From Pleomorphomonas sp. PLEO (GTDB lineage: Bacteria > Pseudomonadota > Alphaproteobacteria > Rhizobiales > Pleomorphomonadaceae): 64,000 bases of DNA. Positions 1-64,000 of this stretch are shown one piece after another (position 1 is the first letter of the stretch; the number at the start of each line of letters is the position of its first letter). Location: assembly GCF_041320595.1 (NCBI RefSeq), contig NZ_CP166625.1, positions 908,501-972,500 of the forward strand, read 5' to 3'. The notes below the pieces were generated by a model. That model was not told where the DNA came from. It worked only from the letters and a program-made list of their open reading frames with translations, and searched no databases. Both the position numbers and the translations under genes were made by a program.

Positions 1-2
1 CG

Positions 3-806
3 ACCGGCGACACCCAGGGCGAGCAGGCAATTCGCAACTTCGCCTCCAAGGGCTTCAACCCGATTGTGGCCGTTTCCTTTGCCTGGACTTCGGCTATCGA
101 AAAGGTGGCGACCGAATTCCCCGACACCAAGTTCGTCATCGTCGACGCCGTTGTCGAGAAGCCGAACGTCCGTTCGGTTGTCTATAAGGAAGAAGAAGGC
201 TCCTACCTCGTCGGTACTGTCGCTGGCCTGTTCTCGAAGACGGGCAAGGTCGGCTTTGTCGGCGGCATGGACATTCCGTTGATCCGTAAGTTCGAGTGTG
301 GCTACGATCAGGGTGCCCGCGCGGCCAAGGCCGGCAACGAGGTGCTTCAGAACTTCATTGGTACCACCGGCGCGGCCTGGAGCGATCCAGTGCGCGGTGG
401 CGAGCTCGCCAAGGGCCAGATCGACCAGGGCGCGGATGTCATCTACGCGGCGGCCGGTGCTTCGGGTATCGGTGTGCTTCAGACGGCCGCCGATCAGGGC
501 AAGTTCTCGATCGGCGTCGACAGCAACCAGAACTATCTGCATCCGGGTTCGGTGCTGACGTCGATGGTCAAGCGCGTCGATCTCGCCGTCTACAACGCCT
601 TCACCGATACCAAGGCCGACAAGTTCACGGGCGGCGTACAGGCGCTCGGCATCAAGGAAGACGGTGTCTCCTGGGCCTATGACGACAACAACAAGCCGCT
701 GATCACGCCGGAGATTCTGGCCGCGGTCGAAAAGGCCAAGGCGGACATCGTTTCCGGCGCGGTCAAGGTGCACGACTACATGTCGGACAACGCTTGCCCG
801 AAGTGA
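3..806 (+). CDS. BMP-family ABC transporter substrate-binding protein, 5' partial
   Basis: Periplasmic binding protein of the Bmp/Med (PnrA-like) lipoprotein family, which binds purine or other nucleosides for an ABC importer. The frame is open from the first bases of the window, so the signal peptide and first lobe start are outside. Visible family features are a GTVAGLFSKTGKVGFVGGMD segment, the hinge region with GADVIYAAAGASG, and GVDSNQNYLHPGSVLTSMVK near the end. The C-terminus DNACPK* is intact. It is followed by a hairpin terminator and then the ATPase and two permeases of the same importer. Nucleoside specificity is inferred from the adjoining cdd-punA-deoAB-add-upp genes, not from binding residues. 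Confidence 0.9.
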   Translation, partial: TGDTQGEQAIRNFASKGFNPIVAVSFAWTSAIEKVATEFPDTKFVIVDAVVEKPNVRSVVYKEEEGSYLVGTVAGLFSKTGKVGFVGGMDIPLIRKFECGYDQGARAAKAGNEVLQNFIGTTGAAWSDPVRGGELAKGQIDQGADVIYAAAGASGIGVLQTAADQGKFSIGVDSNQNYLHPGSVLTSMVKRVDLAVYNAFTDTKADKFTGGVQALGIKEDGVSWAYDDNNKPLITPEILAAVEKAKADIVSGAVKVHDYMSDNACPK

Positions 807-821
807 TGTCATAGTCATGAG

Positions 822-866
822 GGCGCAAGGCATGGCCGGTTTCCGGGCGTGCCTTGCGCCTTTTTC
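822..866 (+). terminator. Hairpin plus T-run between binding protein and ATPase genes
   Basis: Perfect 11-bp inverted repeat GGCGCAAGGCA (822-832) / TGCCTTGCGCC (850-860) followed by TTTTT at 861-865. It lies in the gap between the binding-protein stop and the GTG start of the ATPase at 887. In importer operons such a partial terminator usually lets the binding protein be made in excess over the membrane components. It also argues against any ATPase start upstream of 866. Confidence 0.8.
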
Positions 867-886
867 GTATCCGGAGTCGTCAAGCC

Positions 887-2410
887 GTGATCCCATCCCC
901 GACCGCAGCGCCCGCCATCGAACTGATCGGCATCGACAAGAAGTTTGGCGCCGTCCACGCCAACAAGAACATCAACCTCACCGTCGCCAAGGGCTCGATC
1001 CACGGCATCATCGGCGAAAATGGCGCCGGCAAGTCGACGCTGATGTCGATCCTCTACGGCTTCTATCAGGCCGATGGTGGCTCGATCCGCATCAACGGCA
1101 AGGACACCGTCATCCATGACAGCCAGGCGGCGATTTCCGCCGGCATCGGCATGGTCCATCAGCACTTCATGCTGGTTGAGAATTTCTCCGTTCTTGAAAA
1201 CGTGATTCTCGGCGTCGAGGGCGGAGCGCTGCTCGGTCGAGGCGTCTCCGACGCCCGGTCGGCGCTGAAGCGCCTTGAGGCCGATTACGGGTTGGAGGTC
1301 GATCCCGACGCGATCATCGAGGAATTGCCGGTCGGTCTGCAGCAGCGTGTCGAGATCCTGAAGGCTCTGTACCGCGGCGCCGAGATCCTGATCCTCGACG
1401 AGCCCACCGGCGTATTGACGCCGGCCGAGGCCGACCACCTGTTCCGCATCCTCGGTGTGCTGCGCGATCAGGGCAAGACCATCGTTCTCATCACTCACAA
1501 GCTCCGCGAAATCATGGCGATCACCGACACGGTTTCGGTGATGCGGCGTGGCGAGATGGTGGCGACCCGTCACACCGCCGAGACGACGGTGGAGGAACTC
1601 GCCGAGCTGATGGTCGGCCGCCGCGTGCTTCTGCGCGTCGAAAAGGGGCCGGCCGCTCCGGGCGAGATCGTGCTGTCGGTCAGGAACCTTACGGTCAAGG
1701 ACGGCCGTGGCGTCACCATGGTCGATAACGTCTCCTTCGACGTTCGTGCCGGCGAGGTCGTCGGTATCGCCGGTGTTGCCGGCAACGGCCAGTCGGAGCT
1801 TCTTGAAGCGATCACCGGCATTCGCAAGCCGGCTTCCGGCGAGATCCTGATCAACGGCCAGCCGGTCACCGGTTTCGACGCTGCCCGCCTCAGGGCGCTC
1901 GGCCTCGGCCACATTCCCGAGGACCGGCACCACATGGGCCTCGTGCTGGGCTTCGAGGAGAGCGAAAATTCCGTCCTCGGCTATCACCGCGACCGGCGTT
2001 ATGGTCGGGGACCATTGCTCGACCTCGACGCTTGCCGCGAAGACGCCAAGGCCAAGATCGAGAAATACGATATCCGGCCGCCCAACTGTCGGCTGAAGAC
2101 CGCCAATTTTTCGGGCGGCAACCAGCAAAAAATCGTCGTTGCCCGTGAGATCGAGCGTGACCCGGCACTTCTGGTGGTGGGGCAGCCGACGCGTGGCGTC
2201 GACATCGGTGCCATCGAGTTCATCCATCGCCGGCTGATTGCCATGCGCGACGCCGGCAAGGCGGTGCTGCTGGTGTCGGTGGAACTCGATGAGATCCGCT
2301 CGTTATCCGACCGCATCCTCGTGATGTTTGCCGGCCATGTGGTCGGTGAGAAGACGCCCGACACTGGCGAACAGACCCTCGGCCTGATGATGGCCGGCAT
2401 TGCCGCGTGA
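887..2410 (+). CDS. Nucleoside ABC importer ATPase, two fused ABC domains
   Basis: Double ATP-binding subunit of a BMP-type (YufO/NupO-like) nucleoside importer, about 507 aa. The first domain carries Walker A GENGAGKST, a Q-loop region GMVHQHFML and the variant signature LPVGLQQRVEI typical of this family, then ILDEPTGVLTP. The second domain has a degenerate P-loop GVAGNGQSE and the signature FSGGNQQK. The GTG at 887 is preferred because a TTG at 854 would lie inside the terminator hairpin, and a GGAG sequence sits about 12 nt upstream of 887. The downstream permease begins 7 nt after the stop, so the genes are almost certainly cotranscribed. Confidence 0.9.
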   Translation: MIPSPTAAPAIELIGIDKKFGAVHANKNINLTVAKGSIHGIIGENGAGKSTLMSILYGFYQADGGSIRINGKDTVIHDSQAAISAGIGMVHQHFMLVENFSVLENVILGVEGGALLGRGVSDARSALKRLEADYGLEVDPDAIIEELPVGLQQRVEILKALYRGAEILILDEPTGVLTPAEADHLFRILGVLRDQGKTIVLITHKLREIMAITDTVSVMRRGEMVATRHTAETTVEELAELMVGRRVLLRVEKGPAAPGEIVLSVRNLTVKDGRGVTMVDNVSFDVRAGEVVGIAGVAGNGQSELLEAITGIRKPASGEILINGQPVTGFDAARLRALGLGHIPEDRHHMGLVLGFEESENSVLGYHRDRRYGRGPLLDLDACREDAKAKIEKYDIRPPNCRLKTANFSGGNQQKIVVAREIERDPALLVVGQPTRGVDIGAIEFIHRRLIAMRDAGKAVLLVSVELDEIRSLSDRILVMFAGHVVGEKTPDTGEQTLGLMMAGIAA

Positions 2411-2417
2411 GGCCGAG

Positions 2418-3521
2418 ATGAGCACCGCGTCCGTACCGCTTCCCAATTGGATCACCTACGGCTTGATGCCGTTCCTCAACCTTGTGGTTGCCTTCCTGAT
2501 TTCCGGCGTCGTCGTCTGGTTCATCGGCGAAAGCCCGCTCGAAGCCGTGAAGCTCCTCTTGCAGGGTGCCCTCGGCAACGGCGAGGGCATAGGCTTCACG
2601 CTCTATTATGCCACCAACTTCATTTTCACGGGCCTGTCGGTGGCGGTTGCCTACCACGCCGGCCTGTTCAACATCGGCTCGGAAGGCCAGGCCTATGTCG
2701 GCGGTCTCGGGGCGGCACTCGCCTCGCTCGCCCTCGACCACTACGTGCCCTGGTACGTGACCATGCCGTTCGCTGTGGCGGGCGCGGCGATTTTTGGCGC
2801 CGTCTGGGCGCTGATCCCGGCCTGGCTCCAAGCCAAGCGCGGCAGCCATATCGTCATCACCACTATCATGTTCAACTTCATCGGCGCGGCGTTGATGGTC
2901 TACCTGCTCGTTCACGTGCTGATCGTGCCGGGCAAGATGGCGCCGGAAACCCGCGTTTTCCTTGAGGGTGGCCAGCTTCCGAAGCTCGACTGGCTGATCG
3001 CCATGTTCGGTGGCAAGATCGGCGCGGCGCCCGTTAACATGTCGTTTCTGATCGCTCTGTTCATGTGCGTCGTCGTCTGGGCGCTGATCTGGCGAACCAA
3101 GCTCGGCTATGAAATCCGCACGCTCGGCGCCAGCCCGACGGCCGCCGTCTATGCCGGCATCCCCTACGTCAAGACGGTGATCATCACCATGCTGATTTCT
3201 GGTGGTCTGGCCGGCATGATGGCGCTCAATCCGGTGCTCGGCGCCTCGGCCCGGCTGCAGGTGGAGTTCGTCGGCGGCGCCGGCTTCGTCGGCATCGCCG
3301 TGTCGCTGATGGGACGCAGCCATCCGATCGGCATCGTGCTCGCCGCCATCCTGTTCGGTGTGCTCTACCAGGGTGGCGACGCCCTGTCCTTCGACATGCC
3401 GAAGATCACCCGCGACATGATCGTCGTCATCCAGGGTCTGGTGGTTCTGTTCGCCGGCGCCCTCGAATACATGTTCCGCCCGGCCATCGTCCGGGTGTGG
3501 CAGCGGTTCGGCAAGGCCTGA
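2418..3521 (+). CDS. Nucleoside ABC importer permease 1
   Basis: Integral membrane permease of the BPD_transp_2 / YufP (NupP) type, about 367 aa with many hydrophobic segments. The family sequence FNIGSEGQAYVGGLGAA and the later GASPTAAVYAGI region support the assignment. The ATG at 2418 follows a GAGGCCGAG sequence just after the ATPase stop. The stop is followed by AGGAGG, the ribosome site of the second permease. It should form a heterodimer with the next gene product in the inner membrane. Confidence 0.9.
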   Translation: MSTASVPLPNWITYGLMPFLNLVVAFLISGVVVWFIGESPLEAVKLLLQGALGNGEGIGFTLYYATNFIFTGLSVAVAYHAGLFNIGSEGQAYVGGLGAALASLALDHYVPWYVTMPFAVAGAAIFGAVWALIPAWLQAKRGSHIVITTIMFNFIGAALMVYLLVHVLIVPGKMAPETRVFLEGGQLPKLDWLIAMFGGKIGAAPVNMSFLIALFMCVVVWALIWRTKLGYEIRTLGASPTAAVYAGIPYVKTVIITMLISGGLAGMMALNPVLGASARLQVEFVGGAGFVGIAVSLMGRSHPIGIVLAAILFGVLYQGGDALSFDMPKITRDMIVVIQGLVVLFAGALEYMFRPAIVRVWQRFGKA

Positions 3522-3532
3522 GGAGGGGATCC

Positions 3533-4501
3533 ATGGAAAACCTAGACATCATCTCGATCCTCGGCTCGACCATCCGCCTGTCGATCCCGCTGATCTTCAC
3601 CGCGCTGGCCGGTCTGTTCACCGAACGGGCGGGCGTGTTCGACATCGGTCTCGAAGGCAAGATGCTGTTCTCGGCCTTCGCCGCCGCCGTCGCCGCCTTC
3701 ATGACCGGCTCGCCCTGGCTGGGCCTTCTCGCCGGCATCACGGTTTCGGTGCTGATTTCGTTGATCCACGGTTTTGCCTCGATCACCAATCGCGGCAACC
3801 AGATCGTGTCGGGCGTCGCCATCAACTTCCTGGCGTCGGGCCTCACCGCTGTACTGGGACAGGCCTGGTTCAGCCAGGGCGGGCGAACGCCGCCACTGTC
3901 TCCTTCGGCGCGCTTTACCGAGATCGTCTTTCCCTATGCCGTCGAGCTCAGGGATACGGGCTTCTTCGGTCGCTTCTATGCCAACGTCATCTCCGGCCAC
4001 AACATCCTGACCTATCTCGCCTTCCTCGCCGTGCCAGCCTCGTGGTGGGTGCTCTACCGCACGCGCTTTGGCCTGCGTCTTCGGGCGGTCGGCGAGAATC
4101 CCGGAGCGGTCGACACCGCCGGCATCTCCGTCACCTGGCTGCGTTATCGCGCCACCATCTGCGCTGGTATTCTCTGCGGCTGCGCGGGCACCTATCTTGC
4201 CATCGCCCAGTCGGCGGGCTTCGTGAAGGACATGTCGGCCGGCAAGGGCTACATCGCGCTCGCCGCGCTGATCTTTGCCAAGTGGCGGCCGGTGCCGGTG
4301 ATGCTGGCCTGCCTGCTGTTCGGCTTCCTCGACGCCTTCGCCAACTTCATGCAGGGCAAGAACGTACCGGGCATCGGCGAAGTGCCGGTGCAGATCTTCC
4401 AGGCGCTGCCCTATGTGCTGACCTGCGTGCTGCTCGCCGGCTTCATCGGCGTGGCCCGGCCGCCGAAGGCTGGCGGCGTACCCTATGTCAAGGAGCGCTG
4501 A
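3533..4501 (+). CDS. Nucleoside ABC importer permease 2
   Basis: Second BPD_transp_2 permease (YufQ/NupQ-like), about 322 aa and shorter than its partner, as is usual. The N-terminal motif FTERAGVFDIGLEGKML is characteristic of this permease class. A good Shine-Dalgarno AGGAGGGG precedes the ATG at 3533. The stop is immediately followed by the cdd start with one intervening base, tying uptake to nucleoside deamination in one transcript. Confidence 0.9.
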   Translation: MENLDIISILGSTIRLSIPLIFTALAGLFTERAGVFDIGLEGKMLFSAFAAAVAAFMTGSPWLGLLAGITVSVLISLIHGFASITNRGNQIVSGVAINFLASGLTAVLGQAWFSQGGRTPPLSPSARFTEIVFPYAVELRDTGFFGRFYANVISGHNILTYLAFLAVPASWWVLYRTRFGLRLRAVGENPGAVDTAGISVTWLRYRATICAGILCGCAGTYLAIAQSAGFVKDMSAGKGYIALAALIFAKWRPVPVMLACLLFGFLDAFANFMQGKNVPGIGEVPVQIFQALPYVLTCVLLAGFIGVARPPKAGGVPYVKER

Positions 4502-4502
4502 G

Positions 4503-4922
4503 ATGGCCGATTTCGACACGCTGTTCGCGGCGGCGAGCGCTGCCCGCGCCCGGGCGCACGCGCCCTATTCCAACTATGCCGTCGGCGCGGCGCTGCTCGC
4601 CGACGATGGCAACGTCTATTCGGGCTGCAACGTCGAGAACGCCGCTTTCCCCGAAGGTTGGTGCGCAGAGACGACGGCCATCGGCCAGATGGTCATGGGC
4701 GGTGCCAAGCATATCGTCCGCGCCGTGGTGGTGGCGAGCCGCATCGATGGCGAGCGTGTGCCGGGCGGTCGCTTCTGCACGCCTTGCGGCGGCTGCCGCC
4801 AGCGTCTTTCGGAATTCGCAGCGTCGCCGGCCACCGAAATCTGGGCCGCCGATCCCGAAGGCGCCAGCCAGCATTTCACGATGGCCGAGCTATTGCCGGC
4901 CGGATTCGTTCTGGAGGAGTGA
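4503..4922 (+). CDS. cdd: Cytidine deaminase
   Basis: Zinc-dependent deaminase converting cytidine and deoxycytidine to uridine and deoxyuridine. The protein is 139 aa, the length of the small tetrameric class. It shows NVENAAFPEGWCAE with a zinc cysteine at about residue 54 and the catalytic Glu at 56, and TPCGGCRQ with zinc cysteines at about 95 and 98. It begins one base after the upstream permease stop and sits six bases before punA, so it is an internal gene of the nucleoside operon. Confidence 0.95.
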   Translation: MADFDTLFAAASAARARAHAPYSNYAVGAALLADDGNVYSGCNVENAAFPEGWCAETTAIGQMVMGGAKHIVRAVVVASRIDGERVPGGRFCTPCGGCRQRLSEFAASPATEIWAADPEGASQHFTMAELLPAGFVLEE

Positions 4923-4928
4923 ACGAAC

Positions 4929-5750
4929 ATGCCTGAACTCTCCAACGCAGCCCGCGCGGCGGCGATGATCGCTGCCAAGACTGATCTGAAGCCGCTCGTC
5001 GGCATGGTGCTGGGCTCCGGGCTCGGCTCGTTCGCCGATAGCGTCGAAGGCGCCGTCCGCTTTTCCTTCGCCGATCTACCGGGCTTTCCGGTTTCCACTG
5101 TCTCCAGCCACAAGGGTGAGTTGATCATTGGCCGCATCGCCGGCCAGCCGGTGGCGGTGCTGTCCGGTCGCGCTCACTATTACGAGCATGGCGAGGCGGC
5201 GGTCATGAAGACGCCGATCGAGGTGCTGAAGCTGATCGGCTGCCGCGCCGTGATCCTGACCAACGCCGCTGGCGGCCTGCATCTGGAGGTCGGTCCGGGC
5301 GAGTTGATGCTGATCACTGACCACATCAACTTCACCGGCTCCAATCCGCTGGTCGGAGAACTCGGCGACGAGCGCTTCGTCGGCATGTCGCAGGCCTATG
5401 ATCTCCGCTTGCAGGCGCTGTTCCGCGAGGCCGCCGCCGCGGAGGGCGTGGCACTGCATTCCGGCGTCTACGTCTGGTTCACCGGTCCGTCTTTCGAGAC
5501 GCCGGCCGAGATCCGCGCCGCCAAGATTCTCGGTGGCGATGCCGTCGGCATGTCGACGGTGCCGGAGGTGATCCTTGCCCGCTACATGGGGCTGGAGGTT
5601 GCTGCCGTCTCCACCGTTACCAATCCCGCCGCCGGTCTCACCGATCAGGAACTCAGTCATGAGGATGTGAAAGAGGCGGCGCCCAGGGGAGCCGAGAAAC
5701 TCCGGCGCATCCTGCCTCGGGTCATCGCTGCTTATGGAGCAAAGGCATGA
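4929..5750 (+). CDS. punA: Purine-nucleoside phosphorylase (trimeric class)
   Basis: Phosphorolysis of purine (deoxy)nucleosides to base plus (deoxy)ribose-1-phosphate. The protein is 273 aa, as expected for the trimeric PNP/MTAP family. Motifs are VLGSGLGSF near the N-terminus (phosphate loop), [30 protein letters not shown] and the purine-pocket segment [12 protein letters not shown]. The MSTVPE sequence favours PNP over methylthioadenosine phosphorylase. The stop overlaps the deoA start (ATGA at 5747-5750), suggesting translational coupling. Confidence 0.93.
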
Positions 5751-7063
5751 GCTTCCTGCCGCAGGAAATCATCCGGAAGAAGCGCGACGGCGCCGTGCTC
5801 AGCCGCGACGAGATCGCCTTCATGGTCGAGGGCCTGACGGCCGGCTCGGTGACCGAGGGACAGGTTGCGGCGTTCGCCATGGCCACCTTCTTTCGCGGCA
5901 TGACCATCGATGAGCGTGTGGCGTTGACCCTTGCCATGCGCGATTCGGGGACCGTGCTCGACTGGTCCGACCTGCCGGGGCCAGCTCTCGACAAACATTC
6001 GACCGGCGGTGTCGGCGATACCGTATCGCTGATGCTGGCGCCAGCCATCGCGGCCTGCGGGGGCTATGTCCCGATGATTTCCGGCCGTGGTCTCGGCCAC
6101 ACCGGAGGCACACTCGACAAGCTCGACGCGGTGCCGGGCTACAAGACGCAGCCGGACAACGATCTGTTCCGCAAGGTGGTGCGCGAGGTCGGCTGCGCCG
6201 TCATCGGCCAGACCGCCGATCTTGCTCCGGCCGACAAGCGGGTTTACGCCATCCGCGACGTGACCGGCACGGTGGAGAGCATCGATCTGATTACCGCGTC
6301 GATCCTCTCCAAGAAGCTCGCCGCCGGCCTCCATGGTCTGGTTCTCGACGTCAAGACCGGCACCGGCGCCTTCATGGCGAGCCTTGAGGATTCGCGGGCT
6401 TTGGCCGAAAGCCTCGTTCACGTGGCAAATGGCGCCGGTCTGCCGACCATCGGCGTGATCACCGACATGAACGAGCCGCTCGGAACGGCGGCCGGCAATG
6501 CACTGGAAGTGCAGCTCGCGGTCGATTTCCTGACCGGAAAGCGCATCGATCCGCGCATGTGGGAGGTGACGGTTGCCCTCTCGGCCGAAATGCTGGTGAT
6601 CGGCGGCCTTCGTCCTGAGCTTGCCGAAGCGCGTGTCGCGGTCGAGGAGGCGTTCACCTCTGGCCGGGCAGCGGAAATCTTCGGTAGCATGGTCAGCGCG
6701 CTCGGCGGGCCGATCGATTTCGTGACCAAAGCCGACAGCTATCTCGTCAAGGCACCGGTGGTGAAACCGGTGCACGCGCCTCAGGCCGGCACCATCGCGG
6801 CGATCGATGCGCGGGCGATCGGCGTTGCCGTTGTCGGTCTCGGCGGTGGCCGTACCCGGCCGCAGGATGCCATTGATCCGTCCGTTGGCTTCTCGGCATT
6901 GGCCGGTCTTGGCGAGGATGTTGGCCCCGATCACCCGCTCGGCTTCGTGCATGCGGCGAGCGAGGCGGCGGCCGAAGCGGCCACGGTGGCGCTGATTGCC
7001 GCCTACCAGCTTGGCGACCGGCCTGAACGCGGCCCTTCGGTGATCGAGCGGGTCGGCGGATAA
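5747..7063 (+). CDS. deoA: Thymidine phosphorylase
   Basis: Pyrimidine-nucleoside phosphorylase giving deoxyribose-1-phosphate; 438 aa, close to the E. coli length. It begins [17 protein letters not shown] and has the glycosyltransferase-family 3 signature around [32 protein letters not shown] and the phosphate-binding VKTGTGAFM. It overlaps punA by four bases and is followed after 84 bp by deoB. The pairing of purine and pyrimidine phosphorylases feeds the pentose-1-phosphate pool used by DeoB. Confidence 0.95.
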
Positions 7064-7147
7064 GCCGGTTCCCGAGGCGGTCGTGGACGGCGCCGCCCCG
7101 GGATTCAGAAAAGATCTGGAGGTGCCGGCAGGCGCCGGGGAGGACTC

Positions 7148-8365
7148 ATGAAACGGGCCATCATCATTGTGCTCGACAGCTTCGGCATCGGCGGCGCGCC
7201 GGATGCCGCCCGGTTCGGTGACGAGGGGGCCGACACATTCGGCCACATCGCGGCCGAATGCGCGGCCGGACGGGGCGATCGAGAGGGGCTGCGATCGGGG
7301 CCACTTTCACTTCCCAATCTTGAGCGCTTGGGCCTCGGGCTTGCCGCCGAACTTGCGACTGGCCAGAAGCCGGCCGGCTTTTCCCGCATGGTCGCGGAGG
7401 GGCGCTATGCCGCTCCCGCCGAGGTATCGAGCGGCAAGGATACACCGTCCGGTCACTGGGAGATCGCCGGCGTGCCGGTGCCTTTCGAGTGGGGGTATTT
7501 CCCGCCGGAGCCGCCAAGTTTCCCGGCCGAACTGATCGAAGCCTATGTGCGCGCGACCGGTGTACCGGGCATCCTTGGCAACTGCCACGCCTCCGGTACC
7601 GAAGTCATCGCCCGCTTTGGCGAGGAGCACATCCGTACCGGCAAGCCGATCGTCTACACCTCGGCTGATTCGGTGATGCAGATTGCCGCTCACGAGACGC
7701 ATTTCGGCCTCGAAAAGCTGCTCGCCGATTGCGAGATCGCCCGTAAGCTGGTCGACGCCTACCGCGTTGGCCGCGTGATCGCCCGCCCCTTCATTGGCGA
7801 GACCAAGGACACCTTCAAGCGGACGGCCAACCGGCGCGACTATGCCGTGCCGCCGCCCGAACCGACGCTGCTGACCCGCGTCGAGGCGGCGGGTGGCAAG
7901 GTCTATGGCATCGGCAAGATCGGCGACATCTTCGCCCACCAGAACATCACCATCACCCGCAAGGGCAAGTCCAACGACGGCAATCTCGATCTCGGCATCG
8001 CGGCGCTTGGTGAAGCTGGGGCCGGCGATCTCGTCTTCGTCAACCTCGTCGATTTCGACACCGAATACGGTCACCGTCGCGACGTTGCCGGCTATGCCGC
8101 CTGTCTCGAAGACTTCGACCGGCGCCTGCCCGAAGTGGAGGCGGCGATGGGCGATGGTGACATGCTGCTGATCACCGCCGACCACGGTTGCGATCCGACT
8201 TGGCGCGGCAGCGACCACACTCGCGAGCGCGTGCCGGCGCTGTTCGCCGGTCCGCACGTGCCATCCGGCCCGGCTGGACGTCCCGATACCTTTGCCGACA
8301 TGGCCGAGACCGTTGCCGCCTGGCTCAGCCTTGCGCCCGGCCGGCACGGCCGCTCTCTAGTGTGA
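7148..8365 (+). CDS. deoB: Phosphopentomutase
   Basis: Interconverts (deoxy)ribose-1-phosphate and (deoxy)ribose-5-phosphate; 405 aa, matching the bacterial DeoB length. It belongs to the alkaline-phosphatase superfamily. It shows [16 protein letters not shown] with a metal-binding Asp, the catalytic [12 protein letters not shown] segment, [15 protein letters not shown], and the C-terminal metal site [20 protein letters not shown] strong GGGGAGGA ribosome site precedes the ATG. Its deoxyribose product would be used by DeoC, encoded at the far right of the window. Confidence 0.96.
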
Positions 8366-8375
8366 AAGACTGTCC

Positions 8376-9362
8376 ATGACCGAACCGACCGCCGTGCCTT
8401 CGGCACCGAAGGCCGAACTGCACGTTCATCTTGAGGCCGGTGCCACGCCCGACCTCGTCCGCCGCAACGCTGCCCGCTACGGGGTGGACGTGTCGCGCCT
8501 GTTCGACGACGACGGGCGCTACCTCTGGACGGACTTCTCGGCCTTCCTCATTGCCTATGATCTCGCCGCTTCGGTCTTTCGCACGCCCGAGGATTTCGCC
8601 GAGATCGCCGAGGTCTACCAGTTGCAGGCCGCCGCGGCCGGCTCGATCTACACCGAATTCTTCGTGTCGCCCGACTTTGGCGAACGCTCAGGTCTCGGCT
8701 ATCGCAGCTATCTCGATGGCATCGTCGAGGGGCTGCGCCGAGCCGAAGCTGCGACGGGCATCGTCGGTCGGGTGATCCCGCTCGTCGAGCGTCACTATGG
8801 CCCCGATCGCGGTGTCGAGGCGGCGCGGATGGCGGTCAACAATCTCGTGCCGGAGGTCGTGGGTTTCGGCATGGCCGGCGAAGAGCGTCTCCATGCGCCG
8901 CATGAGTTTGTTTCTGCTTTCGAAATTGCCGCCGAGGCGGGCCTGCCGCTGACCTGCCATGCCGGCGAATGGTGTTCCTGGGAGGGTGTCGCGGCGACGC
9001 TCGACGCCATCCCCGTAAGGCGTATTGGCCATGGTGTGCGGGCTATCGAGAGCCCCGACCTCGTGCGCCGCATCGCCGAGGAGGGGATTCACCTCGAGGT
9101 GTGTCCGGTCTCCAATGTCACGCTCGGCGTCTATCCCGACTACGCCCGCCATCCGCTGCTGGCACTCAGGGCGGCCGGAGTGCGCCACTCGCTCAATACC
9201 GACGATCCGCCGTTCTTCTGGACGTCGGTCGGCCACGAATACCGGGTGGCGCGTGAGGCTTTCGGGCTGACCGATGCCGAGCTGGCAGCCGTGACACGGA
9301 TCGCGATCGAGGATGCCTTTTGCGACGAGGTAACCAAAGCGCGACTTCTTGCCCGGTTGTGA
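8376..9362 (+). CDS. add: Adenosine deaminase
   Basis: Hydrolytic deamination of (deoxy)adenosine to (deoxy)inosine, which PunA can then split. The protein is 328 aa. Amidohydrolase zinc ligands are visible: [11 protein letters not shown] (HxH), LTCHAGEW with the catalytic region, and LNTDDPPFF with the metal Asp. The motif [13 protein letters not shown] is typical of Add. It starts 10 bp after deoB and precedes upp by about 90 bp. Confidence 0.93.
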
Positions 9363-9454
9363 GCGGAAATCTGGTGGAGATCGGGGAAAATGCCGGTTTC
9401 GGAGGCGGCTCTGAATCTCTATGGTCGCCGAAACCCAAAGCCCGCGAGGAGCCT

Positions 9455-10081
9455 ATGAGCGTCAAGGTCATCGATCATCCGCTGGTGCAGCACAAGCTCA
9501 CCATCATGCGCAACAAGGAAACCTCGACGGCGAGCTTCCGGCGGCTATTGCGCGAGATTTCGACATTGCTTTGCTATGAGGTGACGCGCGACCTGGCGCT
9601 GACCGAAGTCGAGATCGAGACGCCGCTGCAGACCATGATGGCGCCAACCCTCGAAGGCAAGAAGCTGGTGTTTGCCTCGGTGCTCCGCGCCGGCAACGGC
9701 CTTCTTGAGGGCATGCTCGATCTGGTGCCGGCTGCCCGTGTGTCGCACATCGGCATCTACCGCGATCACGAAACGCTGCAGCCTGTCGAATATTACTTCA
9801 AGGCACCGGCCGATCTATCGGACCGACTGACCATCGTCGTCGACCCGATGCTGGCGACCGGCAATTCGTCGATTGCCGCCGTTGACAAGCTGAAGGAACG
9901 CGGTGCCCGCGATATCCGTTTCGTCTGTCTGCTGGCCGCCCCCGAGGGTATCAAGCACTTCGTTGAGGCGCATCCCGACGTCCCGGTGTTCACGGCGGCG
10001 ATCGACAGCCATCTCAACGAGAAGGGCTATATCGTGCCCGGTCTCGGCGACGCCGGCGACCGCATGTACGGCACAAAGTAG
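9455..10081 (+). CDS. upp: Uracil phosphoribosyltransferase
   Basis: Salvages uracil to UMP with PRPP. The ATG at 9455 gives 208 aa, the canonical Upp length, and begins with [18 protein letters not shown] as in the family. The PRPP-binding loop is [12 protein letters not shown], and the C-terminal [14 protein letters not shown] is diagnostic. An AGGAG sequence lies just upstream. It is the last gene of the nucleoside operon and is followed by a terminator. Confidence 0.96.
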
Positions 10082-10103
10082 ACGCTCTGAATCTCAAAAC
10101 TCG

Positions 10104-10140
10104 AAGCCCCGGCGAGTGATCGTCCGGGGCTTTTGCGTTT
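10104..10140 (+). terminator. Terminator after upp
   Basis: Inverted repeat AAGCCCCGG (10104-10112) / CCGGGGCTT (10124-10132) followed by TTGCGTTTTT. It lies between the convergent upp and tadC genes and may also serve the minus strand weakly. Confidence 0.8.
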
Positions 10141-10150
10141 TTGTCGCAGC

Positions 10151-11125
10151 TTAATGCAGCGACATGATCTTGATGATGGCCGGCGCCATGATGACGGCGA
10201 ACAGCACCGGCAGGAAGAACAGGATCATCGGCACCGTCAGCTTGGGCGGTAGCGCCGCAGCCTTCTTCTCTGCTTCGTTCATGCGCATGTCGCGGTTTTC
10301 CTGGCTGAGCACGCGTAGCGTCTGGCCCATGGGCGTGCCGTAGCGTTCGGACTGCATGAGTGCCAGGCAGACCGCCTTGACGCCGTCGAGACCTGTGCGG
10401 TTGGCCAGATTCTCATAGGCTTGCCGCCGATCGGACAGGAAGGACAGCTCGGCGGTTGTCAGGCTGAGTTCCTCGGCAAGTGCTAGCGACTGGCTGCCGA
10501 TCTCCTCGGAGACGCGGCGGAAGGCGAGCTCGATCGACATGCCGCTCTCAACGCAAATAAGCAGAAGATCGAGGGAGTCGGGAAAGGCGCGCTTGATCGA
10601 ATGCTGGCGCTTTTGCAGAGCGTTTGAGACGAAGATCACTGGCAGGTAGAAGCCGGCATAGGCGATGATCAAGCATATGCCTATTTTGAAGGGGAGAGGA
10701 CGATCGATCTTCAACACGACGAACATGTAGAAGATTGCAATCGCCAAGAAGCCGAAAGGCAGCACGAAACGGGCAAACAAGAAAGTGGTGGTGGCTGCTT
10801 CGCTCCGATAGCCGGCTTGCTTCAGCTTCTCCTCGCCTTTCTCGTCGAGTAGCGCTTTTCGGAGCGATAGCTTCTCGACCAAACCGCGCATGTAGGCCTT
10901 GGACGATTTGCCGCGCAGCGAGCCGCGCCCCTCCTCGGCCAGCCGAGCGCGCTCGCGTTGGCGAATTTTTTCCCGCTCGTCGGCGACCGCGCGCATGCGG
11001 GATGGAAGGCGGTCGCTCGACAGGAGCGGCATGGCCAGACTGAGAACGGTGGCGAATATGGCAAGCGATACGAGGATGGCCATCAGGACCACCGGATCGC
11101 GCAACGTGTCGATGATCGCGCCCAT
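10151..11125 (-). CDS. tadC: Tad pilus inner-membrane platform protein TadC
   Basis: Type II secretion F-family protein, 324 aa. An N-terminal membrane segment is followed by a cytoplasmic part, a central pair of hydrophobic segments, the T2SSF domain (LICVESGMSIELAFRRV) and a C-terminal membrane helix ending KIMSLH. With TadB it forms the membrane platform on which the CpaF ATPase acts. It is the last gene of the minus-strand pilus operon, 9 bp after tadB. Confidence 0.9.
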   Translation of the reverse strand: MGAIIDTLRDPVVLMAILVSLAIFATVLSLAMPLLSSDRLPSRMRAVADEREKIRQRERARLAEEGRGSLRGKSSKAYMRGLVEKLSLRKALLDEKGEEKLKQAGYRSEAATTTFLFARFVLPFGFLAIAIFYMFVVLKIDRPLPFKIGICLIIAYAGFYLPVIFVSNALQKRQHSIKRAFPDSLDLLLICVESGMSIELAFRRVSEEIGSQSLALAEELSLTTAELSFLSDRRQAYENLANRTGLDGVKAVCLALMQSERYGTPMGQTLRVLSQENRDMRMNEAEKKAAALPPKLTVPMILFFLPVLFAVIMAPAIIKIMSLH

Positions 11126-11134
11126 GGTAGTCCC

Positions 11135-12139
11135 TTAGAAGTCGAAGGCGATCATGCGCTTCATGACGAAGACGCCGATCAGCATCCAGAGAATCGAAAT
11201 GCCGAGAACGATCTGTCCCATCGGCGTGATGAACAACACCATGATGTAGTCGGGGCTGGTCAGGTAGACGAGGGTGGTAACGATGAAGGGCAGTGAGCCG
11301 ATGATGCCGGCCGACGACTTGGCCTCCATGCTCATCGCCTGGATCTTGGCTCGCATCTTCTTGCGCTCACGGAGAACCTTGGCGAGATTGCCGAGCGCCT
11401 CCGAGAGATTGCCGCCAGCCTTCGACTGGATGGAGAGCACGATGCCGAAGAAATTGGTCTCCGGCAGCGGCACGCGCTCGTACATGCGCAGGACCGCCTC
11501 GTCGATCGGCATTCCGAGCTGCAGCCCCTCAATGATGGTGCGGAACTCGCTTTTGACTGGCTCCTTGGCCTCGCTGGCGATCATCCGGAGACAATCGTTA
11601 AGCGGCAGGCCCGCCTTGACGCCGCGGACGATGACCTCGACGGCGTTGGAAAGCTCGTCGATGAAGGCTGCATGACGGCGCTTGCGAATGAAATTAACGA
11701 GAAAGCGAGGCAGCCCGAAGGCACCGACGAAACCTGCGCCAAGCACAAGAAGGATCGGCAAGCCGGTGACGAAACAGATGACCGTGACGACAATGCCGGC
11801 TACGGCGCTATAGGCATAGAAGCGGCCAGTGGACAGCGTAAGTCCTGCCTGCTCGAGGCGGAGTTGCATCGGCGGGTTAGTGGATTTCGATGCCCTGTGC
11901 TTCTGCTTGATCTCCAGATCCTTCAGAGTCTCCTGAACGTTGCGGCGGCGGGCGGACGAGGGCGCGGTCGTCTTGGTCCGTTCGATATCGATTGAAGGCG
12001 CGACCACCAACGTCCGCCGGCGTTCGACCGAAGCCTGCCGTTCTATGCGGCCGTAGAAAAAACCGTAGAGCAGCGCGGCGATCGAAAAGCCAACGAGGCC
12101 CATCATCGCGAGGACGCGGATGTCGATACCGATCTGCAT
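11135..12139 (-). CDS. tadB: Tad pilus inner-membrane platform protein TadB
   Basis: Type II secretion F-family protein. The ATG at 12139 gives 334 aa starting MQIGIDIRVLAMMG with an N-terminal membrane helix; longer readings run into the cpaF 3' end. The T2SSF domain contains VRGVKAGLPLNDCLRMIA and the later LSEALGNLAKVLRERKKM, followed by hydrophobic C-terminal helices. It pairs with TadC. Confidence 0.9.
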   Translation of the reverse strand: MQIGIDIRVLAMMGLVGFSIAALLYGFFYGRIERQASVERRRTLVVAPSIDIERTKTTAPSSARRRNVQETLKDLEIKQKHRASKSTNPPMQLRLEQAGLTLSTGRFYAYSAVAGIVVTVICFVTGLPILLVLGAGFVGAFGLPRFLVNFIRKRRHAAFIDELSNAVEVIVRGVKAGLPLNDCLRMIASEAKEPVKSEFRTIIEGLQLGMPIDEAVLRMYERVPLPETNFFGIVLSIQSKAGGNLSEALGNLAKVLRERKKMRAKIQAMSMEAKSSAGIIGSLPFIVTTLVYLTSPDYIMVLFITPMGQIVLGISILWMLIGVFVMKRMIAFDF

Positions 12140-12167
12140 GCTCCCTCTCTTCTGTTGTTGCCGGAGG

Positions 12168-13634
12168 TTAACTGTAGGCGCCGGCCGGTTCCTTTGCCTC
12201 GGATGCATCGAGGGCGGCGGCGAGCCGCCGCTCCTCGCCATAGTATCGGGCGCGATCCCAGAACTTCGGCCGACCGATACCGGTCGACCGGTGCCGGCCG
12301 ATCAGGCGGCCATCGCTCTCTTCGCCGACGATGTCGTAAACAAACAGATCCTGCGTGATCACCACATCGCCTTCGAGGCCAACCACCTCGGTGATATGGG
12401 TGATGCGGCGCGAACCGTCTCTGAGGCGCGCCGCCTGGATGATCACGTCGATCGAAGTGACGATCATCTCGCGCACCGTCTTGGATGGCAGCGTATAGCC
12501 ACCCATGGAGATCATTGATTCAATGCGGGAGATCGCCTCGCGCGGCGTGTTGGCGTGCAACGTACCCATCGAGCCATCGTGGCCTGTGTTCATCGCTTGC
12601 AGCAGATCGAAGGCTTCGGGGCCACGCACTTCGCCGACGATGATTCGTTCGGGACGCATGCGCAGGCAGTTCTTGACGAGATCGCGCATGGTCACCTGGC
12701 CCTCACCCTCGAGGTTGGGTGGGCGTGTCTCGAGGCGGACGACGTGCGGCTGCTGCAGCTGGAGCTCAGCGGCGTCTTCGCACGTGATGATGCGTTCGGT
12801 GGGTTCAATGTAGGCGGTGAGGCAGTTGAGCAATGTCGTCTTGCCGGAGCCGGTACCGCCGGATATCAGCACGTTGCAGCGGCAGCGGCCGATGATTTCG
12901 AGAATGGCGGCGCCCTCGGGGGTGATCGAGCCGAACTTGACCAGCTGCGGCAGCGTCAGCTTGTCCTTCTTGAACTTGCGGATGGTCAGCGTCGGCCCGT
13001 CGATGGCGAGCGGCGGGGCGATGACGTTGACACGGCTGCCGTCCGGCAGGCGCGCGTCGCAGATCGGCGAAGCTTCATCGACACGGCGGCCGATCTGACT
13101 GACGATGCGTTGGCAGATGTTCATCAGCTGGACGTTGTCGCGGAAGCGCACGCCGGTCTTGATCATCTTGCCGGCGACTTCGATGAAGACGGCGTCGGCG
13201 CCGTTGACCATGATGTCGGCGATATCGTCGCGGGCGAGCAGCGGTTCGAGCGGGCCGTAGCCCAGCACGTCGTTGCAGATGTCGTCGAGCAGTTCTTCTT
13301 GCTCGGAGATCGACATCACCACCGCCTTCAGCGTGATGATGTCACCGACGATGTCGCGGATTTCTTCGCGCGCCGTTTCGATGTCGAGCTTGGCGAGCTG
13401 GCTGAGATCGATTGTTTCGATCAGCGCCGAGAAAATCGACGATTTGGTATCGTAGTAGCTGTCGGACCTACGCCGCTCCTGCGTCTCCGGCGCCGGGGTC
13501 GACGCGGGACGAGCCGCGGGCGCCGGCGTTGTCGCTAATGTGGAGGTGGGGGGCGCGTCGGCTGCCCACGCCGCTGGAGGCGCCTTCGGTTTCTCCTGGG
13601 CCGAGCCAGCTGAGCCACGCTTGCCAAAGGACAT
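12168..13634 (-). CDS. cpaF: Pilus assembly ATPase CpaF/TadA
   Basis: Secretion ATPase of the PilT/VirB11 superfamily powering Flp pilus assembly; 488 aa. About 60 low-complexity Ala/Pro residues precede the core. Walker A is [13 protein letters not shown] at about 258-270, followed by the Asp box [19 protein letters not shown], Walker B region [20 protein letters not shown] and the His box [15 protein letters not shown]. It lies between cpaE and tadB with gaps of only 23 and 28 bp. Confidence 0.95.
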
Positions 13635-13657
13635 CGAACGTCTCCTCGTCCTGATCG

Positions 13658-14929
13658 TCAGTGCGCCTTGAGGCGCGGCAGGCGGGCGAGCAGGGGCATG
13701 AGAGCCGACTTGCGACCGCTACGGGCGACGCTACGACCCGTAAGCCGGGCGGCAAGCGTGTCGAAGATCTGCGCGACCGGCGCTCGGGCGTTGATTTCGG
13801 CGATCATCTGGCCATTGTTGGTCGCCGTGCCGAACAGCGCCGCGTCGAACGGAATGATGGCTGCCGGATCGAGCTGCAGCGCCTTCTGGAAATCGGCTGG
13901 TTTGATCTCCGGACGCTTCGGCAACCCGACCTGATTGATGACGAGGCGGGGGGCCGCGTCGTTGGGGCGGGCGATTTTCAGCTGGTCGATAAGGTTCTTG
14001 GTGTTTCTGAGCGAGGCAAGGTCGGGCAGCGCCGTGATCACGACCTCGTCGGCGGCGCCGAGCAGTCGGCGGACCCAGGCTGTCCAGAGGTGTGGCACAT
14101 CAAGGATGACCGCCGGCGCACCGACGCGGGCGGCCTCGAGGATCGGATCGAAGGCCATTTCGTCGTAGTCAAAGGCGCGATCAAGAGTCGCCGGCGCGGC
14201 GAGCAGGCTGAGGTTGTCGGCGCATTTGGCGAGCAGTCGATCAAGAAAGACGTCATCCACCCGGTCACCGGCGGCGAGCGCATCGGCCAATGTCTGTGCC
14301 GGTTCCTGATTGAAGTCGAGGCTGGCGGTGCCGAAGGGCAGGTCGAGATCGGCCAGCACAACGCCTCCATCGAAGGCGCGCGACAGAGCGAAGGCGACGT
14401 TATGGGCGACTGTCGACGAGCCGGCGCCACCGCGGGCACCAATGAAGGCGATCGTCCGCCCCACGGGCTTCACGTCGGGCGAGAGATAGATCTCACCGAT
14501 CTCGCGAATGACGTCGTAGATACCGAAAGGGGCGACCATGTATTCGGAAACGCCGCGGCGCATGAGGTCGCGGTAGAGCGCCACGTCGTCGTGATGACCA
14601 ATCAGCACGACCTTGGTACCGGCATCGCATACGGTGGCCAGCTGGTCGACCTGGGCAAGCACTCCCTCACGTCGTTCGCGTGTCTCGACAAAAAGAAGGT
14701 TCGGTGTCGGGGCCGCGGCGTAGAAGTCAAGCGCGGCGGCGACGCCGCCTTGGTGCACCTTGACGTGTGCCTTGGCCATGTGGCGATCGGCGGCCGCCAG
14801 CTCCAATACGTCGGCGACTTCCGGCGTTTCGCAGAACGCCTGAACGGCGATGCGCGGCACGGGTTTCAGCCCGTCGGCGTTGGCGGGCCGGCCGGAAGCG
14901 GAGGGAGCGTGCGGATCGTCGATGGTCAT
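13658..14929 (-). CDS. cpaE: Pilus localisation/assembly protein CpaE (TadZ)
   Basis: ParA/MinD-like P-loop protein with an N-terminal receiver-like domain that positions the pilus machinery; 423 aa. The receiver-like part spans about 25-130. The ATPase part carries the deviant Walker A GARGGAGSSTVAHN and VVLADLDLPFGTASLD. The sequence GSSTVAH lacks the usual GKT lysine-threonine arrangement, as is common in CpaE proteins, so ATPase activity may be reduced. Located between cpaD and cpaF. Confidence 0.88.
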   Translation of the reverse strand: MTIDDPHAPSASGRPANADGLKPVPRIAVQAFCETPEVADVLELAAADRHMAKAHVKVHQGGVAAALDFYAAAPTPNLLFVETRERREGVLAQVDQLATVCDAGTKVVLIGHHDDVALYRDLMRRGVSEYMVAPFGIYDVIREIGEIYLSPDVKPVGRTIAFIGARGGAGSSTVAHNVAFALSRAFDGGVVLADLDLPFGTASLDFNQEPAQTLADALAAGDRVDDVFLDRLLAKCADNLSLLAAPATLDRAFDYDEMAFDPILEAARVGAPAVILDVPHLWTAWVRRLLGAADEVVITALPDLASLRNTKNLIDQLKIARPNDAAPRLVINQVGLPKRPEIKPADFQKALQLDPAAIIPFDAALFGTATNNGQMIAEINARAPVAQIFDTLAARLTGRSVARSGRKSALMPLLARLPRLKAH

Positions 14930-14941
14930 AGCCGTCGGTTC

Positions 14942-15652
14942 CTAGAAAGTCGAAGTCGGATAAGTGGCCGATGGGCTCGATCCCTTGGCCGCCTTCTGCA
15001 ACATTTCCCAGCGCTGCCAGCCACGCACGGGCGTCTCTGCTCGCGGCATAAGGAGATCGTTGGGATTTTCCACCATGGCCGCGAGATTGGCCTGAGTGGC
15101 ACACCCGAACTCGGCGCCATCGTCCCCCTTCTGAGTGTCGGGAAGGGCATCGGAGGTCCACCGGCCACAGGGAGGGCTCACGGCCTTGATGCGGACAAAT
15201 CCGAGGCGGATCGGTGCGGGAACGCGTGGGTTGGCAACAGCATAGGTCTGAGTTCTCAGATAGGCTGCCGCGACACCCGATTGCCGCAGAACGGTTTGGA
15301 TCTGCCGAGCGAGATAATCGGCGGCCGCCTGATTGATCGATCCAGCAGGCGTCATCACGACCACTGGCCCGGTGGCGTTGCGCGCGGCGTCGACACCAAA
15401 GTCGGCGATCACTGCCTTGAGCTCGGGGGAAAGGCCTCCCGTGCCTGTGCCGACCGGAATGTCCAGTGTTTGAGGCGCCTCGGTGACGGCAATCGGATAA
15501 GCGCTACGGTAGCCGTCGGCCGGTAGGCCGTCCGTCAGCGCCTGGCCCTGCTGGTTGCAGGCGGCGAGCGCCAACGCCAGAGCGACCATCACCGGTTTCG
15601 CGGACCGACGCGGCTGCCTTTCGGGGCAGGTAAGCGGATTCATTGCCTGCAT
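14942..15652 (-). CDS. cpaD: Pilus assembly lipoprotein CpaD
   Basis: CpaD family outer-membrane-associated pilus protein. The ATG at 15652 is chosen because GGAGGAG lies 6 nt upstream; it gives 236 aa beginning MQAMNPLTCPERQ. A lipoprotein signal with lipobox LALAAC follows at about residue 30. The family segments VVVMTPAGSINQAAADYLARQI and FGCATQANLAAMVENPNDLL are present. It lies just downstream of the secretin gene. Confidence 0.88.
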   Translation of the reverse strand: MQAMNPLTCPERQPRRSAKPVMVALALALAACNQQGQALTDGLPADGYRSAYPIAVTEAPQTLDIPVGTGTGGLSPELKAVIADFGVDAARNATGPVVVMTPAGSINQAAADYLARQIQTVLRQSGVAAAYLRTQTYAVANPRVPAPIRLGFVRIKAVSPPCGRWTSDALPDTQKGDDGAEFGCATQANLAAMVENPNDLLMPRAETPVRGWQRWEMLQKAAKGSSPSATYPTSTF

Positions 15653-15674
15653 GGCACTCCTCCAATGCGTCGGC

Positions 15675-17066
15675 TTAGTCATACGAGAAGCCGTAGCGGC
15701 CCTGGTAGGAACCGGAAGCGGCACCGTTGACGCGATAGATGCGGTTGATCTGATTCAAGAAATAGCTTTGGGCGTCGGCCTGGAAGTTGAGGTTCTGGTC
15801 AGGCCGGGTGATCGCTGACGGCGCAACGTTCTGGACGATATAGGGTGTTACGAAGACGACCAGTTCGGTCTGCTGGCGCTGGTAGGCCTCGCTCTTGAAC
15901 AGCGCGCCGAGGATCGGCAGGTCCGACAGGCCCGGCGTGCCGTTGATGGTCTTGGAGATGTTGTCGCGCAAGAGTCCACCGATGGCGATGGCGCCGCCGG
16001 ATGGGACTTCAACCGTGGTTTCAGCGCCGCGTTTCTTGATGGCCGGAGTGGTGGAACTGAGCGACGTGTCGATGTCGCTTACCTCGGTATTGATGTTGAG
16101 ACTGATGCGGCCGGAAGTCAGCACCACCGGCGTGAACTTCAAGATGACGCCGTATTCCTTGAAGTTGACGGTGTTGCCGTTGTTGCTGGTGATCGTGTAG
16201 GGAATTTCGCCGCCCACCACCACCTTGGCCGGCTGGCCTGAAATAGCCGTGACGTTTGGTTCCGCCAGTGTGCGCACAACACCCTGGGTCTTCAGGGCGT
16301 TGATCATCGCGGTAAAGTTGTTTGTTGAGATGTTCAGCGCCGAGCTGGTGCTCGTGTCGCCGATACCGAACAGTTTGGTGGAATCGGATGACAATCCCGC
16401 CAAATTGGTCGTGAGATTGCTCGCGGAACTCGCCGCGGTGACCGCCCCCACTGTGCCCGCCATATCGATGCCGAGCTTCCTGACCGTGTCTTTTTCTACC
16501 TCGGCGATCACGACCCGCAGGTTGACTTGGTCGGAGCCGGAGATGGAGATCGAGTTGATGACCTTTTCCGGCGAACCAACGAACTTGCCGGCGATGTTGG
16601 CCGCCGTAGCGGCCGCTTCGGGCGATGTGGCGGTCCCCGATAGTACTAGAGAATCACCGAGCGACTGCGCCTTGATATGCGAGCCGGGAACGACCTGTGC
16701 CAGCGTATTCTCGAGGCCGACGGTGTCGCGACCGATCACCAGCTCGAAATGCGCGATCTGGCGGTTGCCGGCCCCGAACAGGAAGACGTTAGCCTCGCCG
16801 ACGCTCATGCCTATCAGGTAGATTTTGCGATTGTTGCGCACCACCGCATCGGCGATCGTCGGATTGGATACCAGAACGTCGCGAATATCCTCAGGCAGGT
16901 CGATGACCATGGACTTGTTGAGGCCAAGGTTGATAACCCGGCCGTCGATGTCGGTGACCGAGTTGAGGGCGGCGGGGTCCGCGGCTCGGACCGGCTCGGC
17001 GGAAAGTGCCAGGCCGGCGGCAAAAAGACCCGCGAAGGGGAGTATCAGCGCTAGGCAGCGATTCAT
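15675..17066 (-). CDS. cpaC: Pilus secretin CpaC (RcpA-like)
   Basis: Outer-membrane secretin through which the Flp pilus exits. It has a signal peptide (MNRCLALILPFAGLFAAG...), an N-terminal pilus/secretin N domain with VLVSNPTIADAVVRNNRKIYL, a BON-like segment, and the C-terminal secretin domain with VEVPSGGAIAIGGLL. The ATG at 17066 has AGGA 8-9 nt upstream. An alternative ATG at 17111 overlaps the cpaB stop (ATGA) and would add 15 residues before the signal peptide, but lacks a ribosome site. Confidence 0.9.
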   Translation of the reverse strand: MNRCLALILPFAGLFAAGLALSAEPVRAADPAALNSVTDIDGRVINLGLNKSMVIDLPEDIRDVLVSNPTIADAVVRNNRKIYLIGMSVGEANVFLFGAGNRQIAHFELVIGRDTVGLENTLAQVVPGSHIKAQSLGDSLVLSGTATSPEAAATAANIAGKFVGSPEKVINSISISGSDQVNLRVVIAEVEKDTVRKLGIDMAGTVGAVTAASSASNLTTNLAGLSSDSTKLFGIGDTSTSSALNISTNNFTAMINALKTQGVVRTLAEPNVTAISGQPAKVVVGGEIPYTITSNNGNTVNFKEYGVILKFTPVVLTSGRISLNINTEVSDIDTSLSSTTPAIKKRGAETTVEVPSGGAIAIGGLLRDNISKTINGTPGLSDLPILGALFKSEAYQRQQTELVVFVTPYIVQNVAPSAITRPDQNLNFQADAQSYFLNQINRIYRVNGAASGSYQGRYGFSYD

Positions 17067-17107
17067 GACCGGGTTTCCTGCAGTTGCGATCGGTCGGGAC
17101 GCTTGGT

Positions 17108-17902
17108 TCATGGCGCTTGCTGAGCCGTGACGCGAGAGACGACGCCGAATTTCACGACGGCGACACCGGTGGGTTTGCGCTGGCGGGCGGCGGGCTGGTC
17201 GTTGTCGACAAGAGGGCGCAACGCCAATGAAATCGAGCCGATCTGCTGAGCCTGGGTGACAAGCTCAGTCTGGTCGGGCGTGAGCTCCAGCGTTGCCGTG
17301 TTCTGCGCCACCATGGAGGGCTGTTTGTCGTCGCCGGTCTGCTGCACCGACTGATCGATGGCGAGTATCCTTATGTCTGTCAGGATGGTCTCGGCCACCG
17401 CTTCGTTTGCATCCTTCTGGCGCACCAGCAGGATGTCGACGCGGTCTTCCGGCAGGATGAACCCACCGGCCGTCGAGGCGGCGTTGACGCGTACCGCTAC
17501 GGCCCGCATGCCCTCGGGCAGGACGGCCGACAGGAAGCCGCGGTCGGATCGCACCAGCTTGGCCTTGCGGATTGGCTCGCCGGCCAGGATGGGGTTGCGT
17601 ACCAACATGCCCTTGAGCTCACTGACGGCGTCTGGTTGGCTCGTTCGCTGAATATACCCCTCGTTCAGCCCATCCTTCGGCCAAGGCTTCCAGACGAGGT
17701 TCTCGACGTCGACGTTCTTGCCGATACCGATATCCTTGGAAGCAACGAGCACATCCTCGAGGTCCATCGGCGGTGTAGCCGGTTGGGCGGCGACCTGTTG
17801 CGGCGCCTCCGGTGCATGGGTGCCGATCCGGGTCGCGATGAGACCGGCGCCGGCGGCAGCGCCGACGGCGACGAGCAGAATGACCAGTTGGATCGGGCGC
17901 AT
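17108..17902 (-). CDS. cpaB: Pilus assembly protein CpaB (RcpC-like)
   Basis: SAF-domain protein, 264 aa, with one N-terminal membrane helix (PIQLVILLVAVGAAAGAG). The SAF region contains VLVASKDIGIGKNVDVENL, and the RcpC-type domain has GMRAVAVRVNAASTAGGFI. It is periplasmic and associated with the secretin. A TTAACCAT motif lies about 72 bp upstream of its start, suggesting a promoter in the gap to cpaA. Confidence 0.9.
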   Translation of the reverse strand: MRPIQLVILLVAVGAAAGAGLIATRIGTHAPEAPQQVAAQPATPPMDLEDVLVASKDIGIGKNVDVENLVWKPWPKDGLNEGYIQRTSQPDAVSELKGMLVRNPILAGEPIRKAKLVRSDRGFLSAVLPEGMRAVAVRVNAASTAGGFILPEDRVDILLVRQKDANEAVAETILTDIRILAIDQSVQQTGDDKQPSMVAQNTATLELTPDQTELVTQAQQIGSISLALRPLVDNDQPAARQRKPTGVAVVKFGVVSRVTAQQAP

Positions 17903-17973
17903 GATGTTGCCTCGTGACCTGGGACGACGAGTGTTTCACTCAACGTCCGAGTACACGTGGTAACGCTGAATTT

Positions 17974-17981
17974 ATGGTTAA
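17974..17981 (-). promoter_or_regulatory. TTAACCAT motif upstream of cpaB (CtrA-type half site)
   Basis: ATGGTTAA on the plus strand reads TTAACCAT on the coding strand of cpaB, 72 bp before its ATG. TTAACCAT is a motif linked to the alphaproteobacterial cell-cycle regulator CtrA. A single 8-mer can occur by chance. It is listed because the same 8-mer also precedes flp. Confidence 0.35.
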
Positions 17982-18053
17982 TAAGGTGTTGGAAATCGTG
18001 TCGGTTTGTATCGGCCATTCAGCAACGATCAGCAATTGGCCGCCGCTGTGGAT

Positions 18054-18566
18054 TCATATCCTAGCGAGGATGACGAACCATTGCGTATCGGGAAAAACAG
18101 AGAGCGCAGCGGCGGCGAGCGCCACACCGTAGGGAACGCCGGCGCCCTTTTCGTGCAGCCGAAGCGCCGGGGGCCAGCCGAGTAGGAAGCCGGGCAGCGG
18201 CACTGAGCGGAATGCCAGCACGGTGAGCGATAGCGCACCACCGAATAGAGCTGTCAGCACCAAGAAGGGGAGGGCCTGTTCGACCCCGAGCCACAGCGCA
18301 ATGGCTGAGGCAAGCTTGGCGTCGCCGCCGCCGAGGAAACCAAAGGAAAACAGGATAAACGTAACTGCCAAAACGCCCACACCTACCAGAGCATGAATGC
18401 CGATCCCTGCGAGCGATACACCTGTTAGAAGTGCCGTCGCTAGGAAGGCAATGGCGAGCGCTGCCGGGAAGCGGTTTGGAATCTGCATGGTCAGGAGATC
18501 GTAAGAGGCGGCTACCGTGACCACGACAGGAAAGATAGCAACAAAAAGGGTCGCGACGATCGGCAA
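18054..18566 (-). CDS. cpaA: Prepilin peptidase CpaA
   Basis: A24-family aspartic protease that processes Flp and the TadE/F pseudopilins; polytopic membrane protein of 170 aa. The active-site motifs are YDLLTMQIPNRF and GGGDAKL. The TTG at 18566 (product begins MPIVATLFVAIF) is chosen because GGAGAG lies 5 nt upstream and the length fits CpaA; a longer reading adds 55 non-homologous residues. It sits between flp and cpaB. Confidence 0.85.
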   Translation of the reverse strand: MPIVATLFVAIFPVVVTVAASYDLLTMQIPNRFPAALAIAFLATALLTGVSLAGIGIHALVGVGVLAVTFILFSFGFLGGGDAKLASAIALWLGVEQALPFLVLTALFGGALSLTVLAFRSVPLPGFLLGWPPALRLHEKGAGVPYGVALAAAALSVFPDTQWFVILARI

Positions 18567-18660
18567 GGGCTCTCTCCGGGACGCCTTCAGGCATGAAGCA
18601 CACTGACCGACGCTAGCCGAGCGCGGTAAACGGCGTCTGAATGACAAGCCATGATGGCCT

Positions 18661-18692
18661 AAAAACATAAAGGGAGGCCATGATGGCCTCCC
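18661..18692 (-). terminator. Hairpin downstream of flp
   Basis: Perfect stem GGGAGGCCA (18672-18680) / TGGCCTCCC (18684-18692) with a 3-nt loop, followed on the minus strand by TTTATGTTTTT. It lies between flp and cpaA and would let the major pilin be transcribed more than the assembly genes. Confidence 0.7.
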
Positions 18693-18792
18693 CTTTTGGA
18701 ACCGACTTAAGCAGGTCCGCGCCAGAGGCACGCATCCGGCCTCGCCCGCGGCTTCCGGTGGGAAGCAGCCGCGCGGATCTTCCGCCTGGGTC

Positions 18793-18966
18793 TCAGGTGG
18801 CGTTCTTCATCTTGCCGGCAATCGAGTTGAAGGTGCCGCTGATGTTATTGCCGAGTGTGCCTGCGGCGGTGATGATCGCGACGGCAATCAGCGAGGCGAT
18901 CAGGCCGTATTCGATGGCGGTAGCGCCGGACTCGTCCTTCAGGAAACGCGAAACGAGAGCCTTCAT
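18793..18966 (-). CDS. flp: Flp-type major pilin
   Basis: Type IVb pilin precursor of 57 aa. A short leader ends in Gly14, followed by ATAIEYGLIASLIAV, so cleavage leaves Ala at +1 and the conserved Glu-Tyr at +5/+6. One hydrophobic helix is followed by a short tail ending AGKMKNAT. The start at 18966 has AGGAGT 7 nt upstream. It is the first gene of the minus-strand pilus cluster and is followed by a strong hairpin. Confidence 0.95.
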   Translation of the reverse strand: MKALVSRFLKDESGATAIEYGLIASLIAVAIITAAGTLGNNISGTFNSIAGKMKNAT

Positions 18967-19376
18967 TTGAGGTACTCCTAAGCTCACTAATCTGACAGCA
19001 CAGGTTCGAAGGTCTAATTTCGCCTGACCCGTCTGAACCGAGGTCAATCTAGGCCGCGAGCTGTTGCTGCCGAGTTAAGGCGATCGATGAAAGGCGGCCC
19101 TATCCGCAAAAATCGCTAGATGGTTAAAGTTAACTGAATGCACAGGCAAAAAACGCTTCCTTTACCTCCCTATCAACCGGAGGCGAGCCCCTAATGGCCC
19201 TCAAAACTGCTTTTTCTTCAGAATAACGGCGGTTATCGGCATGGGTATTTTGGGAGGGCACTCTACCACACCGATCCTGTCGCCAGGCTGGAATGCGAAG
19301 GAGTGCGATAGCGTTGGCGCTTTATTTACCAACACCGGTGATGATCGCGGTGAACAGATGGTTACCGGAGCGTCCC
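18967..19376 (+). other. Divergent intergenic region between flp and the pilN-like gene
   Basis: About 410 bp with no convincing gene. It must hold the promoters of flp (leftward) and the secretin-N-domain gene (rightward). It is more AT-rich than its surroundings around 19120-19230, where a TTAACCAT motif occurs. Short reading frames here have no ribosome site or recognisable product. Confidence 0.6.
19120..19127 (-). promoter_or_regulatory. TTAACCAT motif upstream of flp (CtrA-type half site)
   Basis: Reads TTAACCAT on the flp coding strand, about 154 bp before the flp ATG, and is preceded by another TTAA core (GTTAAC). In Caulobacter the pilin gene is activated by CtrA, so the position is plausible. 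The assignment rests on motif identity only. Confidence 0.4.
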
Positions 19377-19922
19377 ATGTCCACGAGGCTCGTTCGTTCG
19401 GCTCTACTGGCTGCGGTCCTTGTCGGACCGATCGCCGCAGCCTTCATGGCTGCTCCTAGCCACGCCGCCGACATGGTGAAAGTCGAGCTCGATCAGGCCA
19501 AGATCTATCGGCTGGCGGCTCCGGCGAGTACCATCGTGATCGGCAACCCTTCCATCGCTGACGCAACGCTGCAGGACTCGCAGACACTTATCGTAACCGG
19601 ACGCGCCTACGGCCAGACCAACCTCATCGTGCTCGATGAGCAGGGCGAGACCATTACCGACGTGCAGCTCGCCGTGCTCGCGGCGTCGGAAAATTTCGTC
19701 ACGGTCTACAAGGGCGCCAAGCGACTGTCGCTCAGCTGCCTGCCGGAATGCCAGCCGACGGCGGTTCCCGGCGATGATGCAGAGCATTTTTCGGGCATTC
19801 TTGGCCAAGTTTCTCAGCACAATGGTGCTGGTAGCGGTAGTCCGGCCACGGCCTCTACCGGCGCCGCCGCGGCCAGCGGCACAAATGCCTCGTCTCAAGC
19901 CGCCGCTCCGAGCAGCCAGTAG
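19377..19922 (+). CDS. Pilus/secretin N-terminal-domain protein
   Basis: Exported protein of 181 aa. It has a signal peptide MSTRLVRSALLAAVLVG ending SHAAD, then one domain of the type found at the N-terminus of CpaC-like secretins (KVELDQAKIYRLAAPASTIV, IGNPSIADATLQDSQTLIV, YGQTNLIVLD), and a Ser/Ala-rich tail. It lacks any secretin domain. The ATG at 19377 has CCGGAG upstream. It is divergent from flp and precedes two pseudopilin genes, so it is probably an accessory periplasmic pilus protein. Exact role unknown. Confidence 0.75.
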   Translation: MSTRLVRSALLAAVLVGPIAAAFMAAPSHAADMVKVELDQAKIYRLAAPASTIVIGNPSIADATLQDSQTLIVTGRAYGQTNLIVLDEQGETITDVQLAVLAASENFVTVYKGAKRLSLSCLPECQPTAVPGDDAEHFSGILGQVSQHNGAGSGSPATASTGAAAASGTNASSQAAAPSSQ

Positions 19923-20004
19923 AATAAGGGTGGCTACACCGCTTGGTAAGGTGTTCGGAGCAAACTCGGCCTTGCGAGCCAACTCGCCGCGGGGGGAAGT
20001 TCTA

Positions 20005-20574
20005 TTGCGCCCGACCTGGCCTTTCCATCGTTCAAGTCCGCCTGTTACGCCGGACGAAGCGCAGCATTGCGCGCGGCTTCTTGGCGATCGCCGCGGCGCG
20101 GTGGCGATGGAGTTCGCCATCGTTTCGATTCCGTTCTTCTTGCTGCTGTTCGCCATCTTGGAGATGGCGTTGATGTTTTTTATCGGGCAAGTGCTTGATA
20201 CCGCCACCGTGTCGGCATCCCGTCTGATCCGAACCGGCGAGGCCAAGGCCCAGTCGCTAACCCAGGACCAATTCAAAGCCAATATCTGCACTGGCATGGT
20301 CAATCTTGTGGAATGCAGCACGCGACTTTATGTCGACGTCCAGTCCTATTCGAGCTTTGGCGCCTACACGCCGACCAGTCCGCTCGACAAGGACGGCAAT
20401 ATCACCTCTACAAAATATACCAATGGCAACAAGAGCGAGATCATCGTCGTCCGCAGCTTCTACGCTTGGCCCGTCCTGTTCAATCTCTTGGCTCGCAGTC
20501 TCACCAAGTTGTCCAACGGGGATCAACTGCTCAGCAGCGTCGTTGCTTTCCAGACGGAACCTTTCCCATGGTAG
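20005..20574 (+). CDS. TadE-like pseudopilin
   Basis: TadE family minor pilin-like protein. The region GDRRGAVAMEFAIVSIPFF has a prepilin-type site with Gly before AVAME, giving Glu at +5, and a hydrophobic helix follows. The TTG at 20005 is chosen because GGGGGGAAG lies about 5 nt upstream. In-frame GTG codons at 19930 or 19951 would lengthen the protein but have poor ribosome sites. The end overlaps the next gene by 7 bp. Confidence 0.75.
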   Translation: MRPTWPFHRSSPPVTPDEAQHCARLLGDRRGAVAMEFAIVSIPFFLLLFAILEMALMFFIGQVLDTATVSASRLIRTGEAKAQSLTQDQFKANICTGMVNLVECSTRLYVDVQSYSSFGAYTPTSPLDKDGNITSTKYTNGNKSEIIVVRSFYAWPVLFNLLARSLTKLSNGDQLLSSVVAFQTEPFPW

Positions 20575-21140
20575 CAAGGCTCCCGGCAATGGATCTTTTC
20601 CGACGTTTCGTGACGGAGCGCGGCGGCGTATCGGCTGTGGAGTTCGCGGTGATCCTGCCGGTGATGCTGGTGATCTACGCTGGCTGTGGCGAGTTGACGA
20701 CAGCTCTCATTCTCGATCGCAAAGTCAGCCGGGCCGCCAGCACCATTTCTGATCTTGTTGCCCAACAGACCTCGGTCAGCACGACCTTGATGAGCGGCAT
20801 CTTCGACGCGACATCGGCCATCATGGAGCCTTACGATTCTTCTGTGGCCAAAGTGGTGATCGTCGTTGTCGACGTCACGTCTTCCGGACAGAAGGTCGCT
20901 TGGTCGAAGTCGCGCAATGACACAGCTGCGACAGCCGGTGCGGCACCGCCCACCGGACTTACGGTTCCGAGCACCATAGCCTCGGTCGGCGACGAGGTGG
21001 TCGTCGGACGGGTTACCTATGCCTACAGCTCGCCCTTCGCCAGCTTCATGCAGAGCATTACCGGCAGCACGACCTACAATCTCAGCCACGTCTTCTACCT
21101 GAAGCCTCGGCAGGGAACGACGATCGCTTTCACCAGCTAG
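20568..21140 (+). CDS. TadE/TadF-like pseudopilin
   Basis: Second TadE/F-type protein, 190 aa. The sequence TERGGVSAVEFAVILPVMLVIYAG has a prepilin site with Glu at +5 and one N-terminal helix. The rest is an extracytoplasmic domain ending TTIAFTS. The ATG at 20568 overlaps the upstream stop; the ATG at 20589 is an alternative. Both TadE/F proteins should be processed by the nearby CpaA. Confidence 0.75.
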   Translation: MVARLPAMDLFRRFVTERGGVSAVEFAVILPVMLVIYAGCGELTTALILDRKVSRAASTISDLVAQQTSVSTTLMSGIFDATSAIMEPYDSSVAKVVIVVVDVTSSGQKVAWSKSRNDTAATAGAAPPTGLTVPSTIASVGDEVVVGRVTYAYSSPFASFMQSITGSTTYNLSHVFYLKPRQGTTIAFTS

Positions 21141-21283
21141 CCAGTGGAAACGGTGTGGAGTTCTTGGGGCGAACCGGCATTGGCCAAAACGTGGACGGCG
21201 TTAATTAACGGGCCGGCAACGCGGGGCTGTTAAGGTGGCTGTCTGTCAGTACGTCTGGCGCCCTTCCTGAGAGATTGCGTTCC

Positions 21284-22915
21284 GTGGCATCCCCGGCGTT
21301 CCACATCTCCACGATCCTGAGGCCGTCGGTACTCGCCTTCGGCGCGGTGCTCGTAGCCCTTTTCACGATTACCAGCGCCGTCCGTACTCAAGACGACGAG
21401 CGTTACCTCGAACGGCGATATGCCGATGTGGGCAAGATCCTGTCGGCTGCGATCGACCCTCGCTTTCAAAACAAGGCCGATGAAATTACCCGAGTGGCGG
21501 AACGGCTTGTGGTAATCGGCGCCATCCGGGGCGGTGTCCTCTACGACAGTTCCGGGCATGAGCAGCAAGTGTTCGGGGAGCGCATCGAAGCAAGCTTCAC
21601 CTCGGTGATGCGTACCGGACATACGGTGTTTCGTCCGGCCGGTAGCAGCAAGGCCGATTTCTACTATCCGCCCGAGGTGTCTCTCACCCCTTTCCACATC
21701 TTCCTGCGCGTCGATGTCGGCGAGATCACCAGTCTCGAGACTGTCCGCGACGATCGTGCCGTTACTATCGCTCTCGGCGGGGCGACAGCAGCGGCGGCGA
21801 TTACCGAGATGGTCATGATGCTGATGGTCTGGTGGCCGCTGCGTCGCCTCCGGACGGTGGTCGAGGCCATGTTGCAAGATCCCGCTTCCGCGGATCGCGA
21901 TCAACCGCTCAAGGCGTGGGGCGGCGAGGTTGGCAGGCTGACCTTCGCCTTCGAATGCCTGCGGTCCATGTTGGCCGATGTTTGGCGGACTCGGGTCACG
22001 GTTGCCGACACCATCATCGAGTCGTCGCCCTTCGCAGTGCTCCAGGTCAATGGCGACGGTCATCCATTCTTTGCCAATTCCACGTGTGCCCGCCTGTTTG
22101 GACGCGACATCCTCAGAACCAATGAAGTGTCGCCGCTGGTGTTGCGCGACGTGGCGAATGGAGCACGCCATAGCCTCAAGACCTACATCGAGGCCCACAA
22201 GAGCGGAATCAGACCAGTCGAGTTTCCCACGCCGAACGGCCAGAAGCAGGCATTGATGGCCTCTTTGGTGCTGGGAACCGAAACCCGTGCGCCGGTCAAC
22301 GTTCTGGTCGGCGTCGATATCAGTACGCTGTATGGCGAGCGGATCGCGGCGGAGACGGCACTCAAGGCGGGTATGGAAGAAGTCTCCCGAGCTGCGACGC
22401 GCAGCTTTGAGTACAAGCAGATGCTGGAAGCCTGTCTTGCGCTGATGGGCGGTGGCAAAAAGAGCCAGGAGCACGTGGAGATCGCCTCCTTCGTGCAAGA
22501 GTGGCTCGACGCGGCGACGGAGGCGGGGGCGGTACAGGTTTCCGGGATCGACGGCGAGGATCCGGAGGTGTCTGGCGGCACCGATAATCTGCGCGCGGTC
22601 GCGCGCTTTGCCGCCTTTGTCGCATATACGCAGGTGGGCAGTTTGCCGGTCGACATGAAGATCGACGTTCGCGGCATCGACTTCGAAACCGCCGGCCTGC
22701 AGGTGCAAGCGCGTGCCGCCGCGGGTGGGACCAAAGGCGCCTGCGTTGCCGATACCAATTTGGCGCTGGCCGCCCTTAAGGCCGCTGTTGCCCGCGTGAG
22801 CGGCCAGCTCTCGGAGATTGAAAAGGATGAGAGTGGTGCCGTCATTGTGCGCGTTATTCTGCGCGGTGCCGCCGAGCGCATGCAGACCGGGATGAAGGCG
22901 AAATCCGCCGACTGA
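21284..22915 (+). CDS. Membrane PAS-domain protein resembling a degenerate sensor kinase
   Basis: About 543 aa from the GTG at 21284 (TTG at 21275 is an alternative). Layout: membrane helix at about 15-35, a periplasmic region of about 135 residues, a second helix around TMs AAAAITEMVMMLMVWWPL, a HAMP-like linker (RRLRTVVEAML), a PAS domain around SSPFAVLQVNGDGHPFFANS, then a C-terminal part that recalls a histidine-kinase ATPase fold. No H-box histidine and no clear G1 or N-box residues are present. It follows the TadE/F genes and may sense envelope signals for the pilus. Function inferred only. Confidence 0.6.
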   Translation: MASPAFHISTILRPSVLAFGAVLVALFTITSAVRTQDDERYLERRYADVGKILSAAIDPRFQNKADEITRVAERLVVIGAIRGGVLYDSSGHEQQVFGERIEASFTSVMRTGHTVFRPAGSSKADFYYPPEVSLTPFHIFLRVDVGEITSLETVRDDRAVTIALGGATAAAAITEMVMMLMVWWPLRRLRTVVEAMLQDPASADRDQPLKAWGGEVGRLTFAFECLRSMLADVWRTRVTVADTIIESSPFAVLQVNGDGHPFFANSTCARLFGRDILRTNEVSPLVLRDVANGARHSLKTYIEAHKSGIRPVEFPTPNGQKQALMASLVLGTETRAPVNVLVGVDISTLYGERIAAETALKAGMEEVSRAATRSFEYKQMLEACLALMGGGKKSQEHVEIASFVQEWLDAATEAGAVQVSGIDGEDPEVSGGTDNLRAVARFAAFVAYTQVGSLPVDMKIDVRGIDFETAGLQVQARAAAGGTKGACVADTNLALAALKAAVARVSGQLSEIEKDESGAVIVRVILRGAAERMQTGMKAKSAD

Positions 22916-22970
22916 CGACCGCCCCGTCAGGCATCGGGCTCCTGGTGACTGGGAGCCTCCGGATGTGTCG

Positions 22971-23480
22971 TTACTGGCTCAACACCAGGCGCCCATTCTC
23001 AATGGAAAAGGCCTTGAGGCGGTTGAGAAAGCTCATCCCCAGCAGGTTGGTGGCGAGTTGCTTGTCGGAGAGCACGAGGGCATCGACGTCGGTCACCCGG
23101 ATGCCGCCGACCTCGATTTCCTGGAGCCGTACCCGCGCGGCCTCCGCGACGCCGCCAGCGGTCGATACTTTCGCCGTATAGTCGCCCGGAAGGACGATCA
23201 GGCCGGCTGTTCGTGCGTCGGAAGCGCGCAGCGCTACCAGCGTCGCGCCGGTGTCGGCGAGCATGGTCAGCGGCCGTCCGTTGACGCGACCGTTGAAAAT
23301 GAAGTGGCCGCGGTTGTCGGCGGCGATCTCCGCCCTCCCGAGCATGGCCGCCGGCTTCGGCACAGCAACGGGCGCAGGGGCTTCGCTCACAGGCGACATG
23401 TCGGCAAGCCGTTGCAATTCCGGCGCAAAGAAGCCGATGACCACCGTCGCGGCCAGTACCAATCCAAGCAGACGGAGCAT
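22971..23480 (-). CDS. Retropepsin-like aspartic protease
   Basis: Single-domain retropepsin-like protease, 169 aa, of the family annotated as TIGR02281. An N-terminal membrane anchor MLRLLGLVLAATVVIGFF is followed by a linker and the catalytic motif LTMLADTGATLVAL with Asp at about residue 76. The later LLGMSFLNRLKAF is the conserved second flap/core segment. It should be periplasmic and active as a dimer. The substrate is unknown. Confidence 0.8.
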   Translation of the reverse strand: MLRLLGLVLAATVVIGFFAPELQRLADMSPVSEAPAPVAVPKPAAMLGRAEIAADNRGHFIFNGRVNGRPLTMLADTGATLVALRASDARTAGLIVLPGDYTAKVSTAGGVAEAARVRLQEIEVGGIRVTDVDALVLSDKQLATNLLGMSFLNRLKAFSIENGRLVLSQ

Positions 23481-23563
23481 CGTTTCCTCCGCGCGGCCGT
23501 ATTGGCCGCTCGGACAAGGTAGAAGGCTACGGTTCCCAAAGCCTTAAGTTGGGGATTTAGCGG

Positions 23564-24721
23564 TTAGTCGACCGCGGCGAGGCTTGCCTTGGCCAGGGCG
23601 GTCCAGACGGCGGCGCCGGGGGCGATCGCCTCATCGGCGAAATCATAGGCCGGGTGGTGGAGGCCGGCCGACGGACCATTGCCCATGAAGAAATAGGCGC
23701 CGGGCACGCGCTCGAGATAGTAGGAAAAATCCTCGGCCGCCATCAATGGCGCTCCAGCTCGGTCGATCGCACTGCTGCCGAACAGTTCTTCCACGACATC
23801 GCCAACCCGCGCGGCGGCCGCGGCGTGGTTGACCGTCACCGGATAACCGCGCTCGTAGGCGACGTTCGCCTCGGCGCCAAAGGTGGTGGCGACCGCTTTT
23901 GCGATATGGCCGACCGATGCCTCGAGTTCTTCCCGGACCCTTCCGTTGAGCGCGCGGACGGTGCCCGAGAGGCGGGCGGTCTGTGGAATGACATTATCGG
24001 TATTGCCGGCGTGAAAGGTCGTCACCGATACGACGCCCGAGGCGAGCGGGTCGGTGTTGCGCGCCACAATCGACTGAAGAGCCGTCACCAGCTGGGCACC
24101 GACGAGAATGGGATCGATCGTCTCGTGTGGGCGCGCTGCGTGGCCGCCTCGGCCGAGAATGTCGATATAGAAACGGTCGGTCGATGCCATGATGGCGCCG
24201 GGGCGTACGGCAAAGCGCCCCACCGGCAGGCCCGGCAAGTTGTGTATGCCGTAGATCTCGTCGACGGGGAAGCGTTCGAACAAGCCGTCGTCGATCATTG
24301 CCCGAGCACCGGCGCCACCTTCCTCGGCCGGCTGGAAGACGAAGACGACGGTGCCGGCAAAGTCGCGATCGGCGGCAAGGCGGCGAGCGGCGGCAAGTAG
24401 CGTTGCCGTGTGGCCATCGTGGCCGCAGGCATGCATGGCGCCCGGTTTTTCGGAGGTCCAAGGTGCGCCGGTGATCTCCTCGATGGGCAAGGCGTCCATG
24501 TCGGCGCGCAGCGCGACGGCGCGGTTGCCTGGACGGCCCCGGAGCACGCCAACGACGCCGCTGCCGCCGATGCCGGTCACCACCTCGTCAAGGCCGAAAG
24601 CGGTGAGCTTTTGGGCTACGAAGGCGGATGTCTCGTCGAGGGCGTAAAGCAGTTCGGGACGGCGATGCAGATCGCGGCGCCAGAGCACGGCTTCCCCGGC
24701 GATCTCTTCAAGGGCGGACAA
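23564..24721 (-). CDS. M20-family amidohydrolase
   Basis: Zinc metallopeptidase of the M20D (hippurate hydrolase / N-acyl-L-amino acid amidohydrolase) family, about 385 aa. Metal-binding and catalytic segments are visible: ALRADMDALPIEE, HACGHDGHTA, VFQPAEEGGAGA and the C-terminal APLMAAEDFSYYL. The TTG at 24721 has GAGAGG 6 nt upstream; a TTG at 24742 would add 7 residues without a ribosome site. Monocistronic; substrate not predictable. Confidence 0.88.
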   Translation of the reverse strand: MSALEEIAGEAVLWRRDLHRRPELLYALDETSAFVAQKLTAFGLDEVVTGIGGSGVVGVLRGRPGNRAVALRADMDALPIEEITGAPWTSEKPGAMHACGHDGHTATLLAAARRLAADRDFAGTVVFVFQPAEEGGAGARAMIDDGLFERFPVDEIYGIHNLPGLPVGRFAVRPGAIMASTDRFYIDILGRGGHAARPHETIDPILVGAQLVTALQSIVARNTDPLASGVVSVTTFHAGNTDNVIPQTARLSGTVRALNGRVREELEASVGHIAKAVATTFGAEANVAYERGYPVTVNHAAAAARVGDVVEELFGSSAIDRAGAPLMAAEDFSYYLERVPGAYFFMGNGPSAGLHHPAYDFADEAIAPGAAVWTALAKASLAAVD

Positions 24722-24909
24722 GGCTGACCTCTCTACGGACAATTGCGGAGGAATTTCAGCCTAGCATGCCCACAATGGCGAAAGCGAGGGCCAATCGCCA
24801 CTGTCCGTTATGGCCAAAGTTTGCCGAAATTTAACCACCCATTCGTGTTCTTGGTGGCAAATCCACCTGCCGGTCGGCTCAGCTGATCGTGCCATCATGG
24901 AGATACCCC

Positions 24910-25497
24910 GTGTCCGGACGCGCTTTCGCCCTTCTGCCGCTTTGCGCGGTATTCTTTCTCGCCGCCTGTCAGAGTGCGCCGCCCCCGCCGCCCAAGCCGA
25001 GCTTCTACGAGGATCTCGCCTCGCCGACGGCGCACCTTGATGAGAGCAAGGCGCAGTCCATGCTCAACCAGTACCGTGCCCAGTCGGGTATCGCGCCGCT
25101 GACGCTCGATCCGCGCCTCAACCGTATTGCCCAGGATTACGCGAAGAAGATGGCGGCGGCTGACAAGATGGGCCACGACGTCGACGGTCACTCGCTGCTT
25201 GGTACCCGTCTCAAGAGCTATGGGTATCAGTTCTCAAATGCGGGCGAGAACGTGGCGGCCGGCTATCACACGCTCGCCGAGGCCTTCTCCGGCTGGCGGC
25301 AGTCGCCACCGCACGATCGCGGCATGAAGGACCCGGAGATGAGCCTTATGGGCATCGCCACGGCCTATAATCCGAATTCCAAGTACAAGGTGTTCTGGTG
25401 CTTGATCTTCGCTCACCCGCCGGTGGTGACCGCTGACGGTACGCTGATGGGCGCCACAGGCGGCCTGACGCCGGCGACTTCGCTGACGATCAGGTAA
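24910..25497 (+). CDS. CAP-domain lipoprotein
   Basis: CAP (SCP/PR-1) domain protein, 195 aa from the GTG at 24910, which has GGAG 7 nt upstream. A lipoprotein signal ends in the lipobox FLAAC (Cys20), followed by a Pro stretch. The CAP domain spans roughly 50-180 with MLNQYRAQSGIAPLTLDPRL, ENVAAGY and a C-terminal WCLIFAHPP. One conserved CAP histidine lies in KMGHDVDGHS. Likely an envelope-anchored protein of unknown activity. Confidence 0.8.
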   Translation: MSGRAFALLPLCAVFFLAACQSAPPPPPKPSFYEDLASPTAHLDESKAQSMLNQYRAQSGIAPLTLDPRLNRIAQDYAKKMAAADKMGHDVDGHSLLGTRLKSYGYQFSNAGENVAAGYHTLAEAFSGWRQSPPHDRGMKDPEMSLMGIATAYNPNSKYKVFWCLIFAHPPVVTADGTLMGATGGLTPATSLTIR

Positions 25498-25522
25498 GCA
25501 AATCGCGGCGCTGCCGGCCGGC

Positions 25523-26053
25523 TCAGGCCTCGGCGGCGCCATCCCCCTTGCCCGAGAAGGCCGTCGTGAGCGCTGCGTAGAGCTCACGCGGCGTGAAGGG
25601 TTTGCGCAAGGTTGCCGTGGCGCGCAAATCGGTCGGAATGCGAGCCGAGGCGCTGACCATGACGACGGGCGGCAATCCGCCGGCAAAGCGAGCTTCTAGT
25701 GCGTCGAGCACATCGGTCGCGGTCTCGGCGCGTAGCGTCCAGTCGACGATCACCACATCCGGCCGGCATGTGGCAACGACGGCCTGCGCTTCGGCGCTGC
25801 CGCCGGCCTCAAAGACGTCGACCTCGAAGGATTCGAGAATGCTCGCCATCAGCATGCGAGCGATCGGGCTGTCGTCGACGACAAGCGCTATCGGTCGGCT
25901 TTCGTTGGCGGTCGCGTCGTCGCCCTCACCGCTCGGCGCTGGGGCAGAGCTCCGCCGTCCGAGAAGGTGGCCGACCAGGCGACGGCCGCCGATGATCGCC
26001 TGGGCGCCGCCGGGGCCGGCGAACGGAGAGGCTGGGGACGATCGCATGGGCAT
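25523..26053 (-). CDS. Stand-alone response-regulator receiver protein
   Basis: Receiver-domain protein, 176 aa from the ATG at 26053 (AGGA 8 nt upstream). The first 53 residues are low-complexity Ser/Pro/Gly/Arg-rich. The receiver begins IALVVDDSPIARMLMASIL, with acidic residues at about 60-61, the phosphoacceptor Asp at 104 in VIVDWTLR, Ser in VMVSASA and Lys151 in LRKPFTP. There is no output domain. The partner kinase is not adjacent. It is convergent with the CAP gene and upstream of tRNA-Leu. Confidence 0.8.
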   Translation of the reverse strand: MPMRSSPASPFAGPGGAQAIIGGRRLVGHLLGRRSSAPAPSGEGDDATANESRPIALVVDDSPIARMLMASILESFEVDVFEAGGSAEAQAVVATCRPDVVIVDWTLRAETATDVLDALEARFAGGLPPVVMVSASARIPTDLRATATLRKPFTPRELYAALTTAFSGKGDGAAEA

Positions 26054-26208
26054 GGACGGTTTCCTGGCAAAATGATCAATGGACAATACCTGGCGGACCT
26101 TTCCGCCGTCTTAAGCGAAGTCGCCCCCGCAAAAAGCTCTTCGAAAATCGATCTTTCTCCAATCGCCCGTTGACGACGAACTGCCGACCGATATATTCCG
26201 CCTCCGCT

Positions 26209-26294
26209 GCCCCAGTGGCGAAATGGTAGACGCGGCAGACTCAAAATCTGTTGTTCGCGAGAACGTGCTGGTTCGAGTCCGGCCTGGGGCACCA
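26209..26294 (+). tRNA. tRNA-Leu (anticodon CAA)
   Basis: Cloverleaf with acceptor GCCCCAG / CTGGGGC, D arm GCGAAATGGTAGACGC, anticodon stem GCAGA / TCTGT around the loop CTCAAAA (anticodon CAA), a long variable arm typical of Leu tRNAs (TGTTCGCGAGAACG), T arm with GGTTCGAGTCC, discriminator A and an encoded CCA (26292-26294). Confidence 0.95.
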
Positions 26295-26439
26295 CCTTAT
26301 TCTTCCGCACTCTTTGCTCGCGTCCTCCTTGGGGATCATTGGCCTGGGAACACGCGACGCCCGTGAAGCTCTCGGCTTGTTTCTCTTTCGGTTCTGAACT
26401 GCTACATCGGGCGGACCCAATCGCGATAACCCGTCGATC

Positions 26440-27213
26440 ATGTCAGACCCAGCGCCAAGCCAGTCCTCGCTTATTGTTTTTCTCCGCGTTGCCCTCGGTC
26501 GGCATACCAGCGGTGTCATTTACCGCGACCTTGCGGCGGGGCTGCGGCAGGCGATCACCGAGGGGGTGCTTGGCATTGGCGATGTTCTGCCCGGCGAGCG
26601 GGATTTCGCCGAGGCGATCTCCGTCTCCCGCACCTCGGTGCGCAAAGCCATTGAGGCGCTGGTCGGCGACGGCGTGCTGATTCGCCGCCATGGTGCACGC
26701 ACCGCCGTGGCCGAGCGCGTCGAAAAACCGCTATCGGCGCTGACCTCCTTCTCGGAGGACATGCGCTCGCGCGGCATCGAGCCTGGCATGACCTGGATCA
26801 GCCGCGAGGTCGGATCTGCCTCGCCGGCCGAAATCATGGCGTTGCACCTGTCGATGGGGGCTCGCGTCTGCCGCCTCAAACGCCTCAGGACCGGCGACGG
26901 CATGCCGATGGCCATCGAGCACGCCGTGGTGCCGGCCGACGTCCTTGACGACCCTGAGGTGGTCACCGGTTCGCTCTACGACGTGCTTGCCGAGCGGCAT
27001 CGCAGGCCCGTCAGGGCGTTGCAACGCCTGCGCGCCGCCGTGGCAGGTGCCGAGGAAGGCCGTCTGCTCCATCTTGAGATCGGCGCGCCGCTCTTGGTCG
27101 CCGAACGCCGCTGTTTCACCGCCGATGGCACGCCGGTGGAGTTCACGCGCACTTACTATTGCGGTGAGCGCTACGACTTCCTCGTGGAGTTGCGCGCGCA
27201 GGAGGTGGTGTGA
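26440..27213 (+). CDS. GntR-family regulator with UTRA domain
   Basis: HutC/NagR-type regulator, 257 aa. An N-terminal winged helix (YRDLAAGLRQAITEGVL, LPGERDFAEAISVSRTSVRKAIEALV) is followed by a UTRA ligand-binding domain (GARVCRLKRLRTGDGMPMAIEH, VEFTRTYYCGERYDF). The adjoining NanE-NanK fusion and sugar ABC importer suggest an amino-sugar phosphate effector. It probably controls the downstream genes from sites in the 27214-27318 gap. Confidence 0.88.
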   Translation: MSDPAPSQSSLIVFLRVALGRHTSGVIYRDLAAGLRQAITEGVLGIGDVLPGERDFAEAISVSRTSVRKAIEALVGDGVLIRRHGARTAVAERVEKPLSALTSFSEDMRSRGIEPGMTWISREVGSASPAEIMALHLSMGARVCRLKRLRTGDGMPMAIEHAVVPADVLDDPEVVTGSLYDVLAERHRRPVRALQRLRAAVAGAEEGRLLHLEIGAPLLVAERRCFTADGTPVEFTRTYYCGERYDFLVELRAQEVV

Positions 27214-27223
27214 TCACTTTGAT

Positions 27224-27262
27224 ACCAGTTGAGCAAATTATAGGCCTTTAGTCCAAACTGGT
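27224..27262. promoter_or_regulatory. Candidate GntR operator region upstream of nanEK
   Basis: ACCAGTT (27224-27230) and its complement AACTGGT (27256-27262) flank an AT-rich stretch containing AAATTATAGG. A further GACTGGTCT follows at 27267. Repeats of ACTGGT/ACCAGT are the sort of element a NagR-like regulator could bind. The spacing is wider than a single operator, so this may be two half operators or coincidence. Confidence 0.3.
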
Positions 27263-27318
27263 TGCTGACTGGTCTCTACGCTGCTACTACTATCTCAGTG
27301 AACAGCAGCGAGGAAACC

Positions 27319-28842
27319 GTGTCCGACTGCCTCAAGCGCTTTGCCTCATCGCTCGTCGTTTCCTGTCAGCCGGTGCCTGAGGGGCCGCTCGACCACCCCG
27401 ATCAGGTGGTTGGTTTTGCGCTGGCAGCGCTGGCCTCCGGTGGTCGAGGCCTTCGCATCGAAGGGATCGCCAATCTCAAGGCCGTCAGAGCGGCGACGGA
27501 TGCGCCGATCATCGGGCTCATCAAGCGAGATCTTGATACCTCACCCATCCGAATCACGCCCTTCCTCGACGACGTCGCGGCGCTTGCGGATGCCGGCGCC
27601 GACATCATCGCCTTCGACGCGACCGACCGCGTCCGTCCGGTCGCCGTCGCCGAGCTTTGCAAAGCCGTGCACGCCTACGGCAAGCTTGCCATGGCCGATA
27701 TCTCGAATATCGAGGAAGCGAAGGCGGCGGTCGCGCTCGGCGTCGATGTCGTCGGTACCACCATGTCCGGCTACACCGGTGGCCCGGAACCGTCCGATCC
27801 AGATTTTCCGCTGCTTGCCGCCGCCGTTCGGCTCGGGCGCCCGGTGATTGCCGAGGGGCGTATCCGTGTGCCGGAGCAGGCGGCGGAGGCGATCCGGCTC
27901 GGCGCGCATGGTGTCGTCGTCGGTTCGGCCATCACCCGTCCCGAGCACATCACCCATTGGTTCGCCGATGCCATCAGCGCGGCGCGCGCGGCGTCTGCCC
28001 AGCCGGCGCTGGCCTTCGACCTCGGCGGTACTAAAACGCTGGTTGCGTTGGTGGATGGCGACCGCGTCATCGAGGTCAGCGAACGGACCACCGACCGCCA
28101 CCTTGATCCCTCCGATTGGTGCGATGCCATCGCCGAACTGGCCGCTCCCTGGCGCGGTCGCTACGGTGCCATCGGTGGCGCTGTGACCGGCGTCGTGCAT
28201 GGCGGCCGCTGGTCGGCGCTCAATCCGGGTACACTGGCGGTATCCACAGGTTATCCACTGGCCGACGCACTGATGAGCCGCTTCGGCCAACCAGTGGTGC
28301 TCCATAACGACGCTCAGGCTGCAGCCTGGGGCGAATACCGTTTTGGTGCCGGCGCCGGCCGCGACCTCCTGTTCGTGACCGTCTCCACAGGTATCGGTGG
28401 CGGCGCCGTCATCGGCGGTCGGTTGCTCACCGGTCGGGGCGGTGTCGCCGGCTCGGTCGGCCTCACTCAGGAAACGACGGGCGTTCCGCTCGAAACGCTG
28501 GCGAGCGGCCGCTTCCTGGCCGAAGCGGCCACAGCACTCGGTCATGCCGTTGACGCGCCGGCCGTCTTCGCCGCCGCTGCGCGTGGCGATGAGTGGGCGA
28601 CCGCCATCGTCGATCGTTCGGCCGATGTCGTGGCGCGGCTCTTTGAGAACCTGCAACTGCTGTTCGATCCGGCCGTCATGGTCGTGGGTGGCGGCGTCGG
28701 CCTCGCCGATGGCTACCGCGAGCGCCTTGAGGCGCGACTGGCGCATTTGCCGCCACATCTGAAGCCCGAGATCCGCGCCGCGGCTCTCGGAAAATCCGCT
28801 GGCGTGATCGGCGCCGCCGATCTCGCCCGTCGCACATTATAA
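27319..28842 (+). CDS. nanEK: Bifunctional N-acetylmannosamine-6-phosphate epimerase / N-acetylmannosamine kinase
   Basis: Fusion of NanE (about 1-222; TIM barrel with IIGLIKRDLD, VGTTMSGYTGG, PVIAEGRI) and a ROK-family kinase (about 229-507; FDLGGTKT, VLHNDAQAAAWGEY with the catalytic Asp). The order phosphorylation then 2-epimerisation turns ManNAc into GlcNAc-6-phosphate. The GTG at 27319 has GAGGA 4 nt upstream. The kinase half lacks the usual ROK zinc motif (GH...CxCGxxGCxE); the equivalent stretch reads GVAGSVGLTQETTGVPLETL. Such NanE/NanK fusions are known in rhizobia and Brucella. Confidence 0.85.
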   Translation: MSDCLKRFASSLVVSCQPVPEGPLDHPDQVVGFALAALASGGRGLRIEGIANLKAVRAATDAPIIGLIKRDLDTSPIRITPFLDDVAALADAGADIIAFDATDRVRPVAVAELCKAVHAYGKLAMADISNIEEAKAAVALGVDVVGTTMSGYTGGPEPSDPDFPLLAAAVRLGRPVIAEGRIRVPEQAAEAIRLGAHGVVVGSAITRPEHITHWFADAISAARAASAQPALAFDLGGTKTLVALVDGDRVIEVSERTTDRHLDPSDWCDAIAELAAPWRGRYGAIGGAVTGVVHGGRWSALNPGTLAVSTGYPLADALMSRFGQPVVLHNDAQAAAWGEYRFGAGAGRDLLFVTVSTGIGGGAVIGGRLLTGRGGVAGSVGLTQETTGVPLETLASGRFLAEAATALGHAVDAPAVFAAAARGDEWATAIVDRSADVVARLFENLQLLFDPAVMVVGGGVGLADGYRERLEARLAHLPPHLKPEIRAAALGKSAGVIGAADLARRTL

Positions 28843-28860
28843 AAATCCAAGGGGACACAA

Positions 28861-30180
28861 ATGACGCGACTGAAAACCCTTCTGACCAGTGCCGCCCTGT
28901 TCGCGGCGCTGGGAGTAACCGGGGCCATGGCTGAGGTGACCGTGCTCGGATGGCCGGGTGGGCCGGAAGAAGCTGGTCTGCGCAAGGCGGCCGATGCTTA
29001 CAACACCACGGCATCCGATGCCGACAAGGTGAAGCTGATTTTCTTCAATCGCGATGGCTTCTTCGACAAGCTGGCCGCCGACCTAGCCGCCGGCTCGACC
29101 GACTTCGACGTCAACCTTCTCGCCACCTACGCGCTCGGCCGCTACACGCCGTTCATGGACCCGATCACCCTGCCGGACGCGTCCAAGGCGACCTTCCCCG
29201 AGAAGGTGCTGGCCACGATGCAGTATGAAGGCAAGCAGTACGGCATCCCGACGGACCTGTCGCTGCACTTCATGTACTACCGCACCGACCTCATCGAGAA
29301 GCTGCTCTCCGACGCCGACTGGAAAGCCAAATACGGCGAGATCTCAGAGAAGTATCTCGGCAAGAAGCTTGAGCCCAAGGACCCGGACGCCTGGACCTGG
29401 GACGACTGGATGGCAACAGCGCTGTTCTTCACCAAGTCGATCAACTCCGACAGCCCGACCCGCTATGGCACGGTCCTTCAGATGAAGAACCTGTTGTTCA
29501 ACATGATGGTCTGGCATTCGGCCGCTCGCGCTCAGGGTGGCGACTGGATGAACGACAAGGGTGAGATCACTGTCGACAGCCCCGCCTTCCGCACGGCGCT
29601 CGACATCTACAAGAAGCTCTACGACGACGGCACTTCGCCCAAGGATTCGACCACTTACGAGTTTGCCGAGGCCAACGCCGCCTTTGGTGCCGGCCAAGCG
29701 GCGACCATGCTGCAGTGGAACGCCGCTTTCGGTGACCTCGATAACAAGGAAAAGACGCCGGCCGTGGCCGGCAAGATCGGTACCGTTGCGCCGCCCGCCG
29801 GACCGGAGGGTCGCTTTACCCACATCCACGGCCTTGGTCTTGGCATCAACAAGGCCTCCAAGAACAAGGACGGCGCGGTCAAGTTCCTGAATTGGCTGGG
29901 TACGCCCGATGCCATGGAGATCTACGCCAAGGCCGGCGGTTCGCCGGCGCTCAGCGACGCCGTGGTGGCCAAGGTCAGTGCCGAGCGACCCGATCTCGTC
30001 AAGCTCGGCCAGTATGCCGGCTCCTACGGCTTCGTCATGCACGGCGGCACGGCGGCCAAAGCGTTGCAGGTCTATGAGCTGCAGGCCAAGGAGTTCACCG
30101 CCTACTGGTCCGGCGGCAAGTCGCTGGACGACGCGCTCGCCGCTACCAAGAGCGGCATGGCCGACCTCCTGAAGCCCTGA
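28861..30180 (+). CDS. Sugar ABC transporter substrate-binding protein
   Basis: Family 1 extracellular solute-binding protein, 439 aa, with a signal peptide MTRLKTLLTSAALFAALG ending AMAE. Typical features are VLGWPGGPEEAGLRKAADAY, DVNLLATYALGRY and the late FLNWLGTPDAMEIYAKAGGS. It lies 18 bp after nanEK and upstream of two permeases and an ATPase, so it probably delivers an amino sugar or a glycan fragment containing one. The ligand cannot be read from the sequence. Confidence 0.88.
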   Translation: MTRLKTLLTSAALFAALGVTGAMAEVTVLGWPGGPEEAGLRKAADAYNTTASDADKVKLIFFNRDGFFDKLAADLAAGSTDFDVNLLATYALGRYTPFMDPITLPDASKATFPEKVLATMQYEGKQYGIPTDLSLHFMYYRTDLIEKLLSDADWKAKYGEISEKYLGKKLEPKDPDAWTWDDWMATALFFTKSINSDSPTRYGTVLQMKNLLFNMMVWHSAARAQGGDWMNDKGEITVDSPAFRTALDIYKKLYDDGTSPKDSTTYEFAEANAAFGAGQAATMLQWNAAFGDLDNKEKTPAVAGKIGTVAPPAGPEGRFTHIHGLGLGINKASKNKDGAVKFLNWLGTPDAMEIYAKAGGSPALSDAVVAKVSAERPDLVKLGQYAGSYGFVMHGGTAAKALQVYELQAKEFTAYWSGGKSLDDALAATKSGMADLLKP

Positions 30181-30268
30181 TCGTCCGGACGGCGGCGGCC
30201 TGACCGCCGCTGTTCCACTCCTGGCGGATTGCGGTAGTTTAGTTGAGCCAGCAGCGCCGCGCCGCTAT

Positions 30269-30310
30269 CCCGCGCGCCGATCCCCCCGGCCGGCGCGCGG
30301 GACCCTTTTT
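30269..30310 (+). terminator. Hairpin plus T-run after the sugar-binding protein gene
   Basis: Ten-bp perfect stem CCCGCGCGCC (30269-30278) / GGCGCGCGGG (30292-30301), then ACCC and TTTTT (30306-30310). A partial terminator here would reduce expression of the permease and ATPase genes relative to the binding protein, as at 822-866. Confidence 0.75.
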
Positions 30311-30342
30311 AACGTCGCCGATCTTCCGAGGACGAGACCCGT

Positions 30343-31212
30343 ATGCCGCGGACTTCCCGTTTCGAGGGGCGCCTTCTGATCGCCCCGCTCACGGCCTTCC
30401 TGATCGCCCTTCTGGGGTTCCCGCTTGTTCTCGACATCATCTATTCGGTTTCTCGTGTCGGTTTCGAGAACATCCGCGCGCCCGAACTGATCGGCTTCTC
30501 CAACTATGCCAAGGCGGTTGCTGATCCGGAGTTCTGGGCCGCCGCCTGGTTCTCGTTGCGCTTCGGGCTGATCGTTGCCGTCATCCAGGTGGTCGCCGGT
30601 CTGGGGCTCGCGGTGTTCCTGGCCCCGTTGTTTGCCAAGCGGCCCTGGCTGATCGCCTTTCTGATGCTGCCGATGATGGTGGCGCCGGCGCTGGTCGGCT
30701 TGATGTACCGACTGATCCTGCATGAGTTCGTCGGCGCGGTGCCCTATTATCTCCTTGAATGGTATGGCGATTTTCCGGCCTTTCTCGGCCGCGATTGGGC
30801 TTTCACGACACTGGTCACCATCGAGACGCTGCAGTGGACGCCGTTCGCTCTGCTGATCCTGCATTCGTCCTACGCGGCGGTTTCGCCGGATATTCGCGAG
30901 GCGGCATCGCTGGACGGTGCGCGCGGACGGCGGCTGTTCCTCAACATCGACCTGCCACTGATGATGCCGGCCATCGGCATCACCTTCTTTCTTCGCTTCA
31001 TCGATAGCTTCAGGGTGTTCGACAATCTCTACACCCTGGTTGGCCCCGGTGCCGGTGGCTCCACCACATCGATGAGCATCTATATCTATCAGGCCTTCTT
31101 CAAGGTCGGTGATATCGGCCTTGCCGTCGCTGCCTCGATGCTGCTGCTGGCTGCCTCCTTCGTGGTGTTGTGGGTGATCAATGGGCTGACGGCCAGAAAG
31201 GCGCCGCTATGA
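30343..31212 (+). CDS. Sugar ABC transporter permease (MalF/UgpA-like)
   Basis: Six-helix binding-protein-dependent permease, 289 aa. The EAA loop EAASLDGARGRRLFLNIDLP near residue 186 contacts the ATPase. The first helix is IAPLTAFLIALLGFPLVLDI. The ATG at 30343 follows GAGGA. The stop overlaps the ATG of the second permease. Confidence 0.9.
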   Translation: MPRTSRFEGRLLIAPLTAFLIALLGFPLVLDIIYSVSRVGFENIRAPELIGFSNYAKAVADPEFWAAAWFSLRFGLIVAVIQVVAGLGLAVFLAPLFAKRPWLIAFLMLPMMVAPALVGLMYRLILHEFVGAVPYYLLEWYGDFPAFLGRDWAFTTLVTIETLQWTPFALLILHSSYAAVSPDIREAASLDGARGRRLFLNIDLPLMMPAIGITFFLRFIDSFRVFDNLYTLVGPGAGGSTTSMSIYIYQAFFKVGDIGLAVAASMLLLAASFVVLWVINGLTARKAPL

Positions 31213-32042
31213 GAAAGCTCCTCGTCAACGCCCTGCGCTGGCTGGTGTTCGCCGCCGCCGTCATCATCCTGAACTTCCCGGTGATCGCCACGCTGGTGAC
31301 CTCGCTGAAGAGCGAGGCGGAGATCATGACCAACGCCTCGCTGATCATCGAGGCGCCGACGCTCGACAACTATGCCGCCGTGTTCGCCATGGCCGACCGC
31401 TTCGACATCCTGCATTTCCTGACGAACAGTCTCGTGGCTTCGTTGATCGGCTCGGTGCTTGCCATTTTCCTGGCCTTTCCCGCCGCCTATGCCATGGCTC
31501 GCTTCGGGGTCGGGCGGAGCTGGCTGCTGCCGCTTGCCGTCAATCTCCGGGCGGTGCCGCTGATCATCTTCGCCATTCCGATCTACCTGATGTACCAGCA
31601 GGTCGGTCTGCTCGACACGCGGTTCGGCCTTGCCCTCATCCTCTGTCTCGTCAACGTGCCGCTGGTTCTGGTGCTGTTCGCTTCGTCTATCGCCGACTTG
31701 CCGCTGGAGATCGAGGAGGCCGGCCGCGTCGATGGTGCCGGCACGCTGCGGCTTCTCATCTATGTGGTGGCGCCGATGTCGCTCAACGTCATCGCTGCGT
31801 CGTCCGTGCTGGCCTTCATCTATTCCTGGAACGAGTTCCTGTTTGGGCTGATGTTGACGACCAACAACGCGACGCCGGTGTCGGTTGGCGCTTCCTTCTT
31901 CTTCGCGGCCTCCGGTGGAGGCGTGCGCTGGGGTGTCGCCGCCGCCGTGATGATCCTGGCGACGCTGCCGCCCCTCGTCCTTGGCCTGTTGATGTATCGC
32001 CAGATCGGCCGGTCGATGACCGCCGGTGCCGTCAAGGGCTGA
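31209..32042 (+). CDS. Sugar ABC transporter permease (MalG/UgpE-like)
   Basis: Partner permease of 277 aa with the EAA-loop sequence EIEEAGRVDGAGTLRLLIYVV and a C-terminal helix. The ATG at 31209 overlaps the previous stop (ATGA), indicating coupled translation of the two permeases. Confidence 0.9.
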   Translation: MRKLLVNALRWLVFAAAVIILNFPVIATLVTSLKSEAEIMTNASLIIEAPTLDNYAAVFAMADRFDILHFLTNSLVASLIGSVLAIFLAFPAAYAMARFGVGRSWLLPLAVNLRAVPLIIFAIPIYLMYQQVGLLDTRFGLALILCLVNVPLVLVLFASSIADLPLEIEEAGRVDGAGTLRLLIYVVAPMSLNVIAASSVLAFIYSWNEFLFGLMLTTNNATPVSVGASFFFAASGGGVRWGVAAAVMILATLPPLVLGLLMYRQIGRSMTAGAVKG

Positions 32043-32082
32043 TCCCAAAGCTTCAATGCCTCGAAATTCCGGGAAAACGACC

Positions 32083-33156
32083 ATGGCCGAGATCGAGTTC
32101 AAGTCCGTCGCCAAATCCTTCGGCAAAGTTGGCGTCATTGCCGGCCTCGATCTCAAGGTCGACGATGGCGAATTCATCGTTTTCGTCGGGCCATCCGGCT
32201 GTGGCAAATCGACGGCGCTCAGGATGATCGCCGGCCTTGAGGAAACGACTTCGGGCGATATCCGGATAGCCGGCCGCTCCATGACAGGTCTCGCGCCGTC
32301 GGACCGCAATGTCGCCATGGTGTTCCAGAGCTACGCGCTCTATCCGCACATGACGGTCGCCGGCAATATCGGCTTTCCGCTGAAAATGGCCGGGCGGCCG
32401 GCCGCCGAGATCGCCGCGCAGGTGCGGGAGGCGGCCGACATTCTCGACCTCGGTCCCTACCTCGATCGTCGGCCGGCCCAACTGTCCGGCGGCCAGCGCC
32501 AGCGCGTTGCCTTGGGGCGCGCCATCGTCCGCCATCCCGACGTCTTCCTGTTCGACGAGCCGCTATCCAACCTCGACGCCGATCTCCGCGTGTCGATGCG
32601 CGGCGAGATCATGCGCCTGCGCGAACGCATCCGCGCCACCATGATCTATGTGACGCACGACCAGACCGAGGCGATGACCATGGGCGACCGCATCGCGGTC
32701 TTCGCGCCCCTCAAAGACGGCCATGCCCGCAACCTGATGCAGGTCGGCAAACCGGAGGAGCTTTACGAGCGGCCGGCCAATCTGTTCGTCGCCCGCTTCC
32801 TCGGTTCGCCGAAAATGAACCTGATCGAGCTTGATCAGGGGCAGGCGCCGGCTTTCGGCAACCTGGAACTCGGAGCGCGCCCAACGGGTCACGAGGGCAC
32901 GCTCCTTCTTGGTGTTCGCCCAGAGGATATCCGTCTGGCCGAGGCCGGCGCTCCGGGGCTGGCTGGTCGCATACGGTTGGTGGAGGCGCTAGGGGCCGAA
33001 TATTATGTCCACGTCGAGACCCAAGCCGGTGAACTCATCGTGCGCGTCATGGACAAGCACCTTCGCCCCGCCCCGGACGACACCGTGGCGTTGCAGCCGG
33101 CGCCCGGCTCCTTCCACCTGTTCGACAAGGCGACAGGCATCCGTATTGGCGCCTGA
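32083..33156 (+). CDS. Sugar ABC transporter ATPase (UgpC/MalK-like)
   Basis: CUT1-type ATPase, 357 aa: Walker A GPSGCGKSTALR, Q-loop MVFQSYALYPHMTV, signature LSGGQRQRVALGRA, Walker B FLFDEPLSNLDA and H-loop YVTHDQTEAMTM, followed by a TOBE/MalK-type regulatory domain (LLGVRPEDIRLAE). It belongs with the two permeases just upstream. The ATG at 32083 gives the family start MAEIEFKSVAKSFG; ATG 32056 is less likely. Confidence 0.93.
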   Translation: MAEIEFKSVAKSFGKVGVIAGLDLKVDDGEFIVFVGPSGCGKSTALRMIAGLEETTSGDIRIAGRSMTGLAPSDRNVAMVFQSYALYPHMTVAGNIGFPLKMAGRPAAEIAAQVREAADILDLGPYLDRRPAQLSGGQRQRVALGRAIVRHPDVFLFDEPLSNLDADLRVSMRGEIMRLRERIRATMIYVTHDQTEAMTMGDRIAVFAPLKDGHARNLMQVGKPEELYERPANLFVARFLGSPKMNLIELDQGQAPAFGNLELGARPTGHEGTLLLGVRPEDIRLAEAGAPGLAGRIRLVEALGAEYYVHVETQAGELIVRVMDKHLRPAPDDTVALQPAPGSFHLFDKATGIRIGA

Positions 33157-33189
33157 CGGGGCGTCATCGCGGGTCGGATAGGAGGGGGG

Positions 33190-33771
33190 CTATTTGGGTC
33201 TGGCCATCGGCGCCGGCCGGCCACGCAGCATGCGCGATAGCGTGTCTTCTCGCCAGACAAAGGCGTGGGCGAGAGCCATGACGATATGGCCAGCGACCAG
33301 CACGAGCAATGCCCAGCCGAGGAGGCCGTGGAGCGCGCTGGCCGGTTCCACCAACGCCGGGATACGTTCGCTGGCTCCGGCAAAGATCTGAGTGTTGAAA
33401 ACCGTAAGGCCACGGCCGCTGCCGTAGGCTCTCAGCGTGGCAAGCAGTGGCACAGCCAGCATCAGCAGATAGAGCGCCAGATGCCCCAAACGGGCCGCGG
33501 TGCCGAGAAGGCCGGTGGGGTGGGCTGGCCGGTTGCCAAGATTGATCAACGCCCAGATGCCGCGCAGGACGACGGCCACCAGCAACAGGAAGCCGACTGA
33601 CATGTGCCAGGGCCAGAAGAAACGCGTGAGGGGCATTTCCCGGTCGACAGCATGCAGGGAGGCTGAGAGGAACTGCCAGGCGAACAATGCGGCCATCAGC
33701 CAATGAAGAGCGCGGCTGACAGGGCCGTAGCCGTCGGGGTGGTCAAACAGCGTGGATTGGTTGTTCGTCAA
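33190..33771 (-). CDS. Cytochrome b561
   Basis: Small di-haem b-type cytochrome of the bacterial CybB family with four membrane helices, about 193 aa. It shows YGPVSRALHWLMAALFAWQF with a haem His, WPWHMSVGFLLL with the second, and later conserved His residues in ASALHGLLGW and GHIVMALAHAF. The TTG at 33771 has AGGAG 8 nt upstream; the ATG at 33789 is an alternative that adds 6 residues without a ribosome site. Probably involved in periplasmic electron transfer. Confidence 0.85.
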   Translation of the reverse strand: MTNNQSTLFDHPDGYGPVSRALHWLMAALFAWQFLSASLHAVDREMPLTRFFWPWHMSVGFLLLVAVVLRGIWALINLGNRPAHPTGLLGTAARLGHLALYLLMLAVPLLATLRAYGSGRGLTVFNTQIFAGASERIPALVEPASALHGLLGWALLVLVAGHIVMALAHAFVWREDTLSRMLRGRPAPMARPK

Positions 33772-34006
33772 GGCATCGGCTCCTGTCATCCAGCGGAAGG
33801 TCGTCGAATTACGCAAATATGCGTAGGTCACTGAATGGCAGTCGGAATTCGGCAATCCCATGGCGCACGCTGTCGACAGGTCTCAAAACTCCGTGAAGCG
33901 GAGCGCTGGGGGCCACGGTAAATCGGGCGAGACCTCAAGGTTGCCTCTCAAGATGGCTTCCTTTAAATTTTGGGAAGATGCGGGATCTGGCGCTATGATG
34001 GAGGGC

Positions 34007-34034
34007 GCCACCGGATCTGACCGGTGGCAGGAGG
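34007..34034 (+). promoter_or_regulatory. Hairpin abutting the ribosome site of the small membrane-protein gene
   Basis: Perfect stem GCCACCGG (34007-34014) / CCGGTGGC (34021-34028), loop ATCTGA, followed immediately by AGGAGGA (34029-34035). No T-run follows. Placed directly against the Shine-Dalgarno, it could modulate translation or merely protect the mRNA 5' end. Confidence 0.35.
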
Positions 34035-34038
34035 ACTC

Positions 34039-34314
34039 ATGAAGCGCGTTTCCGATCTAAATCACCCCTTCTATCGACCACTTTGGCGTCGCGTGACGCT
34101 GGTCGCCGTTACCGGGCTCTGGGCGAGTTACGAGAATTTCGTGACCAAAGACCCGATGTGGATGGTGCTGACCGCCGGCATATTCGTCTATGCCGCCTGG
34201 GTTTTCCTCATCAAATGGGTCGATCCCGAGGATAAACCGGCGGAAATCACCAGCGCTGCGAGCGACAAGCCGCTTGTTGTCGAGCAAAACGACGAGACCG
34301 TCGACCGGCGCTGA
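34039..34314 (+). CDS. Small membrane protein, possibly DUF3329-like
   Basis: Protein of 91 aa with two predicted membrane segments (LVAVTGLWASYENF region and MVLTAGIFVYAAWVFLI) and a polar acidic tail. The start SDLNHPFYRPLWRRV resembles small conserved alphaproteobacterial membrane proteins often labelled DUF3329; this is recall, not a search result. The ATG at 34039 has a strong AGGAGGA site. It is upstream of msrB but with 69 bp between them. Confidence 0.7.
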   Translation: MKRVSDLNHPFYRPLWRRVTLVAVTGLWASYENFVTKDPMWMVLTAGIFVYAAWVFLIKWVDPEDKPAEITSAASDKPLVVEQNDETVDRR

Positions 34315-34383
34315 CTTGCGATCTATATTAAGGGTTCCCACGTAGAGGGCGACATTCGCCGAGGCCGCTTACGGGAGTCCGCC

Positions 34384-34788
34384 ATGACCGCAGAAACTTT
34401 TCCCTTCACCCGGACCGACGAAGAGTGGCGGCGCCTGCTCACGGATGAGCAATATCGCATCATGCGCGGCCACGGCACCGAGGCGCCCGGCAGTTGCTCG
34501 CTTCTATACGAGAAGCGGCGCGGAGCGTTCCATTGTGCCGGATGCGATACCCCGCTGTTCGCCTCGAACGACAAGTTCGAGAGCGGCACCGGCTGGCCAA
34601 GCTTCAACGATCCGGAACCGGGTTCCGTCGAGACGACGGTCGATCGCAGTCATTTCATGGTGCGAACCGAGGTGCACTGCGCCAATTGCGGCTCGCACCT
34701 CGGCCATGTGTTCGACGACGGTCCGCCACCGACCGGTCTGCGCTATTGCATCAACGGCCTAGCGCTGGCTTTCCGGCCATCCGACTGA
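34384..34788 (+). CDS. msrB: Peptide-methionine (R)-S-oxide reductase
   Basis: Repairs methionine-R-sulfoxide in proteins; 134 aa. Zinc-binding CxxC pairs are at about 51/54 (HCAGC) and 99/102 (HCANC). The catalytic Cys is at about 122 in LRYCINGLAL, and GTGWPSF is the substrate loop. A terminator-like hairpin follows. It is a stand-alone gene. Confidence 0.96.
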   Translation: MTAETFPFTRTDEEWRRLLTDEQYRIMRGHGTEAPGSCSLLYEKRRGAFHCAGCDTPLFASNDKFESGTGWPSFNDPEPGSVETTVDRSHFMVRTEVHCANCGSHLGHVFDDGPPPTGLRYCINGLALAFRPSD

Positions 34789-34792
34789 CGAT

Positions 34793-34824
34793 GGCGGCGA
34801 CTGAGTATCGGTCACCGCCTTTTT
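34793..34824 (+). terminator. Terminator after msrB
   Basis: Stem GGCGGCGAC (34793-34801) / GTCACCGCC (34811-34819) with one mismatch, then TTTTT (34820-34824). It lies between the convergent msrB and ppa genes. Confidence 0.65.
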
Positions 34825-34828
34825 CTTG

Positions 34829-35374
34829 TCAGACGTCGATGTTGGCGCCAGGTTTGCCCTTGGCAATCGCCGCGAGGATCAACTCTCCCGCTTCATCGAC
34901 GCCGCCCCAGCCGGTCACCTTCACCCATTTGCCGGGCTCGAGATCCTTGTAGTGCTCGAAGAAGTGCTCGATCTGCTGAACGGTGATTTCGGGCAGGTCC
35001 TGGATCGTCCTGATCTTTGAATAGCGCGTGGTCAGCTTGGTCGAGGGAACGGCGATGATCTTCTCATCGTGGCCGCTCTCGTCTTCCATCTTGAGGACGC
35101 CGATCGGCCGGCAGTTCATGATGGCGCCCGGCACGATGGCGCGGGTGTTGACCACCATGACGTCGATCGGGTCGCCGTCGTCCGACAGGGTATGCGGAAC
35201 GAAGCCGTAGTTTCCGGGATAATGCATCGCCGTGTAGAGGAAGCGGTCGACGTACATGGCGCCGGCTGCCTTATCCATTTCGTACTTGATGGGTTCGCCA
35301 CCGAGCGGCACCTCAATGATGACGTTGATGTCCTCGGGCGGGTTAATGCCGATGGGAACGGCGTCGATGCGCAT
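34829..35374 (-). CDS. ppa: Inorganic pyrophosphatase
   Basis: Soluble family I pyrophosphatase, 181 aa. It has the substrate/metal segments [23 protein letters not shown] and the signature [11 protein letters not shown], plus the late [13 protein letters not shown]. Starts at the ATG at 35374. Monocistronic and essential in most bacteria. Confidence 0.97.
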
Positions 35375-35480
35375 GATTAATCCTTGAAAAGAAACAAAAT
35401 CGCCAGCACGTGTTTATCCGTAATGGTGGGACGAAAGCAAGGCGACACAAGCAGCGGCGGATCGGCGGTCTGCCCTATTT

Positions 35481-36002
35481 TCAGCCGCGTCCGACCGGTG
35501 GCCAGGCGTAGACGGCGACCGGCACGAGACGGCCGGCGATCTTCTCGCTGGAACCGATCACTTCGTGCCCGCCGAGCTGCTCATAGAAGCCGACACCAAT
35601 GGTATTGGCCGCGAGCACGCGCACCACAAGGCCATCGAGGCGCATGTCGGCGAGCGCGGCTCGCGCCTCTTCGAACAGCCTTCTGCCGAGGCCGACGCCG
35701 TGCATGTCCGGATGGAGATAAAGTTCGTAGATCTCGCCACGGAAGGGCAGGGCACGCATGCGGCTTGGGCCCATGGTCGCGTAGCCGACCACGCGACCTT
35801 CCACCTTGATGACCAGCATGGCGATATTGCGGGCGATGGCTTTGGCCCACCAGCGAGGCCCGCGACGTTCGATCATCCGCTCGAGTTCGACGCCGTCGAG
35901 AATTCCCCGATAGGCATAACGCCAAGCGGTGTCGTGGACAGCCGCTATTTCCGCGGCATCCTCTATAGCGGCGCGTTGAACGTCGATCGAAAGGGTGCTC
36001 AT
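35481..36002 (-). CDS. GNAT-family N-acetyltransferase
   Basis: Single GNAT domain, 173 aa. The acetyl-CoA-binding motif A is YLHPDMHGVGLGRRLFEEARA, followed by ANTIGVGFYEQLGGHEV. The N-terminal AAIEDAAEIAAVHDTAWRYA is usual for the family. Substrate unknown. It is adjacent to the L,D-transpeptidase gene on the same strand but downstream of it by 78 bp. Confidence 0.85.
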   Translation of the reverse strand: MSTLSIDVQRAAIEDAAEIAAVHDTAWRYAYRGILDGVELERMIERRGPRWWAKAIARNIAMLVIKVEGRVVGYATMGPSRMRALPFRGEIYELYLHPDMHGVGLGRRLFEEARAALADMRLDGLVVRVLAANTIGVGFYEQLGGHEVIGSSEKIAGRLVPVAVYAWPPVGRG

Positions 36003-36080
36003 GGGGAAAGCTTAACTCGGTCCTCCCGGGAGCGGAAGACAAAAACGCCGCCGGCCGTCATCGCGGCCGGCGGCGATCGT

Positions 36081-37667
36081 TCAGAACCAGCTGCCGATGC
36101 GATCGAGGATGCTCTTGTCCTTCGCGGTCGTTACCGGATCGACAGCTGGCGCGGCGGTGAAGGATGGGCAGGGCGGCGTTCCGGCCGGAACCACCGCGCC
36201 TGGCGCGGCGCAAGCGACCTGAGGCGTAGCCGGCTGGGGGCCAAGTTGCGTCCCGCCCGCCGGCGTTGCCCGACCGGGTAGTGGCGGCATAGGAGCTGTG
36301 GATGCCGCCTCTGCCGGCAGGGCCGGGGTCGGGGCGGGGATAGGAGTGGCCGGCGGCGTCGGCAGTGCGCTGGGTGCCGCCGCCAACATCGGAATGGTCG
36401 GCGCGGGGGGGGCTTCTTTCTTTTCGTCGCCAGTAACGAAGGAGAACAGGCGGGAGATTGCGCCGCTACGCTCCTGCTCGACGGGCTCAGCCAATGCGAC
36501 GGCATGGATCTGAGGTCCACGCGGGTCGGCGATCGGAACGGGTGCGCCGGTCGGCGGCACGATCACTGGTCCCACGGTGATGCCCGCGTCCGGGTTGGGC
36601 TGGGCACCCAACAGGCGGGCGATAGCGTTCGGGTTACGCTCAGCCTCGATACGGGCCGCCTCGGCGTCGGCCTTTGCCTTTTCCTCGTCGGCCTTGCGCT
36701 TCTCGGCGGCAAGCGCCACCTGGATGCGCTTGTCTTCCTCGGCCTTTCGGTCCTGCTCGAGCTTGGCGAACAGCACCTCGGCTTCGGCATAGTCGGCTTT
36801 GGCCCTGGTCTGAAGCGAGGCCACCAGTTCCTTCGGCTGTCCAAGATCGGCGGGACAGGCCGCGACCGTGTCGAGCGGTTGGGCCGGGTTGGCGTTGAAG
36901 ACATACTGACGGCCGCAAACGTCCACCTTCGGTTCAAGGTGGGTCATCTCGAAGGTGTCGTAGCCCGGCTTCAGCATCTTCCAGAAGGGCATATTGGGGT
37001 CGTTCCAATGCTTGGCCATGTTCTTGCCGTCGAGGTGGAACGGGAAGGCCTGCAACTGGAAGGCTTTCTGGCCGCCGCGGAAGGCTTCTCGAGCCAGCGC
37101 GTAGATCTCCTGGATCTGCGGGTCGGTCATGGCGTAGCAGCCGCGCGACGAGCAGGAGCCATGCACCATCAGCGCCGTACCGGAGCGGCCGTTGGCCCGG
37201 TCATAGGCGTTGGGGAAGCCGGTATTGAAGGCGAGGTACCAGTCCGACTTGGGGTTCATCAGGCCTGGCGTGATGGGATAGAAACCTTCCGGCGCCTGCC
37301 TGTCGCCTTCCTTGACCTTCGGGCCGAGGTTGCCGGACCAGCGGCAGATATCATAACTCTTGAGCAGCGCGTAACGGCCGCTCGCATTCATCTTCCAGAC
37401 CTCGAACTTGTTCTCTTCCTTGAAGATGCGCATCAGCACCGGCGAGGACAGTTTCATGTCGAGCTTCTGCATCTGCTCGATTGTCTTGGGCGAAACTGGC
37501 CGCTGGTCTTTGGGGCCGTAGCCATAACCGATTTCATCGGCCTGGCAGGCCGCCAGAAGCGCTGCGACACCAAGGGCGCAGGCAAGGCGCGCGAGGCGGC
37601 CGGCGATCGAAAGGCCTTGGGAGGGCGGGGTCGGGCAGAACGAGGTCATGCTCTCCGTTTCACTCAT
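36081..37667 (-). CDS. L,D-transpeptidase family lipoprotein (YafK-like)
   Basis: Exported YkuD-domain protein, 528 aa. A lipoprotein-type signal ends in LLAAC at about residue 41. The catalytic domain (about 70-260) contains MVHGSCSSRGCYAMTD with the active-site Cys. It then has a Glu/Lys/Ala-rich coiled-coil stretch (about 290-350) and a long Pro/Ala-rich tail to the end. The ATG at 37649 is an alternative start. YafK-type enzymes act on peptidoglycan crosslinks or protein attachments; the coiled coil and tail may span the periplasm. Confidence 0.85.
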   Translation of the reverse strand: MSETESMTSFCPTPPSQGLSIAGRLARLACALGVAALLAACQADEIGYGYGPKDQRPVSPKTIEQMQKLDMKLSSPVLMRIFKEENKFEVWKMNASGRYALLKSYDICRWSGNLGPKVKEGDRQAPEGFYPITPGLMNPKSDWYLAFNTGFPNAYDRANGRSGTALMVHGSCSSRGCYAMTDPQIQEIYALAREAFRGGQKAFQLQAFPFHLDGKNMAKHWNDPNMPFWKMLKPGYDTFEMTHLEPKVDVCGRQYVFNANPAQPLDTVAACPADLGQPKELVASLQTRAKADYAEAEVLFAKLEQDRKAEEDKRIQVALAAEKRKADEEKAKADAEAARIEAERNPNAIARLLGAQPNPDAGITVGPVIVPPTGAPVPIADPRGPQIHAVALAEPVEQERSGAISRLFSFVTGDEKKEAPPAPTIPMLAAAPSALPTPPATPIPAPTPALPAEAASTAPMPPLPGRATPAGGTQLGPQPATPQVACAAPGAVVPAGTPPCPSFTAAPAVDPVTTAKDKSILDRIGSWF

Positions 37668-37908
37668 GGGCGCCGTGGCCGTCGTCCGGCGCTATCGGGC
37701 CGACCGGCTGCCCCCCGGCGCTGGACAGCATATCACGAAGCAATCCTCGGCGGTTATGGTTACCGAAGGGTTACCGTCTGACGGATCGAGCCAGTGCGCC
37801 GATGTGCCGGTGTGTCCGTTCGCCGAGGCCGCCAGAAGTTCTCATTTCCATCGAAATCATGAGAAATTCATGGCGAGACAGCGGGAATTCGATATTTCGA
37901 TCCCAATG

Positions 37909-38868
37909 TCAGATCTTGAGGTCGCGACCGATTGCCAGGAATTTGCGACGGCGATCGGCACGGATATCGTCGCGGCTCTTGCCTTCGAACGTGGCGAGCG
38001 CCGCCTCGATGACGCCGCCTACCGCCTGGACCACCTGACCGGGGGCCCGGTGAGCACCACCGACCGGCTCGTCGATAATGCCATCGATGATACCGTAGCG
38101 GGTGAGATCCTGAGCGGTGATGCGCATGTTCATGGCGGCGTCCTGCGCCTTGGCCGAGTCCTTCCAAAGGATGGAAGCCGCGCCCTCGGGGGAGATCACC
38201 GAATAAATGGAATGCTCCAGCATGAACACGCGGTTGGCAGTGGCAATGGCAATGGCGCCGCCGGAGCCGCCCTCACCGATCACCACCGAGACGAGGGGCA
38301 CGCCAAGCCGGAGGCAGGCCTGCGTCGAACGGGCGATGGCCTCGGCTTGACCGCGCTCCTCGGCGCCGATGCCGGGATAGGCGCCGGCCGTATCGATCAG
38401 CGAGATGACCGGCAGGTTGAAGCGGTCGGCCAGTTCCATGACTCGGATGGCCTTGCGATAGCCTTCCGGGCGAGCCATGCCGAAATTGTGCCGGATGCGC
38501 GTCTGGGTATCGTGGCCCTTTTCCTGGCCGATCACCGCCACGGGATGGCCGCGGAAGCTGCCGAGGCCGGCAATGATCGCCGCGTCCTCGCCGAAATTGC
38601 GGTCACCGGCGAGCGGCGTCCAGTCGGAAATCAGCTGATCGATGTAGTGTATGGCATGCGGCCGGTCTGGATGACGGGCAACCTGCGCCTTCTGCCAGGG
38701 CGTCAGGCGGGTGTAGATGTCAGCAAGTGCCTGGGCAGCGCTCGTCTCGAGCTTGGCGATGTCATCGTCGATTGAAAGGGCGTTGCCGCTATCGGCCAGG
38801 GCTTTCAGTTCCTGGACCTTGCCTTCAAGGTCGGCGATGGGTTTCTCAAAGTCGAGATAGCTTCTCAT
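37909..38868 (-). CDS. accA: Acetyl-CoA carboxylase carboxyltransferase subunit alpha
   Basis: Alpha subunit of the carboxyltransferase in fatty-acid synthesis; the ATG at 38868 gives 319 aa and the family start [11 protein letters not shown]. Conserved features include [64 protein letters not shown] and [13 protein letters not shown]. Its partner accD is not in the window. A GAGAG sequence precedes the start. Confidence 0.96.
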
Positions 38869-39027
38869 CCGGCTCTCTTCTGGTACCCCGGCCACCGTCT
38901 TGTCCCGCGGGGACAACCGTGGGTGCGGCAGCCGCGCACACTTGGCTTCCGAACCACCGCCTTGTCAACGCCAATTGCCGCAATTGCCGGCAATTCTGTG
39001 GTCATCTTCGTGCCAATACCAAGTCGA

Positions 39028-39963
39028 TCAGCGCTCGGACAGGGGATGATGGTCGGCAACGAGGGCTGCGAGCCGGTGCTCAAGGACGTGGGTATAGATC
39101 TCGGTGGTGCCGATGTCGGCGTGTCCGAGCAGCTCCTGCACGACGCGGAGATCGGCGCCATTCTGCAATAAATGACTGGCAAAAGCGTGGCGCAGCACGT
39201 GCGGCGATACCTTGTCGGGCGAGATCCCCAGCCGGGCAGCGGCATCTTTCAGATCGCGGGCGAAGCTTTGGCGGGTGACGTGCCCTGCCTCGGAGGAGGC
39301 GGGAAACAGGAAGGGACTGCCGGTGTGGCGACCACTCGCCTTGAGGAGCCGACGATAGGCAATGACGGCGGCGCGCGCCGTATTGCCGATCGGCACCAAC
39401 CGGTCTTTGGCGCCTTTGCCGCGCACGGTCATCGCGGCCGTGCCCTCGCGAATGGCGCCGGCGGGCAGGGAGACGAGTTCCGAGACGCGCAGGCCCGACG
39501 CATAAAGCGTCTCCAGCATGGCCGAGAAGCGGGCGCGGCGCAGCGCCTCGGCCTGGTCCTCCAAGGGCTCGGCGGCGGCAAGCGCGACGGCGTCCATCAA
39601 CCGGCCGACCTCGTCGACGGAGAGCACCTTCGGCAGAGGACGACGAGTTCGCGGGCGGTCCACTTGGGCCGTGGGATCGTCGGGGCGACGGCCCTCGGTG
39701 TAAAGAAACTTGTGCAACTGGCGAATGGCGGAAAGCCGGCGCGCCTGGGTGGCGGCGGCGTAGCCCTCGGCGGCAAGCCCGGCAATGAAAGCCTCGACGT
39801 CCGTCGTCCCCGCATCGAGCAAGCCAAGGCCACGACCGGCGAGAAAGCCGACATAAAGGTCGAGATCGGCACGATAGGCGACGAGCGTATTATCGGAGGC
39901 GGCATCCTCGATGCTGGCGGCTTCCAGATAAGTCTCGATCAGCGTGGCATCGCTGACGCTCAT
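39028..39963 (-). CDS. xerD: Site-specific tyrosine recombinase XerD
   Basis: Chromosome-dimer resolution recombinase, 311 aa. An N-terminal SAM-like DNA-binding domain is followed by the catalytic domain with Arg159 (ASGLRVSEL), Lys183 (VRGKGAKDR), His255/Arg258 (HVLRHAFASHL), His281 and Tyr290 (LGHADIGTTEIYTHV). It overlaps the small upstream gene by four bases (ATGA). A dif site was not found in the window. Confidence 0.93.
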   Translation of the reverse strand: MSVSDATLIETYLEAASIEDAASDNTLVAYRADLDLYVGFLAGRGLGLLDAGTTDVEAFIAGLAAEGYAAATQARRLSAIRQLHKFLYTEGRRPDDPTAQVDRPRTRRPLPKVLSVDEVGRLMDAVALAAAEPLEDQAEALRRARFSAMLETLYASGLRVSELVSLPAGAIREGTAAMTVRGKGAKDRLVPIGNTARAAVIAYRRLLKASGRHTGSPFLFPASSEAGHVTRQSFARDLKDAAARLGISPDKVSPHVLRHAFASHLLQNGADLRVVQELLGHADIGTTEIYTHVLEHRLAALVADHHPLSER

Positions 39964-40196
39964 GGCGCCTTGCCCGGCGTGTCGGCGGCGGTCGGAGTGC
40001 CCGCGGCCGGATCCAGCATCGTCGGCACCGGCGGTGGCGGCGATAGCAGCCGGGCGCCCGAAAGCACCGACGGGTCGATCGGCACGGTATATGTGCGCGG
40101 TTCGGGCGTCACCAGATAGGCCAGCGCCAGAACCACCGCCGTGGCAGCGGCGGCCAGAACAATGAGAAAGCCGAGGAAGCGTGTTATGGTCGGCAT
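39960..40196 (-). CDS. Small single-helix membrane protein upstream of xerD
   Basis: Protein of 78 aa with an N-terminal membrane helix (FLGFLIVLAAAATAVVLALAYLV) and a Pro-rich tail containing YTVPIDPSVLSG. Its stop overlaps the xerD start (ATGA), so the two are likely cotranslated. It is divergent from aroK. A short membrane protein at this spot recurs in related genomes as I recall, but no function is known. Confidence 0.7.
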   Translation of the reverse strand: MPTITRFLGFLIVLAAAATAVVLALAYLVTPEPRTYTVPIDPSVLSGARLLSPPPPVPTMLDPAAGTPTAADTPGKAP

Positions 40197-40282
40197 AGTT
40201 ACGCTTGGGGTCCGGTCCGGCGAGGTCGCTCGGCAGCGCTAACAGCTTGACAGACGCGCCTCCCCAACCCATGAGACTTCTC

Positions 40283-40915
40283 ATGACCGACGTCAAGACC
40301 AGCCGCAGCCGCGACTCCGACGCCGCGCCTCGGCGCGGTAGCGCCAACGCGCGCATCGTCGAGCTGCTCGGCCGCCGTTCGGTGGTGTTGGTGGGCATGA
40401 TGGGGGCGGGCAAGACATCGGTGGGCAAACGCCTGGCCGGTCGTCTTGGGCTGACATTCATCGATGCCGACACGGCGATCGAAGAGGCTGCCAAGAAGAG
40501 CGTGACCGAGATCTTCGCCGAGCATGGCGAAGAGTATTTCCGCCAAGGCGAGCGGCGGGTGATCGCCCGATTGCTGCGCGAGCCGCGCCAGATTATTGCC
40601 ACCGGCGGCGGTGCCTTCATGAACTCTGAAACACGGACGGCGATTCGAAGTGCCGGCCTGTCGATCTGGCTCAAGGCCGATTGGGAACTGCTCTTTGAAC
40701 GGGTGCGGCGGCGGCCGACGCGGCCGCTCCTGCAGACTGCCGATCCTGAGGGTACGCTCAGGGCACTCGTCGAGGCGCGCTATCCGGTCTATGCCGAGGC
40801 GGATCTCACCGTTCAGTCGATAGACGTACCGCATGAGGCGATGGTCGACGCCGTCGTCTCGGCGCTGGATGCTTGGCTCGTCGAAGAAGCAGGGCGTGAG
40901 AAGAGCGCGCCTTGA
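40283..40915 (+). CDS. aroK: Shikimate kinase
   Basis: Phosphorylates shikimate in aromatic amino-acid synthesis; about 210 aa with a 25-residue polar N-terminal extension before the core. The P-loop is VGMMGAGKTSVGKRLA. The shikimate-binding regions are FIDADTAIEE, FRQGERRVI and ATGGGAFM, with the lid RRRPTRPLLQ. The ATG at 40283 is used; the ATG at 40271 is also possible. It is followed by aroB. Confidence 0.95.
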   Translation: MTDVKTSRSRDSDAAPRRGSANARIVELLGRRSVVLVGMMGAGKTSVGKRLAGRLGLTFIDADTAIEEAAKKSVTEIFAEHGEEYFRQGERRVIARLLREPRQIIATGGGAFMNSETRTAIRSAGLSIWLKADWELLFERVRRRPTRPLLQTADPEGTLRALVEARYPVYAEADLTVQSIDVPHEAMVDAVVSALDAWLVEEAGREKSAP

Positions 40916-40949
40916 TGGCGCATAAGCCGGGGAACGGGCGGGGGTTGAA

Positions 40950-42089
40950 ATGGCGGTTGAAGTGGAAGCGGACGGTATCGTCCGGGTACCGGTGTCTCTT
41001 GGCGAGCGGTCCTATGAGATCCTGATCGGCGAGGGGCTCGTCACCGATGCCGGCCGGTGGTTCCGCGCCGTGCTGCCGAAGGCGCGGGCCTGCATCATCA
41101 CCGATTCCAATGTGTCCAGCCGGCATCTCGTTGCCTTCGAGAAGTCATTGAGGCGCGCCGGTGTCACGGCCAGCGCCGTGGTGATTCCGGCGGGTGAGGC
41201 GTCCAAGTGTTTCGACGTGTTCGAGCAGGTGGTCGACCAGGTGGTCGGCGGCCGCTATGAGCGCGGCGATGCCGTGGTGGCGCTGGGCGGCGGCGTGGTC
41301 GGCGACCTCGCCGGCTTCGTGGCGGGCGTGGTGCGGCGCGGCATGCGCTTCGTACAGGTGCCGACGACGCTTCTCTCTCAGGTGGACTCCTCGGTCGGCG
41401 GCAAGACCGGGCTCAACAGCCGCCATGGTAAGAATCTGGTCGGCGTGTTCCACCAACCCGATCTCGTCCTGGCCGACACCAAGGTGCTCGACACGCTGCC
41501 CGAGCGCGAGTTCCGCGCCGGCTATGCCGAAGTGGTGAAATACGGCCTGATCGACAATGCTGATTTCTTCACCTCGCTGGAGCGAAATTGGCGAGACGTG
41601 TTCGCCGGCGGGCCGGCGCGCGCCGAGGCGATCGCCGTTTCCTGCCGCTCCAAGGCGGCTATCGTCGCCCGTGATGAGTACGAGACCGGCGATCGGGCGC
41701 TGCTCAATCTCGGCCACACCTTCGGTCACGCCATTGAGACGGCCGCCGGCTATAACGGCACGGTCGTGCATGGTGAAGCGGTGGCGCTCGGCATGGTGCT
41801 CGCCCACGAGTTCTCGGCTCGTCTCAACCAGATGTCGCCGGACGACGTGGTCCGCGTCAGCGCCCATCTGGCAGAGGTTGGCCTGCCGACGCGGCTCTCC
41901 GAGATTCCAGGTGGGCCGCCATCCATCGCCACCTTCATGGAACTGATCGGCCAGGACAAGAAGGTGCAGAATGGTGCGCTGACCTTCATCCTGAGTCGCG
42001 GCATCGGCGAGGCCTTCATCGCCAAGGACGTGCCGGCCGAGGCGGTGCGCGCCTTCCTCACCGACAAGCTCAGCGAGGGGCAGGCCTGA
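40950..42089 (+). CDS. aroB: 3-dehydroquinate synthase
   Basis: Second enzyme of the shikimate pathway, 379 aa, NAD- and zinc-dependent. Characteristic segments are VALGGGVVGDLAGFVAGVVRRG, QVPTTLLSQVDSSVGGKTGLN, FRAGYAEVVKYGLI and the metal site LNLGHTFGHAIE, with later VVHGEAVALGM. It pairs with aroK 34 bp upstream, and its stop overlaps the next ATG. Confidence 0.97.
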   Translation: MAVEVEADGIVRVPVSLGERSYEILIGEGLVTDAGRWFRAVLPKARACIITDSNVSSRHLVAFEKSLRRAGVTASAVVIPAGEASKCFDVFEQVVDQVVGGRYERGDAVVALGGGVVGDLAGFVAGVVRRGMRFVQVPTTLLSQVDSSVGGKTGLNSRHGKNLVGVFHQPDLVLADTKVLDTLPEREFRAGYAEVVKYGLIDNADFFTSLERNWRDVFAGGPARAEAIAVSCRSKAAIVARDEYETGDRALLNLGHTFGHAIETAAGYNGTVVHGEAVALGMVLAHEFSARLNQMSPDDVVRVSAHLAEVGLPTRLSEIPGGPPSIATFMELIGQDKKVQNGALTFILSRGIGEAFIAKDVPAEAVRAFLTDKLSEGQA

Positions 42090-43384
42090 TGGGCGGTGAG
42101 GGCGGAGAGATCGCCGATCTCGTGCTTGCCGGCGTGCCGGTCGCCCTGTTCGTCGTGATCACCGTCATCCTGTCGGCGGCCGGTTCGGCGCTGCTCGCTT
42201 CCAATCGCACCAAGCTGCATCACATGGAGCGGCTCGGCGACCGTCGCATCACGCGTCTCGTCGAGCTGACCGCCGAGCGAGCCCGGGCGGTGTCGGCTAT
42301 CCGTCTGGCGCGGCAGGTCGCGACGGTGGCGCTCACCATTTTCGCGACGCGGGCGGTGCTTTCCTATGAAACCCACCCCATGCGCCTCGCCGTCTGGGCG
42401 ATCGGCGGCATTATCATTGCCATTCTGCTCGACGCCGTGCCGCGCGTCATGGTGTCGCTCAGGCCGGAACGCTCTGCCCTCATGCTGCTTCCGGCCATCG
42501 AGGCGTCGACCGCCCTGCTTGGGCCGCTGATCGCCAGCATCGAAAAAGGGGTGATTGCGCCGCTGAGGCTTGTCAGCAAATCGCCGCGCGAGGTGGCCTG
42601 GACGGCGCATGAGGAAATTCGCGAGGCGGTCGACCTGCTCCATCGTGAAGGCGGCGTGGTCAAGGACGATCGCGACATGGTCGGTGGCGTGCTCGATCTC
42701 AGCGAGCTGCCACTTTCCGATATTACGGTGCATCGCACCAAGATGCGTACGTTCGACGTCGACATGCCGGTCGGCGATCTCCTGAAGGCGCTGATCGCCA
42801 GTCCGTTCACACGCCATCCGCTCTGGCGCGACGAGCCGGACAACATCGTCGGCGTGCTGCATTCCAAGGAGCTGATGCGTGCCATCGACCGGGCTGGCGG
42901 CGATCCTGGCAAGGTCTGTGTCGAAACGCTGATGACGCCGCCCTGGTTCGTGCCGGATACGACGCTGGCGGCCGACCAGCTCAAGGCCTTCCTGAAGCGC
43001 AAAGTCCATCTGGCGCTGGTGGTCGACGAATACGGCGAGGTTCAGGGCCTCGTCACCCTCGAGGACATCCTTGAGGAAATCGTTGGCGATATCTCCGACG
43101 AGCAGGACGTGGTGATACAGGGCGTTCGTCCCTATCCCGATGGCTCAGCCTCGGTGGATGGGGCGGTGCCGATCCGCGATCTCAACCGCATGATGGATTG
43201 GCGCCTGCCCGACGACGAGGCAACCACCATCGCCGGCCTTGTCATTCATGAAGCGCGCATGATCCCCGACCCCGGTCAGTCCTTCACATTCCACGGGTTC
43301 CGCTTTCGCGTGCTGAGGCGGCAGAGAAACCGCATCACGGCGTTGAAGGTGGGGCCGGTCGACGATGCCTTCCGATCCAATTGA
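42089..43384 (+). CDS. CNNM/CBS-domain HlyC/CorC-family protein
   Basis: Membrane protein of 431 aa: a DUF21/CNNM transmembrane domain (about 10-150), a CBS pair (about 210-330; MTPPWFVPDTTLAADQLKAFL, VVDEYGEVQGLVTLEDILEEIVG) and a C-terminal CorC_HlyC domain (about 345-430; RFRVLRRQRNRITALKV). The family is linked to Mg/Co ion efflux. It overlaps the aroB stop by one base, an arrangement common in related bacteria. Confidence 0.88.
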   Translation: MGGEGGEIADLVLAGVPVALFVVITVILSAAGSALLASNRTKLHHMERLGDRRITRLVELTAERARAVSAIRLARQVATVALTIFATRAVLSYETHPMRLAVWAIGGIIIAILLDAVPRVMVSLRPERSALMLLPAIEASTALLGPLIASIEKGVIAPLRLVSKSPREVAWTAHEEIREAVDLLHREGGVVKDDRDMVGGVLDLSELPLSDITVHRTKMRTFDVDMPVGDLLKALIASPFTRHPLWRDEPDNIVGVLHSKELMRAIDRAGGDPGKVCVETLMTPPWFVPDTTLAADQLKAFLKRKVHLALVVDEYGEVQGLVTLEDILEEIVGDISDEQDVVIQGVRPYPDGSASVDGAVPIRDLNRMMDWRLPDDEATTIAGLVIHEARMIPDPGQSFTFHGFRFRVLRRQRNRITALKVGPVDDAFRSN

Positions 43385-43458
43385 ATGGTGTTATCGCACA
43401 GCTCTGACCGGACCAAGGTGCATGGCCTGCGGGGCGGAAACCGAGCAACTGCCCGGAA

Positions 43459-43749
43459 TCATTCTCCCGGCGCGCGTGTGGTGACCGAGAGGGCATGCAG
43501 GCCGGTGTCGAATTCCGCTTTCAGGGCGTCCATGACGAGGCGCTGACGGGCAACGCGGCTCTTGCCCTCGAAGGCCTCGGATACCACTTCTACGCTGAAA
43601 TGGGTCTCGCCGCCCTCGTGCCAACCGCCATGTCCGCGGTGGCGCTCGCTGTCATCGACCACGTTCAAGTGGATTGGGGACAGTTCGGCGAGGAGCGCCG
43701 CCTCGATGCGGCTCTTACGGGCGGAAGCGGGCGGGGTCATCGAAGCCAT
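43459..43749 (-). CDS. bolA: BolA-family protein
   Basis: Small stress/iron-regulation protein, 96 aa. The BolA fold shows KSRIEAALLAELSPIHLNVVDDS, an HGGWHEGGETHFSVEVVSEAFEGKSRVARQRLV core, and LKAEFDTGLHALSV. The ATG at 43749 has GAGGA 7 nt upstream. It is divergent from the J-domain gene. Confidence 0.9.
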   Translation of the reverse strand: MASMTPPASARKSRIEAALLAELSPIHLNVVDDSERHRGHGGWHEGGETHFSVEVVSEAFEGKSRVARQRLVMDALKAEFDTGLHALSVTTRAPGE

Positions 43750-43860
43750 CTGGCATCCTCGTCGGTTGGCGCAAGCGAAGCAATCTGGTATCAGGCAACC
43801 AGGAATGCCGATTGTCAACGCCTTGCCGGCGAGCGTTCCAGTGCCCATAATCGGCGGATC

Positions 43861-44484
43861 ATGGATTCCTATTCCAAGCTCTTCGACAAACTCCGGATCA
43901 AGCCGGACAAGGAAAGCGTTGCCCGCGACCAGTTTCCACCTTGCGAGTGGAACGGCTGCGAGAGCGCGGGGCCGTATCGCGCGCCGAAAGGTCGCGGTCG
44001 CGAAGGGCAGTATCACCACTTCTGCCTGGAGCACGTGCAGCTCTACAACAAGTCCTACAATTATTTTTCGGGAATGGGTGACGACGCTGTCATGGCCTTC
44101 CAGAAGGATGCGCTGACCGGTCATCGTCCCACGTGGACGGTATCGGTCAACCGCTGGGGGCAGACCGACCCCAACGCCGGTCATCATCGCCACCCGCCCG
44201 AGCCGACCTATAACGACCCGTTTGGCGTTTTCCACGGTTCGCGGGCCAGCGGCACGCGAACCGAACCGGAAGAGCCGCGCCGGCGCGTGTCGCCGATGAC
44301 GCAGCGCGCCTTCGAAACGTTGCATCTCGAAATCGGCGTCTCCAAGGAAGAGATCAAGGCGCAATATAAGGTCATGGTCAAACGCCATCACCCGGACGCC
44401 AACGGTGGCGACCGTTCTTCAGAGGAACGGTTGCGAGAGATCATCCAAGCCTATAATTACTTAAAGACCGCCGGTTTCTGTTGA
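43861..44484 (+). CDS. J-domain (DnaJ-like) protein
   Basis: Protein of 207 aa. The N-terminal two thirds contain a Cys/His-containing segment ([37 protein letters not shown]). The C-terminal J domain has [15 protein letters not shown] with the HPD motif that stimulates Hsp70. It lies just upstream of cobS. The partner chaperone is not in the window. Confidence 0.9.
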
Positions 44485-44551
44485 TCGGCTGCATTTTTCC
44501 CGATTCGACGGAGCGACTTCCTCCCTCCGCTTGGTCGCTCCAGGAGGTTTT

Positions 44552-45535
44552 ATGGCTCAGCAGACGTATGACGCGCCGCTGCCCGATATCCGGGTCTCGG
44601 TTCGCGAGGTGTTCGGTATCGACACCGAAATTGATGTGCCCGCCTATTCCAAGGCTGATGAGCACGTGCCCGATCTCGATCCGGACTATCTGTTCGACCG
44701 CGCGACGACGCTGGCGATTCTGGCCGGCTTTTCGCACAATCGCCGCGTCATGGTGTCGGGCTATCATGGCACCGGCAAATCGACGCATATCGAGCAGGTG
44801 GCCGCCCGCCTCAACTGGCCGCTGGTGCGCGTCAACCTCGATAGCCACATCAGCCGCATCGATCTCATCGGCAAGGATGCCATCGTCCTCCGGGACGGCA
44901 AGCAGGTCACCGAATTCCGCGACGGTATTCTGCCCTGGGCGCTGCAAAACAACGTGGCGCTGGTGTTCGACGAGTATGACGCCGGCCGGCCGGACGTGAT
45001 GTTCGTCATTCAGCGCGTGCTCGAAGTTGCCGGCAAGCTGACGTTGCTCGACCAGAACCGCGTTATCCGCCCGCATCCGGCATTCCGCCTTTTCGCGACA
45101 GCCAATACCGTCGGTCTTGGCGACACCTCCGGCCTCTATCACGGCACGCAGCAGATCAACCAGGGCCAGATGGACCGCTGGTCGATTGTCACCACGCTCA
45201 ACTACCTGCCGCATGACCACGAGGTGAACATCATCGCCGCCAAGGCAAAATCGTTCACCGGACCGGAAGGCCGCGACGCCGTCTCGAAGATGGTCCGCGT
45301 TGCCGACATGACGCGCTCGGCCTTCGTCAACGGCGATATCTCGACGGTGATGAGCCCGCGAACGGTGCTGACCTGGGCTGAGAACGCTGCGATTTTCGGC
45401 GACGTGGGCTTTGCCTTCCGTCTCACCTTCCTCAACAAGTGCGATGAGACCGAGCGGGTGCAAGTGGCCGAGTTCTATCAGCGCTGCTTCGGCAAGGAAT
45501 TGCCGGAGAGCGCGGCCAACATCCTCTTGAGCTGA
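44552..45535 (+). CDS. cobS: Cobaltochelatase subunit CobS
   Basis: MoxR-type AAA+ subunit of the aerobic cobaltochelatase (CobNST), 327 aa. Walker A is [14 protein letters not shown] at about 69-82, Walker B is [15 protein letters not shown], and sensor 1 lies in [12 protein letters not shown]. The ATG at 44552 follows CAGGAGG. It works with CobT, encoded 21 bp downstream; CobN is elsewhere. Confidence 0.95.
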
Positions 45536-45556
45536 CCCGACGGGAACCACTGCGAG

Positions 45557-47470
45557 ATGGCGCATCCCGAGACGCAGAAGGGCGGCCAGCCGGCCGTCGA
45601 GCCGCTCAAGAAGGCGGTGACCACGGCGATGCGAGCCATCTCCGGCGATGGCGAGCTGGAGGTGGTATTCGCCGCCGACCGGCCGTCGCTTACTGGCCAC
45701 AAGGCGCGTGTGCCAGACCCGCCGCGCCGGCCGACCGCCTTCGACGTTGCCGTGACCCGCGGTACCGGCGACGCGTTGGCGTTGCGCCTTGCCTGCCATA
45801 ACGAGGCGGTGCATCGCACGTTCGTGCCCGAGGGGCCGCGTGCCAAGGCGGTATTCGAGGCGATGGAACAGGCCCGCTGCGAGGCGCTCGGTGCCCGTGC
45901 CATGCCGGGCGTCGCTGGCAACCTCGCGGCCATGCTCGAGGAGCGCTATCTCCGCGCTAATTTCCAGCACATCGAGAACCGTGAGGATGCGCCGCTTTCC
46001 GAGGCGGTGGCGCTGATGGTGCGCGAGAAGCTGACCGGGGCGCCGCCACCGAAAAGCGCGCAAGGCTTGATGGATGCCTGGCGCGACTTCATCGTGGAAA
46101 GGGCTGGCACCGACCTTGAAGGTCTTACCGGCGCCATTTCCAGCCAGCAGGCCTTCGCCCGCGCGACGCGTAACCTTCTCGTCAATCTGGAAATGGGTGA
46201 CGAGCTCGGCAGCGACCCCGATCAGGACGAGAACCAGGACGGCGAGCAGCAGGAGGCGGAAGATAGCGAAGCCTCGGCCGAGCCGGCCGACGACGCCGAG
46301 GCCGACCAGACGGCGGCACGCGAGCGCGAGGTCGCCGGCGAGGATGAGGAGTCTTCGGAGGGCGACGCCGAATCGGAGATGTCGGATGATCCCGGCGACT
46401 TCGACGAGGAAGACGATTCGCGCGATCCCGGCGAGGCCAAGCGGCCGGAACTGCCGTTCACCAACCAGCCGCCGGTCAGCGACTACAAGGTGTTCACCAC
46501 CAAGTTCGACGAGTTGACCCGGCCGGAAGATGTCTGCGACGGCGCCGAGCTCGACCGGTTGCGCGCGCTTCTCGACAAGCAGCTCGCCAACCTGGCTGGC
46601 GTGGTATCGCGACTCGCCAACCGCCTGCAGCGCCGCCTGATGGCCCAGCAGAACCGTTCGTGGGATTTCGATATCGAAGAGGGCATTCTCGATACGGCGC
46701 GCATCACCCGTGTCGTCACAGATCCGCTGGCGCCGCTCGCCTTCAAGATGGAGCGCGACACCGATTTCCGCGACACGGTGGTGACGCTGTTGATCGACAA
46801 TTCCGGCTCGATGCGCGGTCGGCCGATCACGGTGGCTGCTGCCTGTGCCGATATTCTTGCCCGTACTCTGGAGCGCTGCGGCGTCAAGGTGGAGATCCTT
46901 GGTTTCACGACCAAGGCCTGGAAGGGCGGGCAGGCGCGTGAAGCGTGGCTCGCCGCCGGCAAGCCCGCCGGCCCTGGCCGCCTTAACGACCTGCGCCACA
47001 TCGTCTACAAGCCGGCCGACGCCCCCTGGCGGCGGGCGCGGCGCAACCTCGGCCTGATGATGCGCGAGGGGCTCCTCAAGGAGAACATCGACGGCGAGGC
47101 GCTCGATTGGGCGCATCAGCGCCTGCTTGCCCGGTCGGAGAACCGTCGCATCCTGATGATGATTTCCGACGGTGCGCCGGTCGACGATTCCACGCTGTCG
47201 GTCAATCCGGGCAACTATCTTGAGCGTCACCTGCGCTATGTCATCGAGGAAATCGAGGAGCGGTCGCCGGTGGAACTGATCGCCATCGGCATCGGTCATG
47301 ACGTAACGCGCTTCTATAAGCACGCTGTCACCATCGTCGACGTCGAGGAGTTGGCCGGCGCCATGACCGATCAGCTGGCGGGGCTGTTTGAAGAGCAGCC
47401 TAACCAGAAGGCGATTCGGGCCGGTGCCAAGCCAAGGCCTCGGCGCGTCTCGACGCTGGGCCTCATATGA
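45557..47470 (+). CDS. cobT: Cobaltochelatase subunit CobT
   Basis: Partner of CobS in cobalt insertion into hydrogenobyrinate a,c-diamide; 637 aa. The N-terminal domain is followed by a very acidic Asp/Glu-rich linker (about 215-300) and a C-terminal VWA domain with the [19 protein letters not shown] at about 413 and the late [17 protein letters not shown]. The stop overlaps the start of the next gene (ATGA at 47467). Confidence 0.95.
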
Positions 47471-48489
47471 CGGGTGGACGGGCGCTTCTTACGGCCCTTG
47501 CCGCCTTGATGACGATTACGACGGCCGCTTCGTCCGCCGATATTGCTACTCGCGTCACCGCGCGGCCGCTTCCCGCCTTCTCGATCGCCGAGCCGGCGAG
47601 GGTTCGTTTTGGCCAACTGGATTATGTCGGTGGCTTCGAGGTGAAGGCCGACCGGCGCGAAGTCGGCGGTCTTTCCGGTCTGGTGATCTCCGGCGCTGGC
47701 CGGAGCTTCCTGTCGCTCAGCGACGACGGATTCATGGTTCAGGCGAAGATTGAGCGCGACGCTCGCGGCAAGCCGACCGGCCTGTCGTCGGCCTCGATCC
47801 GTCGGTTGCAGACCCAAAAAGGGTCGCTGCCGCGCGACAAGGTTCTCTCCGACACCGAATCAATCGATGTTTATGCCGATGAAAACGGCCGGCCGTTTGG
47901 TGTTGTCTCCTTCGAGCAGCGGCCGACGGTAATGGTCGGCCCGCTCGGCGCCGATGGCTTCGTCGGCTCGCTGGTGGCGATCGACTTGCCGAAGGACGTT
48001 CGCCGTCTTCAGCCGAACCGGGGCCTCGAATCGGTGGCGGCGCTGCCGGCTGGCAACAGCCTTGGCGGCCGTTTCATCATTCTCGCCGAGGAGGCCGAGC
48101 GGGGCGCAACGACGGAGAATCAGCCAGGCTGGGTGATCGGCGGCAAGGCGCCTGTCGCTTTCCGCGTTCGTCGCTCAGCGGGCTACGACCTGACCGACGC
48201 CAAGGTTGGTCCCGATGGACGTCTTTACGTTCTGGAGAGGACTTTTTCCTTCTTGGCCGGTGTTCGCTGCCGCATCCGCGCCTTCCGCCTGTCCGATATC
48301 CGCCCTGGGGCGTTGATCGACGGTGACGTACTGTTCGAGGCGAGCATGTCGGAAGAGATCGATAACATGGAGGGGCTGTCGGTCTGGAAGATGGCGAGCG
48401 GCGAAACACGGATCTCGCTGATTTCCGATGACAATCACGCCTTTATCGAGCGGACGCTCTATCTCGAGTTCCGTCTCAGGACGCCATGA
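47467..48489 (+). CDS. Exported esterase-like/phytase-type beta-propeller protein
   Basis: Exported protein of 340 aa with a signal peptide ending SSAD. The family (esterase-like activity of phytase, PF13449) is suggested by [45 protein letters not shown] and NMEGLSVWK. It overlaps cobT by four bases and the next gene by four bases, forming a tight operon. Its link to cobalamin metabolism, if any, is unknown. Confidence 0.75.
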
Positions 48490-49481
48490 GCGACCGGCGC
48501 CTTCCCGCAGCCCTCGCCGCTGCCGTGTCCGAGCGTGCCCGGCCTGAGATGCTCGGTGCGGCGGCGGCCCGCTTATCGGCCGGCTATCGCGCCAATCTGA
48601 CGTCTCGCCAAGCTGTTCCCGACGCTGCCGGCGTCACCGCCTATGCGGCAAGCCGCATGCCCGCCACCTACGCGGCCGTCACGGCGGCTCTTGATCGCCT
48701 CGCGGCGAGCCAGCCTGATTTTGCACCGGAAACCGTGCTCGACCTTGGCTCAGGACCGGGCACGGCGAGCTGGGCGACCGCGATGCTGTGGCCCTCGGTC
48801 GTTTCCATCGCCATGGTGGAAGCCAGCGCCGATTTCCGCACCCTCGCCGCCGACCTGGCGCATGCCGGACCTCCGGCGCTTGGGCAAGCTGATATTCGCA
48901 GAGGCGACATCACCCAGCCCTCCAGCTTGCCGAATGGTCCGTTTGATCTGGCGGTCGTCGCTTATGCACTCACGGAACTTGATCTTCCCGCCGCTGAGCG
49001 GCTTGTCGCCGACCTGGTCGGTCGGGCTGGGCGCGTGGTGATCGTGGAGCCTGGGACGCCTCGCGATCATGGCCGGTTGATGATGGTGCGGCGAGCAGCG
49101 CTCGAAGCTGGCGCCCGCATTCTCGCGCCTTGCCCGCATGCTGGTCCCTGTCCCTTGCCGCCCGGCGACTGGTGCCATACGTCGGTGCGCGTCGAGCGGA
49201 GCCGCGCCCACATGCGCCTTAAGGGCGGGACGGTGCCGTTCGAAGACGAACGCTACGCCTATCTGGTGCTGGAATCGAAAGCCTTGGCTGTCGTGGAACA
49301 TGAAAACGGCGGCCGCATCCTGCGACCGCCGCGTCCTGCCAAGCATGAAATCGCCTTCAGCCTCTGTCGCGCCGACGGAACGCTTGGCGAAGCGCGGGTT
49401 GCCAGTCGCAACCGGGCCGCTTTCAAGGTGGCTGGCAAGCTCGACTGGGGTGATTTCCTGTCCGACGGTTTCTTGAGATAG
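48486..49481 (+). CDS. Rsm22-family methyltransferase-like protein
   Basis: Class I SAM-dependent methyltransferase, 331 aa. The SAM motif is VLDLGSGPGTASWA, and the family-type cysteine cluster appears as APCPHAGPCPLPPGDWCH. Rsm22-like proteins act on or with small ribosomal subunits. It overlaps the exported-protein gene by four bases. Confidence 0.82.
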   Translation: MSDRRLPAALAAAVSERARPEMLGAAAARLSAGYRANLTSRQAVPDAAGVTAYAASRMPATYAAVTAALDRLAASQPDFAPETVLDLGSGPGTASWATAMLWPSVVSIAMVEASADFRTLAADLAHAGPPALGQADIRRGDITQPSSLPNGPFDLAVVAYALTELDLPAAERLVADLVGRAGRVVIVEPGTPRDHGRLMMVRRAALEAGARILAPCPHAGPCPLPPGDWCHTSVRVERSRAHMRLKGGTVPFEDERYAYLVLESKALAVVEHENGGRILRPPRPAKHEIAFSLCRADGTLGEARVASRNRAAFKVAGKLDWGDFLSDGFLR

Positions 49482-49487
49482 GCGAGA

Positions 49488-50033
49488 TCAGCTCCGGGCC
49501 GGCTGATAGGGTTTTACCCAGTTCATCAGCTTGGCATAGGGCAGCAGCGAAGAGACGGCCACCAACATCTTCACCGAGAAATCGCCGAGCGCCCAGGTGG
49601 TCCAGGGCAGGCCCGAGCCTGCGAAGGCGATCGAGAAGAAGATGACCGTGTCGAGCGCCGAGCCGATCGACGAGGAGACGAGGGGCGCCCGCCACCAGGA
49701 ACCGGCGCGCAGCCGGTTGAAGACGGTCACGTCGAGGAGCTGAGCGCAGAGGAAGGCGGTGCCGGAGGCCAACGCGATGCGGGGCTCGGACAACCAGATC
49801 GACAACACCACGGCGATGGCAAAGCCGGCGTAGACGACGTGGCGGGTCTTCGCCGGTCCGAACCAGCGGTTGGTGAGGTCGGTTACCAGGAAGGCGAAGG
49901 GGTAGCTAAAGGCGCCCCAGGTGAGGAGATCACCCAGTCCGAAGGGCGTGAAGGGGTATTGTACGAGGATATTGGATGCGACGACGGTAGCAACCATCGC
50001 CAACACCGAAGGGGTGAGGCGTCTATCAAACAT
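49488..50033 (-). CDS. Queuosine precursor transporter (YhhQ/QPTR family)
   Basis: Polytopic membrane protein of 181 aa from the ATG at 50033. Family features are LVQYPFTPFGLGDLLTWGAFSYPFAFLVTDL and the late SSIGSALDTVIFF. It probably imports queuosine precursors such as preQ0/preQ1 or queuine. No preQ1 riboswitch could be recognised upstream. It is convergent with the Rsm22-like gene. Confidence 0.85.
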   Translation of the reverse strand: MFDRRLTPSVLAMVATVVASNILVQYPFTPFGLGDLLTWGAFSYPFAFLVTDLTNRWFGPAKTRHVVYAGFAIAVVLSIWLSEPRIALASGTAFLCAQLLDVTVFNRLRAGSWWRAPLVSSSIGSALDTVIFFSIAFAGSGLPWTTWALGDFSVKMLVAVSSLLPYAKLMNWVKPYQPARS

Positions 50034-50135
50034 TTCCAGAAGTTCTCCGGCAGTACAGACCAGGCTTTTGGAGCTATGAAATGAAACCCAGCCAGCGGAC
50101 TGGAATTTCATGCGATGTGTACCACTGAAGGTTCA

Positions 50136-50174
50136 CATAAATAAAGCCGCGACACCGTTTCCGGCATCGCGGCT
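50136..50174 (-). terminator. Terminator after rpmB
   Basis: On the minus strand, AGCCGCGA (50174-50167) and TCGCGGCT (50152-50145) form a stem around GGAAAC-type loop bases, followed by TTATTTAT. It lies between rpmB and the downstream transporter gene. Confidence 0.7.
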
Positions 50175-50204
50175 CAATTCTGGAAGGCGGTTGTGCCCGA
50201 AAAA

Positions 50205-50501
50205 TCAGGCGGCAACGACCTCGGCGGCCTTCTTGGCGATCTGCTTCTTGATCAGCCGAGCGCGCGTCGACAGTTCGTCGTCGCTCGCCTTGGCAAGAAA
50301 GGCATCAAGGCCGCCGCGATGCTCGACCGAACGCAGGGCGTTGGCGGAGATGCGCAGGCGCACCGACTGACCGAGCGTGTCGGACAGGAGCGTCACAGCC
50401 AGGAGATTCGGCAGAAAGCGCCGCTTGGTCCTGTTGTTGGCGTGGCTGACGTTATTACCCGTCAGAACGGCCTTGCCGGTAAGTTCGCAGCGCCGGGCCA
50501 T
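50205..50501 (-). CDS. rpmB: 50S ribosomal protein L28
   Basis: Ribosomal protein L28, 98 aa. It begins [28 protein letters not shown] with the family signature, and ends [10 protein letters not shown]. It is separated from the DUF3108 gene by a 423-bp divergent gap, and a terminator follows. Confidence 0.97.
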
Positions 50502-50924
50502 CGGGATACCCTCTTTTTCTGTTAGCGCGGGATCGAGGCCTTGCGGCCGCTCCTCGCGATGAAATAAGCCAAGGCGCCGCTTGCGTCATGCCGACGGCGC
50601 CGTTCAAGTCGCGTTCCTATAGTCGGTCGGCATCGGCCCCGTCAACCCCGGAAGCGAGCGGAAGCCGGCAAAAATGCCGTTTGGCCGGATGGAAGCGTCG
50701 TCAGCGCCGCCTATAGATTTCTCGCCACAGGAACATCGAGGCTTTCGCCGCGTTAACCATCCAGTTACCATGACAGCCGATCATCCGAAAGACGGTGGTC
50801 GGCCGACCGGTCGGCAGTCTCTCGCTGGCGGTGGCGTCGCCCGTCGGATGATCTTCAAGGCGTTGTTTCGGTCGCAGATGGCGGCCGAGGGTGAGACGGT
50901 TCGCCGTCTGCAAACGGAGGTTCC
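50502..50924. other. Divergent intergenic region rpmB / DUF3108 gene
   Basis: About 423 bp with no convincing gene on either strand. It should carry the rpmB promoter (leftward) and that of the DUF3108 gene (rightward). A TTAACCAT motif is at 50753-50760. Short frames here lack ribosome sites and family features. Confidence 0.55.
50753..50760 (+). promoter_or_regulatory. TTAACCAT motif upstream of the DUF3108 gene
   Basis: CtrA-type half-site sequence about 165 bp before the GTG at 50925, followed shortly by a near copy (TTACCAT). Motif identity only. Confidence 0.3.
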
Positions 50925-51785
50925 GTGGTGGCTCGTGTCGAAACTTTGCCGCGTCGTGCGAAAGGCGCCATGGCCGCGGCGGTCTTTGTCGCCACGCTGT
51001 CCGCCGTGCCGCCATCCGGGGCGGCGGTGGCGCGTGAGGGCGAGGTACAAGCTCTCTACGCCGCATCCTTCATGGGGATCGGCATTGCCAAGGGATCGCT
51101 GTCGATCAAGGTGGACCGAGGTGCCTACGCGGCCAAGCTGCACATTTCGACCGCCGGTCTCGCCCGCATCGTCAGTTCCGAAGAGAGCTTTGTCGACGCC
51201 AAGGGCTACGTGGGCCGTTCGCTGGTGCCATCCACTTATGACCTGATGAGCCGTGGCGACACGGTGACGCAGGTATCGATGGCGCTGGGCGGAGGCAATG
51301 TCCGTAGTCTCAAGGCCATACCCGAACTCGTCGAATACGATGACCGTGTGCCGGTGACGGCGGCGGCCAAGCGCCGCGTGGTCGACCCGCTGTCGGCGGC
51401 AATCCTGCCGATGATGCGTGATGACAAGGCCGATGGCAAAGACGTCTGCGATCGTACGCTGCCGGTGTTCGATGGCTGGACGCGCTATGATATCCAGCTC
51501 AGCTACACCAGTACCGATCCCGTCGATATTCCCGGATACAAGGGGGACGCGGTGCACTGCTCGGCGCGCTGGGTGCCGGTGGCCGGCCACCGCGAGGGCA
51601 CCAAGTCCACCGAATATATGCGTGACAACCAGAACCTTGATGTTTGGTTCGTGCCGATGGCCGAGGGACGGGTCATGGTGCCGAGCAAGATCTCGGTCCA
51701 GACAATGCGCGGACTGCTCCTAGTGGTCGCAACCCAGTTCGGCGAGAACGCCAAGCTGGGCAAGGTGGAGCAGGCCTCCAACTGA
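50925..51785 (+). CDS. Exported DUF3108-domain protein
   Basis: Exported protein, 286 aa from the GTG at 50925, which has the ribosome site GGAGG 4 nt upstream. A signal-like segment (KGAMAAAVFVATLSAVPPSGAA) precedes the mature part. DUF3108 features include LYAASFMGIGIAKGSLSIKV, YDLMSRGDTVTQVSMAL and the late VWFVPMAEGRVMVPSKISVQT. Proteins of this family are often periplasmic with unknown role. A clean terminator follows. Confidence 0.82.
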   Translation: MVARVETLPRRAKGAMAAAVFVATLSAVPPSGAAVAREGEVQALYAASFMGIGIAKGSLSIKVDRGAYAAKLHISTAGLARIVSSEESFVDAKGYVGRSLVPSTYDLMSRGDTVTQVSMALGGGNVRSLKAIPELVEYDDRVPVTAAAKRRVVDPLSAAILPMMRDDKADGKDVCDRTLPVFDGWTRYDIQLSYTSTDPVDIPGYKGDAVHCSARWVPVAGHREGTKSTEYMRDNQNLDVWFVPMAEGRVMVPSKISVQTMRGLLLVVATQFGENAKLGKVEQASN

Positions 51786-51813
51786 GTGTGGCCATCACGA
51801 TATCGATCGAAAG

Positions 51814-51839
51814 AGGCGCTCTTCAGGGCGCCTTTTTTA
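51814..51839 (+). terminator. Terminator after the DUF3108 gene
   Basis: Stem AGGCGC (51814-51819) / GCGCCT (51828-51833) followed by a TTTTTT run. It isolates the DUF3108 gene from the long intergenic region upstream of the helicase. Confidence 0.8.
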
Positions 51840-52091
51840 TTACCACCACATCCGAGTTTCCTGGTCGTTTTGTGCCAATTCGGGACATAGTTGTTAATTC
51901 TTCAGTGACCGACGCAGGCGATAAGTACGCCGCTCGGGCGACATCTTGTGCGCTGAGGCGCGGGTGATGGCAGATATGGGTGGGGCGAAACAAGAACATT
52001 GCCGTGTCGGCGATTCGGCCCGTGTTCGTTCCCGCTCTGTTGAAAGTGTTAACGCCGCCAGTCCTCTACTTTTGCGTCTCAGTATAATTGG

Positions 52092-52099
52092 TTAACCAT
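52092..52099 (+). promoter_or_regulatory. TTAACCAT motif abutting the GANTC cluster
   Basis: The motif ends one base before the GATTC at 52100. In the alphaproteobacterial cell cycle, CtrA-type motifs and CcrM sites often occur together in promoters. It is 300 bp from the helicase ATG, consistent with a promoter in this region. Confidence 0.35.
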
Positions 52100-52133
52100 G
52101 ATTCTGGTTTAGAGTCTTGCTGTCGATCTGCTC

Positions 52134-52162
52134 TTGACATCGATTCTAGTGGCGAATCGAAC
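52134..52162 (+). promoter_or_regulatory. Candidate promoter inside the GANTC cluster
   Basis: TTGACA (52134-52139), a 17-nt spacer and TCGAAC (52157-52162) as a weak -10. The spacer contains one GANTC site and most of a second, so adenine methylation could affect polymerase binding. Transcription from here would give a helicase leader of about 230 nt or a separate small RNA. Confidence 0.35.
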
Positions 52163-52398
52163 GACTCTCTCTGTGGAGTCTTCGGATTCAAGATAGCGAG
52201 GCGAAGACTCTGTCTGCATCCATATCTTGTAGGGAACGAATGCAGAATCTCTTTGAAATTGCGATTCGCCCCGCATCTGTTCTCGTTTGATTCCTTTTGG
52301 CGGCTGTCGCCATGCTTCTGCCGGTTTTCTCTGGCCTCTCAGGCGGGCTTTTTCGTATAGGAAGGTCACGGCGTCATCGCTCAACCGAACGGGACCTC

Positions 52399-55300
52399 AT
52401 GAACATTGTCCGAGCGGCCCCTCTGTCTTCGATCGCCCGTGCCCGGGCGGTAACGGCGGTTCTGGGGCCGACCAACACCGGCAAGACTCATCTCGCCATT
52501 GAAAAGATGCTGAGCCACGGCTCCGGCGCCATTGGCCTGCCGCTGCGCCTGCTGGCGCGCGAGGTCTATGGCCGGATCGTCGCCCGCGTCGGCGCGAGCG
52601 CGGTGGCATTGGTGACCGGCGAGGAGAAGATCGTGCCGCGCGACGCCCGCTACTGGGTGGCGACGGTGGAGGCAATGCCTCGCGACCTGGACGTGGCTTT
52701 CGTCGCTATCGATGAGGTGCAACTCGCCGGTGACATAGAGCGGGGGCACGTGTTCACCGACCGGCTGCTGAACGTGCGTGGGCGGCAGGAAACCATGCTG
52801 CTCGGCTCCGCGACGGCGCGGCCGCTGATCGAGCGCCTGTTGCCGGGCGTTGCCGTTACCTCGCGACCGCGTCTCAGCCATCTCGCCTACACCGGGGCCA
52901 AGAAGATCACCCGCTTGCCGCCACGTTCGGCCATCGTCGCCTTTTCCGCCGACGAGGTTTATGCCGTCGCCGAGCTAATCCGTCGCCAGCGCGGCGGCGC
53001 GGCCGTGGTGATGGGCGCGCTTTCCCCCCGTACCCGCAACGCGCAGGTGGCTCTCTTTCAGAATGGCGAGGTCGACTTTCTGGTGGCGACCGACGCCGTC
53101 GGCATGGGGCTCAACCTCGATGTCGATCATGTCGCCTTCGCTCAGGCGCGCAAGTTCGACGGCTATCAGTATCGCGGCCTGACGTCCGCCGAACTCGGTC
53201 AGATCGCCGGTCGGGCCGGTCGCTATCTCAACGATGGTACCTTTGGCGTCACAGGCCGGGTCATGCCGTTCGACGACGACACCGTCACGGCCATCGAGGG
53301 GCATGACTTCGAACCGGTGGGCATCTTTCAGTGGCGTAACGGCGACCTCGATTTTTCGTCGGTCGACGCGCTCCGGGCCTCACTCGAGAAGCTGCCTGGG
53401 GTAGAGGGATTGACCCGGGCGCTGCCATCCGATGATCAGCGAGCGCTCGACTTCGCTCTTCGGGCAGAGGATGTGGCGGCGGCGGCGTATGGTCGCGAAC
53501 GGGTGGCGCTTCTTTGGGACGTGTGCCAACTTCCCGACTTCCGCAAGATATCACCGGCGCAGCACGGTGATCTCATCGTCGCACTCTATCGATTCCTCAT
53601 TGCAAAAGGCGTGATTCCAGACGATTGGTTTGCACGGCAGGTCGGGTTGTCTGACAGGACGGATGGCGATATCGATACGTTGTCGCGGCGTCTGGCGGAC
53701 ATCAGGACCTGGACCTTTGTCGCCAATCGGCCGGACTGGCTGTTTGCGCCCGGCCATTGGCGGGAGAAGACGCGCGCCATCGAGGATCGGCTGTCGGATG
53801 CGTTGCATGAACGGTTGACCCAGCGTTTCGTGGATCGCCGGACATCGGTATTGTTGAAGAGATTGAGAGAGAACACCATGCTCGAAGCTGAAATCACCGG
53901 TACCGGCGGCGTGCTCGTCGAAGGGCAGGCGGTCGGTGAGCTGCACGGCTTCCGCTTCGTGCCCGATCCGGGTGTTGGCGGCGATGGCTCCGAAGCCAAA
54001 GCGCTGAAAGCGGCCGCCCAACAGGCGCTGTCCGGAGAGTTCGACAAGCGCGCGGAGAAAATCTCCAAAGCGCCGAACGAGGAAATCGTGCTGTCCACCG
54101 ATGGCAGCCTGCGCTGGCTCGGCGAGCCTGTGGGGCGATTGGTGGCCGGTGACGATACGCTGACGCCGCGCGTGATGCTGCTCGCCGACGAGCAGCTTGC
54201 CGGTGCCGCCCGTGAGAAAGCCCAGGATAGGCTCGACCTCTGGGTCGGCGCCCACATTCAGACGCTCCTGAAGCCGCTGTTCGATCTGCGCACCGCCGCC
54301 GATCTCGAAGGTATCGCGCGTGGCGTTTCCTTCCGCATGGTCGAAGCGCTCGGCACCGTCGAGCGGCATGACATAGCCGACGACGTCAAGGCGCTCGATC
54401 AGACGCAGCGCGCCGTCATGCGCAAGTATGGCGTCCGCTTCGGTGCCTACCACATTTATGTGCCGGCGCTCCTGAAGCCGGCGCCGGCCGCCCTGGTGGC
54501 CCAGCTCTGGGCGTTGAAGCACGGCTCGCTGGACATGGCGGGCCTTGCCGAGCTGCCGCAGCTCTCTGCCTCCGGCCGCACCTCGATCAAGGTCGATCCG
54601 GCCTTCGACAAGACGCTTTATCGTCTCGTCGGCTTCCGCGTCGCCGGCGAGCGGGCCGTCCGTCTCGACATCCTGGAGCGTCTTGCCGATATCATCCGGC
54701 CGTTGATCGCCTTCAAGTCGGTGGACGGCGCCACGCCTCCCGAAGGCGCGCTGCCGCAGGGCGGCAGCTTCACGGTGACGGTGGCGATGACCTCGCTGCT
54801 CGGCTGTTCGGGCGAAGACTTTGCCTCCATCCTGCGCGGTCTGGGCTATCGTTCCGAGAAGCGGACAATCAAGGTGCCTGTCAAGCCTCAGAAGGCCGAA
54901 GCATCGGCTGACGGCGTGACGTCCGAGACGGTGCCGGCAGTTGCTGATGTGGCGGAGGTTTCGACCGAAGCCTCGACCGAGACGCCCGTCGTGGAGACTT
55001 CTTTGGTCGATGCACCGGCTGCTGAGGCCCAGATGCCGGCCGCCGACGCCACCGAAGCGTCGGCTGACGTCGCTGCCGCGGAAAGTGCGCCCACCGCTGA
55101 AGGGGCTGTCGAAGTGCCCGCCGAAGCGGCTGAGACCGTGGCCTTCGAGGATCGGGAAGTCGACGTCTGGCGGCCAGGTCGCGGCGACCGTCCACGGCAT
55201 GGTGATCACAGAGGCGATCAGCGCAACGAGCGTCGTGGCGGTCCGCATCGCGGTGCGGCGGCGACCCGTCCGGGTGAACCCGCTGAGGCAGCTCCCGCCG

Positions 55301-55539
55301 ATGGACGTAGTCCCCGCGCGCAGGATGACCGCCGCCAGGACCGTCGACCACAGGGTGAGCGGCGCGAAGGGCGCGAAGAGCGCCGCTTCGGAGATCGTCG
55401 CGACGGCCGTCCTGTCGAGCGGAACGGTGAGCGCCCCCCCGAGCGCGCGCCGCGCAAGGAAAAGGTCGCCGATCCCAATTCACCGTTTGCCGCGCTGGCG
55501 GCCCTCAAGGCGTCGCTTGAGCAGCAGAAGAAGAAGTAG
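52399..55539 (+). CDS. SUV3-like superfamily 2 helicase with disordered C-terminal tail
   Basis: DEAD/DExH-type RNA helicase, 1046 aa from the ATG at 52399. Motif I is GPTNTGKT (23-30), motif II is DEVQ (105-108), motif III is SATARPLI, and motif VI is QIAGRAGRY. It resembles mitochondrial SUV3 and its alphaproteobacterial relatives. The last 220 residues are low complexity: first Ala/Glu/Thr-rich and acidic, then Arg/Gly/Asp/Glu-rich, ending ASLEQQKKK. A probable RNA helicase in RNA decay or ribosome biogenesis. The next gene, an S4 RNA-binding protein, starts 14 bp downstream. Confidence 0.88.
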   Translation: MNIVRAAPLSSIARARAVTAVLGPTNTGKTHLAIEKMLSHGSGAIGLPLRLLAREVYGRIVARVGASAVALVTGEEKIVPRDARYWVATVEAMPRDLDVAFVAIDEVQLAGDIERGHVFTDRLLNVRGRQETMLLGSATARPLIERLLPGVAVTSRPRLSHLAYTGAKKITRLPPRSAIVAFSADEVYAVAELIRRQRGGAAVVMGALSPRTRNAQVALFQNGEVDFLVATDAVGMGLNLDVDHVAFAQARKFDGYQYRGLTSAELGQIAGRAGRYLNDGTFGVTGRVMPFDDDTVTAIEGHDFEPVGIFQWRNGDLDFSSVDALRASLEKLPGVEGLTRALPSDDQRALDFALRAEDVAAAAYGRERVALLWDVCQLPDFRKISPAQHGDLIVALYRFLIAKGVIPDDWFARQVGLSDRTDGDIDTLSRRLADIRTWTFVANRPDWLFAPGHWREKTRAIEDRLSDALHERLTQRFVDRRTSVLLKRLRENTMLEAEITGTGGVLVEGQAVGELHGFRFVPDPGVGGDGSEAKALKAAAQQALSGEFDKRAEKISKAPNEEIVLSTDGSLRWLGEPVGRLVAGDDTLTPRVMLLADEQLAGAAREKAQDRLDLWVGAHIQTLLKPLFDLRTAADLEGIARGVSFRMVEALGTVERHDIADDVKALDQTQRAVMRKYGVRFGAYHIYVPALLKPAPAALVAQLWALKHGSLDMAGLAELPQLSASGRTSIKVDPAFDKTLYRLVGFRVAGERAVRLDILERLADIIRPLIAFKSVDGATPPEGALPQGGSFTVTVAMTSLLGCSGEDFASILRGLGYRSEKRTIKVPVKPQKAEASADGVTSETVPAVADVAEVSTEASTETPVVETSLVDAPAAEAQMPAADATEASADVAAAESAPTAEGAVEVPAEAAETVAFEDREVDVWRPGRGDRPRHGDHRGDQRNERRGGPHRGAAATRPGEPAEAAPADGRSPRAQDDRRQDRRPQGERREGREERRFGDRRDGRPVERNGERPPERAPRKEKVADPNSPFAALAALKASLEQQKKK

Positions 55540-55553
55540 GAGATCGGGCGGGC

Positions 55554-55928
55554 GTGTCCGAGGAACGAGGTTCCGACCGGCAACGGATCGACAAGTGGTT
55601 GGTCTACGCAAGGGTGGTCAAGACGCGGACGCTCGGTCAAGCGCTCGCGACCTCTGGTCACGTCCGTCTCAACGGCCGCAAAATCGATGACCCGGCCCAG
55701 CCCGTCAAGGCTGGTGATGTCTTGACCATCGGCCTTCATGGCGGTGTCAGGGTGTTGAAGGTCCTCGATTTCGCCGAGCGTCGTGGTTCTTATTCAGTTG
55801 CCTCGGAACTCTATGAGGATCTGACGCCGCCGGCTGAGAAAGCTACCGGTCCGACCATCGATGCGGGTGAGGGGCGACCGACAAAACGCGATCGCCGCCG
55901 CTTCGACAGATTGACCGAGCCAGACTGA
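55554..55928 (+). CDS. S4-domain RNA-binding protein (Hsp15-like)
   Basis: Protein of 124 aa with an N-terminal S4 domain (RIDKWLVYARVVKTRTLGQALA, GHVRLNGRKIDDPAQPVKAGDVLTI) and a basic tail (PTKRDRRRFDRLTEPD). Hsp15-like proteins bind 50S subunits carrying nascent chains. The GTG at 55554 is used. It is cotranscribed with the helicase by spacing. Confidence 0.88.
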   Translation: MSEERGSDRQRIDKWLVYARVVKTRTLGQALATSGHVRLNGRKIDDPAQPVKAGDVLTIGLHGGVRVLKVLDFAERRGSYSVASELYEDLTPPAEKATGPTIDAGEGRPTKRDRRRFDRLTEPD

Positions 55929-56013
55929 AATTACCGATGATCGCGCTTGAACGGCCGAAGGAACTCCGGTACGCCATCCGCCGTTCCGCCTGTGGATATC
56001 AGGGTATTCGCTC

Positions 56014-56352
56014 ATGACCTATGTCGTCACCGACAACTGCATTGCCTGCAAATACACCGATTGCGTGGAAGTCTGTCCTGTCGACTGCTTCTACGAGGGC
56101 GAGAACATGCTCGTCATCAATCCCGACGAGTGCATCGACTGCGGCGTCTGCGAACCTGAATGTCCGGCTGAAGCGATCAAACCGGATACGGAGCCAGGCC
56201 TCGACAACTGGTTGAAACTCAACGCCGAGTATTCCGTGGTGTGGCCCAATCTCGCCGCTCGTCGCGACCCTCTGCCAAACGCCAAGGATAACGATGGCGT
56301 GGAAGGCAAGCTTGCCGCCCTGTTCTCGCCCAAGCCGGGCAAAGGGGGCTGA
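56014..56352 (+). CDS. fdxA: Ferredoxin FdxA (7Fe-type)
   Basis: Small ferredoxin of 112 aa carrying 3Fe-4S and 4Fe-4S clusters. Cysteines are at 9, 12, 17, 21 and 25 ([19 protein letters not shown]) and at 40, 43, 46 and 50 ([14 protein letters not shown]). The C-terminal extension is typical of FdxA. It lies between the S4 gene and carD, an arrangement common in Rhizobiales. Confidence 0.96.
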
Positions 56353-56746
56353 GGAAACGTACCGCCGAACCCGCGCAATAGGCAATGCAGCCATGTGACG
56401 GCGCATTTTTGCGGCGTATCGTGTCATATTGCTTTGTTTTTTGTGCTTTTTGTGCTACAGCTAACGTTGACAGTCGACGAATTCTTCCGGTCGCTCGCGG
56501 GGCCCTGCACAGGGTCTTTTTTATGGCCTGCATGAAGGCTTAAGCCTTGGTGTGGGTCTTGCCATGTGCATGGTAAGTACGCTGCGAGCGGAAGTGAAAC
56601 CCCAGTTCGACTGAAAACAACGCGAAAGCGTGTCGGCGGAGCGGACGTACAGGTTCGCAGTTCATAATCGACCCGTCTTATTCTTTCTGCTTCCGAGCAG
56701 AAGAGGGTGATTTGTTGCCGCCGGCACCGAGGAGTGGATGGACTGA
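56353..56746. other. Intergenic region fdxA / carD
   Basis: About 394 bp with no supported protein gene. It contains a TTGACA element (56467-56472), a small hairpin with a T-run (56499-56522), the palindrome AAGGCTTAAGCCTT (56535-56548) and CCATG-TG-CATGG (56562-56573). It must contain the carD promoter and could include a short RNA. Confidence 0.5.
56499..56522 (+). terminator. Terminator-like hairpin between fdxA and carD
   Basis: GGGGCCCTG-CA-CAGGGTC with a short stem, then a T6 run at 56517-56522. It could end fdxA transcripts, or a short transcript started near the TTGACA at 56467. The stem is short. Confidence 0.5.
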
Positions 56747-57337
56747 ATGGCCACTGCGAAGAAACCCGCTGTCCGTAATGGGTTCAAGACCAACGAGCAC
56801 ATCGTCTATCCGGCCCATGGGGTCGGCCAAATCGTCGCCGTCGAGGAGCAGGAAATCGCCGGCATGAAGCTGGAGCTGTATGTCATCGTGTTCGAGAAGG
56901 ACAAGATGACCCTGCGCGTTCCTATGGCCAAGGCCGAACAGGTTGGCATGCGCAAGCTTGCCGAGGACGAAACCGTCGACAAGGCGCTCGAAATCATCAA
57001 GGGGCGCGCTCGCGTCAAGCGCACCATGTGGAGCCGCCGCGCTCAGGAATACGAAGCCAAGATCAATTCCGGCGATCTGGTTGCCATTTCCGAGGTGGTG
57101 CGCGACCTGCACCGCGCGTCGAGCCAGCCCGAGCAGTCCTATTCGGAGCGTCAGCTCTATGAGGCGGCGCTCGATCGCATGGCCCGCGAGATTTCGGCGG
57201 TGTCCCGCATCACCGAAACCGAGGCCATTCGCCGCATCGAGGACAGCCTCAACAAGAGCCCGAAGCGTATCGCTGCGCGCGGCGACACCGCTGAGGAAGT
57301 CGTCGACGAAAGCGAGGACGAGGCGGAAGCCGCCTGA
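56747..57337 (+). CDS. carD: CarD-family transcriptional regulator (CdnL-like)
   Basis: RNA polymerase-binding regulator of 196 aa. The CarD_TRCF/RID domain at about 15-75 begins FKTNEHIVYPAHGVGQIVAVEEQEI and contains VIVFEKDKMTLRVPM. The helical C-terminal domain has KRTMWSRRAQEYEAKINSGD. The end is acidic (EEVVDESEDEAEAA). It stabilises promoter open complexes, including at rRNA promoters. A strong terminator follows. Confidence 0.95.
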   Translation: MATAKKPAVRNGFKTNEHIVYPAHGVGQIVAVEEQEIAGMKLELYVIVFEKDKMTLRVPMAKAEQVGMRKLAEDETVDKALEIIKGRARVKRTMWSRRAQEYEAKINSGDLVAISEVVRDLHRASSQPEQSYSERQLYEAALDRMAREISAVSRITETEAIRRIEDSLNKSPKRIAARGDTAEEVVDESEDEAEAA

Positions 57338-57376
57338 TAAGCGTCGCCGGCGCTTCGGTCCGTGTTATTTTTTCGA

Positions 57377-57407
57377 GACCCGGCGGGGAGACCTGCCGGG
57401 TCTTTTT
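57377..57407 (+). terminator. Terminator after carD
   Basis: Perfect 8-bp stem GACCCGGC (57377-57384) / GCCGGGTC (57395-57402) followed by TTTTT (57403-57407). Confidence 0.9.
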
Positions 57408-57445
57408 CATAGGGGGGCGGCGCGGGGAGGCGTCGGTCAATCATC

Positions 57446-58345
57446 ATGGGGAAGACAATGACAGGTCCATCTTGGGCGTGGCTGACCACGACCGCCCTGA
57501 TGGCACCGTTTTTGACGGTCACGGCACATGCCGGGGACAGCGGGGCGATATTTCGCTCGGTCGCGGTCAGAGAATGCACGGCGACTTGGCGCGATGCCAT
57601 CTGCCTGGGGGCGCCGCTTGTCTCGGGATCGGCCACCACAGCGCTCGACGTTCTGCGCGATGTTTATCCTGGGTTGGGCGCTGATGGCACCGGCAAGCAG
57701 TTTGCTGGCGCCGAAGCTGTCGAGTCCGCAAGTGACCCCGATGCGGGCGATCCGGCCGACCGAGCCGTTAATATAGAAGACTATGGCGATCGGTCAGAGA
57801 TCGCTGTTATCGAAGGGGGAAAAGCAGCCTATGCCGCCGTCGTGAGTAGCGGTGTTGTCGCCGTGGCTCAGATAAGGCCAGACTATAGGCCGTTAGGGCG
57901 GCTTCAGGTGGCGACCGATCCGGGTGGGCCGACTATCGGCTACCGGCTATTGCTCGCCGCGCCCGATAGTCCTGTCGTGGTAACAGACAGCAGCCATTTC
58001 AACTCTCAGGAAGGCTTCGACTCGTTGCATCTTGTCGGAGTGGTTGGCGGCCGACTCGTCGATCTCTACGACGGTCCCTACCTCTATTCGCTGGCAGAGG
58101 AGACCGAGCATTGCGAGACCCTCGACCATCGGGAAGCGGTGCCCTCCCTCGAAATTCGAAAGCAAGGCCATCATGGCTTGGCGGACTTCGGCATTGCCGT
58201 CGATTACACAGCGACTTGCATCAACGGTGAAAAGCGGAAGCTGGTCAAGAAGAAGTCCTTCCGGCTGCGGCTGATCTATGACGGCACGCGTTACGATGGC
58301 GATTCAGGAGCCCTGGACGACTTCAATTCCACCTTCACGGAATGA
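57446..58345 (+). CDS. Exported protein of unknown function
   Basis: Protein of 299 aa with a signal peptide (TTTALMAPFLTVTAHAG). Paired cysteines flank AVRECTATWRDAICLGAP near residue 45, and two more lie in EETEHCETLDH and DYTATCINGEK. The central part is acidic. The C-terminal half contains GFDSLHLVGVVGGRLVDLYDGPYLYSL and KKKSFRLRLIYDGTRYDGD, suggesting a beta-rich fold. No family was recognised. It is a single gene between carD and the convergent pirin gene. Confidence 0.7.
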   Translation: MGKTMTGPSWAWLTTTALMAPFLTVTAHAGDSGAIFRSVAVRECTATWRDAICLGAPLVSGSATTALDVLRDVYPGLGADGTGKQFAGAEAVESASDPDAGDPADRAVNIEDYGDRSEIAVIEGGKAAYAAVVSSGVVAVAQIRPDYRPLGRLQVATDPGGPTIGYRLLLAAPDSPVVVTDSSHFNSQEGFDSLHLVGVVGGRLVDLYDGPYLYSLAEETEHCETLDHREAVPSLEIRKQGHHGLADFGIAVDYTATCINGEKRKLVKKKSFRLRLIYDGTRYDGDSGALDDFNSTFTE

Positions 58346-58392
58346 GCGCCGCCGCCAAACCTGGCGGCGGCGCTCAGTTTTCACACGATACC

Positions 58393-59091
58393 TTAGCGGC
58401 CCATGTCGAACAGCAGGATCTCCGCGTCACCTGTGGCGGTGATCGACAGGTTCGGCTGCCGCTCGATCGCCGCGCCGTCACCCTCCTGGAGGTCCTGACC
58501 GTTGACCGTGACGTTGCCACGCGCCACGTGCAGCCAGCCGAGCCGACCTGCTGCGAAGGCGTGCTCAACTTCGGTCCCGGCCTTGAGGCGGCCGGCATAG
58601 AGGTCGACGTCTCGATGCAGCGTCAACGCGCCGTCACGACCGTCGCGTGAGGCAACCAGCCGCAACCGATCCGCCAGCTCGTCACCAAAGCTGGTCTGCT
58701 CATAGGACGGGGCGAAGCCGTCCGCTTCCGGCAGGATCCAGATCTGAAGGAAGTGCACGGGATCGGTGGCGGAGGCATTGAACTCGCTATGGCGAATGCC
58801 CGTTCCGGCGCTCATGCGCTGCACGTCGCCCGGGCGGATGACCGAGCCGGTGCCGAGGCTATCGCGATGCTGCAAGGCGCCGTCCAGCACATAGGAAACG
58901 ATTTCCATGTCGGCATGCGGATGGGGCGGAAAGCCGCCGCCGCCAGCGACGCGGTCGTCATTGATGACGCGGAGCGGACCGAAGCCCATGGCCTCGGGGT
59001 CGAAATAGTGGCCGAACGAAAAGCTGTGGTGGCTATCGAGCCAGCCGGCGTCGGTATGGCCGCGCGCGTCGGCCTTGCGAATGGTGATCAT
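58393..59091 (-). CDS. Pirin-family protein (YhhW-like)
   Basis: Bicupin pirin, 232 aa. Metal ligands match the YhhW pattern: His57 and His59 in FPPHPHADMEIVSYVLDG, His101 and Glu103 in GTGIRHSEFNAS. YhhW-type pirins can have quercetinase-like activity; the physiological substrate is unclear. Starts at the ATG at 59091. Convergent with the exported unknown. Confidence 0.92.
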   Translation of the reverse strand: MITIRKADARGHTDAGWLDSHHSFSFGHYFDPEAMGFGPLRVINDDRVAGGGGFPPHPHADMEIVSYVLDGALQHRDSLGTGSVIRPGDVQRMSAGTGIRHSEFNASATDPVHFLQIWILPEADGFAPSYEQTSFGDELADRLRLVASRDGRDGALTLHRDVDLYAGRLKAGTEVEHAFAAGRLGWLHVARGNVTVNGQDLQEGDGAAIERQPNLSITATGDAEILLFDMGR

Positions 59092-59223
59092 GGCGGGTCT
59101 CCCTGAACGGGGCGATGCTTCATCGCCCGCTTGGTGACCCGAAGATGGGGCCCGCCGCGCCGTTTGTCAGGATGGCATGTTGCCGCCGCACTGTTCTCGA
59201 AAGATGAACAATCGGCCCTTGCA

Positions 59224-60720
59224 TCACCGATCGACGATGATCTTGACGCGCGTACCGGCGCGTGGCTCCTCGTTGGCGGCAAGACCGTTGAGGGCCCGGA
59301 ACAAGACGACGCCGCGATCCATCGGCACCATGCGCCGGGTCAGGGTGTCGGTGGTGTCGCTTGCGCCAACCGTGACGACACGGATGCGCAGAGGGGCCAG
59401 TGATGCCTTCTCGGCCTCGGACAGCGAGCGGAACGAAGCGACCGTCGAGCTGAAGGTCTGGTCGAGCGCGGCGGCGTCGCCACGTGTCGCGAACAGGAAG
59501 CGGAAGGCTTGGTCGGCGAAACGGATGACGGCGATGCGATAGGTGAAGCCGCGCGCCGATGCTGAAGCCACGGCGGCCGGTAGCCCGGCGATCGATACGG
59601 TGCGCACCGATTGTTGGTCGAGGCCGTTGACCCAGCCGGAGGTCAGATAGGCAACTAGATCGCTGCCCGCCGCGATGTTGGCGCCGTCAAAGCGCATGGC
59701 AACGCCATCCGCGTTGGTCGCCAGCACGGCCTTTGACGTATTGTCGATCAGGAAGCCTTCCGGCACTTCGAAAGCAAAGCCCAGCTTGGCATGCAAGAAC
59801 TGGCGGCCGCGTACGTAACCCTCGTTCGGGTCGTCGCCATACATGATGCCGTCGATGCGTGACAGATAGCCATCGTGGTCGACCTCGCCGTCGGTGACAC
59901 CGGTGGCCTTAGCCACCTCCTGCGCCTGGGCGAGGCGCTCAGGCGTCGAGGGGTGCGAGGACAGGAAGTCGATCGAGCCGGTGTCATCTTCGGGAAGGCC
60001 ATTCTTCCAGGCGGCGAGGCGCGACATCGACGTGAGGAACCGTGGCGAGGCGAACGGATCGAAGCCGGCCTTGGCCAGCGTTGCAATACCGATCCGGTCT
60101 GCTTCGAGTTCCTGAATCTGCGAGAATCGGGCCAGCGACACCTGCGTTGAAGCCAGCGCGACCCGTTGCACCGCCGGATCCTGCACCACGTCCTGGACCG
60201 CCTGACTGGCGACAGCGGCGGCCTCGGCCTTCTGGGCCCGCAGGAAGGCATGGCGCGCGGTGACGTGGGCCATCTCGTGGGAGATGACGGCGGCGACTTC
60301 GGCGGTATCGCTGGCGAGAGCCAGAAGGCCGCGCGTCACATAAACATAGCCGCCGGGCAGGGCGAATGCGTTGACGGCCGGCGAATTCAGGATGGTGACG
60401 CGATAGCTGCGCCAAGGCTCCGGGCTGGCGGCCACCAGCCGACCGACGACGCTGGCAATTGCCAGCTCCGCTTCGCGATCTTCGTAGGTGCCACCGAAAG
60501 CGGCGACGATCTTGGGGTGTTCACGTTCGGCGATCGCCACTTCATTGGGATCGACCTTGCCTTGCGGAACGGCGTTGGCGGCGGCGAGTTGATCGGCGGA
60601 CAAGCCACCGTCCTCGCCTGAAAGTCCCAGGCAGCCGGCAAGCGACAGGGCAAGCGCCATCGCGGCGGCCCGCGATGCCAGCCAGCAGAATTTGCCTGTC
60701 CAACCCATCCGTCCGGCCAT
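59224..60720 (-). CDS. M48-family metalloprotease lipoprotein
   Basis: Exported zinc protease, 498 aa. A lipobox LAGC places Cys at about 30. The zinc site is HEMAH at 148-152, with a downstream QELEADRIGI supplying the third ligand. The C-terminal half (about 300-498) is a family extension with RRMVPMDRGVVLFRALNGL near the end. It may act in outer-membrane protein quality control, as BepA-like enzymes do. The nuclease-fold gene lies 8 bp upstream on the same strand. Confidence 0.88.
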   Translation of the reverse strand: MAGRMGWTGKFCWLASRAAAMALALSLAGCLGLSGEDGGLSADQLAAANAVPQGKVDPNEVAIAEREHPKIVAAFGGTYEDREAELAIASVVGRLVAASPEPWRSYRVTILNSPAVNAFALPGGYVYVTRGLLALASDTAEVAAVISHEMAHVTARHAFLRAQKAEAAAVASQAVQDVVQDPAVQRVALASTQVSLARFSQIQELEADRIGIATLAKAGFDPFASPRFLTSMSRLAAWKNGLPEDDTGSIDFLSSHPSTPERLAQAQEVAKATGVTDGEVDHDGYLSRIDGIMYGDDPNEGYVRGRQFLHAKLGFAFEVPEGFLIDNTSKAVLATNADGVAMRFDGANIAAGSDLVAYLTSGWVNGLDQQSVRTVSIAGLPAAVASASARGFTYRIAVIRFADQAFRFLFATRGDAAALDQTFSSTVASFRSLSEAEKASLAPLRIRVVTVGASDTTDTLTRRMVPMDRGVVLFRALNGLAANEEPRAGTRVKIIVDR

Positions 60721-60728
60721 GCTACTTC

Positions 60729-61553
60729 CTAGTCCGTTCTCAAGTCCGACGCCGCGTCCGGCATCTGCAAGGCCAGCGGCGAATCGAGGTCCATATCAAG
60801 GCCATTTCGCCGATCCGCCCAGCCGCGCACCTCGACCATCCGGCCAGAGAAACTCTCCGGTGGCCGCCCGGCGGCAATGAGCGCTGACGTCATGGTTTCA
60901 CGAAGGCGCACCGTGGCATCCGTCCGGAAGTTGCCGCCAAAATTGATATAAGTTGTGCGACCCGATCGGCCAATCGAGGCGACCTTACCACGACCGAGCA
61001 CAAAATCGGGCAGGCCGGTAGCCGCCGCGTTGAGATCCGTCCATATCCGGCTTTGCTGCCAAATGCCACGCTTTTCGGCGCGCGCCCGGGTCTCGGCGGC
61101 GAGAAAGCGCGCCGCGCAGGGCGTAAACGACACATCGGCAAGGCCGGCGCCGGCAGCGAGGATCCGCTCGCCCAGGCTCTCGCCCCCTTCAAGCTGGATG
61201 ATGCCATGCAAGCGACCGCGACGGTCGGGATCGTCAGCCGAGACGACGACCGCAACCGGAATGCCGACAAGGCGAGCCATCACATCGAAATAGGCGGCGC
61301 GGATCGCCTCGCCCGCTTTCGCCGGCAGAATGACGCCATCGAGAACGACGGTGGGCGTGGGGTCGGGAGAGAGCTGGAGCCTCGTCAGCGTGACCACTGG
61401 TCGGACAGTTCCGGCCGGCAGCGACAGGGCTGTTTGAAGGCGGTGAGTCGGCACCACGGCGCTGTCGGCACACGTCTCTTCTGACCAACTTGGCTGAGCG
61501 ACCAAGAGGGCGATGACAAAAGACAGCACGGGAGCAAAGTGGGCGGAAAGCAT
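60729..61553 (-). CDS. Exported thermonuclease-fold (SNase-like) protein
   Basis: Exported protein, 274 aa, with a signal peptide (MLSAHFAPVLSFVIALLVAQ). The TNase-like domain spans about 50-170, with LDGVILPAK, AVVVSADDPDRRGRLHGIIQ and ARAEKRGIW, followed by a second region with YINFGGNFRTDATVRL. Not all catalytic residues of active staphylococcal nuclease are evident, so nuclease activity is uncertain. It is the first gene of a pair with the M48 protease. Confidence 0.75.
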   Translation of the reverse strand: MLSAHFAPVLSFVIALLVAQPSWSEETCADSAVVPTHRLQTALSLPAGTVRPVVTLTRLQLSPDPTPTVVLDGVILPAKAGEAIRAAYFDVMARLVGIPVAVVVSADDPDRRGRLHGIIQLEGGESLGERILAAGAGLADVSFTPCAARFLAAETRARAEKRGIWQQSRIWTDLNAAATGLPDFVLGRGKVASIGRSGRTTYINFGGNFRTDATVRLRETMTSALIAAGRPPESFSGRMVEVRGWADRRNGLDMDLDSPLALQMPDAASDLRTD

Positions 61554-61696
61554 CGACGGGTCTCTGATCCGCCGAATTCTAGCCGATGCTAAGCTTGCCG
61601 CCTATCCACTAGCTGACAAGGCTGCCTTCCCATTAGGACATGCAACCTTTCGAAAAGGGCTGTCAAAGCCGTCGTCGATTTGCTAGATGAGCCGAA

Positions 61697-61720
61697 GCGG
61701 CCGGACCGTGGTCCGGCCGC
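61697..61720. repeat. Perfect hairpin just upstream of tRNA-Arg
   Basis: GCGGCCGGAC (61697-61706) / GTCCGGCCGC (61711-61720), loop CGTG. The stem is very stable but no T-run follows. It ends five bases before the tRNA. It could be an upstream transcription-ending or processing structure. Confidence 0.6.
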
Positions 61721-61725
61721 ACCGC

Positions 61726-61802
<77 letters not shown>

Positions 61803-61818
61803 CTTTTCAACTGCTGTG

Positions 61819-62070
61819 CTACCTCTGTACTGCCCTGACGCCGCCGATCAGGATGCAGGCGCCGAGCACACCGGCGATGAGGTAGCCGATCCAACCGCCA
61901 AACGCGATGCCGAAGACCCCGAACAAGAAGCTGGCGATCGCGGCGCCGATGATGCCGAGAACGATGTTCAGGAACAGGCCGGTATCGGTTTTCATCAGGC
62001 CCGAGGCGATCCAGCCCGCGAGGCCGCCGATAATGATGGCTGCGATCCAGCCGATGCTTGCGTCGTTCAT
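61819..62070 (-). CDS. GlsB/YeaQ/YmgE-type stress-response membrane protein
   Basis: Small membrane protein of 83 aa with three hydrophobic segments and glycine zipper-like spacing: IGWIAAIIIGGLAGWIASGL, LFLNIVLGIIGAAIASFLFG and GWIGYLIAGVLGA. Members are part of stress regulons and are sometimes called transglycosylase-associated proteins. The ATG at 62070 has GAGGTGA upstream. Confidence 0.88.
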   Translation of the reverse strand: MNDASIGWIAAIIIGGLAGWIASGLMKTDTGLFLNIVLGIIGAAIASFLFGVFGIAFGGWIGYLIAGVLGACILIGGVRAVQR

Positions 62071-62335
62071 CTTCTCACCTCGAGCGATCCGTTTCAACGA
62101 ATGGTCCCGCCGCCTTCCGGTCGCGTGGGAGCTTTCGCTCCGCAACCTTCGGCCGGGCCGACGAGGGAATAACGAAATACTGAGCGAGCAGTTCCCGCCG
62201 AACATGGTTGAAACATGCGAGGTGATGGCGACGATCTGAAACGATGTCGCCAGTCTTAATCGTGGCGCGGTTCGATTTATGCTGACGCCGTCGTTCGCGA
62301 ATGTCGGCGACGCCAGCACGAGGGGCAAGGGCCGG

Positions 62336-63028
62336 TCAGTATCCGGCGGGGCTTCCTTTGCCCGCGCCGCCGACGATGGCGATACCGGCACTGGCCCCTA
62401 TCCGCGTGGCACCGGCTTCCACCATGGCCCACGCGGTCTCGGCCGTACGAACCCCACCGGAAGCCTTCACGCCCATCTCAGGACCGACCACCCGGCGCAT
62501 CAGCGTGATGTCTTCAACCGTCGCGCCACCGCTTGAGAAGCCCGTGGAGGTTTTGACAAAATCGGCGCCAAGGTCCTTGGCTGTTCGACAGGCTGTTTCC
62601 TTCTGGGCGTCGTCGAGCAAGCAGCTCTCGATGATCACCTTCAGCACCTTGCCAGCCGTTGCTTGTCGCACAGCGGCGATGTCGGCGCGGAAACGATCGA
62701 GATCGCCCTCATGCAAGGCACCGATGTCGATCACCATGTCGATCTCGTCGGCGCCGGCGGCGATGGCGCGCGAGGCCTCGTCGGCCTTGGCGGCGGCGCC
62801 CATGGCGCCGAGCGGGAAGCCGACGACCACACAAGTCTTGACCTTGCTACCCTTGAGACGTTCGGCCACGAAGCCGGCATGTACGGCATTGACGCAGACG
62901 GAGGCAAAGCCGTGGGTGATCGCCTCGTCGCAGAGCCGGGCGACTTCAGCCCTGGTTGCCTCCGGCTTAAGGATCGTGTGGTCGATCATGCCAGCCAGCA
63001 CCTGCGGATCGCGTTTCGTTCCCGCCAT
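62336..63028 (-). CDS. deoC: Deoxyribose-phosphate aldolase
   Basis: Cleaves 2-deoxyribose-5-phosphate to acetaldehyde and glyceraldehyde-3-phosphate; 230 aa from the ATG at 63028 (GGAG 8 nt upstream). The Schiff-base Lys is at about 159 (DFVKTSTGF), the second active-site Lys at about 188 ([10 protein letters not shown]), and EIDMVIDIG contributes the catalytic Asp. It completes the deo pathway fed by punA/deoA/deoB at the left end. Divergent from deoR. Confidence 0.96.
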
Positions 63029-63047
63029 TTCAACGACTCCATCCAGC

Positions 63048-63071
63048 TTTTGTGTTATGATTATCACAAAA
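63048..63071. promoter_or_regulatory. Palindromic operator candidate between deoC and deoR
   Basis: TTTTGTG (63048-63054) and CACAAAA (63065-63071) are perfect inverted repeats flanking TTATGATTAT. It sits midway between the divergent starts of deoC (63028) and deoR (63089), overlapping where both promoters must be. DeoR-family proteins bind palindromic sites of this kind. Confidence 0.65.
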
Positions 63072-63088
63072 TTTGTTCGGAACGTTTC

Positions 63089-63829
63089 ATGCCGCCTCCC
63101 GCGAGTCAAGGGGCGAGCCGGGTGAGGTGCCAGTTGAAGAAGGTCGATCGCATAGAGCGACTCAAGAGCAGATTGGAGGACGTGGGGGTCCTGCATCTCA
63201 GCGATGCGGCCATGCTTCTCGGCGTGTCCGGCATGACCGTGCGGCGGGACCTTGCCTCGGCACCGCACTTTTTCAGCTATCTCGGCGGCTACATTTTGCC
63301 GGTCGATGGCGAGCGCGCCACGACCTATCGCCTTGACGCGGAAGCCGACATCCATGCCGACGCGAAAGACCTCGCCTGCCGCAAGGCGGCGCGACTTGTC
63401 GAGCCGGATGACACCATTTTTATCGATTGTGGAACCACAACGCCGCGGATCACGGAGTATCTGCCGGTGTCCGGTCCGCTGACCGTCATCACCTATGCCA
63501 TGAACGTCGCCGAGCGCGTTATCAAGCGGCCGAACACCAGCCTGATCTTGCTGGGGGGGCTGTTCCACGCCTCCTCCCAGACGTTTTCAGGCGATGAGGG
63601 GCTGAGGACAGTGGAGCGGCTGGGGATCAGCAAGGCCTTCTTGTCGGCTGGAGGCGTGCATTCCCAGCACGGTGTCACCTGTTCCAACTTCCATGAAGTG
63701 CCAATCAAGCAGGCGGTTCTGGCCCGCGCCGGATCGAGCTACGCGGTGATCGATTCGAGTAAACTCGAGAAAATCAAGCCGGCGTTCTTCGCGGCGATCG
63801 ACCAATTCGACCAGATCATCACCGAGTAA
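63089..63829 (+). CDS. deoR: DeoR-family transcriptional repressor
   Basis: DeoR/GlpR-family regulator, 246 aa from the ATG at 63089 (a downstream TTG is a weaker alternative). The N-terminal helix-turn-helix has [22 protein letters not shown], and the C-terminal sugar-phosphate sensor domain contains [15 protein letters not shown] and [16 protein letters not shown]. In the E. coli family the effector is deoxyribose-5-phosphate. Divergent from deoC with a palindrome between, so deoC control is likely; control of the distant deo genes is inferred. Confidence 0.88.
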
Positions 63830-63869
63830 CGGTGGCCTGGCCGATGAGGTTTGACCCAAACATTGTGTG

Positions 63870-64000
63870 TCAGGCGAGTGCCGCGACCGCGGTCTTCACT
63901 TCGCCAAGGGCTGCGATGGCGCTGTCCTTGGCTTCCTCGCTTTTCGCCTCGGCGAGAATGGCCTCGGCGGTGGCGAGTTCAGCTGTGGCAACGGCTGGAT
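63870..64000 (-). CDS. C-terminal fragment of an unidentified gene
   Basis: A minus-strand frame enters from the right edge and ends at the stop at 63870-63872. The visible 42 residues are Ala/Glu-rich and likely helical (AELATAEAILAEAKSEEAKD, then ALGEVKTAVAALA). The composition resembles the tail of a helical or coiled-coil protein, but no family can be named from so short a piece. Confidence 0.45.
   Translation of the reverse strand, partial: PAVATAELATAEAILAEAKSEEAKDSAIAALGEVKTAVAALA

Follow-up and report, generated by a model that had tools for sequence, protein, structure and literature searches.

A conserved GANTC-rich element upstream of a SUV3-like helicase gene, probably a replication-timed control switch

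Introduction

The intergenic gap in front of a SUV3-like helicase gene of Pleomorphomonas sp. PLEO carries a dense group of GANTC pentamers, the sites of CcrM methylation, and the question is what these sites do before this one gene. The source genome consists of a single contig (5,476,363 bases); the stretch of DNA analyzed here, referred to as the window, comprises its positions 908501-972500 (64,000 bases); unless a locus is named, base coordinates are window positions. We propose, with a probability of roughly 0.55, that the stretch is an upstream control element (a promoter array) of the helicase gene which is read through CcrM methylation. The conserved upstream element itself is well supported, and we infer the methylation mechanism, the action on the promoter, and the timing, which would make it probably a replication-timed control switch.

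The Locus and Its GANTC Cluster

The gap (Table 1) has a GC content of 52%, against 63% for the window. The longest open reading frame (ORF) of the helicase begins at TTG 52297, and downstream of the gene an S4-domain gene and then a CarD gene are found (ORFs, Pfam). Two ORFs lie within the gap, 52088-52360 on the plus strand and 52109-52384 on the minus strand, and single-base length changes occur in and around them in the alignment of close relatives, which are Pleomorphomonas species. A few genes away from the helicase, at 48486-49481, a mitochondrial Rsm22 family protein is encoded (Pfam 6.3e-64); the Rsm22 and SUV3 families are both known from mitochondria. On the chromosome, GC skew reaches its minimum somewhere between the samples taken at 0.49 and 0.55 Mb, about 0.4 Mb from the cluster at 0.96 Mb.

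Table 1: Features of the gap and of the helicase gene (window positions).
Feature	Position	Strand	Description and basis
Non-coding gap, DUF3108 gene to helicase gene	51786..52398	.	ORFs, Pfam
Module copy 1	51982..52053	+	GAACA...GTCGGCGATTCG...TTCGTTC-N7-GTTG...GTTAAC; holds GANTC 52012; R1 E 4.4e-13 (circular)
GTTAAC	52048..52053	.	end of module copy 1
GTTAACCAT	52091..52099	+	sequence and close-relative alignment
GANTC array	52100..52293	.	11 sites; eight (52100-52206) between the two module copies
TTGACA, -35-like	52134..52139	+	invariant in 13 aligned sequences; absent from promoter-scan output
Mirror-order GANTC quartet	52154..52189	.	GAATC-N4-GACTC-N8-GAGTC-N4-GATTC
Module copy 2	52232..52298	+	GAACGAATGCAGAATC...GCGATTCG...TGTTC-N7-ATTC; holds GANTC 52245, 52263, 52289; R1 E 8.3e-10 (circular)
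TATAGG, possible -10 of helicase promoter (inference only)	52356..52361	+	CGTATAGGGAA in close relatives; no scan match
SUV3-like helicase gene	52399..55539	+	1046 aa from ATG; Pfam DEXQc_Suv3 1.1e-24, Helicase_C 3.8e-11

GANTC starts at 52100, 52112, 52142, 52154, 52163, 52176, 52185, 52206, 52245, 52263, and 52289; the twelfth site of the gap, at 52012, lies outside this 194-bp core. The count given by an earlier, sequence-only reading of this DNA, eleven sites in 194 bp and one more at 52012, is exact on recount. Its estimate of less than one expected holds at the genome rate (0.27), but not for the core's own dinucleotides, from which 2.5 are expected. Across the whole window the pentamer is much rarer than expected, with 98 occurrences where dinucleotide shuffles average 333, and outside the cluster the densest 200 bp hold 3. 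A genome sample of 2.044 Mb, about 37% of the 5.476 Mb, was made up of 99 evenly spaced 20-kb stretches and the window, a hundredth stretch having fallen inside the window and been dropped. It contains 2864 GANTC, or 0.28 per 200 bp, and over this 37% of the genome the cluster ranks first with 11 per 200 bp and the next-best places hold 5, so that the density is unusual, as had been claimed. Two low-G+C stretches, G000:C1:2519099-2539098 and 711920-731919 (0.51 and 0.55 versus about 0.63), are perhaps foreign DNA.

When the 613-bp gap was shuffled, none of 2000 versions reached 12 GANTC (mean 3.9, maximum 11), and none of 2000 shuffles of the 194-bp core reached 11 (mean 2.5, maximum 8). Among the 24 pentamers with the same four letters around N, each of the other 23 occurs at most 4 times in the core.

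Conservation and Arrangement of the Sites

The close alignment comprises 13 distinct sequences, namely the window, ten loci, and two other genomes, after the removal of nine duplicates. All four GANTC letters are invariant at 10 of the 12 sites, and the two variable sites are 52142, kept in 11/13, and 52100, kept in 2/13. Equal invariance is found in 9 of the 188 other, non-overlapping pentamers of the alignment; the sites are kept far beyond the flanking sequence. The mirror-order quartet retains all four sites in 13/13 rows, one of which alters the middle base of two. At 9 of the 11 sites kept by most rows the middle base never varies, which is more than methylation alone would require. The suggestion that the cluster is part of a conserved non-coding element was clearly right, and with the module described below the conservation reaches further than that reading supposed.

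The same holds over a larger set of 80 related loci, all of which possess this SUV3-like helicase gene. Over the 600 bp that precede it, GANTC occurs at 9.5 per kb against 1.35 elsewhere (7.1-fold), and seven other palindromic pentamers give 0.7- to 1.5-fold in the same comparison. The densest 200 bp near the helicase gene hold more GANTC than any other 200 bp of the locus in 55 of the 80 loci, as many in 10, and fewer in 15. GANTC upstream of a gene and conserved in its orthologues, as looked for in a CcrM/GcrA promoter, is therefore what is found here.

Simple helical phasing of the whole window array is weak: for the 11 sites, 39 of 5000 random sets were as well phased at 10.5 bp and 259 with a free period, the corresponding numbers being 202 and 879 for all 12 sites and 875 and 704 for the ten conserved ones. 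Among the other loci, phasing is strong in L023 (2/5000, free period), moderate in several, and absent in L010 and L078. In four related loci of the Phreatobacter type, the arrays between the modules proceed in 10-, 21-, and 31-bp steps, and 41 of 52 spacings lie near multiples of 10.5 bp; up to 15 GANTC fall within 420 bp in some loci. Between the inter-module arrays of Pleomorphomonas and those of the Phreatobacter type, blastn-short aligns only short words and the module start. Since they do not align, such arrays have probably arisen here on more than one occasion.

The Module of about 70 bp

The persistence of GANTC upstream of the helicase is due to a DNA module of about 70 bp, whose consensus is GAACRAA..GAA..GTCAGCGATTCG..TTYGTTC-N7-GTTC..TTAA. 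A sequence model, R1, was derived from 68 copies, the two of the window included, so that its scores at the window are circular; with this limit, exactly two matches at E <= 0.01 are found in the source genome, both in the gap. An independent HMM was trained on 52 copies from loci L011-L080 only, the window not being included. It detects copy 1 at 51986-52046 (E 1.5e-7) and copy 2 at 52213-52284 (E 4.5e-6), as well as two copies in each of the ten closest loci, and the genome sample otherwise yields nothing better than E 1.7.

In total, 103 anchored copies were obtained from the window and 68 of the 80 loci, with two or more in 26 of the 69 sources; in the other 12 helicase loci no module was found. 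Anchored copies were chosen for GATTC[GC] and a following GTT, and those letters are therefore 100% by construction; three HMM matches that lack the anchor were left out, and 68 of the 103 modules entered the alignment. With the core GATTC set at 0, the consensus shows GAAC at -29, AA at -24, A at -17, GTC at -6, and GATTCG at 0 (anchor), followed on the right by T at 13, GTTC at 16 (anchor), GTTC at 27, and TTAA at 37. Further GANTC sites occupy fixed slots, some 11 bp apart, relative to the core, at -25 in 10 of the 69 sources, -18/-19 in 29, -8 in 34, +11 in 21, +22 in 26, and +26 in 10. The information peaks outside the anchor columns recur most strongly at a period of 11.0 bp, a strength equalled in 46 of 2000 permutations. 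RNAalifold predicts no pairs on the 68 modules, which indicates that the element acts as DNA. The two modules and the lineage-specific array of CcrM sites between them are all under strong selection.

In a Xanthobacter assembly (L061, 3200-3880), seven tandem module copies are located upstream of the helicase at a spacing of about 99-108 bp. Each unit has one GATTCG, in most cases with the palindrome GTCCCGNNNCGGGAC, which is also present in L036, L047, L070, and L080.

Candidate promoter parts are also present in the gap. GTTAAC and GTTAACCAT (Table 1) are presumably like CtrA half-sites; upstream of the helicase, GTTAAC is found 59 times in 35 of the 80 loci, 25-fold denser than elsewhere. 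A promoter scan returned nothing convincing, and no convincing -10 stands at 17 bp from the TTGACA. A -10-like TTGTGATAC occurs about 65 bp past the core in 19 of 68 loci and is absent from the window.

Distribution of the Module

The module tracks the helicase gene across Hyphomicrobiales and into other orders. R1 matches 33 of 40 relatives, that is, 20/20 of the family and 13/20 others of the order. Of 192 genomes drawn evenly from the class, 130 have the SUV3-like helicase at E <= 1e-60 and 23 match R1, the source genome included; of the other 22, 16 have the same helicase downstream of the match within the flank retrieved, and 14 of these 16 are outside the order. These class-wide scans were filtered more strictly and overlook AT-rich copies; in G019, two copies were recognized by eye alone.

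Six matches have no adjacent helicase, and four of them are weak, partial, and probably due to chance. G082 has a module-like match and no helicase match; this 1.7-Mb genome also gives 18 matches to the CcrM protein, that is, many related DNA methylases. In G209 (92% complete) the helicase is located 4.7 kb downstream of the module with other genes between. The interval (L256, G209:C67, 1957-6464) holds a MerR-type regulator, a MerT-like gene, and an acyl-CoA synthetase-like gene, and it looks as if these had been inserted into an old module-helicase pair; such neighbor names, the Mer-type and leuA-like ones among them, were read from translations by eye. In G037 there are four extra copies at a distance from the helicase: three are flanked by convergent genes, and the fourth precedes a leuA-like gene; they sit in L253 (G037:C1:3893500-3899500) at 2404-3175 and in L254 at about 2400-2464. 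One extra copy away from the helicase is present in G016, and the extra copies of these two genomes show that a strict one-gene rule does not fit. In L051 the module lies 2.4 kb upstream, with two genes intervening, and heads a run of overlapping genes ending in the helicase, a position as expected of a promoter.

CcrM, GcrA, and the Proposed Mechanism

The methylation reading had been made dependent on a ccrM gene, and both ccrM and gcrA are present in the source genome, gcrA at 0.46 Mb and one CcrM-type methylase gene at 4.39 Mb. GcrA is found in 21/21 relatives, and CcrM at E <= 1e-140 in 27 of 28 genomes examined, G209 giving only a 25% match. In the class draw CcrM was found in 139 of 192 genomes. 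Among the helicase-bearing genomes of the class, the module is next to the gene in 15 of 113 that are CcrM-positive and in 0 of 17 that are CcrM-negative, a link that is not significant (Fisher one-sided 0.11). When upstream regions were read, 0 of 16 CcrM-negative genomes had an adjacent module, G209 having a displaced one, and 1 of 25 CcrM-positive genomes missed by R1 had an adjacent module-like stretch, at only E 0.03. The extended GcrA motif YGAKTCK shows no enrichment among the sites (5 of 12, versus 30 of 86 elsewhere in the window), and it may be less specific in this order.

The proposed control element would operate as follows. Proteins lined up on one face of the DNA would influence the helicase promoter downstream, and CcrM would methylate the GANTC sites of the array. 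Given its distance of about 0.4 Mb from the skew minimum, the locus would be copied early and, CcrM being active late in the cycle, would remain hemimethylated up to that point. This state could then be read by GcrA or another methylation-sensing binder, and the readout would tie helicase transcription to the passage of the replication fork. Methylation of the element may act in either an activating or a repressing sense. Replication-dependent hemimethylation and a methyl-sensitive protein, both named by the sequence-only reading, are plausible.

A more specific form of this proposal is possible, though on balance doubtful. The stretch might be a previously undescribed methylation integrator dedicated to one gene, in which a helically phased, repeated module precedes one helicase gene in several alphaproteobacterial orders and CcrM sites have piled up independently in different lineages; the number or the strand state of the methylated sites, rather than any single site, would set the timing or the level of helicase expression in the cell cycle. 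Among the papers searched, no title or abstract describes a GANTC cluster or this module before the helicase; supplements or figures could list such a locus.

Alternative Explanations

The conserved middle bases (9/11) and the 11-bp rhythm would also suit a platform for a cooperative DNA-binding protein that recognises GANTC only as part of its target, with methylation playing no role. The module is indeed longer and more specific than GANTC, and G209, which lacks a good CcrM match, retains it 4.7 kb upstream of the helicase, a case that counts against the methylation reading. However, the arrays of Pleomorphomonas and of the Phreatobacter type have hardly anything but GANTC in common, an indication that the methylation site itself matters, and in the relative L007 two adjacent sites have changed their middle bases and yet stayed GANTC. 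We regard such a platform as unlikely. The chief competing reading, a LexA (SOS) operator, is quite unlikely as well; in it the GTTC-N7-GTTC half of the module would be the alphaproteobacterial LexA box, and GANTC would arise by overlap; according to the text of PMC7987155, this box readily overlaps GANTC. The exact box is found upstream of the helicase in 50 of the 80 loci (1.12 per kb versus 0.02 elsewhere), a LexA domain is encoded in 25 of 26 module-bearing genomes including the source genome, and GAAC-N7-GAAC stands before lexA in 6/6 loci examined. On the other hand, the exact box is absent from the gap, which has four 7-of-8 matches, and from the ten closest loci (L001-L010), where module and sites are kept; G018 (94% complete) has an exact box and no LexA match. 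The boxes are skewed in orientation, 54 GTTC against 3 GAAC, and of the 61 GTTC-N7-GTTC boxes in the genome sample, none is preceded by a GANTC at a distance of 16 bp. A LexA box also leaves the core GATTCG, the GAACRAA arm, and the inter-module arrays unaccounted for.

The sequence-only reading had further considered an origin-like landmark. In its general form, the stretch would serve as a landmark on the chromosome or, in the manner of datA, would titrate a protein that takes part in replication or senses methylation, a sink of this kind being doubled soon after replication begins. The distance of about 0.4 Mb to the skew minimum, the high site numbers reached within 420 bp in some loci, and the modules away from the helicase in G037 are in keeping with it, as are DnaA boxes TTATNCACA upstream of the helicase, 10 in 9 of the 80 loci against about 0.003 per kb elsewhere (64-fold). 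The skew of G037, taken from 20 stretches of 15 kb, is too irregular to place its origin. Against a landmark, the element follows one gene across orders, and the window contains no DnaA box TTATNCACA, so that this explanation is very improbable. As a chromosome origin the stretch was rejected, since it lies off the GC-skew minimum (0.5-0.55 versus 0.96 Mb) and lacks such boxes; the origin-like claim fails on these points and because the module goes with the helicase. Hardly credible, finally, is a structured non-coding RNA gene or riboregulator. The conserved intergenic sequence would fit one, but it was ruled out by a fold z-score of -0.07 for 52088-52310, by the lack of RNAalifold pairs, and by Rfam, which gave no match at gathering score in 50500-53000 and none of its six weaker matches in 52000-52300.

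Relation to Known Systems and Significance

The methylation-responsive control element proposed here has its nearest counterpart in the gcrA promoter of Agrobacterium tumefaciens, of a related order, where, as described in the text of PMC11514494, a 250-bp stretch immediately before one gene contains six GANTC and methylation makes the promoter less active. That region is half as dense, precedes another gene, and has no repeated module reported in this text (PMC11514494), whereas 12 sites, two modules, and deep conservation are found here, known from sequence alone. The CcrM/GcrA-regulated promoters of Caulobacter and Brevundimonas are alike in having GANTC upstream and both CcrM and GcrA present, as the text of PMC7987155 presents them. 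According to the same source, CcrM/GcrA targets are strongly rewired between orders and change quickly between species, unlike the element studied here, which the same gene keeps across orders and in which YGAKTCK is not enriched. The word "helicase" is absent from the text of that article, figures and data sets aside. In 50 of the 80 loci the alphaproteobacterial LexA box given in the text of PMC7987155 makes up the module's right arm; in the source genome, by contrast, it is inexact, and it is set within a larger oriented module. It has also been described, in the text of PMC5172544, that GANTC shielded by MucR is hypomethylated, so that a protein bound nearby can keep CcrM off; no cluster is described in that text, unlike the array here.

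Among the fast-changing CcrM/GcrA targets outlined in the text of PMC7987155, one that retained its sites at set places in front of a single gene through several orders would stand out as an exception. If true, such a conserved target would provide a clean model for the bacterial reading of DNA methylation, and the tandem arrays, with seven copies in one Xanthobacter assembly, make dose-response tests easy. It would also give a first handle on the uncharacterised and widespread SUV3-like helicase.
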